64,000 nt of DNA from Glaciozyma antarctica PI12 (lineage: Eukaryota > Basidiomycota > Microbotryomycetes > Kriegeriales > Camptobasidiaceae): the NCBI GenBank assembly GCA_002917775.1, contig KZ627150.1:1-64000 (forward strand). The letters run 5' to 3'. A program made the position numbers and the translations under genes. Below, in pieces: positions 1-64,000 of this stretch. Each line of letters opens with the position of its first letter. The stretch's first letter is position 1. The notes under the pieces are model-generated. The model was given only the letters and a program-made list of their open reading frames with translations, was not told where the DNA came from and did no database searches.

Positions 1-117
1 CCTAACCCTAACCCTAACCCTAACCCTAACCCTAACCCTAACCCTAACCCTAACCCTAACCCTAACCCTAACCCTAACCCTAACCCTAACCCTAACCCTA
101 ACCCTAAGTAACCCTAA
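1..117. repeat. Telomere repeat tract (CCCTAA)n
   Basis: Perfect tandem CCCTAA units run from the first base to about 107, followed by one imperfect unit to about 117. Read towards the chromosome end this is TTAGGG, the telomere repeat of many basidiomycetes and filamentous fungi. The tract lies at the very start of the window, so the window begins at a true left chromosome end. All later coordinates therefore count distance from the telomere. Confidence 0.98.
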
Positions 118-140
118 GAGGATCTCAGGATCTTCTCATG

Positions 141-175
141 TCCAAGAAAGCGGTTCCGAGTGAGCTCACCCTCCC
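141..175. repeat. Subtelomeric direct repeat, copy 1
   Basis: A 35-bp segment beginning TCCAAGAAAGCGGTTCCGAG recurs at 301-335 with two mismatches. The two copies are exactly 160 bp apart. It is too short and simple to assign to a known subtelomeric family. Confidence 0.75.
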
Positions 176-300
176 ATAGACAGCCCATGACTGCCTCGCT
201 TCCTCGCTTTGTGCAGTGGTCTCTCGTGGGGCTCTTCTAGTCCGCCGTCAGTTTGACGGGACGCCAGAAAGCCACCTTGCGAGTGCAGAAACGTCGCAAG

Positions 301-335
301 TCCAAAAAAGCGGTTCCGAGTGAGCTGACCCTCCC
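301..335. repeat. Subtelomeric direct repeat, copy 2
   Basis: Second copy of the repeat at 141-175 (starts TCCAAAAAAGCGGTTCCGAG). The 118-417 stretch between telomere and first gene holds only these two copies. No gene is visible in it. Confidence 0.75.
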
Positions 336-417
336 GCAGCCAGTCTCCGCCTCAACGAGATAACCTCCCAGCGGAAACCGCAACTCAACTATCAATAATC
401 CTTGCAATCTACTTCCC

Positions 418-1613
418 TACCTCCGCGGCGCAGGCGGAGGCGGCGGCGGCAATAAGAATCCAGTGCCAGCACTCAATCCTCCCAACTTGGGACCCTCGCT
501 CTTCTTCTTTGTGCTGCTCCCACCAAACTTGATATTGAGCGTCTCACCAGGCTTGAGAGAGAAGTCACGTGCACCCCCGGCGGGAAGATGAGGGGAGGGA
601 GCGGCTGGGGAGTTGAGGGAGGCGAGAGGAGTGGGGTTCTGGCGCCTGCGGTGGAACTGTCAGTGGGAGAGCTCCAAAAACCGGTGAGGAACGCACTTTG
701 ACCAGTCCTGAGTGATATATGAGGTCAGACACGTGAAGTGAGAGAGTGGAGAGATGAACGCACCTGAAGTGCGACGTTAAAGTCGAAGGATTCCGTACGC
801 TCGGGGAAGCCCATGCCGAGGTACGCCTTTGCGCCGCTATCCTGTAAAAGAATGCATCATTAGCGATCGGAACAGCGGAACGCTCGTAGCTGCGTCAAGC
901 GAGACCCGCGCAAATCATCTCCAGTCTCCCGGAGCAGAGCTACGACCGGCGTCCGGCGCCCAACGGCCAGGGTCGTGAGCATCCATCGTGACCCACTGAT
1001 GCCCACCACATCTTCACGTGCATCCACGCCCAGCATCACGTCTCGAAGGAAGCAGGAAGGGAACGTACCGCATCCACGACCGTCAAGACAAAGTATCGAC
1101 TCGAATCCAGCACTGCCTCGACTCCGCCGTTGGTGTTGGCCTTGCTCGGGAGGTACGGCGTAAGCGCAAACAGCTCCCCTGCACCGTGTCGGCTATCAGC
1201 TCCCTCCCCGCACACGCACGCTCCGTACTCACCACTGTTCGCATCTTCCAGGCGCAGGAACGCCTTGCTGGGCACGCCGCTTCCCTTCTCCAGTACCCTC
1301 AGTCGTCCCTTCCACAGCGGTTGTCCCCTGCGTGCACCACGTCAGCTCCTCTCCCCGCGACCCGCTCGGCGAGAGCTGTCCACGCACATGTCTCCCCTGC
1401 GGCGAAACGGGAGGTATCAGAAGGGATTGGAGGAGAGTAAGGTGAGGTGGCGCACCAGTTTGCAGCCCTGTAGCCCTCGGCGCTCGTCCTGGGAGGGATC
1501 TGGACGAGGAGAGGCGTGAGCGGCTGAGCGCGTGTCAGGGCGAACGGCGGGCTCACCTGATAGACGTAGACCTCGCGGGCCACAAAGAGGACAGATTCGT
1601 AGTCGCCGTCCAT
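418..1613 (-). CDS. NECAP-like adaptin-ear-binding coat-associated protein
   Basis: A multi-exon gene. Exon 1 (ATG at 1613) reads MDGDYESVLFVAREVYVYQ and is followed after a short intron by IPPRTSAEGYRAANW. Further exons give FLRLEDANSGELFALTPY, then DSSRYFVLTVVDA and AKAYLGMGFPERTESFDFNV. This is the order of the PH-like NECAP domain, which binds AP-1/AP-2 accessory motifs in clathrin-coated vesicle formation. The last exon ends in a proline run and a TAG at 418-420, about 300 bp from the telomere. The C-terminal tail contains FSLKPGETLNIKFGG, as in other NECAPs. The gene looks intact. AP-2 sigma lies in the same window, but the two are not adjacent. The assignment is firm; exact intron edges are my reading. 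Confidence 0.9.
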
Positions 1614-1801
1614 CCTGAGTTGCGGTTGAAGTCGAAGGAGGGAGGTTGAGGGAGAGAGAGAAGTGTTGGCGCCTAGAGTCCAAATCTGAGCCCCTCTTCG
1701 CTGATTGTCTCTCGCTGTTCGACGGCGATGAACAGGCTACGGGCCTGCACGACGCTCTGAAACAACCAACTGCAGTTGTACATTCAAGTGTCCAAACCAA
1801 A

Positions 1802-3453
1802 CTAAAGCGACGCGTGACGCAGCGTCGCGCCCAACTCCTCCACCTCTTTCTCGGGCACATTATCGCTCGCTGAAACCCAATCCGCCGTGATGTAGTTCCG
1901 AATTCTGCAGCCGCTTCATCAGCATCATCGAGGAAGTGGAGAGGAGAAGGACTCACGAATCCGCGAGCAAGACAACGACGTTCGCTCCCTCGACTCCACC
2001 AAACCTCTTCCACCCCTCGTCACTCTTGAGGTACTTGAGCGTGGCAGACATCGCGCTACCACTGCTTCCACCGCAGAGAAGCCCCTCGGTCCTGATCAAC
2101 CTCCGCGCAGCTGCAAAGCTCTCCTCGTCCGAGCTTTTGACCCACTCGTCAACCTCGGCGTGCTTGAGGACATCGGGAATCTGCTCGCATCGTCAGCTCC
2201 ACTCACGCCTCCAGAGTAAGAAAGAACGCACAAAATCGTAGCCGATCCCCTCAATCTTGTACATATCGCTCTCGCCCTCCTTGAGCACGTTGAGCGTCTC
2301 AGGCCTCGCAAGGATACTCCCCCTCGGATCGACACCAATGACCAGTACCGCCGGATTGCTCTCCCTCAACCTTCTCGCCAACCCCGTGATCGTCCCTCCC
2401 GTGCCCGTTCCCGCGACGAGTAGATCGCAGAGGCCTGATGAAGCGCGAGAAGAGGGGGTAGCGAGGTCGTCGATAATCTCGGGTGCGGTGGTGTAGTAGT
2501 GCGCGTCGGGGTCTGCGTTGCTCCATCAGTTCGGCGAGAGTAAGAAGGAGGAGGGTAACGCACTGTTGGGGTTCTTGTACTGGTTGAGCATGACGGCGTT
2601 GGGGATCTCTTTGAGAAGGGACTCGGCGCGACCGAGGTTGGAGAGAGGAGAGTCGTGGGGAGCTTCGGTGGGAGTACGAATTACTTCTGCGCCTGTCGTG
2701 GGGAGAGCTCAGATTAGCTGGGTTCGAGCAACTGGGGGAGCTGCGAGCGAGCTGAATGAGGCTCGAAACAACACCTCCCTCCCGCCTAGCTCAAACGCAA
2801 CAGCATGCAGCGTTCCTTGAACGCCCGTTCCAACTCGATACACGACTGCGTGCTCACCTAGGGCTCTTAGCGAAGCTGCCTTTTCAAGGCTCATCTTCTC
2901 CGGCTGTTGAGGAAGCCCGTCAGCTCCCTTTCAGCCGCCATCACGGGGAAAGCTCACCATTGTGATAATACACCGGTATCCCTTGTACGCCGCGACGAGC
3001 GCCAACCCGATCCCAGTGTTCCCCGACGCTACATCAAGCCCCTGTCGTGTCAGCTGCTGCTCCCCCGCGCGTACTCCCACCAGCCCAACGCTACTCACAA
3101 GGCTCCACGAGCACGCTCTTCCCAGGAATCAGCCTCCCGTCTTTCTCCGCTTCCTCAACCATTCTCAGTGCGATCCGGTCCTGCGAGAGGGTGCAAGAAG
3201 GCGTTAGCGCGAGGTCCCCCCTTGTGAGCTCCTCCGTCTGGGGTGCCACCCCAGAAGCTGCGCCGACCTCTGCGCCTCCTCGGCGAGGTCCTACAGAGTC
3301 CAGTAAGGAGGAACGCACCTTGACCGAACCCCCTGCTGAGAAGAATTCGCACTTTGCAAGGAGGTTGCACCGCAAGCCTTCCTCCCTCGCAATTTTATCG
3401 AGTCGGACGAGGGGCGTGTTGCCGATGCAGGCGAGGATATTGTCCTGAAGCAT
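1802..3453 (-). CDS. Cystathionine beta-synthase-like PLP enzyme, no C-terminal regulatory domain
   Basis: Exons read MLQDNILACIGNTPLVRLDK, then SAGGSVKDRIALRM with the PLP-binding lysine, then the SSGNTGIG phosphate loop, GTGTGGTITG, and LLCGGSSGSA near the C-terminus of the fold. These define a fold-type II beta-synthase. The linker (LLADS-IRNY) matches cystathionine beta-synthase more than bacterial-type cysteine synthase. Known family role: condenses serine and homocysteine to cystathionine in transsulfuration. The last exon continues only about 33 residues after IRNY and stops at 1802-1804. The paired CBS (Bateman) domains of yeast Cys4 are therefore absent, and nothing like them follows. 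ATG at 3451-3453. It is divergent from LST8 across a 361-bp gap. Confidence 0.88.
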
Positions 3454-3814
3454 CGATTCGAGTCTGCTGTGTGGTAGAAGAAAGAGATCCCTCCGACGGA
3501 AGGAGAGCGCGCGTGTCCAGTGCGGGACGCCGGCCGCAGCCTATAGTGGGCGTTTTCTTGGAGCGCGAGTGCGGTGAGCGAGCCTTGAGCGAGTAGACTG
3601 CCGTGGAATTGACCTTTCCGTGCTGCGAAGGCGTGCTAGAGTCCAACTCCGCGGAGAACGGAGGGCGGAGAGGCCGAATTAATCTCCAGAACTCCAGCCT
3701 ACCTAGCACTAAGAAACAACTGGCAATTTCCGCCCTCAGCGAGAGAGCGACAGCTCGAGCTGCTCCCCAAGTCGACTACGCTCTGAGCTGCTAAGCTTGC
3801 CCGGCCCGTCTGCG
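3454..3814. promoter_or_regulatory. Bidirectional promoter region, CBS-like gene / LST8
   Basis: This is the 361-bp gap between two divergent start codons. It must hold both 5' UTRs and promoters. No TATA box or recognisable transcription-factor site stood out. Confidence 0.5.
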
Positions 3815-5800
3815 ATGCCACCGCGAACTGCCCTTCCTCCCTCGGCCGTCCCTCTCCCTTCAACAGCCCATCTCCCGCCTCAAACGACCGCCGCGACCGC
3901 CGCCTCCGCCTCAGCAGCAGCTCAGCAGGACGCCCTCTCCGTTATCCTCGTCACAGGCGGCTACGACAACACGATCAGGTTCTGGGAGGCGTGGAGTGGC
4001 GTGTGTTCTAGGACGTTGAACCATCAGGAGCATGTGAGTCGCTGAGCGGTTGGTCGCGGGTTGCTGGTCGGGCGGAGGCTCGACTGGGGTGTGCGAGAGC
4101 TGTGGGAAGGAGTTTGGGATTCCACAAAGTCCTCTGAAGAAGGAGGCGAGGAGGGGAGAGAAGGACTGGCGGCGACCGACCTCCTGGGGAAGCGCGAACG
4201 AACTGAGGCGGTCGAGCTCTGGGGCTAAATGAGTGGTGCGATGCCAGCTCTCTGTGAGTTCTGCGTATTCGTGATCAAGCAGGGAGTACGACCTTCACGG
4301 CTCGCTGGACGAAAGCTCCCTCTCACGCAGGAGAGGCTCGCGCCGTGAGCTGCTGTGCGGTTCGACCTACTCCTCTTCAGTACTCGCGCATCCTCACAGC
4401 TGCCGGAAGAGGTGAATAGGCGAAGGATGTGTTACTAGCAGCGCTTCGCACAGACAGGCTCCCTTGAATCACCCAAAACATCGTCGCTAACCACCTCGCT
4501 CCACAGCAAGTCAACCGGCTCTCCATCTCCCCCGACAAGCGCTTCCTGGCTGCTGCAGGGAACGGGACCGTCAAGCTCTATGACATTGCTGCGAGTGCCG
4601 CTGGATCGGGAGGAGCGAACGTTGGACCTGTGCGTTCCTTCCTCTTTCGCAGCTACGACCTCGCTGACCCCACATCTCCAGCTCGTAACACTGACGGGCC
4701 ACACGGCGAACGTGACGAGTCTAGCTTGGCACGCCGAAGCAAAGTGGCTGGTCAGTGGGAGTGAGGATGGGACCGTCAAGATCTGGGACGTTCGGTTCGT
4801 CCCGCCTCTACCTTCTCTCGCGCCGAAGCTCATCCACACACGCTCTTAGAACCGCCACTCCTCAACGCAACTACGCTCACCCTGCACCTGTCAACGACAT
4901 CGCTCTTCACTCAAATCAAGGAGAACTCATTTCGTGCGATCAAGGTGGTGCGATCAAGATTTGGGACCTCGGAGGAGACTGCTGCAGTCACGAGCTCGTT
5001 CGTCGTTCCGGCCTCCCCGAACGAGCTGCACTAAACGTCCAATTTGCAGCTACCGGAAGAGGACGTCCCCATGCGGTCCGTCTCGATCGCGTCGGACGGA
5101 TCTGCGCTGGTCGCTGGAAACCACCGAGTGCGCGCCTTTTGCTCCTGTTTACCTGTCAATTCGCTAATACCCAAACTCGCAGGGCGTCGTTTACGTCTGG
5201 ACGATCCAAGCCGGCCTCAGCTTCACCGAGCTACAACCCAAGACCAAGTTCCAGGCTCATAACCGCTACCTCATCAAAGTCCTCGTCTCTCCCGACACCA
5301 AGTGCGTCTCCCCTCCCCCCCATCGTAAACGCCACTCACTCCCCTTCACAGGAACCTCGCCACCTGCTCCGCCGACACGACAATCAAGATCTGGTCGACG
5401 AACAGCACTGGCCCAGCGAACGGGAAGGGCGTCCCTGGCTCAGGAGGGATGAACGGGAGTCCGGATGGGGCGTACAAGCTCGACAAGGTGCTGCAGGGGC
5501 ATCAGCGGTGGGTGTGGGATATGGCGTACAGCGCTGATTCGGCGTACCTCGTTTCGGGTGAGTCCTTTCGCTGCCTGCGGTCGACGCTTTTTTTTTTGGA
5601 ATGACGCTGACACTGCGTTCTGCTCCCAGCGAGCTCGGATCATACAGCACGATTATGGGAGCTCGCGAGCGGGACGACGGTGCGACAAGTGAGTCCATCT
5701 TTCCGTTCGAAAGTCGGTGCGCTTGCTAACCACACTCTCTCAGTATTCCGCGCATCACAAGGCGTGCGTATGTGTCGCTCTCAACGACAGCTCGTCGTAG
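3815..5800 (+). CDS. LST8: LST8, WD40 subunit of TORC1 and TORC2
   Basis: After a 40-residue Ala/Pro-rich leader, WD repeats begin with [16 protein letters not shown] and continue with [59 protein letters not shown] and [16 protein letters not shown]. The last exon reads [12 protein letters not shown], the usual Lst8 ending. Known role: binds the TOR kinase domain in both TOR complexes. Intron 1 (4034-4506, 473 nt) is much longer than the rest, which are about 50-80 nt. ATG 3815 is the first in frame; stop at 5798-5800. NUP85 follows in the same direction with almost no gap. Identification is firm from the repeat order and family-specific motifs. Confidence 0.93.
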
Positions 5801-6025
5801 GAGGGAGATGGAGGGAGCGAGGGAAGCGGGTCCGAGGAGTATTGGCGTTCTCATGTTGTATCCTGCAAGTTTTTCTCGTTTGCGGTACTCTCCTGGCTTC
5901 TCTCTGTTCTACTCTGGATTCTACAATCCTCCAGCTATGAATCCGACTCGCCGTCGTCGTCGAGACGCCTCACCTTCGAAATCGCCTCGCGCGTTTCGCT
6001 TGCTCTCCGCCAACTCCCTCTCGCG

Positions 6026-8863
6026 ATGGAGACCCACCTCAAGCCCTCCCTCTCCGACGCTGTACCTCTGGGTGCCGCTTTGTCTCCTCAGGGTAACTCC
6101 CTCGCCGTCTACCCCGCCGCCTCCGCCTCGACCACCGCTCCTCCTCCTTCAACAGGCCGACAGACGGTCTACTTTGCCCGCTACGACTCGACCAAGTACG
6201 AGCGGCTCGAGTTCATCGTCGAGACGTACACTCTCTTCTCCAGCCTCCAAGTACGCTTGCTCCTTCCTCCGCCCTGCCCTCACTGACTCGTCGCTCCCCA
6301 GAAAATCGCGTCCGAAGCAGCAGCCACCCTCTCCTCCCTGTACCGCCCCAGCTCTGTCCCCGAGCCTCCTCCACCCGCGCAGATCCAGTACTACAACCGC
6401 ATCTCCCGACTGTATCGCGAGGCGGTGATCAAGCAGTTCTCCGTCATCAACGTGCGTTCTTCAAGGAGCTTGTTTGGCGGAGAGGGAGCTGACGGTTGCG
6501 CAGGCGGACACCACGCAGACGCCCGAAGCCAAGAACTGCGATTTGGGCCACCATTCTACGCTGCACGGCATCCTCTCGCTCTCTGAGATCCTGTACCTCC
6601 CCTTCGACGGTCGCGGAGACGGTGTGGTGGGAGAGGAGATTCTGGACTGGGTGAACACGGTGGACCGAGGTGCGTTGGGCGCTCTTTTCGAGAAGGCAAC
6701 CCAAGCTAACTCTGCCTGCAGCACCGAGCACTGAGGAAGGCGAGGAGCTCGCTGACCTCTCGCGCCCCTGGGAGCACCCCAACTTCTGGCCTTACATCTA
6801 CCGGTCCGTTCCTCCCACATACCCTCCAAGCTCCCCTAACAAGCTCCACAGATGCATCCTCCGAGCCCACCTCCTCTCCGCCTCCGCCCTCCTCTCCCTC
6901 GTCGCCTCCCACCCCTCTCCCGTCCTCAAGTCCCTCGCTGCACTCCCTCTCGACCTCCTCCGCACCTTCCCTCGCAGCACGGCTTTCAAGAACGAGCGGG
7001 AGTTTCTTCTTCGCCTTCGGGACTGGCGAGTACAGGCGCGGAGTGCGGTACTCGAAGCGGAGGCGCTGTTTGGAGAGGCGGAGTCGGATCCAGAACTAGG
7101 TGCGTGTGTGTGCACCGAGCTCAGGAGGGAGCTAACGAGCTTTGCAGATGGGGACGACCGGGAAGAAGAGCGAATGGATTGGGAGAGTGGATTCAGGTGT
7201 CTCTTGGAGCTCATGGAGGGGAAGGAGAAGCGCGTGTTGGAGGCGAGTGAGGATTGGAGGGAGGCGCTGGGAGCTTGGGGAGTTTGGGTGAACGCTGGAG
7301 GACGGAGAGAGGACCTTCCGTGAGTAATTGCCGCTGCTCTGTAGTGAGCTGGAGCTAACTGCTTCGTAGGGACACGCTCGCACTGATCACGAAGCACCAC
7401 CCCGTCGACGGTACCCTTCCCTCAGAGGCAGTCCAGTCCTCGCTGCTCCTCAACGACGTTGCTCGAGTGCGTTCTATCTCCCGCGCCAGCCTTCCCGCCT
7501 AACCTTCTTCGCAGGCTCTTCAACAATCGAACCTCATCTCGACTTGGCTCGTCGCTCACCTCGCCGACCTCCTCTCCAAAGTCACCTCCCTCGATTCGCC
7601 CTCCACTCCTGCCCTCCCTTTGCGAGACCACTTTATCCTCTCCTACACCGATCTCCTCCTCTCTGACCCAGCTCTCTGGCGCGTCGTCGTCGACTACCTC
7701 GCCTCGTGCGGGACGACTGGCCGCGCGCGGATGAGTGCGGTGTTGCTGAGCGTTCCGCTCGATATCGACGAGGTGTCTGCACCAAAAGAGGATGTGGGGA
7801 TGGATGTCGAGGGGTCGGAGAAGGAGAATGCTCAGCCTGGGGCGGCGGTGAGTACGGTGGAGGACGTCTTGCGCGTGTGCGCGGAGAATGGGCTTGACGA
7901 CGAGATGCGATCGGTGTGCAAGGTGTGCTCGCTTCCTGCTCGTTTGATTTCGGAAACTGACAGCGTTTCGCGCAGATCTATTCGGAGAACTTGATCGCTC
8001 GGAAGCGGTACGGCGAAGCTGTTTCGTTCTGCATTCGTGCTCGGGACGCGAAGCGAGTCGCTCGGATAGCAGAGCGGGTTCTTGAGGAGTACATCGTCAA
8101 TGGTACGCCGCCTTTGAGCTCGCCGTCTCCCCTCACTGACGTCCTCGTTCGCGCAGGTCAGGAAGCCTTCATCCACCACGTCGATTCGATCCCCACCTCT
8201 CTCCTCCGGCCATCTGGTGCTCGCGCTGATCCTCTCGGCTCGATGGACGACGCGGGATCCACCTATTCCATGGACGAGGACAGCCCTTCGACACCGTACA
8301 CTTCGCTCAACTTCCTCGCGCGGTATCGCGACTTCTTTGCTCTTTACGCTCGAGGTGATCGGCAGCAGGCTGCTGGGCTGCTGGTTCTTTTGCTTACGAG
8401 CAAGTTGGCCCCCGAAGAGCTTCTACGCCGTGCGTTTCTTCCACTCTCGTCGTTTGATTTGGTCGAGCTGACGATTCTCGCTTACGCCAGGTCATGCTCC
8501 TAGACGTTATTCCTCTCCTCGAAAGTGCGTGTTCTACACGCTCCCCCGTGCTCGTCCGCTGATTCTCTCCCTCCCAGGCGAACAGCTCCTCATCTCGACG
8601 GAGGAGACGTACGAGCTCCTCCGCTGTCTCGAGGAGATCACCTCTCCCATCTCTGCCGCCGGTGGAGACGTCTACGGGCACCTCGATTCTCTCATCCGCG
8701 TCATGGGACAGCAGAAGGGGACGACTGGGGAGCGCACGAGCAAGGCGCTGAAGCAGTTGGAGGTTGTGCGAGCGGCGTTGGCGAAGTGAGTCGCTCGTCC
8801 GTCCGTTCCGGACCGCGTGCTGATGACTTGTGCAGGCATCTTGGACGCTGTTACTGTCTTTGA
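6026..8863 (+). CDS. NUP85: Nucleoporin Nup85
   Basis: The conserved N-terminal stretch YFARYDSTKYERLEFIVETY is followed by an all-helical protein typical of Nup85 of the Nup84/Y-complex scaffold: LHGILSLSEILYLPFDG, PNFWPYIYRCILRAHLL, LLLSDPALWRVVVDYL, ENLIARKRYGEAVSFCIRA, FLARYRDFFALYARGD. About ten short introns are read. The last exon ends in HLGRCYCL with TGA at 8861-8863. The first in-frame ATG is 6026. The frame is open and protein-like back to about 5936, and an upstream exon from ATG 5808 spliced by a 77-nt intron (5858-5934) would join in phase. The true start may therefore be 5808, only 8 bp after the LST8 stop. Confidence 0.85.
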
Positions 8864-9191
8864 GCGATGCGGGTGTGTACTCTGCAAGCCTTTGATGTCG
8901 TGCCAGCGAGGCTCCCGTTACCGATGTACTCGTCCGCCCCCTTTAGTTTGCCAGCTCTCCTTGCCGGGCTGTATATCTCGCTCCATCATCGCCCGCACGG
9001 GTTGCTTATTTTTCACCTCCTTCGCTGAGACGACGTGCTCTGCTCGAAGAGGGGAGTCGGTCGCGACTTCGGGGAGGATGAGCTGAGCCCAACCAGACGA
9101 ACAAAGCAGCGGGGCGCGCCACAGTGCGTGCGATCCGAATCGCTTGCTCCTCTTCTCATCACCCTCACCTTCAACCGACTCCGTCGACACG
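8864..9191. other. Intergenic gap, NUP85 to orphan gene
   Basis: This stretch of 328 bp should hold the NUP85 3' UTR and the promoter of the next gene. No gene or recognisable site is seen. Confidence 0.5.
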
Positions 9192-10989
9192 ATGGAAGCC
9201 GCCGACTCAGCCAAGAAGAACGGCCGACCAGACGCAGCCACCTTGAACGACCACGAGGAGCAGCCAAAGCCTCAGCCCGCCTCAATCGACACCTCCCTCC
9301 CTCCCAAGCCCGAGTTCCCTCCCTCCACCGAGGTGCTCGTCCTCTCACCGCCCATCCAGCACGCCGCACTTCCCAGCGAAACCTCAGATCGACCCACTCC
9401 CATCGCCGAACGCCGACCGTCCCAAGCGTCTCCTCGTCAGCACCTGCCCCCTCGACCTCAGCATTCCTCCCCAGGCCCCTCCTCCCCCTCCCACGCTCCT
9501 CGAGGCTCGGAAGCTGACCTTCGTGCCCGCCTGGCTGCCGAATCACGTCGGCTCGCCGAGTCCCAGTCGAGGGGCTCCCTCCCTCCTCAAGAACTCGACC
9601 ACCCGATGGACCACCATCGCCACGAGTTGGAGCAGGACTTTGACTATCCTGAACACGACGCAGCACCTCAGCCAAACCCGGCGACAGTCAGCCGACCTTC
9701 CACCTCAGCCAACGTGAGGACCGTTATCGAACGAGTCGTGACGGCCGGAATCGCTCTGGACCAGCTGGGCCCTCTTCTGGGACTTCTTACGAGCATCTTG
9801 GAGGACACGTTCGCTTTCGAGATGCGGGCTAGGAACGACGGGGGGTCGCACAGCACGTCCAAGGCCGACGACGTGGACGCTACTCACCCATCAGCTGGAC
9901 TCCCGCCCTCGACAGTACCTCCCCTCCTCTCCTCCGCCCGACTCGAATCGATTGACAAGCTGGACAGCAACTTTTCCGACGTCCTCAAGGCCGTTCAATC
10001 CTTGGAACAGCAGCTCCTCATTCGCCTACCCAGAGCGCCGGCGGCCAAGCCTCTCGTAGTCCCACCCCTCCCCACCAAAGCCGTCTCCCCCGCCACTGTC
10101 GCCACGACGCTCTCTCCCCCTGCAGACAAAGCTCCATCCGCCGAGCCGTCCCTCAAAGCGCGTACCTCCTTAGGCCCTATCGACCCAGCGCCCTCGGCAA
10201 CGCCTAACATCTTCTCCCGCCTCGGCATCAATGGTGCACCTGTCACCTGCCCCTCCCCGCGCCAAATCGACTCTACCTACACCCGCCCCTCGCGCAGCCT
10301 CACCCCCCGCCAGCCGAATGGACACCGACCCACCTCGCCCTCGCGCCGTCTCTCCTCCCCGACCTCGCGCCGCTTCCCCTCCTCGTCGTGATGCCGACAC
10401 GCGAGCTCCTACCTACCCCAGCGTCGCTAACGGCCCTTATAACCACCCTCGGCCGGCTTCGCCTCCCTACGCACGCCCTCTCACGCCTCTCGACCCTCCC
10501 CGCCCTCTCGCCGACCGTCTCCCCCCTCCCGCTCGCTCTGCCAACGAGCCATACAAATCGCCCTACCCCATCCCCGCACCGTACTCCTCTCGACCCTTCC
10601 AAGGCCCTCACCCTCACGTCGCCGACTACCGCCAGCGCTCTCGCTCGCCTCCTCCAAAGCGTCTCCTCGCCGGAGGAGGTGGGGGTCGTTACTCGCCTCC
10701 GCCTTACGTTCCTCCGCGCGGGACGTTCGGAACGCCACCTCTCCTCCCGCCGCCGAGCTCCTACGGCCCTCCTCAGCGCGGCTACGACGACCGACGTCCT
10801 GGGCCGCCGATGGCGTACGACGACCGGCGAGCGAGCGGGGCGTACGACGAGTGGGATCGGAGGCCAATGGAGGATGGGAGGGCTGGGTGGGAGGGAGGGA
10901 TGAAGAGGGGGAGGAGCAGGAGTAGGAGTCGGAGTCCTGGGAGGGGACCGATGATGATGAACGGCGGTGGAGTTGGTGGGAGGAGATAG
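9192..10989 (+). CDS. Uncharacterised disordered Pro/Arg/Ser-rich protein
   Basis: A two-exon gene of about 575 residues. The ATG at 9192 (MEAADSAKKNGRPDAATL) is preceded by a purine at -3. One helical block stands out, VRTVIERVVTAGIALDQLGP with the following LLGLLTSILEDTFAFEMRAR. The rest is low-complexity. The frame changes at a 64-nt intron (10234-10297, GTGCAC...CGCAG) that joins in phase. The C-terminal half has SPPRPRAASPPRR-type repeats and ends in GRSRSRSRSPGRG, an RS-like tail seen in nuclear RNA-associated proteins. I do not recognise a family. A nuclear role is only suggested by composition. Confidence 0.7.
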
Positions 10990-11426
10990 GTGAGTTCGGA
11001 TCGAGTTGGCGTCGTCGTCCGAGCTGATATTCTCGCGAGCAGGTGGTAGGAGATGCGCGGGAGAGGGAAAGGTGGCCGAGGAACGGATTTGCCTTTATCG
11101 AAGTAGTTTGGACAATTCTTGAGTTGTGTCCCATTGCGCTCTCCTTGCGGACGATCTGCCCGTTGCTCAGCTTGGTCTTGCTTTCGTCGCCGGTGTCGTT
11201 GCGCTCAGCCAGGAAGTGTTTGCGTTCATCAGAACGACGTCGCTTCGCGTCGAAGCGGTGGCGCGTAGAGAGGCGAGGACGCTCCACGTTACGAACCAGC
11301 CGACCCATGCGAGATCTGCTCTCCGCTTCGCACCTAATCCTTCGCAACATTAGGAGCAGAACTCAGCAGCCCCTCGAAACGGCCGAGTTAATGCAATCAA
11401 CTTGATTTTGCCACCTCACTCCCGCA
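10990..11426. other. Intergenic gap between converging genes
   Basis: This 437-bp stretch lies between the stops of two tail-to-tail genes. Open frames exist on both strands, but none has a start, splice signals or a recognisable motif that I would defend. Confidence 0.4.
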
Positions 11427-12838
11427 CTACTCCCAGATGAGCTTGCCAGCGTCGTCAAGCTGGGCGCGCATTCCTCCACTCTGCTCCTTGGCCCTCCTCG
11501 CTCCCACGTCCTCGCTCCTAGGACCCTTCTTCGCCTTGCCCTTGTTCCGCTCCTTCTCCTGCTCGATCATCCTGCACTCGCTCATCAGCTCCCGCTTCGA
11601 CAACCGTAACGAGAAAGACGCACCTCGCATGCTCCAATTGCCGCTTGTGCGCCGCCAACCGCTCCGTTCGCTCGCGCTCCGCATCCTCCTTGTCCGCCGC
11701 GAGGCGCGCCGCCTTCTTCTGGTTCTCGCGCTGCTTCTTGGTCATCGCCGTCTGCGCGGCACTCGAGAGGCCAGGAATCGAACGGGCGGGCGCAGGGTTC
11801 GAAGCGGCGAAGGCCGAGGACGCTGCTGATCCGCCAACTTTCGCGACAGGCTCTGCGAAGGGATGTCAGCTCCATCCTTCTCGTTGATGAGCGAGGACGC
11901 ACTCTTGACCTTGGCGACCTCCCACTCCCCCTCATCCTCCTTCGGTTCCTCCCACTCATCCCACTCCTGCGCCAGCTTCGCGACGTTCGCCTTGCCATCC
12001 ACGATCCGCATGACGCGCGCGACCTGAGGAACGGGATCGATACTCTCGTCCCGCATGTCGTCCATCGCCGTAGGCGCAGCAGGTCGAAGCCGCGATTCGA
12101 CGAACGTCTTCTTCGCTTTGAGCGCGGCGGGGGAGAGAACGTCAGGTGCAGCGACGGCTGCGAAGGAGGGCGCGGAGGGAGCTGTCGCGGGGGCGGGAGT
12201 AGGGACAGGCGTGGGGACAGCGGAAGAAAGCTTGCTGACGGCCTTCTTCTTCGCAGCCTTGGGCGCTGGCACCTCGACCGCTGCTGGAGGGGAAGCAGGT
12301 GCCTCGATGACCTCCTTCTCCGGCGCCTTGGTGTCGACCTTGCGCACCTTCTTCTTCGGCTTGCTCTTCTTCGTGCCGGTCGAGTAGGTGGCGGTGGTGG
12401 TGGAGGAGGAGGAGGGCTTGCGGGAGATGAGAACTACGCTGAGGATGAAGGCGGATGCAAAGACGAGCTCGGCGACGGTGGTGAGGGAGAGGGTGACGGT
12501 TGGTGCCCTGCGGAGGGAAGGAGGTCAGCGGGGGGTTCAGCAGGCGTTCTGGATAAGACTGGTGGAGGCTAGGAGGGGCACTGAGGTCCTCCTGTGAGCG
12601 CCAGAGCGCGAGCTGAACACGCTGTGTTGCAGCAACACACGCGCCGCTTCGTCCAGACGAGATGCTCCCGCACGTTCTTACGCCTCTTCAGACGTTCCAA
12701 AGAGCTTGGACCAAAGCCGCTAAGTCATCCCTGCTAGCAGAGAGCTTTCCACCACCTCATCTCGTGGTCGCGTGGCCGCGCCTTCTCTCCCGCGCCGTGG
12801 TCGTCCCTGTGGCTCTCCTGAGCTGGGAGTACTCACAT
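11427..12838 (-). CDS. Uncharacterised signal-anchored protein with coiled-coil C-terminus
   Basis: The main exon opens with APTVTLSLTTVAELVFASAF and continues ILSVVLISRK, a single hydrophobic segment near the N-terminus. It is followed by a basic linker (TGTKKSKPKKKVRKV), an Ala/Pro-rich stretch, and a conserved-looking block EEPKEDEGEWEVAKVKSA. The C-terminus is a charged coiled coil (KKQRENQKKAARLAADKED) ending GKLIWE with TAG at 11427-11429. This suggests a type II or signal-anchor ER membrane protein facing the cytosol. No family is recognised. No ATG lies in frame directly upstream. The best model has an intron 12508-12836 splitting the start codon (AT|G) so that the protein begins MAPTVTL. 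Three or four introns are inferred. Confidence 0.72.
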
Positions 12839-12983
12839 TTGTTCCTGATATCTATACTGTGCTAGGTTGTAGTCGGCGGGGTAAGCTGTTGAGGTGTTGG
12901 AGTCGAGAGAGAGGAACGAGGTCAAGAGCGGAAGCAGCTGTTCTCGCGGTTGTCTTCCTCCTCCCAACAGCTCCAGCGACAGG

Positions 12984-14338
12984 ATGAGCTCGTTTGAATC
13001 AGCTCACGTTCATTCCATCTACGACTCAATCGCGAGCGACTTCTCTAGAACAAGGCACACCCAGTGGCCCTTCGTCCACTCGTTCCTCTCCGACCTACCT
13101 GTCGTGTGCTCATCCTCCTCTCCACTCCAACCCAAGCTAACGCTCAGCACAGGGATCGGTGGTGCTGGATGCAGGATGCGGAAACGGCAAGTACTTGAGC
13201 TCCCACTCGGTGCTGCCGTGCGAGAAAGTCGGGACGGGGACCTGGAGGAAGGAGAAGGGCAAGGCAGTCGAGGTACAGCCGCAGGAGGAGGAGGAACGCG
13301 CGAGTATTCTTGCGGTGGGGTACGACATGTCGTTTGGTCTGCTACGGATTGCAGGTGGGAAGGGACACGAGGTCGTCAGAGGGGACTGCTTCGACATGAG
13401 CTGTTGGCGAGGAGGAGTGTTTGTGAGTCCTTCTAAGCTCTCGTGGTCTCGAGGGGGAAGCTGATAGCTCTCTTACAGGACCACGCTATCTCTATCGCAA
13501 CGATCCATCACTTTGCGACACCTGAGCGCCGTCTCGAGTCGGTTCGAGCGCGTCTTGCGTTCCTCCTCTTCCTCGCTTCGTGCTGACTCCCCTACCCACC
13601 CAGCAACTAGTTCTTTCGGTCCTTCCTTCCATCCTCTCGACCTCCTCGTCCTTCTCCCGCCAATCCACAATCCTCGTCGTCGTCTGGGCGCTCGAGCAGG
13701 ATCCCTCGCTCGGCGGGATCGGTTCAGCGCGACGCGGCAAGAAAGGTGCCGTCCCCGTCCCAGGCGAGGCCGACGTAGATCCCGACGAGCAAGACGTCTT
13801 CGTTCCCTGGGAGCTCCAAGCGCCCAAAGTGAAGAAGGTCCGGCCGCCTCCTCCGACGAAGAAGCCTCGACAGCCTGTCGATTCTCGCCCTCCTCCTCCT
13901 CCTCCTCCTGTCGATGCCACGCCTCCTCCTCCTCCGCCAGCAGAAGAAGCGGCACCCAAACCGACGTTTAATCGCTACTATCACCTCTTCCGACAGCACG
14001 AACTCTCCCACCTAGTCGCCTCCGCCGCTCTCGACCTCGGCGCATCGTTCGTCGCTCCACCCACCTCTCCCATCCCCTCGCTCGAATTCCTTTCGCTTTC
14101 TCCTTCCACCAACGCCACTTCCTCCTCCCACAACGACTCAGTCCCCTCCACCGCCGATTCCGCCTCGTCGTCACTCGAACCTCCTCGCTCGGCCGCTGCG
14201 AAGCCGAACGGCGACAAAGAACTGGGGAAGGAAGGATGGGAGCTACAAGTGGAGCTGCTGAAGGGGGAGAAGTGGGAGCGGGAAAATTGGACGGTGGAGA
14301 TTGGGGTGCGGTGGATCAGGGTTGCTGGAGAGGACTGA
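12984..14338 (+). CDS. TRM9: Trm9/ALKBH8-type tRNA wobble-uridine carboxymethyl methyltransferase
   Basis: The first exon MSSFESAHVHSIYDSIASDF with SRTRHTQWPFV matches the Trm9 N-terminus. The second begins with the SAM-binding motif VVLDAGCGNGKYL. The motif HAISIATIHHFATPERRLES follows, then DVFVPWEL and FNRYYHLFRQHEL, the conserved C-terminal landmarks. Known role: methylates cm5U34 to mcm5U in certain tRNAs together with Trm112. The fungal protein here carries a long Pro-rich insert (about residues 240-290, including PPPPPPP runs) between the DVFVPW and YYHLF blocks, and an acidic/serine-rich insert after that. ATG 12984 lies in the first conserved exon; stop at 14336-14338. Divergent from the orphan at 11427. 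Confidence 0.9.
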
Positions 14339-14638
14339 GGTTGGGTGTCGGGCCGAGGAATGGATGCGGTTCGGAATGAGATTCGTGGCTCTGCGTCTGG
14401 ATGTGGGGAACACTGGGCGCACGCTGAGAGTTGGTTCGTCGTGGTTTGTTCAAAGTCGTCGTCGCTCCTAGCCTCGCTCTCTCACCTTTTTGTGCGCGAC
14501 ACCCGCAACACCTCACTCTCGATGCTCCCCACTCTCCTTCGCTCCGACTTACCACGCTGGCCTCAGAGACACTCTCCTCCTTTCTTCTGCTCCTTCAATA
14601 CGAACTGCGATAGTATAACAACCAACATCCCCGACTTC
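14339..14638. other. Intergenic gap between converging genes
   Basis: This 300-bp stretch lies between the TRM9 stop and the stop of the next minus-strand gene. Nothing is seen beyond presumed 3' UTRs. Confidence 0.5.
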
Positions 14639-15830
14639 CTATAAACCCTCCGCATATCGCGCCTCCTCTCTCCACCAGCCCACTCTCCCCTCCTTCTCCT
14701 CCGTCCCACGGGCCCTCAGCATCCCCTTCATTGACTCCTGCTCCATTGTCTCACCCTCCTTACGCGGTTCCTCGGGCCTGTAGGAAGGAACCCATCCCTC
14801 CGGAACGGCGAAATAAACTTCCACGCTCTCGACTGACGTTCCCGAGTCAGTGTCATCGTCGTACTCCTGGCATTTCCTTTGCCTCAAAGTTTCTTCCCAG
14901 GCGTCCGGACTGACGTCGCAACCAGGCTCTCCTGTGCGATCGTGCCGTCCTCCCACACCCTGGCTCCCGCCGTCTTGATCTCCCGCTCCTCCTTCGAGCT
15001 TTCGAGCTATCCATCAACAAGATACGTTCGAGGCTTCGCCAGCGTCGATGGCGGGGGGATTCGGCGCGTGGGAGGAGGAAGGGTCGAGGGAGGAGAGAAG
15101 CGCCTCGAGACGCACGAGAATTTGCGCGATGGCGGGAGACTGGTTCGTGGTTCGACGATAGAAGGAAATGGTGTAGCGTATGACGAGGGTAAGCTCGTCG
15201 ACGTTGAGGGCGAGAGGGGTGGGTCGGTACTGCGAGGAACGAGAGCGTTAGAGCAGTTGCAGTTGCGCGAAAGGGACTGGCACTCACGACGGCAAGTCTA
15301 TCGCTCAACCAGACTCGGAACACGAGGTACCGTGCCACCAGCCAGGCGTCGGTTGCCTTGTCGCCCGAACGACGCTGGAGAGAGGTGATTCGAGCAGGCA
15401 GGGGAGTGGGTTCGGGATTCCCGCGTATCGGAATGTAGAAGTCGCGGAGCGTGAGAGGTGGGTAGTGATCGGCAGAGAGGTCGAGACGGCCTCGAGTGTC
15501 GTCTAGGATCGCAAAGCCCTCGATCTCGCCGCACGGTTCCATCTCGCCTCCGGCCTTCTTGACGTCGAACCCATACGTGAAGCGAGTGACAACCACCTGG
15601 TGCAGAGGCGGCTCCTGCGTGCCGTGCAAGTCGGGGAGGTACGTTGGGAGGGGGACGGAGGAGTCGGGAGAGTGAGAGGAGCAGGTGCCAGAGCGGATCT
15701 TGCTGTCGAGGTCGCTGCTGGGAATGGCGAGAGCGAAGACCTCCCCGGAGAAAGGGGAAAAGCCTCTGTCACTGAACCTTTTCGGCTCCGGCTCCAGAAG
15801 GCTGAACGCCGAGGCGAGTGCGGCGGACAT
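14639..15830 (-). CDS. Uncharacterised protein, about 330 residues
   Basis: Exon 1 begins MSAALASAFSLLEPEPKRFS and contains VVVTRFTYGFDVKKAGGEME, IEGFAILDDTRGRLDLSADH and YLVFRVWLSDRLAV. A short intron (donor GTGAGT) leads to YRPTPLALNVDELTLVIRY and RRTTNQSPAIAQILVRLEAL. A 66-nt intron then joins in phase to an acidic tail with SPDAWEETLRQRKCQEYDDD and SVEVYFAVPEGWVPSYR, ending YAEGL with TAG at 14639-14641. The mix of beta-rich and helical segments suggests a folded globular protein. I do not recognise the family. It has no signal peptide or membrane segment. Confidence 0.72.
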
Positions 15831-16131
15831 GACTGAAGGAGAGCAAGAGGCGTCGAGCGCGAACGCGATTTTTGAGCCTCTGCGACGCTTCGTTGGCTAC
15901 TCTCCATCGAGCTCCCTGTTGCTGCCGAGAGTAGTGTGCTCGGGTACGCTACGTTTATCTCAATTTGGGGAGGGGAGACAGCAGCGCGACAGCTTGCACG
16001 GAGTCCGCCTCAGACGAACATCGGTCCCCTCCTGCGTAACTCGCTCCCTCCTCCTTCCTCCCTGTACCTGAAAAGTAAAGCCGCAGGAACCCTCAGAAGC
16101 GAAACATAGAGATCTCTCAACATCATTCCAT

Positions 16132-17004
16132 CTAGATCTTGCCATCCGCCCACCTCCTCGTCTTGACTCCCAGCTCGACCGCCGCGTTCCCCCAATCGAT
16201 ACCATGGCAATGCCCTGCCTCCTCCTTTCCCACTCCCGCGCGCTGCATCGCCTGCTCCTCCGTCAAGCAGTTGAGCACGCCGTAGATGACGGGCACGCCC
16301 GTATCGAGCTGCACGCGCATTAGGCCGTGGGTAACGGCGTCCGAGATGTACTCGTAGTGGGAAGTGGAGCCTTTGATGAGGGTGCCGATGGCGATGGCGG
16401 CGGAGAAGGGGCCGGTGAGGAGTTGGGAGGTGGGAGCGGCGGGAGAGGGGGAGAGGAGCGCGTCCTCGAGGAGAGTCGTGGCGCCCATCAGGTCGGTCGC
16501 GGTGGCAGATCCTTGGATCTGGGATGCGGCGATGAGGCTGTGGGGAGGAGCGGAGTCAGTGTGTTGCTGGACTGCCCGGCAGAAGGCTTAGCATCCGTCG
16601 TCGACCAAGTGCAGCAGCACTGCTAGCCACCAGCCCCCTCCCTGACCTCCAGCTCTCCTGTACATAGTCTCCCCACCCCCTGCCCCGTTCCCAGATGCTC
16701 GCACGCACGCCGTACTCACCGAGAGCAAGCCATCGGTAGCTCGTAGCTCCCAGGCACCGTTTCCACCACGATGTTCTCCCGCTTGACGCCGCTCGCGAGC
16801 ATAGTCTCGATGCACCCCTTGACGAGAGGCGTAATAACGGGCTCGTTCCACCTGCGGCGCGGTCGTCAGTGTCGCTCGAAGGGGCCCCAGAGAGCGAGAG
16901 GTGACTAACCGGGCGTGGACGATGAGGACGCGCAGGTCGGAGCCGTCAAAGGTCTCAGTGAGAGCGCCGAGGCCCTTGACTGTAGGATCGGAAGGAGGAG
17001 ACAT
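16132..17004 (-). CDS. RIB4: 6,7-dimethyl-8-ribityllumazine synthase
   Basis: Exons give [20 protein letters not shown], then [19 protein letters not shown], then a core with [20 protein letters not shown] and [20 protein letters not shown], ending [12 protein letters not shown] with TAG at 16132-16134. The sequence order and the conserved His in the [11 protein letters not shown] loop match lumazine synthase, the penultimate step of riboflavin synthesis. It condenses 5-amino-6-ribitylaminouracil with 3,4-dihydroxy-2-butanone 4-phosphate. A 15-20 residue Ser/Pro insert ([14 protein letters not shown]) sits in the middle, as in several fungal enzymes. Short introns separate the N-terminal exons. 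ATG at 17002-17004 begins [14 protein letters not shown]. The gene looks intact. Confidence 0.92.
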
Positions 17005-17242
17005 GCTGAAGTTTTGGAGAGGTGATGGAGGAAGGTGAGGAGCGCGGAGGTCTTGCAAGGACTTTGGGCGATTCTCGGCTGGGGCCCTGCGCAAGTGCAG
17101 CGCTCGCTAACCCTTTTCTCCCACGAATTCGGCGTGAAGAACGAGGTATTCACAATGCTTGATATCCTCCCAAACCCAAACTGCAAAAAGAGGAGCCAGC
17201 GCGAAAGAGCTCAACCCATCGTCGACCCATCGCAAGGTCGCC

Positions 17243-20200
17243 TCAACGATACTCCCGCGTACTCCGCACCTCTCCCCCAACCGGCATCGTCTGCTGCCTT
17301 CTCCTCATCTCCGGCCTCGCCTCTTTCCCACCCCTCCCCGGCGGAGGACTCGGCGGCTCGACCATCTCTCCAGCGTCGCCCGTTCTCCCCGCGAGCGAAT
17401 CCCCACGCGTTCGCTCCGCCGACCTCGGCGCGACAGTCCCCAGTATCGCCAGCGCCGGATCGACATTGAGCTCGGTCGCGAATCCAGCGGGCGGGGATCG
17501 ATCGGGCGAGGCGGCAGAGTAGGCGTCGTAGATCTCCCCGCTGTCGAACGAGCTCGAAGTGGATTCGCCTCCCGAGGTATTCCGCCTATGCGCGACGGGT
17601 CTTGAGCCTGGTACCCTCGCACCGTCCTGCGCGAGCGAGGGCTTGTCGCGTGACGCCCCGCGCGAAGTGACTTCGAATGCGGCCTCCTTCTTCGGATACG
17701 AAGCGACGGGGATCGGTCGATGGGGAGGGTACGATTCGCGCTGAGCAGCGAGAGGGCGGTCGTCGTCCTCGTCGTCCTCTTCTACGACGCGGGAGTAGAG
17801 GTTGGCAGGGGCGGAGGAGCGGTCGGGGGATCGAGAGAGGGGAGGGGAGGAAGGGGTGGCGACGAGGGGAGGTCGAGCGTGCTGTTGCTGATGATTGTGA
17901 TTGTGATGCTGTTCCTGATCGAGCTGGCGATCCTGCTGCTGGAAATCGGGTTGACGAACCGGCATCTCCGCCGACCTCCCAGGTTGACGAGCGGGCTTGC
18001 TGAGTCCTGGACGCTTCTGCGGCTCCTTTGCCGGCGGACGCTGTTCGCGTTCTCGTTCACGTTCGGGGGGAGCGTCCCGTGCTTCGTGCGCGCGAGGATC
18101 TTCGGAGGCTCCGTTCGAGGTGGGCTGCTGCTGCTGGTGGTTGCGAGTGCCGGGGACGGGGACGGGAGGGGCGGTAGGTATCGGTGCAGGAGGTTTGTTG
18201 ATGATGGAAAGGTACCAGAACCTGCGAAGCGAAGGTCGTCAGCCAGCGCCTCCAGCTGCGGGTAGGAGAAATAAACGCACATGAGGTTCGAGATGAGGAC
18301 CTGCTCGTACAACGGTCGCCTCGGATTCGCCAGCTTGATATGCGAGAGACGGTAGATGGCGCGCTCGACATGAATCGGGAGTCGGTAGAAGTTGGTGTAG
18401 ACGCCGTTCGGCATGAGAACTCCCGATGCCGTCGGCGGCGGAGGCGACATGCGAGCCTCTGGCGACGGAGGAGAAGGGAGTGGCGGAGGTTGCTGCTCCT
18501 GCTCGCTCTTCCTCTTTCCGCCCCCAAACAAGCCGCCAAAGAATCCCGACTCCTTCTCCTTCTCGCGATCCCGTTCAAACTTCTGCGGATCCTTGACGAC
18601 CTCGCCGACCTTGTCCACCTCCTTCCCCTTCCCCTTCTTCCTCTTCCCCGCTCCCTCCTCGTCTTCCGCACCACTCCGCACGCCGAGTCCCAACCTCGCC
18701 CATCCGCTCTTCTTCTCCTTCCCTTCGCGAACTGATCCCGGTCTCGGCGGCGCCGGAGCGGGCTGGATGACGATGGGCGGAGGGACGGACTGGGTAGAGT
18801 TTCGATCTGTAGGCGCGGCGACGTATTGGGATTCGAGAGGAGCCGAGGTGGTAGGAATGGGGAAGGCGACTGGGGCGGGAGGTGATTGCTGACGATGAGT
18901 CGTCCAGTCGAAATCGGCTGAGCTAGGGTCGACGGTAGAGGAGGAGGATTCGGCGCGAGGGGGAGAGGGTTCTCGAAGCGGAGGCGAGACGGGGGAAGGA
19001 GGGAGAGGCGTGAAGGCGGCGTAAGGAGCTTGATCGACGTCCCATGCGCCGTTGATGATGGAAGTGGCAAAATCGGCGTCGGCGGTAGGCGAAGGGACCT
19101 CCTTGACGCGTTGTACCGCGTACTGGTGATCCGACGACGACGTGATCGACCCCGTCGACAGCCTCGAGCTCATAGCCTTGCCCTCCTCCCCCTCGTTTGG
19201 TGACACCACTTTGACCTCTTCACCCTCGATCGAATCAAAGCTAACCTCTCCGACCGAGTCGGCATCCTCGACAGAAACGAGCGACTCGCCCCCAATGCTC
19301 GTCCGTCCTCCTCTCCTCGAAGGTCCGAACCGATGTCCTCCTCCATCGCCGACGAGTCCCGCTTTCCGAATCTTCGTGCGAGCGCTTCGACGAAGGATCT
19401 GGCCGGGGGGAGGGACGATGAGAGGGCTGTCGGGGGAGAGGGGTTGGTCGCGATCGCGTAACGAGCCGGTGCGGTGAGAGGAGAGATGAGCGCCTTCGGC
19501 TGCGGCTGTAGCTGGGGATGTTAGCTTGGGCATAACCGAGGAGCGAGCGGGCGAGGGGCGGACCTGCTGCGACGTCGTTGGGGTTCAGACTGAGGCTACG
19601 ACGCAGGACCCTGCCCAGTCGTTCGCCCTCGCCTTCTCCATCCGTGATAGCTTCCGCTTCAGCTCGAGCTACCAACAGCACTCATCAGCACCCAGCTCCC
19701 ACTCGAATCGCAAGCAAACTCACCAGCCAGCTCCTCAATCCTTTGAAGGTCGCCAATCGTAATCTCAAGAAAGTTGAGCTTTGACGTCGTCCTCCGCTCG
19801 ATCAAATGCTCTCTCCCCGACTCCCCAACCCCATCGTCCGTTCGCGGCTTGTACTCGCCCCTCAACATGCTCTTCTTCCTCTCGACCCTCCCACTCCCAT
19901 ACATCCCCGCACCGGACAACGACGACCTCCTCGCCAAATTATCCGGCCGCGTCTGCTCCCTAATGAACGCCTTGAACTCCTGCGGCGCAAGTTCCGGATG
20001 AAGGGACGCCGGGAGCCAGAAGAGGTCTTGTGACGAGTGGGCAGCTGCGGCCCCGTCGGTGGTAGGGGACCAAGCGGAGGGGAGAGTAGGTGATGGAGGG
20101 CCAGGGAGGGGGAGAGGATGGTCGGAGGGGAGGCGGCCGGTGGTGGAGGAGCGTCGGCGGACGAGGGTACCCGTTTCTGCTGCGGTAGGGGCGGTGGGGG

Positions 20201-21271
20201 AGAGAGGTGCGCCGGAGGGGGAGAGTGTGGAGGGAGGGGAGATGGATATGGTGAGGTGGGGGCGGGAGTGGGCGTGCGTTGGAGAGGTTGGTGAAGGTGG
20301 AGGGAGGTCCGGGTCGAGCGTGGCGGGCTGGGAGAGGGAACGCCGACGGAGGGAGAGGAGGGTTTCCATCTGTGCGGGAGGGAATAGAGTCAGCTCGCTC
20401 CTGGTGTACGTCTCAGCGTGAGGATGACGCGCACATAGCTCCCTGGACGCCATAGCGCCTAGCTACGGGACGAAAGGGGACCAACAAGAAGCGCTCTCTC
20501 CCGCCCTACTTGGCATGCGACAGACCGGCGTACAAGTACGTCCTCAGCAAGCAGCTTCGCGTCAACAGCTCCGCCTCTGAACGAACTGCGAGGAGAGACA
20601 GCGTGCCGCCTCGCAACGGTGCATCCTCGCCAGCTCCGGAAGCGATCAGTCTCCCAGCTGTTTCTCGTAACCTTGAGACTGACTCGCCCGTAGACGAGAC
20701 TGATCTCCAGCAACTCTGCGTGGGTCCCTGCGACACAATGGTCGAGCTGCGAAAGGGGACCCCTCTCGTGCAGTAGCCAGAGACGGCGCTCCCAACGCGC
20801 TCCTCCAGTGCTCCCTGAGAAGCTTGCGAGAGTAACACACCTGCGACTTCTACGCGCCTTGAGGACGGACCAGCTTACGCAGGCTCGTCACCTCAAGAGC
20901 GAAGGCCGCCCTGACCGTCCACGCTGCCGCCATTTCCCGACCCCTACCAATCCAGCACAGGAGCGTTCCCGTCACCCCAGCCACGTCCTCTACTCCCTCC
21001 CCAGCCGAACACGAGCCCCAGTACACCCTGCGCACTCACCTCCGCCCGCAGCTCTCCCGCCGAGATGGCACCCTCCTGCCCCTTTCCGCCCCCCTCCCTA
21101 GCCCTCTGACTCTCCTCCTCTCTCTCCAATCTCTCGTCCGCTTCCGCTTGCGAGAACGTGCGACTCCTCGCTCGACCTGGCGATGGGAACGAGGTTGGGA
21201 AAGTCGTGTTCGTTGACGATGGAGTTGTGCCGAAGGAGGGTTGAGGGAGAGGAAGGTGGAGAGGGGGACAT
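17243..21271 (-). CDS. Zds1/Zds2-family protein (PP2A-Cdc55 regulator)
   Basis: A long, mostly disordered protein defined by a conserved C-terminal Zds block: LMPNGVYTNFYRLPIHVERA, IYRLSHIKLANPRRPLYEQV and LISNLM-FWYLSIINKP, the two halves of the last joined by an in-phase intron. N-terminal landmarks are SLRRRSLSQPATLDPDLPP, DLFWLPASLHPELAPQEFKA, FLEITIGDLQRIEELA and LGRVLRRSLSLNPND. Known family role in yeast: control of PP2A-Cdc55 and mitotic exit. The exon with METLLSLRRRS starts right after an acceptor (20370). It joins in phase across a 670-nt intron (20370-21039) to a helical exon ending GAISAGELRAE. The 5' end is unsettled: ATG 21271 needs a weak 52-nt intron to reach that frame. Stop at 17243-17245. 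Confidence 0.8.
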
Positions 21272-23257
21272 GCTCTTCTAGCTGCAAGGAGAGGGACTGA
21301 GGTTAGCGAGAGGAGGCGGGAGGATCTTGGCGGCGTCAAGCCAAGGAAGGGAGGGATGAAGCGGGTGAGAGATGGGACGTACGAGGAGTGAGCCCTACGC
21401 TCGCGAGCTCCTACTCTACTCTACTTTCTATTCCGATCCGATCGAGAGTCGAGGAGAATGGCGAATGGAGGCAAGGGGCGACGTGATGAGTTGGCGAGTT
21501 GCGCAGGCGAGGGGGTCTCACTGAGGGAGGTCGAAGGAGGTTGCGCCCGCTTTGGCTGAGGATGGTGTAGCCTGGTTGTTCTCCGCTTGACTCTGCGCTG
21601 CTTCCCTGTGCGCTGCTGTTAAGGAGAGTAAAGTCTGAGAGAGGAGACCCCTCGGCTCATTCATAACAAAATTCAAACTCATCACTAGTAACGATTTTGT
21701 AGTCAAGAGTAAGTAATCTCGGGCGCATTCTCGCTGTCATTAATCTCGCAAACGATTCAGATTCATTCGAGCAGCGGCCACTTGACGAGACTGTAAAGCT
21801 ACAGCTCCGCAAAAGGGACTGTCTCAGCATGCACCGGTGCGTGCGATTCATCTTGCCAAGTCCCTCCCCCGACACTCCGGCGGATCCGGTGTGAAGAGGA
21901 CGAAGTGCCGGCGCTCAAATCGAGCGGGATCAAAGAGATTGCGACGTCAAAAAAAGCGGTGACGAAGGAGAGGTGATCAGGGAGCTGGTGGATCATTCCC
22001 CGCGAGAACCGACTTCGAGACGCTGAATCGGTTCGGAAATGCATGGCGTTTAAACGGACGCTTCAGATTGCTTTTTTTGAGAGGCGGAGGACGCTGCTTC
22101 AGATCCTGGAGAGGAGAACGAGGTGCTGCGAAACTTCGCAAGCGGCGTGGGAAAAAGCTGTGGGACACCATGGCTATCGCGGGAGGTTTAGCGACGCTCC
22201 GGTAGAGAAACTTGACGGGCTCGAGGCTCGATGTTGTAGACAGAAGAGGGAGCGTGTGAGATTAGCTCGAAAGCATCGCTCCGAAGATGCCGCGACAATC
22301 TCCTTTCCTGGTCGTTCTGAGCCATCACGCCTGTTGACCCCTCCCGAAATCGCAGGTCCGTTATCACGCATCACCACGAATAAAATCAGACGTTGCAGCA
22401 GGCTCAGTCATGGAGCAGGGAACCCGACGTTGCGGTCGAGGTGTTCCGGAGCGTGCGCACCTCGGGCCCTCTTCCCGCGGCAAATGTCGCGGAGCTTGAA
22501 GGCTCTCGAGAAGATATGAAGCAGTCTTTTGACGAGAGCAGTGATGGGACCTGTTCAGCGCGTTGGGGAACTCAGCACCTCCACAAATCACTTCGAAGGG
22601 GCGCATCTCGGTAGGCTCGCTCTTGAGTCAGGCGCGAACGTTGAAGTAATCGCAGCACATACCTTCGGTTTTGGGTTCTTTGTACAGGCTGCAGATCCAT
22701 TCCCTCGTACGAGGAATAAAGGAGTGCTTAAGATGCTGGGGGAACCCTTTTCGCAGAGGTTGACCCTCACAAGCCCGCAGCCAGCCCGTTACCCCGGATT
22801 TTTTGGCGGTTCTCCTTCTCTCTTCCTCCTCCCTCTCCTCCCTCCTCACCACTCTTTCGGCCTTCTCGAGGTGAATCGACTCTTGAGAGACCGCTTCGTC
22901 TCCCAGCAGCGAGGCGCAGCCATCTGGCAGCTTCAAAGACGCCTTGCGCCTTCTTCTCCCGTCACTGCTTCTGCCTCGACGTCTTCTCTTCGCCGAGGCT
23001 CTCCGCTCTCTCACGCCAGCGAGTGGTACGCACTCCTCTGAAACCTGCTCACTATCCGACCAAGACCTGCGCCTTGCTTCCACACAAAAGACAGCGGGGC
23101 TCCAGGTTTTCGGCAGTCCTTTTTTTCGACGGCTCCGTTCCGTCGTTCCAAAACAGCAAATTCTTCCTCCGCGTGCTGCTCTCTCCCATAGACCATAGAC
23201 CTACGGAACGACTCGAAACGACTCCCTAGAAACGACCCCCCGATAGACCGAGCCGCC
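21272..23257. other. Gene-poor 2-kb gap
   Basis: This is one of the longest gene-free stretches in the window, less GC-rich than the genes. The left end holds probable 5' UTR sequence of the Zds gene, including a GTACGT donor near 21379. The right end is the promoter of the transporter gene. Short open frames occur on both strands but show no family motif or splice structure. No tRNA or repeat is recognised. Confidence 0.45.
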
Positions 23258-25090
23258 ATGTCCATCGCCCAATCTCCGCGCCTCAATGCCGCCGCTCTCG
23301 CGATGGCGGACCGCATCTCGCTTTCGGGCGATACGCCAGTTCCTACCGCGCCCAATTCGATCGATGGGGACACCGAAATCGGTTCGGACGACGTATCGCC
23401 TGAGAAGAAGGAGGAGAAGGTCGCGATGGAGGATGTGGAGCAGGGGAGGAAGGAAGTGGTGGAGCCGCTGGTGGTCAGTTTCCCTGAAGGAGGAGCGGCA
23501 GCTTGGTGCGCCGTAGCGGGAGCGACGCTCTGCATGCTATCGACTTTCGGGCTTTCCAACTCGTTCGGAGTTTTTCAGCAATACTACAGGAATGTGCGTG
23601 GCGAAACTCGCTCTCGGAGGAGCACCCTCTGACGATCCCGCAGAACCAACTTCTCGGCTACCAGCCCTCCACCATCTCCTGGATCGGAAGCGCACACCTC
23701 TGCATCGTCTTCTGCTGCTCCATCGGCGCTGGAATCGGGTTCGATAACGGCTAGTGCGTCCCTCTCACCTCGCTCGCCGAAACGCCGCTGACTCTCCGCA
23801 GCTTCCGCTATCAACTCGCGTTTGGATCCGCTCTCTGGATCTTTGGGATGTTCATGCTTTCCCTCTCGAAGACCTACGTTCAGCTCTTTCTCTCTCAAGC
23901 CGTCTGCCTCGGCGTCAGTCTCGCTTCATTCCTCGACGCGACCCGCAACTAACGACGAACGCAGATCGCTCTCGGGGTAATGTTTGGCCCCACATTAGGC
24001 TGCGTTGGTACCTACTTCCACAAGAACCGCGCCTTCACCCTCGGTTGCGCAGCAGCAGGAGGAGCGATTGGAGGTAGGATTCTCGCCTCGCTCATCACCT
24101 GGAATTCTCGCTGACCTTTCCAAACGCAGCCGTTGCCTTCCCAATCATGCTCAACAATCTCTTCGCAAAGCACAGCTTCGGGTTCGCCATTCGAGCAGGT
24201 GCGTTCCTCCCGCTGCTCGCTCGCAAGAGTTCAATCTAACGAAGCGCAGTGACCTACCTCATGACTGGCCTCCTCATCGCCACCAACCTCCTCATGCGCC
24301 CTCGCAACATGTCCCGCAAGGAACGCAAGCCCTCTCTTCACCTCCTCTATTCCTTCGTGCGGGAACCTTCGTGCTGGCTCGTCAACGGAGGAGTCTTCTT
24401 CGTGATGATGGCTCTCTTCGTTCCGATGTTCTTCATACAAGGTACGTTCCTCCCTCTCGCTCGCTTTCTCCATCCGCTCACTCGAATCTACAGTCTTCAC
24501 GAATGCCTACCTCGATAACAAGGTCCTCGCATCGTACTCCCTCGCGATTCTCAACACCGCCGCCTGCTTCGGCCGTCTCTCCTTCGGCCTCATCGCAGAC
24601 CGCTACGGAGTCTTCAACACCAGCACCCCCCTCACTTTCGTGATGGGAATCATGGTCTTCGGAATGTACGTTCCCCCTCCTCTCCGCAGGAACTCCCACT
24701 GACTAGATCTCGCAGGCTCGGCGCCACCACAACCGGAGGAACGATCACCTTCCTCCTCCTCTTCGGTGCTTCCTCAGGCGGTTTCGTCTCCATCATGGCA
24801 TCAGCTTTCATGTCCCTCGCTTCCGACGTCTCAGAACTCGGGTTCGTCCGTCCCTCCCTCCCTTTATCTCCTCCTAACGCCCCCTCAGCCTCCGCAGCGG
24901 AATCGGGTTCACCTGCGTCGGTCTCGCCGCGCTCATCGGACCTCCTATCGCTGGTGCGCTGCTGGTTATGGCGAAGGGACAGTACTGGGCTCCGTGCACT
25001 TTTGGAGGCTGCTCGGCGCTGCTGGGGTGTGGGCTGCTGGTGGCGGCGAGGAGGAAGCAGGTTGTGCGGAGGGGGAGCTCGAGGGTCTAG
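23258..25090 (+). CDS. MFS monocarboxylate-transporter-like protein
   Basis: The cytosolic N-terminus (MSIAQSPRLNAAALAMADRI, then an acidic stretch) is followed by the signature start of the fungal MCT family, FPEGGAAAWCAVAGATLCML and TFGLSNSFGVFQQYY. Next comes GYQPSTISWIGSAHLCIVF. Twelve hydrophobic segments can be counted across about eight exons, including FGSALWIFGMFMLSLSKTYV, ALGVMFGPTLGCVGTYFHKN, FFVMMALFVPMFFIQ and AACFGRLSFGLIADRYG. Known family: proton-linked monocarboxylate or related transporters, often with unknown substrates in fungi (Mch proteins). The C-terminus is basic (ARRKQVVRRGSSRV), with TAG at 25088-25090. ATG 23258 has a good -3 context. Substrate cannot be told from sequence. 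Confidence 0.88.
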
Positions 25091-25950
25091 ACGGGAGCAG
25101 TATTTGCAGTAGTTCGTTCGCAATTGCATGTGTTGTAGACGTTGATCTTTCGGTAGCGAGCAGATTCGGCAGCGAGGAAAGAGAAGCAGGAGGGTAGCTT
25201 CCCGAGCGAGCTCACTGAAACGGAGCTGAGGCTTCCTTCTTCGAAGAACGCACTAAGCGTGGCGAAGGAGCGAGAACGAGCGGAGGTAGTGAGCGCGCCC
25301 TCAGGGAGGTAGAAGCGAGACTTGGCTGTCAAAGCACCGCACCTGGACGCGAAGAGTGGCACGTTGTGCAAGCTCGCGACATACTATCTTGTTCCGATAG
25401 TGAAGCAAAGCAACCTCCTCCATCTGCCGCCGTTACAGTCCCTGCTGAGGCTTCCTCGCTCCTTCAAACATGTCGTCCAGGAGCGGGAGCGCTCTTCTCC
25501 CTCCTCCATTCTTTCCAGCACCGCACCTGACTCGTCTCAAAAGTCTGGCCGGAACACCTTCAGCTCCTGTGCCATCGCCCGGCGCTGCGTCGTCCAAGCG
25601 ACTCCCCCTCCCTGCTCACCAGCTTCCAACTCCCTGCGCAAGCCCCCCGGTCCTTCCCAAAAAATGCAGACATCCTGCCCGCACGCCAGCTCCAGGAGAC
25701 GTTATCGCTGCCGCCAGATGAGGTGGGTGCCGAGAGCTAGGAGCGGGAGATGGGCTGGGACGGAGCGCGGAGAGGTGCTGAAGAGCCTTGAAGATTGTGC
25801 GGCGCTGCTGAGCTGGCTCCCGAGTTTGTTGAGCGTCCAGAGAGTCGAGCTTGCTGAGCACAGTGAGGCCAGGAAGTAGAGAGGCCTCCCCACCTTCTCG
25901 GCGACATCTTCTCGATCCGACCTGCTCCCACTCCTTCCTCCTCAACCACC
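25091..25950. other. 860-bp gap with only doubtful small frames
   Basis: Between the transporter stop and BNA4. A small plus-strand frame (25470-25721) is listed separately. On the minus strand a short frame around 25700-25870 has a mitochondrial-presequence look (SSRLFSTSPRSVPAHLP) but no ATG start. Nothing else is seen. Confidence 0.4.
25470..25721 (+). CDS. Doubtful small ORF, 83 residues
   Basis: ATG 25470 follows TTCAAAC and opens MSSRSGSALLPPPFFPAPHL, ending in a TGA at 25719-25721. It is Pro/Ser/Ala-rich with no domain. After a run of six A's (about 25660) the neighbouring frame looks more protein-like (NADILPARQLQETLSLPPDE), which would need a one-base shift. It may be a real small gene with a sequencing indel, or chance. 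Nothing in the neighbourhood supports a function. Confidence 0.25.
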   Translation: MSSRSGSALLPPPFFPAPHLTRLKSLAGTPSAPVPSPGAASSKRLPLPAHQLPTPCASPPVLPKKCRHPARTPAPGDVIAAAR

Positions 25951-27678
<1,728 letters not shown>

Positions 27679-27858
27679 ATTAGATTTGGCTGGTGGATTT
27701 AGATCTTCTCCTCTTTTACTCTGCGCCGTGTGAGAGCTCTGGCGCAAAACTGCTCGACTTCTGCGATTACGAGGGTCTGGCCGACGCGACACGCGCGTGT
27801 TGTTTTTCATTCCTTTCTCCTCTTCTTCTTCCTCCTCCCTCCTCCCCAACCCGACGCC

Positions 27859-28986
27859 ATGTCCGCTGCTCCACCAACGAAGACCGCACGCAAGGGCAAA
27901 CGGCCTCTCATCATCTCCACTGTCGTGCCTGCTGCCGGCTCCTACCGTGCTCCCACCGTCCTCTCGATGCCTCTGGATATCATCGCCGAAGTCCTCGCCC
28001 TCGTCTCGCCCCACGACCTCTTCCACCTCTCCCGCACGTCATGGTGCCTCCGCACCTTCCTCTACTTGGGAACAGGGCAGAAGATCTGGGGCATTGCGCG
28101 GAGGGCGGCGGGCCTGCCCGACCTGGCGGCGCCGATGACAGAGCTCCAGTATGTTCGGTTGACATACTTGAATGGGTGCTTTGTACGTCTTCTGAGCTTG
28201 CTGTGGCTGGGAGGAGGGGGAAATAATCGACCCCTTCTACCGCGCCCTCCTCGCCGCCGAACCCGAACCCACTCGACACACCTTTCCCCTCCTCTCGAGC
28301 TTCCTTCGTCTCCCCGCCGTTGAGCAGCTCTGGAAACCCGAACCCTCCTCCCCACCCCTGACTCTCGAACCACGATGGCTCGATTCCCTCCCTCAAATCA
28401 CCGCCCAAATCACCAAACACAGAATCGATACTCGTCGCACGGCCATCAACCTCGTTCACACCGCGCACGGTCGACCTCGGGTCCGCAAGCTCCTCCCCCT
28501 CCCCGACGCAGCCGAGCACGCCTACTTTGCCGACGTCTTCGCCTGATTCACCTGCAAACCCTGCGGCACCTCTTACTCCAACCCGCACTTCATCCCGTTT
28601 GAGCATATGCTCGCACACCAGCACGAGCGCCACAACCCTTCGCCGCGGTTGAGGAGGATCGAGACGCTGCATTTCCACACTACGTCGAAGCAGATTGCAG
28701 TGACGAAGGAGGTGTTTTCGATCTGTGGCGTAGCAGAGGAGGATTGGAGGGATCCTTTGACGCCTGTTCGGCTGGACAACATGGGGGCATGCCTCGTTCG
28801 TGAAGTGGGGGGCGGGTACCGCTTCGGGTGGAGGAGTGCGGTGCGTTGATTCGGTTCTCGATTCGGCGCTCGTTGCTGATCTCTCCTCGCGCGCAGATTT
28901 ACTCGCAGGTGTACTCTGGTACACGTCCGGAAGGGAAGGCGATTTTGTACGTAGCGACGGAGGAGGAGTTGGCGGGGAGAACGTAG
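27859..28986 (+). pseudogene. F-box protein gene with an in-frame TGA
   Basis: The first exon begins MSAAPPTKTARKGKRPLIIS and holds an F-box, LSMPLDIIAEVLALVSPHDL then FHLSRTSWCLRTFLY. The frame resumes 31-34 nt later at EIIDPFYRALLAAEPEPTRH, too short for a normal intron. It stays protein-like through PRWLDSLPQITAQITKHRID and RVRKLLPLPDAAEHAYFADV, until TGA at 28544-28546. The same frame then continues CKPCGTSYSNPHFIPFEHML with a Cys/His pattern, AVTKEVFSICGVAEEDW and, after a normal intron, IYSQVYSGTRPEGKAILYVA, ending at 28984-28986. F-box proteins are SCF ligase substrate receptors. The single stop, short gap and otherwise clean frame suggest a recent pseudogene, stop read-through or assembly error. 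Confidence 0.6.
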
Positions 28987-29252
28987 ACGTGAATCGAGTC
29001 GATTTGGGGCTCATTACGTTGCTCGAACCCGTCTGCGAAGCCGGAAATAATCTGCTGCGAGCTTGGAAGAACACTGCCCGTCCTACTCGGCTGCTTTCGC
29101 GCTGAGTCGCCTGGAAATTGAGCGAGCAGGGCGTCTCTTGAGCGAGGGAGCGAGCAGAGTGTGATGAGCAGAGCGTGACTTCAAAGCGAGAAGAGCGCGC
29201 AGACCGACGACGGTATCCAGGACTCGAAGACGTCCAAGCTGCTGCATTTCAG

Positions 29253-30211
29253 TCATCGAATGAGTCCCTCACCCGACCACCTAATCCCAGTCTTGAGACG
29301 CAAGCAGTCAGCTTTGCTCCCGCCAGCGAGATTGAAGAACGCACCTTCCGGCTCCCGCGTGAAGTCCCACGAAGGAGATGCTCCTCGCATCCGTATCCCA
29401 CTGCTCCGATTCGTATCCCATTGCTCGCTCCTGCTCCTCCGCCACTTGCTCCTCCGACACCATGCACCTCGGACACGACACCGCCTCGAGCCGTTTCGCT
29501 GCCTCAAGCATCGGCCATCTGCGACGACGCACGCATCAGCTCTCTTCTCCCGACGCCACAAAATACGATCGCACCGCTTCGCAACCTCCCAGCAGCCCGC
29601 CCAAACTTGTCGCGTCCCATCGCACTCGGGACACAGGAATCTCCCTCGGACGAGCTCTGGCGTAGCGTGCACGAGCGCTTCTTTCGCCTCGTCCCAATCC
29701 AGTTCCTCCGGCTTGCTCGCACTATCGTCAAAAAAGGTTTCCGAAGGGGTAACGACTCCCTGCCCGATCCACACCTCAACCGAAGACTCGCCCGGCCTGA
29801 TTCGGGAAAGGTGTGGAGGTCGGGCGTGACGATGGAGAGGTAGAGGTGAGGACGACTGCCCTCGTCCGGGCGATGAAAGAAGGAATCTTGAATGAAGAAA
29901 GGCTCGTACCCCAGCTCCCCCGATTGAGCTCCCTCGACGCAGTACATCCACAGCAGAGGATCGTCCGGCTCCCTCCCAAACGCTTTCCGATACCCCTTCC
30001 TCTCCTGCCCTTCAACGGTGAAGCGGTACTGGATGTACTCCCTCCGAGAGACCGCGTAGAACGTCCTGCAGGTCTCGGAGAGCGAGTGTGGGTCGGAGGG
30101 CTCGACGAAGGCGACGACGAGGGAGAGGAGCTCAGCGGGGAGCTGGAGGAGCGCGAAAAGGTGGGAGGTATCGGGGGATTCGCTGCGAGAGCTGGTTGGA
30201 GTGCACGGCAT
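29253..30211 (-). pseudogene. F-box protein gene with a one-base frame change
   Basis: ATG 30211 (MPCTPTSSRSESPDTSHLFA) leads into an F-box, LLQLPAELLSLVVAFVEPSD then SLSETCRTFYAVSRREYIQY, and RPHLYLSIVTPDLHTFPESG. The reading then moves by one base near 29780-29805 into SVEVWIGQGVVTPSETFF, LDWDEAKEALVHATPELVRG and LCPECDGTRQVWAGCWEVAK. A possible 41-nt intron joins to LEAAKRLEAVSCPRCMVSEE, and a final intron to RWSGEGLIR with TGA at 29253-29255. CPEC...SCPRC looks like a zinc ribbon, common in basidiomycete F-box families. No canonical intron explains the frame change. It is tail-to-tail with the other damaged F-box gene. Confidence 0.6.
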
Positions 30212-30471
30212 GAAGACGTGGAAGAGTCTGCGCACAAAGGGGTCAGCGAGAGGGCGTGGCGCAGGATCTCTGGCGGAACGCACGGAGACAGGCGTTCAGC
30301 TGGCGTAGTGGTGAGCTTTCTTTCCAGGCCTTCGGACGAGTCAAGCGGATCGAGAGCAGGAGGGAGAGCCGCACTGACCGCGTCGGCCCAAAGGGGGGAG
30401 CGGAGAGGGTTCGTTCAACTCTCGTTTCTCTTCCTCACTCGCGCCAGCTTCCACAGCCAAACACCGCCAAG

Positions 30472-33256
30472 ATGGCAGCAGCACCATCATCGCCCTCGCC
30501 AGAAGTCGCCGTCCTCACCAAATCCCCAGCCCTGCATGCGCTGAAACGATCGCAACTTGTCAGCTTGTGCAAGCAGTTCGGAATCAAGGCGGCCGGGAAG
30601 GTGAGTCGTTGCTGCTGTGGGGAGTAGTAGATGAGGCACTCGGGCTGTGGGGAGGTGCTGGGGGTCAGGGCAACGTGAGGAGGAGAGTGGCGGTGTTGAG
30701 CCTGTTGTTTGGGTCAACAACAACCTTTTGGGGAGCGAAGCGCTGATTCTCTAGCGCCCCGCAGAACGTGGACCTTATTGACAAGCTCAAGGCCCACGGG
30801 AACTCGCTCAAGTCGCGCCCTGCCGCTCCTGCGCTCGACCTAGACGAAGACAGGTCAGGCGGGGTATCAGCAGACGGCGACGTCTCCACTACCTGGTCCC
30901 TCATATCTCCCTCCGCTGCTCCTTCCGATGCCAATCTATGCACACTCGCTGAATTCGGAAACCTAGGTTTGTCTCTCCTACATCCTCGACGCGACCGCAG
31001 CTAACATCCTCGCAGACTCGCCCTCCAAGTCCAGCTCCCAGTCTTCCGCTGCAAATTCCCTCTCCTCCACCCTCCGCTCAGCCAGCACTTCGATTCGCAG
31101 CGGTCTCAACACGCTCGCCTCGAAATTCCAGCCCGACCTCCCCGGTCCCTCGCTCTCGCTCTCCTTCGACCAACCCGCCCTTGTCGACTCCCCTCGTCCT
31201 CTCAGAATCAGGATCGTCAACACCGATACACCTGGCTCGCACCCTATCCCGGCAAAGACGACGCTGGTCGCTCGTCTCGCTCCGGCCACTCCTCCTTCGA
31301 CGACGCCAGCATTCGTCTTCGGCTCTCCTTCCGGTGCTGCGGCCCCAGGATTCACGTTCGGTTCACCGCGTGCTGGCGAGAGCGCATTCCCCTCGACGTG
31401 CGTGTTTGTGTTTGGGGGACAGGGAGCGGAGGGGAAGACTGCGGCGGAAAGGGTGAAGGAGGAGCTGGAGAGGAGGATGAGGGAGAGCCGAGGAGCGAGG
31501 GGGGAGAGGAGCGTCGATGCGTCGGGAAGTGCTCGTGCTTCGTTGGTGGAGAAGGAGGAGAAGAAGGGCGGGTTCGACGGGAAGCACAAGCGCGAGTTCG
31601 ACAAGTTAGTCCTTCTTTCCTTCCTCCCCTCTCGCAGCTCTGACGATCGCAACAGGATGGACTCTATCGCGAAACACTACGCCGCCACACGCCCTCTCTC
31701 GCACAGCACTTCCTCCGCTCTCGACACGTCCACTGCCGATCGCTCCGCAAAGCGTCTCAAGCTCCCCTCCGCACCTATATCTCGCTCGCCGAAGAAGAAG
31801 CTCGTCGACGCGCTTCGCGATTCCGGCTGGGCCGCCGAGTCGAAGCCCTCTACGCCGGGCGTGAGCTTTGGTGCGAGCATTAGGAGCAAGGCCAGTGGCA
31901 CGCTCGGGAAGAGCGTGATGAGGGAGGGCTTGGTGCCGAATGATGGGAGGGAGGAGAGGGAGAGGGAGGAGAGGGAGAGGAAGTTGGAGATGGCGAAAGC
32001 GAGGAGGAGGAGTGCGGTGGGAGGAGCGCAGGGAGGGAGAAGGAGGAGCTTGGTCGTCGGTCGTGAGCACCTTTTCTCGCTTTGGTTCGGCGAACAGTGC
32101 TGACGCAGACGACGCAGCGCAAAAAGCGACGGGAAGCATGGCGTCGAGGTTCCTCAAGACGACGTTCAAGAAGCTCACCACCTCCGGAGCACCGGCTGCG
32201 AAGCCCATCTCGCCCGTTGTTAAGCGACCCGCTTTCGGCACCTCCAGCGTCAGTCGCCCTCCCCTCGCCTCCTCGCGCCCCACTCTCGCCTCTTCGACCG
32301 CTTCGAGTCGTCTTGGCGCATCCACGGCCCCGAAGCACACCTTTGGCTCTGGCCCTTCGCGCGCCGCCGTCGTCGCTCCTGGATCTGTCAAGAAGCAGCC
32401 CGCGTGGAAGAAGTTCGACCTCCAGAAGAGCCTTGCGCGTCCGCTCAACTACGTTCCCAAGCTCGGTGCGTTCCTTTCCTCTCACCAGATGCTCCCGCTG
32501 ACGTCCTCCGCAGGCTCGAAATCCCAGCTCTCGGCCAACAACGTCGTCCCCTCCGCTCCGAGCGCCAACTTCCGACTCAGTACCGCGTCGTTCTCGCTCC
32601 GCTCACCGCTCAAGCGACCGAGCTCGCTTAGCAAGGCTGGACCCGCCCCGTCGCTCAGCCGTCGTCCGTCGGCGAGGGTTGCGAACCCCGAGCTCCTTGG
32701 AGCTGTCAAGCCTGGGCCGGCGCACGAGCTGGGGGTTGTTGAGTCGACGGAGGTGGTGGAGGAGGAGCGTATTGAGGAGATGGTCGAGGACGACGCGATG
32801 GAGGAGGCCGTCGAGGAACTCGAGTCGGAGATGATGGCGATCGAGGAGGAGCTCTCCGCTGCCCCCGAAGAAGCGAACGAGGTCGTCGGATCGCAGCAGG
32901 ACGCTCTCACCGCTCCTTCCACCGCTCTCGCCCACTCCGTCTTCCCCTCTTCCCTCCCTTCGCAACCCCTCGTCTCCCTCCCTTCCTCCCCCGCCAAATC
33001 CCCTTTCCGACCCTCGAAGCCCGACCTTCCCTCGCGTCTCCCTCTCGTCGGTATCACTAGTCCCCTCCCCAAACGCGCCTTGAGGTCCTCGACCGCATTC
33101 GCAGGGAAGAAGGTAGCGAACAGTCCGGGGAAGAAGGTCGTCAGCTCCTCGACTCGCGCGGCGAGGGATGGAGGGAAGGCGAAGAGTGTGATGGGGTTGG
33201 AGACGACGGCGAAGATGGTCAAGGCGAGGAAGGGGAAGGGGAAGGTGGAGGCGTGA
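30472..33256 (+). CDS. SAP-domain nuclear protein, mostly disordered
   Basis: ATG 30472 opens MAAAPSSPSPEVAVLTKSPA. A SAP-like helix-extension-helix spans exons 1-2, LHALKRSQLVSLCKQFGIKA then DLIDKLKAHGNSLKSR; such domains bind DNA. Phe-Gly motifs follow (FVFGSPSG, FTFGSPRAGE), then a charged coil (KTAAERVKEELERRMRES), a basic stretch (EEREREERERKLEMAKARRR), and RPLNYVPKLG. The C-terminal third has an acidic patch (EEAVEELESEMMAIEEELSA) and basic Ser/Pro tails ending KARKGKGKVEA. About six short introns join in phase. The layout suggests a chromatin or nuclear-periphery protein. I cannot name an orthologue. Confidence 0.75.
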
Positions 33257-33893
33257 GGGGAGTTGTGTTCGATTTTTGCCGTTTTTTCGTCGGGATAGCG
33301 AGATTGCGCCTTGTGAGCCGCATGAGCGCGTTGTTGTAATCAGTGATTTGCATGCTTCGCGTGGGGAAGAGGTGGACGAGGAGAGGTCTCGGACAGATTC
33401 CTCCCGCACTTGTCGCTGCTTCAGAAGGACGAGCGCGAAGAAGGCGAGGGATGCCAGTACTGCAAGCAGGAGCACCTGGTCGAAGGGATGGAGCGCAGAG
33501 AAGAGTTCGAGGACGAGTTGAGACCTTGTCAGCCTCGTCAGCTCGCGTGGAAGAGAGAGAGAGAAGAGGGAAAGAGAGGACGGAGACTACCCCCGAAGGT
33601 TCACCACACGCAAGTTCGAAAGTTCTGGGCCAAACTACTTTGGGGACAACCTCCCAGCCAGACACCTTCGACAGGCTCCTCTTCCCTCCCCGAAGCACCC
33701 ACCAGCACAGCCACCTCCACCAAGGCTCCCAGGAGCACCTGCCTACCACACCCGTGCTCAGGAAGGCACCACCGGCGCAGCAGCACCAACTACTGTACGG
33801 TTCGTCGACGTCCATGCTCCACTCGGGGACCAGAGGCTCACCCTTCAGCCGCAGGAAGCCTAGGAGCGCACACAAGCTAAGCAGAGCCGAGCG
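33257..33893. other. Ambiguous 640-bp gap with open frames on both strands
   Basis: Plus-strand frames give VSDRFLPHLSLLQKDEREEG with CQYCKQEHLV, and after a frame change FTTRKFESSGPNYFGDNLPA to FVDVHAPLGDQRLTLQPQEA with a stop at 33861-33863. The minus strand over the first part reads LVLELFSALHPFDQVLLLAV, then LASLAFFALVLLKQRQ, a clean membrane segment next to an intron-like pyrimidine tract. Only one of these can be the main product. I could not build a complete start-to-stop model on either strand. Confidence 0.3.
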
Positions 33894-34946
33894 ATGATTC
33901 GCTTCATCCTCGTCCAGGTCCGCAACTCCTCCTCCCTATCGTCACATCGCCGCTGACCACGCCCTTGCCTCTCTCCACGCCTCTGTCCGCCTCTCCCCTC
34001 CCCCACGCCCCTCCAATCTCTCTCCGACCACTCGAACGAACGCAGAACCGACAAGGCAAGACGCGCCTTTCAAAGTGGTACGTTCCCTTGGAGGACGACG
34101 AGAAGGTGCGCGTCCGCGGGGAGGTACACCGGATGATTGCACCGCGGGACCAGAAGTACCAGTCCAACTTTGTCGAGGTGCGTTTCCTTCTCTGCTGCTG
34201 GTGCAGGCGTGCGAAGTGCGGGAGGAGAGCGGAAGCTGACCTGGCGACGACGCAGTTCCGCAACCACAAGCTCGTGTACCGCCGTTACGCGGGGCTGTTC
34301 TTCTCCTTCTGCGTGGACGCGAACGATAACGAGCTCGTTTGGCTCGAGGGGATTCACCTGTTCGTGGAGGTGCTAGGTGCGTTTTGGCTCACGAAGTTGA
34401 GGCGAGCCAGGCAGCTGACGGCTTCGTGCGCGCCTTAGATGCCTTCTTTGGGAATGTTTGCGAGCTCGTACGTAGCTTCAAGGTGGAGGACTCATAGTAC
34501 AGCGCTGACGAGACTCTGCTCTACCCTTCACCTTCACCGCTTCTCCCCTCGATCTTTCACCGCCTCCTCTCCTCTCCTCCACCTCCACCGCCGCTACGCT
34601 CCCATCGCTCCTCTCGTCACGCCTTGCCGACATCCATTCCTTCTATCGCCTCCTCCTCCCTCCCTCCCTCCTCCCTCCTCCGCCCTCCTCTCTCTATCTC
34701 CAACCTCGCCCACCTCGCTCACCTCAACCTCCCTCCCTCCCTCCTATCTCTTCCGCCCTCCTCCCTCCATCTCTTAATCTCGCCACCTCGCTCACTTCAA
34801 CCTCGATCAACACCGCACAGGACCTCGTCTTCAACTTTTACAAGGTCTATGCTATCCTCGACGAAGTCTTCCTCGCGGGCGAGATCGAGGAGACGAGCAA
34901 GAGCGTCATCCTCGACCGACTCGAGTTCCTGGAGAAGCTCGATTAG
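33894..34946 (+). CDS. APS2: AP-2 clathrin adaptor complex, sigma subunit
   Basis: Exons read [28 protein letters not shown], then [60 protein letters not shown], and [20 protein letters not shown], ending LEFLEKLD. This is a full-length sigma subunit of about 143 residues, of the AP-2 type by its N-terminus and [12 protein letters not shown]. Known role: part of the AP-2 core at the plasma membrane, with a binding site for dileucine cargo signals. Five exons; the last intron (34468-34820, 353 nt) is unusually long and pyrimidine-rich. Stop at 34944-34946. Confidence 0.95.
34560..34797. repeat. Pyrimidine-rich (CCTCCCT)-like tract inside AP-2 sigma intron
   Basis: On the plus strand the stretch is almost entirely C and T, with repeated CCTCCCTCC units and two partial longer repeats around CTCCCTCCATCTC/CTCTCTATCTCCAACCTCGCC. 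It lies wholly within the 353-nt last intron of the AP-2 sigma gene and probably explains its length. Confidence 0.7.
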
Positions 34947-35473
34947 TCGGAGGTTGGGAGGTATACCGGGAGGGGGAGGTGTAGGAGGGAACAGCGGCTC
35001 ACGGTAGAGGAAGGGGAGAGGGATTCGGGATGGTTGTACTGCAGTTGATGGGATACGAGCGATGCGACGGCTGCTCTGGTTTTTAATGGCTGCTCCACAA
35101 GCCGAAGGATGGTGAGTGGCGCGAAGCGGTCGGTGCACGCGAACTGGGTGAGAAGGCATTCCTCGACGTCGTCGTCGTCAAGGCACTTCCTTGAGCGGTG
35201 GGAGGCTTAGAGCGGAATTATGATTGTTGTAGTTGTCGGAACCGAGGACCAAGGGAGGAAGGTGCGCTCGAGCTTCGCACTTTCGCACGGCACGCTCCCT
35301 CTGCTTGGACCTCTGTCTCACCCTTTTGCGTCGTTTCTCCGGACCAGCTTCCATCCGCTCGCTCCTCCTTTCTCGGCGTTCCAGACCGACTTCCGTTCTC
35401 TGCTTTTGTCCCAACGACACGGAATTGTCCCATCAAGGACCTCTCTCTCGCATCCACATTACACTCCCTAGCC
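34947..35473. other. Intergenic gap, AP-2 sigma to membrane orphan
   Basis: This 527-bp stretch lies between codirectional genes. The last 70 bases are pyrimidine-rich and lead into the ATG at 35474, typical of a 5' UTR here. No gene recognised. Confidence 0.45.
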
Positions 35474-36208
35474 ATGGATCCCACCTCGTCCCCCGCTCCA
35501 GCCTACACCGTCCTCTCCCTCCCTTCTTTCCCCTCTCCCCCTTCCTACGTTACAGCAGCAGAATCCACGCACCTCCGGCGCTACACCTTGTGCGTGCCTC
35601 CCTCCCTCCCATTTCCAACCCCGCTGACGCCTCGCAGTACCTCCCTCTGGGCGACCTCCTGCCTTGCCTACCTCCTTCTCACCGATCTTTCCTCTTCTCT
35701 CGACCCCTGCGCCATCGGAATTGCCGCTCTTCTCGCGCTGACGTTCGGCATGGGAGCGCTGTGCGGGGGGAGGTGTTTGCTCGTTGAGAAGGAGGAGATG
35801 GGGTGGTGGAGGACGGGGGTGGTGTGGAGTTTGACGATGTGTGAGTGCTGAAAAGGCGGGAGAGGGAAGAGAGCTGATGGAGCGCAGGGCATGTGGTGGG
35901 GATGTGGTGCCTTGCCGGAATGTTGGCGAGAGGGCAGGATGCGGTCGTGTGCGTCGATGTGGCGATGATGACTTGTGAGTTCTCGTTCTCGGAGAAAAAG
36001 AGACTCGAGTGACGGGGAGCAGTTGCTGTACAGGGACTCATCCTCGAAGAGTGAGGACGAATGAGCGAGCGAGGACGCAGACTGATCCTGGCTTCGCAGG
36101 GTGCTTCACGAGTGCAAGGGGCCGCAGAGGCGTCTCGACGCGGCGGAAGAGGAAGGATGGAGCGAGCGGGAGAAGAGGGAGAAAGCTGGTGCCGTAGATA
36201 AGTGCTGA
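35474..36208 (+). CDS. Small multi-pass membrane protein, unknown
   Basis: Five exons joined in phase give about 180 residues: MDPTSSPAPAYTVLSLPSFP, then hydrophobic segments LWATSCLAYLLLTDLSSSL, CAIGIAALLALTFGMGALCG, GWWRTGVVWSLTMWHVVGMW and VCVDVAMMTFAVQGLILEEV. A charged tail (DAAEEEGWSEREKREKAGAV) ends at TGA 36206-36208. Four membrane segments are likely, with a cytosolic charged C-terminus. No family recognised. The intron pattern (donors GTGCGT, GTGAGT; acceptors CGCAG, GCAG) supports a real gene. Confidence 0.7.
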
Positions 36209-36402
36209 GCGAGCAGAGGAGGGGTGTAAGCTTAGCGTTTGGTTCGGGAGAAGCTAGCGAGCGCGAACGAGAGAGCAGAAGCACCTCAGCGAGACGAGAT
36301 GGTTCCTTCGATGCGAGCAAATAGTCAATCACAACAGGGCTCTACTTCAAGCGAATACGATCTCCTCCTATCCTTCAGGCCTCAGTGTCCTGCTTTCGAC
36401 CG

Positions 36403-38945
36403 TCAGTCCACCACCCCCACCCCGCGAAAGCGAAAACACGCACCACGAAAAATCTCGACGAAATGCTGCAAGATCGTCTCGATGCACTTGCACTGCCACG
36501 CCATATCCGCCAGCGCCGTTCCCGTCCCTGCGCCATGCGACGGGGGTGCGCCGAGCAGGTTCGGCCCAAAGACGATGGCGAGGTTGGAGCAGCCCATTTG
36601 GTTGACGCTTTCGCGTGAGCGAACCCTGCGAACAAGGTTAGTCGAGAAGCGAAGAGGGCGAGGACGAACGCGCCTGTCGAGGTGGCCCATGAGAAATTTA
36701 AGCGTCGCGTAGTTGGGATCGGGAAGCTCGTTGACGCGCTCGTGTAGTCGAATATGCCGTAGTCGGTCGTTCTCGATCTCTGCGCGAACGGCGTCAGTAG
36801 TTTTCGAGGGGGAGGAAGGAGAGAACGCACTGGCTGCCTCGATGAAGCCTTGGTAGAGATCCCACGTCAGCAGCGGTTCCGGCAGCTCGCGGAACCACAG
36901 CTTCATGACCGCCGCGATGTCGTTGATATCCGTCAAGTTCTCCTCCGATAGCAAATCTGTTCCCTCGACATCTGCACCTCGACATCAGCACCTGCTCCAT
37001 CAGCCCTGGAACGTACTCACCTCGATCCAAATTCGCCTTGAGCCTCTGCACCCTCGAAGTCGTTCCACTAAGCCTGTAGATGCCCATCGAATCGAGCCCA
37101 TGAAGCTCGATCGCCTCACAGCACTTCTCCAACACGCGCGGTACCTCGAGTCCATCGCGATGCATCTGCTCTCCAAGATCGACGCCGAACGTCGGGTGCG
37201 TAGGCGGGCCTTGCTGCAGCGGTGCGGTGGAGGAACGAGGGGAGAGGGCTGGACGAGGAGCGACCTGTGGGAGGGTTAGCGGGGGAGGGGAAGCGGGGGA
37301 GGGGAAGCGGAGGGATGAGGACGCACGAAGCCTTCTTCGGTCGGGCCGTCACGCCGAGGTCCGCGTTGGCCGGACATCTGCCAGGTGAGAGCGTACTGCT
37401 GCATAAAGGTCTTGAAGTCGTCGCGAACGTCGATTGATTCGACGACAGCTTTGAGGCCGGGACCTGTCAAGTCGTCAGGCGTCCGTCGTCGCGAAGAGGA
37501 GGAAGGGACAAACCGTCTTCGATACTGATGGGGGAGATGGTAAGACCGTCGTTGACGAGCGTGTTCTCGAAAAGGTAGGCGTAGCGCGAGAGGTGGTACT
37601 GCGTTCCGAGATCCAGCTCGTCCGTACACTCCTTCAGACTCTGCAGCATCGCAACGACCATCAGCTCTACCCCAACAGTGGAAGACGCCAACGCACCCTC
37701 AAGATCCTCGGCAGCTGCAGCTTAAAGAATTCTTGCCGCACGCCCTGCGCTCCGATGACCTGGCTCCGGTAGGCGTCGCTACACTGTCCCATCCGACTGC
37801 GAACCTCCTCTTCCTGCCTCGCGGCTTGCGCGACACTCTTCGGACCCTTGAGCTTGCTCATCGCCTTTCCAAACGACATCTTCTGAGCCGTGGACGAGCC
37901 CGTGGTGGTGGCGTAGGCGTGAGGAATGTTGACGGGGTCTCGGGTTGATTCACCCGATTTGGCGAGGAGGAGTCGCTCGAGCTCTTCTGCTGCGGCATCG
38001 AACCGAGTACGAGCCTGTTTGAGCTTCGTTAGCTCGTCAAAGGAGCGCAGAAGGAAGCAGTGGGACGCACCTTGTCGACGAGGCTCTCCTGCTCTGCCAG
38101 CCCCCGCTCGAGTCGCGCTCCCAGATCCTTGCTCGCTTTCCGGTTCTTCTCAACCTCCTTCCCCAGCACCACCAGCTCATCGCTCATTTCGCTCAGCTGC
38201 CCTGCGAAGCGAAGCCTGTTGTCGCCCAGCAGCTCGTGCGTTCGCAGGAGGGAGACCCAGGACTGGACGTAGGATCTGCGTGGAAGGTCGGCGCCGGTCA
38301 TGAGCATGTCGGTAGGTTCAGACTCACCCTGATTTCCCTTCGCTAACAGCGTACGAATCGCTGCTGCTCTTGGCGAGCTTGATCATCGAGCGAGCGTACT
38401 CCTCCTCAATCACTGCGCGCTTCCGGAAGAATGTTGCGGCCTCCTGCTCGACCCTGTCAGCTACGTTTTCATTGAATGGCCTGTAGACGGCAAACGTACT
38501 CTGCAACTCGCCATGCCTTGCTTCATTCGATCAAACAGCAGCGGCATCCCACACTACGACCCCAAGCCGTTAGCTGACCCTCCCACCTTCGCAAGCCGCA
38601 CCAACTCACGTCAAGATCACACAGCCCCCTGATAACTCCTTCATCAAACTCGGTCGGCACGACTTCCTCCTCCATCCTGCTCGGCCGCTCGTAGCCCCCC
38701 ACCTCCGGGATGACCCCTAGTCCCAACCCTCTTCCTCCCCCCTCCTCATCACCATGTCCCGTACTGCTCCCACTCGCACTTTGCCGACTTGGTGGAGAGA
38801 AGTCAGGAGGGTTGAATGGTGGTTGTGGACTGTGTTGAGGAGGGAGCGGGAGGGAGGAGGTGGAGTGGTGGGTTTCGGAGGACGAGGCTGTTGAGCTGAA
38901 GGAAGGACGCGGGAGGTAGTCGTTTGGAGGAGAGCTGGAAAGCAT
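36403..38945 (-). CDS. F-BAR and RhoGAP domain protein (Rgd1/Rga8 type)
   Basis: N-terminal Ser/Pro-rich stretch (MLSSSPPNDYLPRPSFSSTA), then an F-BAR module: CDLDCGMPLLFDRMKQGM, ATFFRKRAVIEEEYARSMIK, YVQSWVSLLRTHELLGDNRL, LKGPKSVAQAARQEEEVRSR and LDLGTQYHLSRYAYLFENTL. The C-terminal RhoGAP domain has VPRVLEKCCEAIELHGLDSM then GIYRLSGTTSRVQRLKANLD (arginine finger in YRLSG), AAVMKLWFRELPEPLLTWDL and NLAIVFGPNLLG. Known role of the family: Rho3/Rho4 GTPase activation at curved plasma membrane during polarised growth and septation. About eight short introns. ATG 38945; TGA at 36403-36405. The C-terminus stops soon after the GAP domain. Confidence 0.88.
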
Positions 38946-39352
38946 TGGAGGTGCTATGGAGGCGCTCAGTCAGCTGTGGCTCGGCTGAGGAGCTGACCTG
39001 CGGCGTGTTGCTGAAGCAGGTCCCCGCCCTCGAGCGACACCGAGTCCTTCCCACCGCGCCGAAAGCCCACGGAGGTGCACCACTGCCTCAGGATAGCAGG
39101 CTGCTTCGCCAGATTCGCTTTGCGTGCCCAACCGCCTGCTTGTCCTAGAACGAAGCGCGCGTGACCTGACCTCACCGGCGCTGCAGCCTCCTCTGCCCTG
39201 CTCCGTTCCAACGCGTACCGGACGCCGTACTAGCTCCTTGTGAGCTTACTTTTGCCTACGTAGCGATTAGAGAGAGAGTAGTGCCCTGTGGGTATGGTCG
39301 AAAGCTGAAAGGGAACGCGCGCGACCAAACCGTTCCTCTCGTTCCTCCGCTC
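38946..39352. other. Divergent intergenic gap, F-BAR/RhoGAP gene and M3 peptidase
   Basis: This is a 407-bp promoter region shared by two divergently transcribed genes. No specific site recognised. Confidence 0.45.
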
Positions 39353-42237
39353 ATGCTGTCTGCAGTCAAGAGCTCAAGACTCTCACTAAACCAACGCCCA
39401 ATCGGTCGCTCCCTAGCTACACTCGTCAACATGCCCAATCAGAGCTACCCTCGTCCTCCCACTTCGCCTCCAGGCTGGTCTCACACGCCCGCTTCCATCA
39501 AGTCGGCCGTCTCCGCCTCGATCGCCACCACTTCCGACCTTCTCTCCAGCATCGCAGCGATCCCGAAAGCTCAGCGGACGTTTGAGAGTGTCGTCCGCCC
39601 CTTGGCGATCAGGAACGGGGAGGAATCAAGGGAGGTGGAGCCGGCGGTGTTCTTGCAGTACGTCTCCGGAGACAAGGACGTGCGGGATGCGGCTGTGGAG
39701 GGAGACAAGGAGCTTCAGGTGGGTCTCGCTGGAGCCCAAGGAGGAGGCGGAGCTGACGCCATGCGCTAGGAATTCTCCCTCAGGAGCGGCACGAGGATGG
39801 ACGTCTACCTCGCCTTGCTCGATGCCAAGAAGCAGGGAGAGGCCGACGGAGTTCAACTTAGCCCTGAGGAGTCGCGTTTGCTCGAGAAGATGATCCTCGA
39901 TCGCACTCGGAACGGACTCGCGCTGGAGGAGGACCAGCGACAGAAGCTCATCGAGGTTCGTGGTGTCGCCGAACCAGCTCGATCTGGGATGCTGATGCGC
40001 GCGAACAGGTCAAGAAGAAGATCATGGAGCTCTCAGTGGACTTCCAGCGCCACTGCAACGAGGAGAAGGGCTTCCTCCTCTTTACCGCCGAGGTACGCGA
40101 TTCCCTCCCCGCTCTCCGATCTCGCTCATTGTTCTTCTGACACAGGAACTCGATGGCGTCCCCGAAGACATCATCTCCGGATACCCTCTCGAGGACGGCA
40201 AGTATCGCGTGACGTTCAAGGTACGCCAATTCGCTCTCTCCCTGCAAGCACCGTTGACCTCTCGCAGACCCCCGACATCACACCTCTGTTCAAGTACGCC
40301 AACCTCCCCGCTACTCGCAAGGCCGCCATTCTCGGTTACGAGGGAAAGACACTTGAGAACGTTCCCCTCCTTTCCGAGATCGTCGCTCTCCGCCGCGAAG
40401 TCGCCACCTTGCTCGGATTCGAGAACTGGGCGGCGTACGTCCTCCAGGTTCGTCCTTTCTCTCCGCGCGCTTGATCTCACCGCTGATAGCGTGCACAGGT
40501 CAAGATGGCCAAGACGCCCGAGACTGTCTTTGCCTTCCTCGCCGACCTAGAGGCTCAGCTCCGCCCGCTCGGAGAGGCCGAGAAGGTCCAGCTGCTCGCG
40601 CTGAAGAAGGAGGAGTGCGAGAAGCGCGGGATGGCGTACGACGACGAGCTGTACCTCTGGGACTACCGGCGCGTCCCTTCCTCCTCTCTCCCTGGCACCG
40701 CACGCAGCTGACCTTAGCAAACAGCTACTACGACCGCCTTTGGCTCGAGAAGAACCTCGCGCTGGACGACGAGAAGGTCAAGGAGTACTTCCCCGTCACC
40801 AAGGTCGTCCCTACCATCCTCGAGATCTACCGCGAGCTCCTCAATGTTCGGTTCTACAAGGTTCCTCGCACGGAGGAGGCGGGTGGGATGACGTGGCATG
40901 AGGGTGCGTTCCCGCTTTCGGCTTTGGGGTGGGGTAGGAGCTGATGCGGCTCGACAGACGCCGAGATGTACGCAGTTTGGGACGGAGGGAAGGACGGAGT
41001 GGAGGGAGAGTTCCTCGGCTACATGCACCTCGATCTCTTCCCTCGCGAGAACAAGCGCGTTCCTTCCTCTTCAGATTCTCAGAGCGTAGCTGATGGGAAG
41101 GTAGGTACGGTCACGCTGCGGTTTGGGGACTCATTCCCGGCTGGACGAAGGCGGATGGTGGAAGGAACTACCCTGTCGTCTGCATGGTCGCCAACCTCGC
41201 CAAGCCTACGCCTACTCGACCTGCTCTCATGAAGCACGGAGACGTTGTTACGTTCTTCCACGAGATGGTGCGTTCCCTCTCGGTGATTCGAGGTCGCAAT
41301 CGCTAATCGTGCGCTGCAGGGTCACGCCTTCCACGGGCTGTGCTCGAAGACCGCGTTCGCCTACTTCCACGGAACCGCCGTCGCTCGCGACTTTGTCGAG
41401 GCGCCCTCGCAGATGCTCGAGAACTGGTGCGTTCGATCTCTCCGTCTTTTGGCGTACGGAGCTGACGAGCGGGACAGGTGCTGGACTCTCGAGCAGCTCA
41501 AGGCCATGTCTTCGCACTACGTTTCAGGCGAGTCGCTTCCCGAGGACATGATTCGCAGCATCATCGCTTCCAAGTCGGTCAACCAGGGCCTCTTCAACCT
41601 GCGGCAGCTGTTCCACGGCAAGTTTGACAGTACGTTCTCGCCATCTTCCCCGATTTGAGCGGGTGCTAACGAGGCATGCAGTGCTCATCCACACTGCGAA
41701 GGAGGACCAGGATCAGACGAAGCTGTGGTGCGACTTGCGCGAGGAGACTTCGCTCGTCTCTACGGCTGGCGAGTACGTCGGCGGGCAGTCCGGTTTCGCT
41801 CATCTCACTGGAGGCTACTCGGCGGGCTACTGTGCGTTCCGCTTTCTCGCTCCCCGTCGTCGGCGATGCTGACGCGATTCGCAGATGGATACCTCTACTC
41901 GCAGAGCTTCTCCGCCGACATGTTCGCGACCGTCTTCAAGGCGAACCCGATGGACCAAGCGAAGGGTCTACAATGTGCGTCTTCCCTCAATACAACTTCG
42001 CACCGAGGACGAAACTGATGCACTATGCAAAAAAGATCGCGAGAAGATTCTTCAGCCCGGAGGCAGCAGGTGCGCACCCGTTTTCTTTTCTACCGTTCGA
42101 GAAGAACGCTGATCAGTATCCGCAGGGACGAAATGGAGAGCTTGGTTGACTTCCTGGGACGCGAGCCTTCGAACGAGGCGTTCATGGAGTCGTTGATGGG
42201 GCCGAGGGAGGAGGAGACAGCGACGGCGAGGCTATGA
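39353..42237 (+). CDS. PRD1: M3 family metalloendopeptidase (saccharolysin/thimet oligopeptidase)
   Basis: About thirteen exons encode a full-length M3 peptidase. Landmarks are FESVVRPLAIRNGEESREVE, EFSLRSGTRMDVYLALLDAK, KYANLPATRKAAILGYEGKT, KMAKTPETVFAFLADLEAQL, the zinc-binding motif DVVTFFHEMGHAFHGLCSKT (HEMGH intact), DFVEAPSQMLENWCWTLEQL, and GGYSAGYYGYLYSQSFSADM near the end. Known role: cytosolic and mitochondrial degradation of short peptides, including targeting presequences. There are two in-frame starts: ATG 39353 gives a leader MLSAVKSSRLSLNQRPIGRS with no acidic residues, and ATG 39431 gives MPNQSYPRPP. This could make mitochondrial and cytosolic forms. Stop at 42235-42237. Confidence 0.93.
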
Positions 42238-42742
42238 GGAGCATTCGCGTGTCAGTACGAGTAGTCTATACTCTCTTGTAAATCCCGTCTTTGACTAGTG
42301 TCTGCACACGAGCAAGCGGAAACCTCATCAGGCGTTTGCTTCGCTCGGAATCTCGGCGTCGACACAGCTCCCTTCTCTCGCGCCTGCTGCTCTCGCTCAG
42401 ACTCAGTAATCTCACAACGATCTTCGAAGCACAAGCAAGCACAACCTTGCACTTCTCTCTCCTGTGCAGGCGGAAGGAAGGGGAAACCGCTGCACCTCGT
42501 CAAGTCCTTTTGCTCGTCCCTTCCTCCCGCATCTCGTGCGCAAATCATTGCGTACGTATGACAACCAACATCTCCCAAGCCTCAGATCCCGCTCAGCTCC
42601 CACACCTGCTCCCTCCACTGCTCCACCTGCAAACGGTAGAATGGGTGTGCTCACAAGCAGGCCACGAACCGACGGTACAGCAAGAAGTCCTGGAGGGAAG
42701 CGGGCAACCGATCCTGTTACAACAAAGTGCTTCTGTCCCTGC
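42238..42742. other. Intergenic gap between converging genes
   Basis: This 505-bp stretch between the PRD1 stop and SIN1 stop should contain both 3' UTRs. No gene seen. Confidence 0.5.
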
Positions 42743-45700
42743 TCAACGCCGTCCAGCCCTCTTCTCCTCCTCCGCATACGTCGCTCTCAGCGCATGGATA
42801 TGCGCCACGATCTCGTTCGCCGCCTTGGCATTGTCGGCCTCGAAGTCGTACCTTTTCTCGACGCGATCCTTCTGCACGAGAAGCTTGAACGTTGCCGGCG
42901 CCCGCTTGCTGACGCGGCATTCGCGGACGTTGGAGATGTGGTAGCTCGAGGTACGGCCGCCGACGAACATGCCTTTGTTGTCCGAGGGCATGAAGTGGAT
43001 GCTGCGAAAAGTGGATCAGGAAGGACTCTCCGGAGGTGAGTGAGAGGACGTACTAGTCTCCGTCGATGGCGATGGTCTTCGCATGGCGACCGAGAGGCAT
43101 AGGAAGCTTCCTCTGGACGTTGTAGCGCTGGTACGTCGACGTGAGATCCGTCGCGGACTGGTACTTGGGTTGCGGCGGTTCCGAAAGACGCTTGAAGATG
43201 GAAGCTGAGTGTGAGAATCATTAGCGACGTCCGCAGAGCAAAGGAGCAAACGCACCACTCGGGTTTGTGTTCTGAATGGCGGGCTTCTGCTTCCCTCCTC
43301 GAAGGCTGGCGACGAGGTCCCGCCTGACGAGAACGAGGTTGTGACGATCTCCCAAGCTGTCGACGGTGCGGTCGAGGGGAACAATAATCTCCCTCCCGTT
43401 GTGCTGAACCATCAACGCCCAGTCTTTCGGGTTCTCGAGGCCTCGCTTCTTGCAGATGTGATCTGAAAAGTGCGACTCGTCAGCTCGTTCGCTTCGCAAA
43501 GCCCCGGTAGAGGGGCACGTACCGAGCACGTCCGACATGTACATGTCGTTCGGGACGTTGATCGTCGTGTTGATCGCCTCGACTCCAGGCGCCGGTGGAA
43601 GTCGTACGCGCAAGAGGACCGGAATTGCCAAAGCCGACGAGACGCCCATCGTTCCCGGCCTAAACGATCCTCCAGGTGCAATGGGAGGAGGACCGAGCAT
43701 CATGCTGGGCGCGGGCGCTGGAATCGGTGGAGGAGGAGGAGGGGCGAGGGTGTCGGCGACGATGAGGTTGCGCTTGGGAGCGGCGAGGACGCGTGACGGA
43801 CGCCGTTGGATCTGAGCTTGCTTCGCTTCGTTGTCCTTGACTGTGGGTAGCAAGGGGTGAGCGAGGAAGACGAGTGGTAGAGAGGACGACGACGGACCTT
43901 GAGGAGGAGTCGCCTTGACGATCGCGAACTCGTCGAAGGAGAACGCCGAGATGGCTCGAGTGCGATCGAGAGCTGCGCGTACACCTTCGTCAGCACCATT
44001 CTTCGCCGCCCGGAGAGAAACGACGAACCAGGAAAGTCTCCGTCGACCTCTCCGTCGTCCTCGACGATCCTCAAATTCCACTTGGTCGTCTCGTCCGTCT
44101 CCCCCGCCGTGCCGACCTCCAACTTGGGCTCCCTCCCTTCCTCCCAATACGCCCACAGCCCCGCACCAATAACCAACAACGACGCTGAGATCCTTCTTGA
44201 CGCCAACCTTGAGCTTCTTCGCAGGCGTCTTGGAGTGCGGAAAGTACAGCGAAAGCGTGAGCGCGTCTGTTGCGCGAGAGGCGAGGGCGGCGTAGAGCGT
44301 CGAGAAGGGGTTCGAGGCGGACGGAGAGTCGGATTTGGCGGAAAGGAGGGCAGTGAGTGCGGAGCGCTGAGGGAGGGGCGGACGGACGAAGGAGGAGGTG
44401 CCGCGCGAGGGGAAGGTGAGGGAGTTATGGTGGCTGCGTGCGGGAGTGGGCGGCAAGGAGAGTTTGGCGGGTTTGGGAAGAGAGGCGGGGGCGGCGGGGG
44501 GAACGGCGGCGCGGACGGGTGAAGGACTGGTCGTGGTGGAGGCGCTGAGGAGAAGGAGGCTCGGCGCAGAGACCTTCCGCCGAAGCCGCTTCTCCGACTC
44601 GTCCTCGAGCGTCCCGTCGGTGCTTCTCCCTCCTACGATCGCCGTATCGCGACCGCTCGCGAGACCCAGCGGCACGGCGAGGGTGTTCGGATCCGTATTC
44701 GACCTCGGACGGCCCGTCTCCTGCGTGTTGACCAGAGTTGCAGGATGTCGAGCTGCGGCTGCTGAGAAGGGCGGGGCGTCCTCCTCGTTCGCCGGCTCGG
44801 AGATGGGAACGAGCAGTCGTCCGCTGATGTTGACCCTGCGCCGTTCCCTCGTCGCGCGGTAGCTGCGACTGGGAACCAGGAGAGGAGGGGGAGGAGCTTC
44901 GAGAATATAATGTTCCTCGTCCTCCTCGATCCTCTTAATCTGCTTGTCCGACGCGGGCACGGCGAGCGACGATGAATCGCTGTCGCTCCGTTCTCGGCCC
45001 AGAATGACGCCCTCGCTCGTCCCGTTCATGCGCGAGACGCCAAAGAGAGAGATCCCTGAGCTCGCGACCGATGCGAACTGCCCTGCGGCGTTGTCGAAGG
45101 ACGCCTCGTTCGAATCCGTGTCAGATGATAGCGATCGAGAGGAGGCGAGAGAGGACGCGAGAACAACCTCGACAGGGGTAGATGCGGCGGATTCGAGTGC
45201 TGGAGAGGCGAGGGTAGAGAGGCAATGGAAAATGGAGATGTTGAGTTCCGCGTTCTCGGAGATGTTGGAAAGGGAGCGTGGGGGATAGTCGAGAGGGGAT
45301 TCGTCGATAGATGGGGATATTGGCGGGTTGTCGTAGAGTCGATAGTTCTCGTCTTGAGCTGCAGCTTCGGCGGGGGATAGCTCGAGATCCCCGAATCCTG
45401 GAGCGAGTCGTTGAGCGAGCTGCATGCGTGTGTCGGAAGGTGAGTCGGGGGTCCCTGGCGAGGATGGGCTTTCTGGGCGGATGCGGCCTCCTGGCGAATC
45501 TTGAGGGGTTTGGACGGGGGAGAGAACGATGACGGGAGGAAGGATTAGGACGTTCGACCGGTCAGCGACGCGGCGGCGGTGAATGGAGGTCTCGAGGGAG
45601 TTGCGACGGCTGAGGAGGGGCCGTCAGCTGAATCCTCATGATCCTTCGCAGCCAGAACTCACTTTAGATGATCCGTACTAGTACCAGTTTCCTGTACCAC

Positions 45701-46210
45701 CTGTGGCAGTCCATCTCCCAACCCGCTTTCGTCCCCCGTATCCGACAGCGCTGCCCCTCTCCCCTTCCAGCTCCTCGGGCGCCCCCCAACCCTCATACCA
45801 GCATACCAGAACCCCTCCCCCCTTGGCCACGATAGTCTGCGAGTACCGCAATCCGCCTCCCGGTGCTCCAGGCCTTCTCCGTCCTCCCGTCGTGCTCGCC
45901 TCTGCGCGACCATGCACCAGTCCCAGCGGCGGGCTCGATCTCCCGCTGCTGAGCTCCGGCCACTTTTCCTCGTCTGCGAGTCCTGCTAGCTGTACATAGG
46001 GCGAGTTGAGAGTCGGAGAGGAGAGGTCGAATGCGATGAGGTTGTATGGGCCGGTGCCGGGAAGGGAGGACTGGGCGGTGTGGTTTGGGAGGACGTGGCG
46101 GATGTAATTGAGGCGGAGCGACTGCAAGAGAAAGCTGGAACAGGTCGTTAGCTGTGTTACCTCCTGTGTCCAACGAGCGCAGCTCACTCTTTGTCCGCTA
46201 GAAGGGACAT
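42743..46210 (-). CDS. AVO1: SIN1/AVO1, TORC2 subunit
   Basis: Exon 1 MSLLADK splices to DFLLQSLRLNYIRHVLPNH, the Sin1 N-terminus, then GLADEEKWPELSSGRSSP and GGGLRYSQTIVAKGGG. A long disordered exon follows. The CRIM domain reads NPFSTLYAALASRATDALTL, LKVGVKKD, GAGLWAYWEEGREPKLEV and TRAISAFSFDEFAIVKA. A Ras-binding-like domain (INTTINVPNDMYMSDVL, CKKRGLENPKDWALMVQHNG) and a PH domain (SSYHISNVRECRVSKRAP, KRYDFEADNAKAANEIVAHI) complete the protein; TGA at 42743-42745. Known role: substrate-recruiting scaffold of TORC2. Within CRIM, the frame changes by one base at about 44192 with no fitting intron. A second change near 45800 can be explained by a 106-nt intron. Confidence 0.85.
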
Positions 46211-46476
46211 GGCTCCATCGACCTCGAGGGTGGATCGAGCTCGCGAGAGCTACGGCGAACGCGCCCTGTTACGCCGAGAGCTGTGGCTGTGACTGGGTAC
46301 GGAGAGGCGTTATGGGAGCTCTTGAGAGAGGTGTGCTGAGGTCGGCGTGCGGTTGAGAGAGGTGGGGGAGTCGAAGAGACGAAGCAGTCGCGAGTTGCTC
46401 TCCTGCCGCACGCTTGCGATCTGCTCTTGTTCTACCTCTGCTCGAATGGTACAGCCGATTCCTGTCCAGTTTCTTG
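46211..46476. promoter_or_regulatory. Divergent promoter region, SIN1 and USP-like gene
   Basis: The gap between divergent genes is about 266 bp. No recognisable binding site. The 5' end of the plus-strand gene is uncertain, so the true extent may be larger. Confidence 0.35.
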
Positions 46477-48851
46477 ATGCACGCTGACGAGCGTGTGGGT
46501 CCAACCAGTCGTCGGAACGAGCCACGCCTGCTCAAGGAGAAGGTGCGCCGCGGGCTGGACGTGTAGCATGTACGTTGCCCCCCCTTGCAAAAAATTCTGA
46601 GCTCACCGAACGGCGTTCCAAGACCAGGATTACCGCCCCGAGGAGCCAGAGTTTATCGGGGACGAGGTCCTCGGCTACCTCGAGAAGGACTGGATTCTCG
46701 AATGGGGCCAGCAGGTCGCCGAGAGTATCACCAGCCCCACGTTCGAGTGTGCAGGACACCTGTGGTAAGTCTTATCCCATCATACACTGCAACGCTTGCT
46801 CACATTCCCTCGCAGGTCAGTCACACTGCTTCCTCATAGCGCGCACTCCCCCGGCCACGTCGCGCTCGTCCTGAATCACGCTAGCCCCGAGCGGTTTACG
46901 AAGCCTGGCGAGCATATCTGCGTGTCCCTATCACTCGTCATGACGAAGCCTGGTGCCTTTCCGCCATCGGTGGCAGACCGGGCTGTCATCGAAAGTGCGT
47001 CCCGTCGTCTCTGAATCGTTCATCCTGAGGCTTATTCACTTCTGCAGAGGGCTTTGTCGCTTCTCAGCAGAACGTTCGATGTTCTCCTTTTCCCACTTCG
47101 GCGAGCGCAGTCTCCTTCTTCAATCGTTCGGCTTTCAGGCTGCGTTCACCGCGGCGGTAATGGTCTTCGACGACGAGACGGGTTACCTCTTCGTTGATTC
47201 AGCAAGGTGAGATTTCCGTTTGAGTCTCGCGGAGCTTGGCTAAACTGATGTCCTGCAGGCTCAACCCGAGAAAAGAGTTCGGCTGCGTGATTTTATGGAT
47301 GAGCGGAGACTGGCAGATGAGCGCTGTTCTACAGTCGCTCTTTCACATCAAGTCTGTTAGAAAGGTGAGACGTCTTGCGGCTCAGCGCTACACACGAGCT
47401 GACCTCCCTTCGCAGGCCATCTACACGATCCCGACGGCTGAGGCAGGCTCGGACGTCCGCGCTGCCGCACTCGCGCTTCAGAACCTTTTCTACTGTCTCG
47501 AAGTCTCAACTGCTCCTGTCGGTGCGTGTACCCTGCTTGTTCCCGGCGAGCCTTGCACTGACAGCTCGACAGGACTTGGCGCGATACAAGAATGTTTCGC
47601 AAAGATCGGTCTCGCAAGTCCTTACTGCGACGCCGTTCAAGGGAGTTCCGTCGACCCAGGACCAGCTCCGGATCAGGCTGATCTGCAAGCCTTCCTGCTG
47701 AGTCTCCACGACGATACCTTGAGTCCATGATTCGAATTATGTGGCGCTCGGACTGACGCGATCTCGCCCAGACTCCTGCACTCGGACCTATGCTCGAATC
47801 GCAGCTCGTTTCGTACGTCGAGACGCTCGATGGTGAGATGTTCTGGGCGTCGCCAGTGCCTGAACTGCATTCGCGTAAGTATCGCGCTTCGCAGCAGGTG
47901 GCGAGAAGCTGACGCCCTCCCATCTCCCAGACTTTGACCTCTTCCTCGAAGGCGAGACTCTAAGAGACTCTCTCATCGCGTACTTCCTTGACCCCGAGGT
48001 CCTCACGGGCGAAGAGCGGTACGGGCACGAAGGCGCGCAGATTGACGCCATCAGCGGGAACGGCGTCCTCTCCTTTGCCCCCATTGTCACCTTCATTCTC
48101 GAGCGCCACACCTTCGACAAGCTCAAGAAGAAAGTCTGCCAAGTGCGTGCTCCCCTTCGCTCTCCTATTCGCTCGCTAATCCACCGCAGGACAACTCTCG
48201 CTTCGAATTCCCCTTCTCCCTCTCCCTTGCTCCCTACCTGCATCGCTCCTCGCCCCAACCTTCCTCCACCCTCTCCTACCGCCTTCACACGATCCACATG
48301 CGCGCAGGAACCCTCAAGCACGGCCGATATTTCTGCATCATCAAGCCCTCGCCCGATTCGCCGTGGCTGCTGTTTCGGGACAAGAAGATCGTGCCGATGA
48401 GCGAGGGAGCGGTACGGTATATGGCGTTTGGGAGGGAGGTGGGGAAGAAGGAGGTGGCGGAGCATGCGGTCGGGTTGGTGTATGTGCGCGAGGGGGAGGA
48501 CGAGGTCGAGGTGGGGAGGGAGGATGTGCCGGAGCATGTTCGTGAGTCGCTTCTGTTGCTGCGCGTTGGAGTGGCGCTAATGAGCTTGCAGGTATTTACT
48601 GTGAGAGCGATGCTTATGGTCGGAAAGCGCCGACTGCAGAGGTCGAAGCGGTCGCGGCGGATAAGGCGAACGAGTCAGCGCGTCTCCAGCCTGAAGGTGC
48701 GTCGCTCCGAACCCGCTTTTTCGTCTCGCCTGACTCTCTTTTTGAAGCAGGAACGGACGCAGGAGAGCAGGAGGCCCTGGGCTGGGGGTCGCTGCTGGTG
48801 CCAGCACTGGCGGTCTCGGCAGTCATCCTTTGGAGAATGCTGCGAAGATAG
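46477..48851 (+). CDS. MATH-USP protein of the Ubp15/USP7 family, catalytic residues lost, C-terminal membrane anchor
   Basis: A divergent MATH domain (RPEEPEFIGDEVLGYLEKDW, ECAGHLWSVTLLPHSAHSPG, FGFQAAFTAAVMVFDDETGY) is followed by a USP fold. The Cys-box reads FGCVILWMSGDWQMSAVLQS where family members have NQGATCYMNSLLQ: the catalytic Cys is Trp. LQNLFYCLEVSTAPV matches the next USP segment, and FEFPFSLSLAPYL precedes the His box AGTLKHGRYFCIIKP, where the usual GHY is GRY. FRDKK stands for FDDD. The protein ends WGSLLVPALAVSAVILWRML-RR, a tail-anchor-like hydrophobic segment; TAG at 48849-48851. The middle of the catalytic domain (about 47570-47770) is eroded. The start is unresolved; ATG 46477 is a placeholder. 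Confidence 0.75.
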
Positions 48852-49056
48852 CCCGGTCGCCAAGACGTTTTCGCCCTGCGTCTGAGCCCTGCCACTCCAA
48901 AACCTTGAAAGAAGAGAGATGGAGCCAAGGCCGCGGAGGTGGAAGCTCGAACTTTCAAATTTCTGTGGGGTGAACCTCTTCTCGGCCCTCTCCCCGCGGA
49001 TTTGAGATTCTCCTTCAACTCCGCCCACCACCAACTCAGGACAGAGAGGAGAGACG

Positions 49057-52000
49057 ATGGCACAAGCACAGCCACGACCACGCTCTCGCTCTCGCTCCCA
49101 ATCCCAGTCAGCCACCGGCGGCGCCTTCCACCCAGACGAGGAACCGCCGACCAAGTCCGACTACGACTTCTGCAACGCGTTTTGGACGAACCACAACTCT
49201 GTCCTCCGCGCCGACCCTGGAGCGTTTGGTGGAGAACTTGTCAAGGAGGGCTATGAGAACTTGATGGGACGGATGAAGATGGGGACCAAGACGATTGAGG
49301 ACTTGAGGACCGTGTTTCGCGAGAGGTGAGTCGCGTCGTGCGTTGTTGTGGTGCGCTGCGCTTGGGTTGGGGCGCGGTGGAGTACCAGGGAGCAACTGAG
49401 TTGCTGGCTTGGTTCTTCCTGGATGGATTGAGGCGGCGCTTGACGAGGGTGGCGAAAGGAGTACCTCGCCTGCGTGCACAGCTCGGCGCGCAGGGAGGCG
49501 CAGGCGGGCAGGATCAGAGTGGCTCAGCTTCTCGCGCGCGGAGGAAGCTGCTCTGTAGGCCTCGTCGGCGCCAGCCTTCTGCTGAGGGCCGGCTGGGCTG
49601 GCGCGCTCAGGGGCAGGGACCCCTCGTCGCCCCGCTCCGGGCTGTCCTCCTTGCCACGCACGAGGCGGACGCCTGGTGGAGCTTGGACGGTGTCGGTTCC
49701 TTAGATTCCTGATTGCCAGAACGTCTACTCAGCTCCACAGAGGCCGGGCGGACAGTGAGCTGGAGAATCGGCGTCGCGGGAGCTCTTCCCTTTCCCTCGA
49801 AGGCGAAGACGAACAGCTTGCCGGCAAAGTTATTCTTAGCCCAGACGCCCACTCTTCAAGCCGGCCGTCTTAACCCCGAAGCGGCTCTTTACTGACTGCC
49901 GCTCCTTTTGCAGGTCAGCAATGGAGGACGAGCACGCGAAGAAGCTCTCCAAGCTCTCCAAGCACCCCATCGGCGTCGGCGAGACTGGGTACGCTCGAGC
50001 TCTTCTCCTTCCAGCCGCCGCTAACCCCGCGAACAGTCACATGGACCGCGCCATCACTCAGCTCAAGAGCGAGCTCGACAGCGCTTCGCAGGCGCACGGC
50101 GTTCTCGCAGCCTTCCTTCGCACGCAAGATGCCCAGCTAGCCGAATTCAACACGAAGCGTGAGGCGCAGCGGAAGGCAGTACGTATCTATCGGCAGTCGT
50201 GCGGGAGGGAGGAAGCTGACGAGTGGTTGCAGCAACAAGCGGCGGTGGAGAAGGCCTGGAAGAACAAGGCGAGCCAGGAGGCGTACGTTATCAAGGTTAG
50301 CTTAGAGTCTTTGGAGGGAGGACCGAAGCTGATGCGTCGGGTGCAGGCGAAGACGAAGTACGAAGCGGACGCCATCGCGATCAACACGATGAACGCGCAG
50401 TCGGCTCTCTCGCAAGGAAAGGATCTGGACAGGGTGCGTTCACCTGAGAGCGACGAGGGAGCGGACGCTGATTCGCTTTCGTGCAGCTGAGCGCGAAGAT
50501 GGACAAGACCCGGCAGACCGTGCAGGTTAACCAGCGGGACTACGAGAACTACGTCAAGGTGCTCAAGGAGACTACGGCGTGAGTTCGCACGATTGACACG
50601 CACGCATGGGAGGAGAGCTGATGCGTCAGAGCAGGTCCTGGAACATGATGTGGCGGTCGTACTGCGATGTGAGTCGTCGTTGCTGCGCGAGGAGTGCTGT
50701 TGTTGATGATCTATCTACGGCTGGCAGCTTTGTCAAGACCAGGAGGAGGAACGGCTCGATTTCCTCAAGGCGCGACTCTGGGACTGGACGAATGCTGTCT
50801 CGACCGTCGCCATGGCCGAGGACGAGGTGCGTACTGCCCTTCGCGCTGCCTATGACTCCCATCTGACTCTTCGCAGGCTGCTGAACGAACTCGTACTGCT
50901 CTCGAGCAGTGCGTCCCCGAGACCGACTTGCAAGTCTTCGTCAGCCAACTAGGAACAGGCCACGACATCCCTGGTTCGTCTCCGTATCGGTCTTCCTCGA
51001 ACCCCCTACTCACACGACGCTGCGCAGATCCTCCCAACTTCATCGACGCTCGAATGCGCGGGGTCGAGACGAAGCCGACGTTCAAGACAGCGGCCTTCGC
51101 GCGCTCCTCGACACGCGGAGTCAAGCACAACCCCTCCCCGGTCAAATCCATCACCTCTGCCTTCCAATCCTCGCCCGCACCTTCCCCCACACTGGAGAGA
51201 CCTCTGAGTGGTCCTCCTCCCGTCGCAGCTTCCCCCGCCGTCGCCGCCTCCTCGCACCCCTCCTTCGCCGCTGGCCCGCCCTCCCCCACGAAGATCCCGA
51301 CGATTGCGTCGCCTCTCGACACTACCCTCCCCACTCAGTCCGTCCACACCATCTCCCAGCAAGCGACTCGCCCTCCTCTCGAACCCTCACCTTCCTCCTC
51401 GCGATTCACCATCTCCCCCTCCGCCAACCCTCTCGCACGCTCAGGCGGAGATCGATCGCCCACTTCGTCCTCCTCGAAGCCAGGCCACGTCTCCGCCTCG
51501 GCGTTCCAGCGACGCGGGCCCTCCAGCGCGACGAGCGACGTCGAAGCTCCTGCGCCACCGCGCTTCGAGCTCCCGCCCTCAGCAGCGGCGCCCACTCCTA
51601 CTGCACCGGCGGGAGACGAGGACGAGGACGAGGATCCCCTGATGAGAGCTTTGAACAAGCTCCAGAGCTCGACGTCGACGCAGCCGTTGCGCAAGCAGAG
51701 GAGCTCGGCGGGGCCGATGGCCGGAGCGGTGGGCTTGCCAGGGATGGCGCCCCAGCAGCAGCAGCAGCAGCAGTCTCGACCGCCTCCTACGGATCGGAAC
51801 AGCACTGGACCTCCTCGGACGTCTCAACAACCTCAACAACCTCAACAACCTCAACAACCTCAGCAGCAACAGCAGCAGCAGCAGCAGCGCATGTCGCACC
51901 GCCAGTCCCAGCAGAGCCTCGGTCCTTCAGCCGGAGACGCCTACGGACGCCAACCTTCCTCCCGCCCTACCTCCCCCGGCCCCTCCGCCTCCCTCATGCA

Positions 52001-53382
52001 GCAGCCTTCGCAGCAAAGCATCCCCACCGTCGTAGGTTCGTACGGCCAGTCCTTCCCCGGCGAGCGCGCGTCGTCTCGACAAAGCTCGAACCGCTCGCCG
52101 TCGAGACAGGACTCGGGAGCGTCGAATCGCTACTCGAACGGAGCGAACCTCGTTTCGCCTGGGCCGGACGAGTACCCGCGTTCGGTGTCGCCCAAGCCTT
52201 CGCCTTTCGCGGGCGTAGGAGCGAGGGGAGCGTCGCCTGGACCTCAGCAGTTCGAGCTCCCCGCCGGCGTGCGCGCACCCTCGCCCTCGCCCTCGCAGTA
52301 CAGGTCGACGTCGCCTCAGCCGCCCTCGAACTACGGGGGATACCCTCAGCAACAGCAGCAACAGCGGATGTCGCAGTACGGCCAACCTTCCCCCTCTCAG
52401 CCCGACCTCGCTCGCCCCGTCAGCCCTCTCGCCTTCGCACCTCCGCACGACCAGAACTCGTCGAACGGATACCGCGCCGACGGACGAACGGGATTGCAGT
52501 ACGGACGCGCGTCGCCGGTTCCTCAAGGAGCGCCTCAGGGGTACCCGCAGGCGCCGTATCAGCAGCCTGGGTACCAGAGCTCGGCGTCACAGCAGTTCCA
52601 GCAGGCGCCTCAGGGCTACCAGCAGCCTTCGCCCGCGTCGTTCCACCAGCCTTCTCCGTCTCCCGCCTCGGCCTACCAGCCCTCCCCCGCCTACTCCTAC
52701 CAACAGCCCTCCCCCGCCGCGCCGTATCAGCCCGCACCGACTCAGCAGCAGCAATACAACCAGTCCCCCGCCTCGGCCTACCAGCAGCAGCATAACCCCT
52801 CGCAGCAAGCCAGCGTCGTTCGTACCGCGAGCGCCAACTCATCGGCGTTCGGAAGCTACGCCGCTCAGAGTGGTCAGCAGGGATACGCGGCTCAGCGAGC
52901 GCCTTCCCCTGCTCCTGCGCCGGTGGCGTCGACGTCGAGGCCACCGCCGACGGGGCAGTATATGGAGGATGGAAAGCCGATCTTGTTCTACGGTGCGTTT
53001 TCGTTGCTCGTCGTTGGGAGGGAAAGCTGATGTCGTGCGCAGTGAATGCTATCTACGATTATCAGGCGTCCGGAGCAGAGGAGTTCTCGTTCAGTCAGGG
53101 AGACGTGATTGCCGTTACGGAGACGGATGTGAGTATTTCTTTCTCGGAGCGAGCGAGGTGGTGGCTGATCATGTGCGTGCAGCCTGATGGGTGGTGGCGA
53201 GGAGGTATGGTCGGCGCCAAAGGCGGAGAGCGCATCTTCCCCTCCAAGTACGTTCTCGTTCTCCCCAACCTTTCCCAGCTTTGCTAATTCTTCGTCCCTT
53301 GCAGCTTCACCGAAGTGCGTCGCTCACTCTCTGCCTCGCGACGTCTGAGCTGACGGTCCTTCTCTCGCAGCTTTTGCCTTGA
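49057..53382 (+). CDS. F-BAR and SH3 protein of the Cdc15/Imp2/Hof1 (PCH) family
   Basis: MAQAQPRPRSRSRSQSQSAT leads into an F-BAR module: YDFCNAFWTNHNSVLRADPG, ELVKEGYENLMGRMKMGTKT, AMEDEHAKKLSKLSKHPIG, MDRAITQLKSELDSASQAHG, LSAKMDKTRQTVQVNQRDYE and EERLDFLKARLWDWTNAVST. A very long disordered region with Gln/Pro/Ser repeats follows (about 51,000-52,950). The C-terminal SH3 domain spans four exons: VNAIYDYQASGAEEFSFSQG, DVIAVTETDPDGWWRGGMVG and GGERIFPSNFTELLP, with TGA at 53380-53382. Known family role: links the plasma membrane to the contractile ring and septation machinery. Intron 1 (49326-49913) is 588 nt; the others are about 50-70. ATG 49057. Confidence 0.9.
51754..51890. repeat. CAG/CAA microsatellite coding Gln and Gln-Gln-Pro repeats
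   Basis: A CAG run (about 51754-51774) is followed by tandem CAACCTCAA units (51829-51860) and a second CAG/CAA run to about 51888. All are in the coding frame of the F-BAR/SH3 gene and encode poly-Gln and QQP repeats. It is likely to vary in length between strains. Confidence 0.85.
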
Positions 53383-54656
53383 GCACGCTCCTTTGAACGC
53401 GTTCTCGGCGGCTTTCCATTCTGGTGTCTTGTTTATCCCCCCTTAGCACTCTTGCATTGTTATACAGCTTTCGTCGGAAACCACATTCTCGCAACGCACG
53501 CTGGACGAGCTCGATGCGCCTCGCTCTACGCTTTTGCTCTGAGGGAGCTGACGAGGCTTGATTCTGCTGGCTACTTGAACGCGACCTCCAATTGTGGCTC
53601 GTTTTTCTCCAGGCGACGCGCACTGACGAGGTCGGAAAGAGGCTGGAGACCAGCGAGGGTCGAGCGAGACACGGAACCTAACTAGATCTCAAAGGACAAG
53701 TGGGCTGGACTAGTGCGTACGTTTGCAAGAACGTGGTTTCTCTATCCGTTGCAAGAGCTTCCTGCTATGGCGGGTTCGCGAGTCTCAGGAAAAGAGGAGA
53801 GAGCTCAAGACAAGTGATAGTCGTTTGATCACCTGCCGCTTGCGAAGATCGTTGAGTGTTTCCTCTTCCTCCCTAGCACCCCCGATGATACTCCGACTTT
53901 CTGCAGCTGAATCAGTTGAATCAGGCCCGCTTGCCCATGGAGATTCCTCGATAGAGTCTGCGATAGAGTCAGAGTTACTCGCTCGCACGGAGAGCGATAA
54001 CTTTGTCCTCGGCGGTCACGGGAGAGATACAGGGCGCGGGAAGAGGTTAGACCACAGAGGAGTATTTCAGATCCCAGCAGAAGTGGAACGAAAGGAGGAG
54101 AGAACGAGGGACAGTGGGGAACGCGAACAGCAGCAGACCTCCCTCACCAGCCACTTCAGCCAACTCTGAATACTCCCTCGCCCAATCACTCGCTAAATCG
54201 TCAGAATCGTTTGCCAATCTCGCAGCTTCTAGGCTCCGCTGAATGAAGACGAAGTGCTCGGTTATCGCAGGACTGTGAGTGGACTTGGAGAGGAGGCTTG
54301 CGCAAGCTGCTTTTGTACGTGGGACGCTCGCTCAGAAGCCACACCTGGGACTTGCGCGTTTCGAAGCGGGAATCAAGCAGTATCGTCGAGAAGGGCTGAG
54401 GTGGAATCGCCGTCGAGGCGGACCTTGAAGAGGCGTGTCCTCCGCACCCGACTCTCGCAGACGTCGGTGCGCCGTTCGCTCCCTGTACTCCCGCAAAACA
54501 GCTCGCCCAGTCGTGCATGCTCCTGCGAACCGAAGCAGTCCCGTTTCGAGCAGCGAAAGATGCCCCAAGCGCGTTGCGAGCAGAGCGCCTCACGAATCAT
54601 CCTGTCCTTGCAAGCCGAAGCAGTTCCCCCGACAGCGACCAGCTCGCCCACTAGCG
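53383..54656. other. 1.3-kb gap without a convincing gene
   Basis: Converging 3' ends of the F-BAR/SH3 gene and the minus-strand cyclase-like gene. It is less GC-rich than neighbouring exons. Open frames up to about 150 codons exist (for example 53723-54169 plus) but lack motif, splice pattern or coding-like third-base bias. Confidence 0.45.
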
Positions 54657-55134
54657 TCACCCCTGCTCCATTGCAGCCTCTCTATCTCCCTCCAACCGCT
54701 CCTCCAACCTCCGCATCAGCACTCCATGGCTCTCCTTCCAAACCCCCTCGATCCATCCAACGCACCACCACGGCGCCCTCAGTTCCCCCTCCTCCACCAC
54801 CCTCCCATCCTCCCGAAATTTCCAGCTACTCCTCGTCTCAACCCCCATCGCCGCGCGCGCAACGACGTCCACGCCTCGTTCTGTGGGGGTAAAGGTCCCT
54901 TCGTAGCTCGTTGTCGTGTGCCAGCCGAGGAGGGTGAGAGAGTCTGTGATGCTGTAGGTGGTGGCAGCAGGAGTATAAGAGAGGAGAGAGTGGGAGAGGA
55001 AGAGTGGGAAGAGTGAGATGAGGGAGGAGAGGAGAGTGGAGGATCGCGAGAGCTGGCGCGAGTGCGTACGAGTGGGCTGAGGTGGTTGTCAGAGTCCGGT
55101 CTGCTGGAGAGGGAGCTGCTGAGCTTGTTGCCAT
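54657..55134 (-). CDS. Small cyclase-like (SRPBCC/DUF7053-type) protein, tentative
   Basis: The C-terminal half reads YSITDSLTLLGWHTTTSYEG, TFTPTERGVDVVARAAMGVE, SSWKFREDGRVVEEGELRAP and GVWKESHGVLMRRLEERLEG, ending AAMEQG at 54657-54659. The beta-rich pattern with TYSITD resembles fungal polyketide-cyclase-like (START-fold) proteins often labelled DUF7053; I recall this from the family pattern only. The N-terminal part is unclear. ATG 55134 (MATSSAAPSPADRTLTTTSA) is in another frame and needs an intron, with donor GTACGC and acceptor CTACAG giving an in-phase join. Possibly longer or damaged at the 5' end. Confidence 0.45.
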
Positions 55135-55375
55135 CGCACAGCTGTTGGAGAGCTCTGAGCGAGTGGACGGAGGTGAACCCCAGGTCGGAGGCCGCGAGAG
55201 CGCCTTGCTCCTTCGCAAGGTTCGTTATTAGATCTCGCAAGTTTTGAGCAGGAAAGCCCAGCTTGCAGCCAGCGCAGACGCCACTCGAGTGAACAAGAAG
55301 CCAACTCCATCCTCATTCTGAAGCGATCTAACCGAAACCATAGTCCATCGTCCTAACCTACGTCCCTCCCTCTCC

Positions 55376-58300
55376 CTACTTCGGAACCTGCGCATACGCC
55401 GCCGCTGCTGCATACGCCTCTCCCCCATGCGCATACTCCCCTGCCACCTGCTTCTGGTGCGCCGCCCAAGCCGCCGGGTCATGCTGCTGAGCGCCCGCAA
55501 CGGCAGGAGGGAAGGACTGGTAGTACGCCTGTGCCGGCGGAGGGGAGGTAGTCGTCGGTGGGGATTGGGCGCGGGTCGAGCCTGGAGGAGATTGCGTCAG
55601 AGGAGCGGGGAGGGAAGTGGTATCAGGGGGTTGAGCGAAAGTGGCTGCGACGGCGGGTGTGTAGTGGAGGAATTGGGCGGCGTAAGGAGATAGAGGAGGG
55701 GGAGAGGCGCTGGTGGGTGGGGTAGCCATCGAAAGGGATTGAAGCTGGTCGGCGAGGGCGTAAGGGGCCGTGTGGGTGAGATTAGTCGGAGGAGGGGGCG
55801 ATTGGGACTGCTGGGAGGGGTAGGGAGGCTCGCCGTATGCTTGCTGAGGGTGCGAGGGATCGGTGTAGGGTTGAGCCTGCTGTGCGGGGTACGGCTGCTG
55901 AGGATACGCCTGGTGTCCTGACGGCGGAGGTGGGGCGGCCGACTCGACGGGTGCGGCGTGTTGCTCGGGGTGCTGAGCGTACGCCTGCTGAGGAGGAGCG
56001 ACCGAAGTAGGAGCGACGAAGGCGTTCGAGTCCGCTGCGACTTGCGGAGGCCAGAGCCATTGCTGTCCGTCCCAGTACGGTTGCGGCTCGGCGGGAGCAG
56101 GCTCGCTCATCGCGGGTGCTGGTGCGGCCCACTGCTGTGCGGGAGTAGAGACGGCGGGAGAGTTGGCGGAAGGTTGGGGTGTGGCGTTCGTGGGTTGAGG
56201 AGGAGCGTGTTGCTGCTGATAGTACTGCGAGAAGCGGCATGTCAGTCTCGCGAAAGAGTGGGAACTGATGAAGACGAGCGACGCACCTGAGCGTGTTGCT
56301 GCTGCTGATCGGGATGGCCCGCAGGCGCCTGACCCTGCTGAGCTGGTTCCTGCGAGGCGTAGTGCTGAGATCGAGAGAGTGTGAGCGTCAGCGACGAACG
56401 AAAGCTTGCTGAGGCGACGAACCTGGCCAGCCTGCTGAGAAGGAGGAGCCTGTTGATCCGCTGGTACTGGAAGGCCTTGCGCGGCGTAGTACTGCGAGCA
56501 AAGCGTCAGAACCCTCGCGGCAAGAGTTAGGAGACGACTAAGCGCACCTGCTGCTGTTGAGCGTAGTACTGCTGTGTTGCCAGGTTGTAAGCTGCCCACT
56601 GCGCCTCATAATCGCGCCGTTGCTGATCGGTCCATCCAGAAGTAGCGTAGGGGTCGACTTGCTGTTGAGAAGCTTGTTGCTGCTGCTGAGGAGCTTGCTG
56701 ATGATGCTGTCGCTGCTGCTGGGGCTGTTGCTGAGAGTACTGCGCGGCTTGCTGATCGTGCGGCGCGTATCCGCCTTGAGCGTTCGGGTAGCCCGCTTGA
56801 GGAGGTGCTGAGATCACAACGTCAGCGAGGTCGAAAGACTCGAAAGAAAGAACGCACGAGCACCAACGTATCGCTGCATACTCTCCTCGATCATCTGGTC
56901 GTACGTCGACTTGGCCTTGGTGAACTTGTCGTTGATCGTACGGAGGTCGGCTGTCGAGGAACGGGTCAGCCGACGCCAGCGAGAAGTCAGCGCCGAGAAC
57001 GTACTCTGCTTCTGGTTGTACTTCTCGATGAGTTTGACGACCTTTGGCCGCAATGCCATGCTCTGCTGGTAGAGTTCCTGCTCGCACCGCTCGATCAGCT
57101 CCGTCTCAAGGCCTCCGAACGAAGAAGCGACGCACCAAAAGCTCCTCGTTCTCCGCCAAGTTCTCCTTCTGCGTATCGAGGCTCCGCATCATATTGAGCA
57201 GCTTGTCAATCGACGCCGACTGAGCAAACAGCTGCGCCTCCATCTCGGCCTCGTGCGCAATCGACGCCGGCGTCGGCTCCTCGAGTACCTCCTGCTCCCA
57301 CGGCAGCATCAGCTCACGTGCTCAAGCCCAACTAAGGAGAACGCACCACATAGACAGTCGGAAAGATACCAGTCCTCCCACGCAGTTCCCCGCGCCACCA
57401 CGCCGCAAACTGGCACTCGACCACGCGAATGACATCGCCCTTCCTAAACGGCAGTTCGTCGCTCGCCTGCGTCTCAAAGTCGTACAGTGCTTTGACGCGC
57501 TGCGGCGGATTCTGATCCTGCGCTCTGAGCAACCCGTCGCTCGTCTCCCCGGGTTGCTGATGAATGACGGAGGACGAGGAAGGGGGTACGAAGGCTTGTT
57601 CGCGCGGGGAGGAGGGTCGACCGGAGGGTTGTTGAGGGAGAGCTTTGCGGTAGCTTGACTCAGCGGAGGGTTGCGAGGGCTGGTACCCGCGTCGAGGGTC
57701 GGCGAGAGCGGCAGATTCGGCGAGGGCGCGCTGGAGTTCTTCTTCTTCGCGTCGGAGAGCCTCGTCGGACTAGACATGCCACTTCAATGAGTAAAAGGAG
57801 CTGAGAGCGGAGAGAGAGGACGTACGGGACCAGCAGGCGTGCTGGGTCGCTCTTCGGTGAACTTGTGGCCTGCGCAAGCTCGAGCGTTAGAACGGGCGCG
57901 TCGCAGCGTACTCGAAGAAGGTCACCCTGTGTCTTCAGGCTCTCATACGTCTCCACCATGCTGCGACGAGGCGTTAGTCTCGAGACTCGCGCAATTAACA
58001 GCGACAGCCTCACATATCGAAGTTTGGATCCTTGCCGTGCTCCTTGACCCACCCGTCAATGAGTGAAAGTATCCGCTTCTTGACGTCTGAATGAGTGTTC
58101 TGCTCGTTCACAATCAGCTCGACCCTGTCGTCAAACCGAGAATAAACGCACCCGGTCGTTGACGATCCGCGCAAGGGCTCCAGTGAACGCCTTGCCGCTG
58201 ATCTCGCGATGAAGAGGTGCGCCGCAGTTGCTCACGAGAGCGTCGGCGAGCTGCGAGGGAGGTCAGCGGAGAGAGTGCACAAGGGGGAGAGGACGCACGG

Positions 58301-59227
58301 TGAGGGAGAAGAGCTGCACATTGGCGCTCCGGTGGGAGAGGCGTTTCTGGAGAGCGGCGATGCAGTTGCGTGCGCTGGGAGAGGGAGAAAGGGTCAGCGG
58401 TCTGCATAGGTACTCTGCGAGTGGCAGGGCTGCAGCGAAGGCCCGAACTAAGGCCTGATCTTCCTCGCTCGAAGGTCCATCAGGCCAGTCAAGGTCGATC
58501 GCAGCTCTCCTCTTTCTTTGATCCACTCGCTTCGTGAGTTCAGGCTCGCAGGCCTGGAAGAGCGAGAACCAGCCTCCACTCGCAACGGCAAGTCTCCCTC
58601 GTGTCTCCACGGGCTTGACTTGGCGACGCGCTCGAGACGTCTTGCTCTCCTGCCCCTGGTTGAGGATGGAAACGGTCCAGAGCTGTGAGCACGGAGTATA
58701 CGCAGAGCTTCCTAGCTGCGACGTACGCCTGGTCTCCCCTGCAGGACAGCAAGGTCCACCAGGCATCGCGACTGTAGGCGCAGCTCCGCGTCCACTCCGT
58801 GCTTCCCCCTGTATGCCACCTCGCAGACTTGAACTGGGACGAAGAGATGAGTGGTGCAGTTGAGAGCCTGCAACAGCTCTCCACCCACAGCACTGCTCCG
58901 CGTCCACGGCCCAAGCCCAGCTCGGCTGCGTACCCCAGACGTATCGCTCCCTCAGCTCCCCTCTGCGATCCATCCCACTCGCGGCGCTCCTAGCACCCTG
59001 TCCCAGCATCCCACCCACACCCACACAAACCTCACGCGTACTCACCCCGCTTCCCCGTCCTCGTTGACCTTGTCCCACACAGTCAGCAGTATGTCCCAGT
59101 TCGCCTCCGTCTGCTTCTCGTCCGTCGCTTTCGCTGTGTCCTTACTCTTGATCAGCTGCAATGTATATGAGGAGGGAACGGAGGACGTACCGCAGACGGC
59201 CTCGTAGGGGTTCGTGGCGCCGAACAG
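55376..59227 (-). CDS. HSE1: HSE1, ESCRT-0 subunit (VHS, SH3, GAT, Gln-rich tail)
   Basis: Domain order fits Hse1/STAM. VHS: FGATNPYEAVCAKATDEKQT, NWDILLTVWDKVNEDGEAG, LQKRLSHRSANVQLFSLT, HSDVKKRILSLIDGWVKEHG and NFDIMVETYESLKTQGHKF. A UIM-like acidic helix (EALRREEEELQRALAESAAL) and an SH3 (VKALYDFETQASDELPFRKG, WWRGELRGRTGIFPTVYV) follow. A GAT-like coil (SASIDKLLNMMRSLDTQKEN, INDKFTKAKSTYDQMIEESM) precedes a long Gln/Pro/Tyr-rich tail ending YAQVPK at 55376. Known role: with Vps27 sorts ubiquitinated cargo at endosomes. No ATG is in frame. The position where relatives have Met is CTG (59225-59227) in the context GCCACC. Intron 58375-59045 is 671 nt. Confidence 0.88.
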
Positions 59228-59464
59228 GGTGGCGGTTGGTACGCTCGACTCGAGCGGAGAGTAGGGGTGGAGTGAGAGTGCAGGTGGTGAGGAGGAGCTG
59301 TCCTGGAGGTCCTGGGAGAGTCGGCGGCGAGTGCCAGGTAGTTGGCTGGAGCCAAGGGGCCCTGGAGCTCTCAAGACTCAAGGCCGAGTTGACGAGTTGG
59401 TGGACGCTCGCGCTCATCTCTTGTCCTCCTCCAGTTCTCTCAACCACTTGATCTTCACAAAGCA
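59228..59464. promoter_or_regulatory. Divergent promoter region, HSE1 and MMS2
   Basis: A 237-bp gap between the HSE1 start region and the MMS2 ATG. On the HSE1 strand there is an out-of-frame ATG at 59417. No transcription-factor site recognised. Confidence 0.4.
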
Positions 59465-61070
59465 ATGGCAAAAGGTACGCCGCCCCCCCTACCGACTCCC
59501 CAGAGCCGCACTAACGGTCCGTCCTCTTCCAAACCAACGACAGTACCCCGCTCGTTCCGCCTCCTCGAAGAGCTTGAGAAGGGCGAGAAGGGAATCGGAG
59601 ATGGGACTTGCTCGTACGGTCTCGCGGACGGGGACGATATCCTGATGGAGAAGTGGAACGGGACCATCATTGGGCCGGGGCATGTGAGTGGGGCTATGGG
59701 TTGAGCTGGGTTGGGGCGGCGTAGGAGCTGGTTGGGCGTGAGATGGGAGTGCAGGGGTATAGGAAGTTGGGGAGCTTTGGGAAGGACGGGAGCGACGGGG
59801 AGTGCGAGGTGCTGGAGGAGAGGTGAACGCGCTGTGTCCCTCGTCGTGGTGAGGGAGGCAGCCGTTCTTGGCTCTTTGACCGCCTGCGTACTCCCAGAGC
59901 TTCTCTTTGCTAGTATACTAGCATGCTAGCCTTCCGATGCCCTGGTGGTCGGCTTCGAACGAGGTCGCAGGCGCTATCCTCACGTCGCAGGCACGGTCAA
60001 GTCGATTAGCAACCGCTCGTCAGCTTGACGCGCCTGGCGCAGAGGAAGGTCCCTGTGTCTTCTCAAAAATCCGGTGGAAGGCGCTTCATCCACGCGCTTG
60101 AGTGGGGACTCGTTGCTTGGGACCAGGTCTGTCGGTTCGTGAGCCCTTTGCGAGCTCACGGGGGACAGGTCTATCCCTCTCTCTGAGCTCCCCACTGCGC
60201 TTCTCTGCGTGTTGTGTAAAACCTTAGCGAACGAGAGGGTTGTCACAGCCGAGTCGACGATGCGGAATCGACCAGCAAATAGGCTAAACGGCGGCGAGCG
60301 AAGCTCTAGCTCCGAACTTATACTGGAGGAGCTACCGCTCTTTCGATAGGAGTCCGGTAAAAGACGGTCTTCGATGCCGTCTGCTGCAAACAACGGGGAC
60401 CTCAGCGAAAGTTCGCTCGGTGGACAAAGTTGATTTGACCTTACGATCGCACTATTCTTTCTCCACCATGACCTCCCACACGAGGTCGCTAACGACCCCA
60501 CATCTTGCACTCGCTGACCCTACCTTTCTCACACAGTCCGTCCACGAGAACCGCATCTACTCCCTCTCCATCCTCTGCGACGCCTCGTACCCCGACGCTC
60601 CTCCGCGCATCACCTTCCTCACGCGGATCAACCTCCCCTGCGTGCACGCCGTGTCTGGAAAGGTGAGTCGCGCATTCTTTACCATTCCCGCCAGCCCTGC
60701 TTTTCGTGGCGCTGGACTTTGCGCACACCGCCTCATCACCTCGCTTCGCTGCCCCACTCGCTGCACACCCATCGCCAGCCGAATCGAAGCTGACAACTCG
60801 CGTCGCGCAGGTGGACCCCTCGAAGCTAAACGTGCTCGCAAACTGGAAGCACAACTACACGCTCGAGACCGTGCTCGTCGAGCTTCGTCGGTGCGTCTCT
60901 CCTTCCTTTCCTCTCCCTTCCCTCCCCGTCTCTCTGGCTTCCCCACGTCGCTTTATATAACTGCGATCGTTCTGCACACGGGAGTTGAATGCTGATCTTT
61001 CGAGAGCAGGGAGATGGCGACGCCGACGAACAGGAAGCTGCCCCAGCCAATCGAGGGGACCAACTTTTGA
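59465..61070 (+). CDS. MMS2: Ubiquitin-conjugating enzyme variant Mms2/Uev1
   Basis: The 10-nt first exon (MAK plus one base) splices to [20 protein letters not shown] and [21 protein letters not shown] very long intron (59684-60536, 853 nt) leads to [40 protein letters not shown], then [27 protein letters not shown] and [22 protein letters not shown] at 61068-61070. Full length for a UEV, with no active-site Cys of the E2 type. Known role: with Ubc13 builds Lys63-linked ubiquitin chains in post-replication repair of DNA. The N-terminal MAKVPRSF is exactly the usual Mms2 start, confirming intron 1. Confidence 0.95.
59684..60536 (+). other. Long (853-nt) intron of MMS2
   Basis: The intron runs from donor GTGAGT (59684) to CACAG (60536). 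It contains a perfect palindrome CTAGTATACTAG near 59910 followed by GCATGC, and an antisense open frame 59980-60510 (176 codons) with no family motif. It is less GC-rich than the flanking exons. No nested gene or snoRNA is recognised. Confidence 0.75.
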
Positions 61071-61301
61071 GCGTTGGGATGGCGGTAGTGATTTAGCATA
61101 ATGTGATATAGCTTGGGTCTACAGCGCTTTTTAATTTAAGACTGAGCCGAGAGCAGAGAGCTCACTTCTCCTAGGGCCGAAGACGCGCACCGAAAGGCGC
61201 GAGCAGGCTGCTAGCGCTGGACGCTGGCCTCCCTCCTACTTCCACCTCGCGACAGCCGACCAGCGTCCCGACACTCTCCCCTGCACCAGCAACATCCAGC
61301 G

Positions 61302-62880
61302 ATGGCCGCTACTCCAGCCCAGCTCATCCCTCAGCTCGCTACGCTCCTGGGACTCGACGGCGCTTCCGTCAAGGAGCAGGTGTGGCCGTACCTCTCCAGC
61401 ATGAAGACCGCTCAAGAAGTAGCTCCGTACCTCTCAGTACGTTCCTTCCCACCCTGCTACGCTCTCTGGAAGCGAAGCACGACGAACGCATCAAGCTAAC
61501 GCTACTCTCCCTCCCGCAGACTCTCCTCGGCACCGCACCTCCTCAACAAGCCTTCATCCGCACCTACCTCTCGGCACGCTTCCCCTCCGCTCCACCTCCC
61601 CCCGCCCCCTCAACAACCTGGGCCAAACCCCCTCCCTCCCGCGCGCCCGCTCCCTCGACCTCCCGCTCGACCATCTCCGCTCGAGAAGCCGCTGCGTTCG
61701 AACGCGAGTTCGGCGGGGGAGGGAAAGTGTATGTTAAGAACCGTGAAGAGGAGTGGAACGCTGGGAAGAAGGGGAGATCGGGGACGAGGACGCCTGCTAC
61801 GCCTCCGCCTGGTGCGGCGCCTGGGAATGGGGTGCCGGTGCGGCAGGCTATGCCGACTACGCTGGCGAGGGAGATGCAGAAGGAGTTGAAGAAGGTGGTG
61901 GTGGTGGAGGGAGAGGTGGAGTTATCGGAGGGTACATCGAAGAAGATTGTCGAGGTCGACCGTGCGTTGCGAGGGTTCGTCGCAGGGAAGGCTTCGACTC
62001 GTTCCTGCTTTTGCCAAGGTGCGTGTTTCCTATCCAGCTTCAGGAGTACCTCGCTGACGTCTCAGAGAATCCAGCGCGCCAACATCCTCTCTCTCCCTAC
62101 ACCCCTCTATGCCCTCTCTGCGGCCTAGTCCTCTGCGCCCTCAACTCCCCCATCTCACCCTGTCCTTCCTGCTCCCACTCTTCCCTCCTTTCTACAACCT
62201 CCATCGCTTCCCACATCGCCTCCCTCCAAACGACTCGCGAAGCGATCGTCGCACGGGAGAAGCGTCGATTCGCCGAGGAGAAGGATGCGGAGGAGAGGGA
62301 GAGAGCTGCGATCAGGTTCCCGACGCTTGGAGCGGATGGGAGGCCCGCTGGAGCAGCGGCGGTGGCGAGGGCGTACAGCAATATGGCGGGAGCGGGACCG
62401 GCGTTGGAGGAGCGGATCGACCGGGCGTACGAGGAGGGGAAGAGCGTGAATGGGAAACCGTTTGGGAAGAGGGTGGAGGGGAAGGTGTTGAGGTTGGATC
62501 AGAAGACGGGGAAAGTGAGGGTGCAGACGAAGGTCGTTAAGAAGGTCGTCAAGAAGGAGGGGAAGAACGTGGTAGTCGAGGTGGTGGAGGTGGAGGATGG
62601 GGAGGAGGTTTGGAGGGACGAGCAGGATGATGGGTTGAGCGAGGGGGAGACGAAGGAGATGATGGCGAAGCACGCGGACCGACTCTTCTACAACGTCACG
62701 CTCGAGGAACCGCCGCTGTGGGTCGAGGAGGTCGTGCTGGCGGAGGAGGAGGTCGCGGTCGATGAGGCGGTCGTCGAGGTCCCGAAGGGAGTTCCGGGAG
62801 CTGCGCCGGTCGTCGCTGGAGCGGGAGGAAGGAAGAAGGGGAGGACGAGGGTCACGAAGGGAGGGGATGTCGTCGTTTGA
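61302..62880 (+). CDS. TRIP4/ASC-1-type C2HC5 zinc-finger protein (Rqt4-like)
   Basis: MAATPAQLIPQLATLLGLDG and PYLSSMKTAQEVAPYLS form a small N-terminal helical domain. After a Pro/Ser region comes the family zinc finger, CFCQ-ARQHPLSPYTPLCPLCG then LVLCALNSPISPCPSCS, spanning an in-phase intron (donor GTGCGT near 62019). A charged helix (REAIVAREKRRFAEEKDAEE) and a basic region (VRVQTKVVKKVVKKEGKN) follow; TGA at 62878-62880. Known orthologues: human TRIP4 in the ASCC complex and yeast Rqt4 in the ribosome-quality-control trigger complex. It would help split collided ribosomes. Length (about 470) fits. The ASCH domain of animal TRIP4 is not seen, as in fungi. Confidence 0.88.
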
Positions 62881-63575
62881 GGCTGTGAACGACGCGCGTT
62901 GGCGGCAGGCTTGGGCTCGCTGAATCGTCTGCTTCGGAACAACCGCTCGCTTTACTTCTGCTGGACACCTTGCTTCGACTCGCGGCTGGCTTCGACTTGC
63001 GAGAAGGTGCTCAAGCCTCGCTCGCCCTTCAAAAAAGCACCCGAGGCGCTTCTGGCTGATCTTCTTCCTGTCGCTCTGCGTCTCCTGCTTCCTCTCCGCC
63101 CTGGCTTTGATCACCATTTCGACGCGCTGTAAGCAAACAACGTTGGACCCCAGCAAGCTTCTCGACGTCGTGATCTGAGCGCGCGGAACTCCGGCTGAGG
63201 CGGGACCCCTTGCTCGCTTTCACTTTCTCTCTCTCTCTCTCCCGTCGCGAGTCCTGCTTCCGCAATCACCAAACCTACGCCGTTGTAGCCGCTGTGAGCC
63301 AGCTGGTGAGGCCGGGGAGGAACGGCTTCGACCGTGTCTTGTCAATCGACGCCCTGAACCGATCTCGAGCGTTGAGCCCGAGGCCGCGCTCAACGGGCGG
63401 AACTCGCAGCCAAAATTCCAAAGGCAGCCTGGGAGTTCCGCCCCTTCCCGCGCTAAACCAGATTTGAACTTGGGTCGATTTCCAGCTCCCAGTGGCTTGT
63501 CCTTACACAACACATTCGTCCTGCCGCAGGCCACCAGCACTACTCGAAGCCGTACACCAAAACTACCAGCTCAGC
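62881..63575. other. Intergenic gap upstream of TRP5
   Basis: This 695-bp stretch contains two short hairpin-forming inverted repeats at 63370-63443 (listed separately) and a CT-repeat (TCTCTCTCTCTCTC near 63225-63240). No gene recognised. Confidence 0.5.
63370..63443. repeat. Two nested/adjacent inverted repeats upstream of TRP5
   Basis: GGGCGGAACTC (63395-63405) is repeated in inverted form as GAGTTCCGCCC (63433-63443), a perfect 11-bp stem with a 27-nt loop. Just upstream CGTTGAGC (63370-63377) pairs with GCTCAACG (63388-63395). They lie about 130 bp before the TRP5 start codon. Confidence 0.65.
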
Positions 63576-64000
63576 ATGGCCACTCACCTCAAGCAAGTCT
63601 TCGCCGCAAAGGCAGCTCTCGTACGTACCTCGACCTCCTCCTCCTCACGCTCCCCCGCTGACTCGGACCGCCACTCCAACAGAACGCTCCCGTCTTCGTT
63701 ACCTTCCTCACCGCCGGCTTCCCTTCTCCTGCTGCTACCGTCCCTCTCATGCTCGCCATGGAGGCGGGAGGAGCTGACGTTATCGAGCTTGGAATCCCCT
63801 TTACGGATCCTCTCGCCGATGGCAAGGCGATTCAGGAGGCCAACAACGTGAGTGCAGCTTCTATTTCTCATACAGAAGACTGTGGAGCGACTGGGAGAGG
63901 CGGAGGAGGGCACGGCTGAGCTTGGAAGCTGACGGCGATTCCACGTTCTACAGATCTCACTCGAGCAAGGAGTCGACTATGTCAAGTGCCTCGGCTTCGT
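63576..64000 (+). CDS. TRP5: Tryptophan synthase (alpha-domain start; runs off the window)
   Basis: ATG 63576 gives [16 protein letters not shown] short intron leads to [20 protein letters not shown] and [20 protein letters not shown], then [14 protein letters not shown], and after another intron [15 protein letters not shown] to the window edge. The catalytic Glu in ELGIPF and Asp in DPLADG are present. Most relatives have DPxADGP; here Lys replaces the Pro. Known reaction: cleavage of indole-3-glycerol phosphate (alpha) then condensation with serine (beta). Fungal enzymes fuse both; only the first ~75 residues are visible here. A second metabolic gene of tryptophan (BNA4) is in the window but far away. 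Confidence 0.93.

Follow-up and report, generated by a model that had tools for sequence, protein, structure and literature searches.

The gene at positions 46477-48851 (+) of the analysed window, a stretch of 64 kb corresponding to the first 64 kb of contig 5 (genome of 20 Mb in 18 contigs), raises the question of what becomes of a deubiquitinase of the Ubp15/USP7 type when its catalytic residues are replaced and its C-terminus is hydrophobic. An earlier note on this DNA had proposed a tail-anchored, catalytically dead member of the family and, as the alternative, a duplicate in decay.

The gene can be joined from 12 exons (Table 1), the borders of which were placed by eye according to homology, GT-AG sites and reading frame. 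Its introns are mostly 47-56 bases long, with 85 bases in the first and 55 or 73 in the third, and ten of the 11 donors have a G at position +5, the exception being intron 7. Codon preferences trained on 4877 codons from ten other long ORFs of the window revealed that the homology frame is open and the best of the three plus-strand frames in all 12 exons, with a small margin in exons 1 and 12. A frame of the reverse strand reached a tie in exon 7 and a higher score in exon 12.

Table 1. Exons and the irregular intron 7 of the MATH-USP gene (positions in the window).
Feature	Positions	Strand	Evidence and remarks
Exon 1	46477..46542	+	ATG at 46477, start uncertain; open frame; GTGCGC donor; weak codon preference (0.06)
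Exon 2, MATH domain begins	46628..46764	+	Pfam, codon preference; following intron at the Ubp15 column and phase
Exon 3, MATH domain	46816..46994	+	Pfam, codon preference
Exon 4, MATH end and linker	47050..47206	+	Acceptor 47049 (GAG) or 47067 (CAG); codon preference
Exon 5, former Cys box	47259..47364	+	SGDWQMSAVLQSLF opposite NQGATCYMNSLLQSLF of Ubp15 (alignment)
Exon 6, USP domain	47416..47521	+	Codon preference, Ubp15 alignment
Exon 7, USP domain	47573..47722	+	QADLQAFLLSLHDDTL opposite QHDVQEFNRVLCDKLE; TGA at 47728 in frame if intron 7 is unspliced
Intron 7, 49 bases	47723..47771	+	Donor GTCCAT; junction off frame by one base
Exon 8, USP domain	47772..47874	+	Codon preference, Ubp15 alignment
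Exon 9, USP domain	47931..48142	+	Codon preference, Ubp15 alignment
Exon 10, USP domain with KHGRYF (former His box) and FRDKK (former Asp box)	48190..48541	+	PF00443, E 3.3e-9 at 48190-48414
Exon 11, linker	48592..48696	+	Codon preference 0.25; Ubp15 alignment fades here
Exon 12, hydrophobic ALGWGSLLVPALAVSAVIL, then WRMLRR and stop	48751..48851	+	Mean Kyte-Doolittle 2.02; codon preference 0.02, lowest of the 12 exons

The divergent upstream neighbour is an ORF of 800 codons (43224-45623, -) with the CRIM domain of Sin1 (PF16978, E 2.6e-13). The downstream neighbour (49057-51000, +) shows by eye a pattern which we take to be that of an F-BAR-type protein; Pfam matched nothing in its first exon. 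Elsewhere in the window, we noted an ORF of 724 codons with poly-Gln runs and a high content of Gln, Pro and Ser (50856-53030, +) and an ORF with a C2HC5 zinc finger (61747-62877, +; PF06221, E 6.4e-11).

The MATH-USP layout in many exons described by the earlier note was recovered. When the two halves of the predicted protein were compared to Pfam, MATH_2 was matched with E 2.4e-4 (21.8 bits, below the curated cut-off of 32) and UCH in the C-terminal half with E 2.1e-11 (44.3 bits, cut-off 23.9), while the N-terminal half reached only E 0.14 against UCH. The best PDB sequence match was the catalytic domain of USP7 (E 1.3e-20, model residues 197-512), and USP7 chains occupied the 26 best of the 40 PDB rows listed (E 1.3e-20 to 3.5e-19). 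In the protein, a MATH domain thus precedes a USP domain that resembles USP7 most, and these similarities establish its descent from Ubp15/USP7 at the level of sequence. Structure prediction, which the note had proposed for the USP fold, was applied to exon 10. The AlphaFold model of this exon (48190-48543; 33 related proteins in the alignment) is of modest quality (pLDDT 67.4, pTM 0.41). In a Foldseek search against the PDB its best match was USP7 (E 9e-5, query TM 0.57), and among the 50 matches at E <= 0.001 those listed were USP7 chains and three USP34 chains. We consider this mild support only, because the underlying alignment consists of Ubp15 homologs.

A second, intact Ubp15, the existence of which the note had raised as a question, is present in the same genome. 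In a profile search of the genome PF12436 was found on contig 7 only (421039-422030, four matches), and the gene there (a model of 1066 residues with 19 GT-AG introns) keeps NQGATCYMN, HGGHYF and FDDD and has a +5 G in all 19 modelled donors. It is also the one other place in the genome matched by the window protein (one of ten matches, the other nine being the own exons). Its closest relatives, the first 19 of at least 120 listed, are Ubp15-type proteins with 75-82% identity; presumably they are Microbotryomycete proteins, the class being taken in part from names. In a tree of 38 rows (35 of the 120 listed homologs, the protein P0001 mentioned below, the own Ubp15 and the window protein), Ubp15 of contig 7 is sister to a Pseudohyphozyma bogoriensis protein (96/82). 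At its N-terminus FAAKHLSDMG and MGTDDFKVFTW lie in different frames, and their counterparts are continuous in the six relatives inspected. A 7-base tandem duplicate is located at this offset (minus strand, approximately at 5905-5935 in the locus 418500-426500 of contig 7). The offset is apparently an assembly fault, a strain variant or the sign of a downstream start. In any case, an apparent frame break exists also in Ubp15, a gene that is expected to work.

Aligned to this Ubp15, the window protein has Trp opposite the catalytic Cys, Arg opposite the His and Arg opposite the first Asp of FDDD, which is replaced by FRDK; the triad Cys-His-Asp thus reads W, R, R, as the earlier note had seen, whereby the placement of the Trp depends on an alignment with a one-residue gap adjacent to it. 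The Asn ahead of the Cys box, to which we ascribe an oxyanion role, is replaced by Met. In the MATH domain, D102 and W103 of Ubp15, presumably part of the peptide groove, lie opposite M and F (QDWGF opposite SMFSF, exon 4). Neither PF12436 nor PF14533 of the UBL region was detected in the Pfam scan of the window protein. Another exon model with a normal Cys or His box, which according to the note would have refuted a protein dead by design, was sought in the six unspliced frames of 46000-49200 and rejected: the motif scan, which is blind to motifs split by introns, gave neither a Cys box nor a His box nor FDDD, the two FDD matches being located elsewhere. In summary, sequence comparison establishes the loss of the three catalytic boxes, the MATH Asp-Trp pair and the UBL region. 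With its homology and the loss of the catalytic residues, the putatively produced protein would be a pseudo-deubiquitinase.

The window protein is 31% identical to the own Ubp15 over 513 aligned residues. In a larger alignment, its eight nearest rows (33%) were other fungal Ubp15s, the own Ubp15 not being among them, and in the tree its branch is saturated (length 10), with a position as sister of the own Ubp15 neither rejected (p-AU 0.22) nor demonstrated. For seven of the nine aligned Ubp15 introns, the window gene has an intron in the same column and phase, among them those after exons 8, 9 and 10; the eighth has the same phase but is three columns off, and the ninth, intron 7, is four columns off and out of frame. 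Therefore, the window gene is a duplicate made at the DNA level, and a retrocopy was rejected on the same ground. Read in the homology frame, its exons contain no stop codon. The exon model itself avoids stops, yet most introns coincide with those of Ubp15. When 503 Ubp15 codons were allowed to drift neutrally to 33% identity, 13.9 stops arose on average, and at least six in each of 100 runs. The gene was therefore maintained as a coding gene for long after the duplication, and a pseudogene decaying since then is incompatible with this result.

The residues that were kept are in line with this. We considered the columns of Ubp15 residues 1-540 at which at least 95% of 120 homologs share the residue, leaving out 31 of 284 that were gapped. 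The residue class is kept at 93 of 112 hydrophobic positions (53 identical), so that much of the hydrophobic core is preserved, at 52 of 89 polar positions (26 identical) and at 32 of 52 S/T/G/P positions (25 identical). A kept core with a changed polar surface agrees with a protein that still folds but is released from catalysis, and the changed polar positions speak against an unchanged ubiquitin binding.

Behind the USP domain follow approximately 70 residues, closing with a hydrophobic 19-mer (mean Kyte-Doolittle value 2.02) and the six residues WRMLRR. Such an end is rare: of the 692 ORFs in the window that finish with a stop and are at least 60 residues long, only two, the gene's own ORF counted, end as hydrophobically. 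Tail-anchored proteins have a single transmembrane segment close to the C-terminus, and the tail anchor proposed by the earlier note, a hydrophobic segment with Arg-Arg before the stop, is plausible by its hydrophobicity. The compartment cues conflict. According to PMC5450235, ER tail anchors of yeast have a GRAVY above 1.75, and in mammals positively charged tails favour peroxisomes or mitochondria. Thus, the hydrophobicity near 2.0 points to the ER and the basic end to mitochondria or peroxisomes. A peroxisomal anchor would be attractive given the link of Ubp15 to peroxisomal Pex1/Pex6 proposed in PMC5762779, which is no evidence for such an anchor. The weakest codon preference of all exons (0.02) and the higher-scoring reverse frame of exon 12, which bears the tail, count against a membrane protein.

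The remark of the note that part of the catalytic core is hard to read turned out to be justified at two places, the acceptor of intron 3 and the junction at intron 7. Intron 3 is in frame only with the GAG acceptor at 47049 or the CAG acceptor at 47067, the latter at the cost of six codons of the MATH end. In intron 7, a CTGAC resembling a branch site and a CAG acceptor are present, but the donor lacks the G at +5. Across exons 7 and 8, 37 GT-AG or GC-AG introns with a length of 40-200 bases would restore the frame; all were rejected as alternative splices, since 35 of them cut into or remove the conserved QADLQAFLL and the other two contain stops. The offset at intron 7 may be due to recent decay, an assembly error or odd splicing. 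As a control, genome searches for CCT (38 matches) and HSP70 (27 matches) were inspected by eye, and the compared gaps between adjacent matches were intron-sized except at two unclear places, near 1071735 on contig 10 and near 179905 on contig 9. Frame breaks thus seem to be uncommon in this assembly, so that a plain assembly error becomes somewhat less likely for intron 7.

No ortholog was found when a model of 592 residues was searched against 5.8 billion proteins: one match among 7995 scored candidates was obtained, P0001 with 23% identity and E 2.6e-8. The ORF of exon 10 gave no match among 25 candidates. These searches reach proteins with a length 0.55 to 1.75 times that of the query and miss longer, fused or distant ones. 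The database does contain the 19 Microbotryomycete Ubp15 entries. The searches would probably have picked up a close ortholog of normal length, but not a distant, longer or unannotated one.

Altogether, our best reading is a lineage-restricted, membrane-anchored pseudo-deubiquitinase, possibly dying. That an old DNA-level duplicate of a fungal Ubp15/USP7 gene became a non-catalytic membrane protein has, in our view, about an even chance. The irregular donor and offset of intron 7, the search without an ortholog and the many altered polar positions weigh against it. Of the decay considered by the earlier note, decay since birth is not tenable with no stops at 31% identity, while a duplicate decaying now is conceivable because intron 7 looks broken. 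The pseudo-enzyme would then have been maintained for long and have lost the donor and the frame of intron 7 only lately, a scenario that is quite possible without being the probable one. It would account for the non-consensus donor and the one-base offset at a single junction, for the awkward site at intron 3 and for the failure of the protein search to find an ortholog. Further, 30 of 100 simulated runs were still free of stops after 5% amino-acid change, and therefore a recent death would leave few traces. On the other hand, the exons flanking intron 7 are open and show coding preference, and the own Ubp15 has a comparable frame offset with its 7-base tandem unit at the N-terminus, so a single break in the window gene need not be a real loss.

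With so weak a donor, intron 7 is likely to be retained, and in this case translation would end at 47730, resulting in a short soluble protein of 302 residues with the MATH domain and the first part of the USP domain. This reading is unlikely, since a long-standing truncation would not explain why coding preference, consensus splice sites and three Ubp15 intron positions persist in exons 8-12. Highly improbable is a peptidase still active via other residues. It is true that USP53/54 were once called inactive and later reported to be active (PMC12037411), likewise USP39/USP52 (PMC10919355), but the window protein retains neither the Cys, the His and the Asp nor the Asn ahead of the Cys box.

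The window gene resembles fungal Ubp15 and human USP7 in MATH-USP order and sequence, and shares most introns with Ubp15 of the same genome; in contrast to them, its product lacks the triad, the MATH DW and the PF12436 region, and has a hydrophobic C-terminus in addition. USP39 and USP52/PAN2 are, to our knowledge, not of the USP7 type and have no membrane tail. Like the window protein, they have a USP domain without the full triad, and their inactivity is disputed; approximately 13% of the DUBs are considered inactive, and some of these are activators or scaffolds (PMC10919355). Fission yeast has two USP7-type enzymes, Ubp15 and Ubp5, and the membrane protein Ftp105 holds Ubp5 at the Golgi (PMC2935449). 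There, too, a second USP7-type gene exists beside Ubp15 and its product is found at a membrane compartment, as proposed for the window protein; but Ubp5 is active and recruited by Ftp105, whereas the window protein has a putative tail of its own and no triad. USP19-ER, a USP with a C-terminal transmembrane tail anchor, has in common with the window protein the C-terminal tail (putative in the latter) and differs in being active and belonging to another USP subfamily (PMC9842591). Pseudo-DUBs and membrane-anchored USPs are thus known separately, and the window gene would join both in the USP7 family. Among the open-licence papers listed, we found no such combination in this family, which is weak evidence of absence.

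Regarding the function of the proposed membrane-anchored pseudo-deubiquitinase, the tail would be embedded in the membrane of an organelle while the MATH-USP part faces the cytosol, and this part could act without catalysis, as a scaffold or as a competitor for partners of Ubp15. We tentatively suggest, as a rather doubtful extension, a lineage-specific pseudo-enzyme of the USP7 family which has traded catalysis, the substrate groove and the activating UBLs for its own membrane anchor. Fixed to the surface of an organelle, it could offer the partners of Ubp15 a non-catalytic platform or compete for them without catalysis. Should this be real, nature would have separated the non-catalytic role of Ubp15 from its catalysis; if dying, the gene would be an example of a pseudo-enzyme paralogue long kept and then lost.
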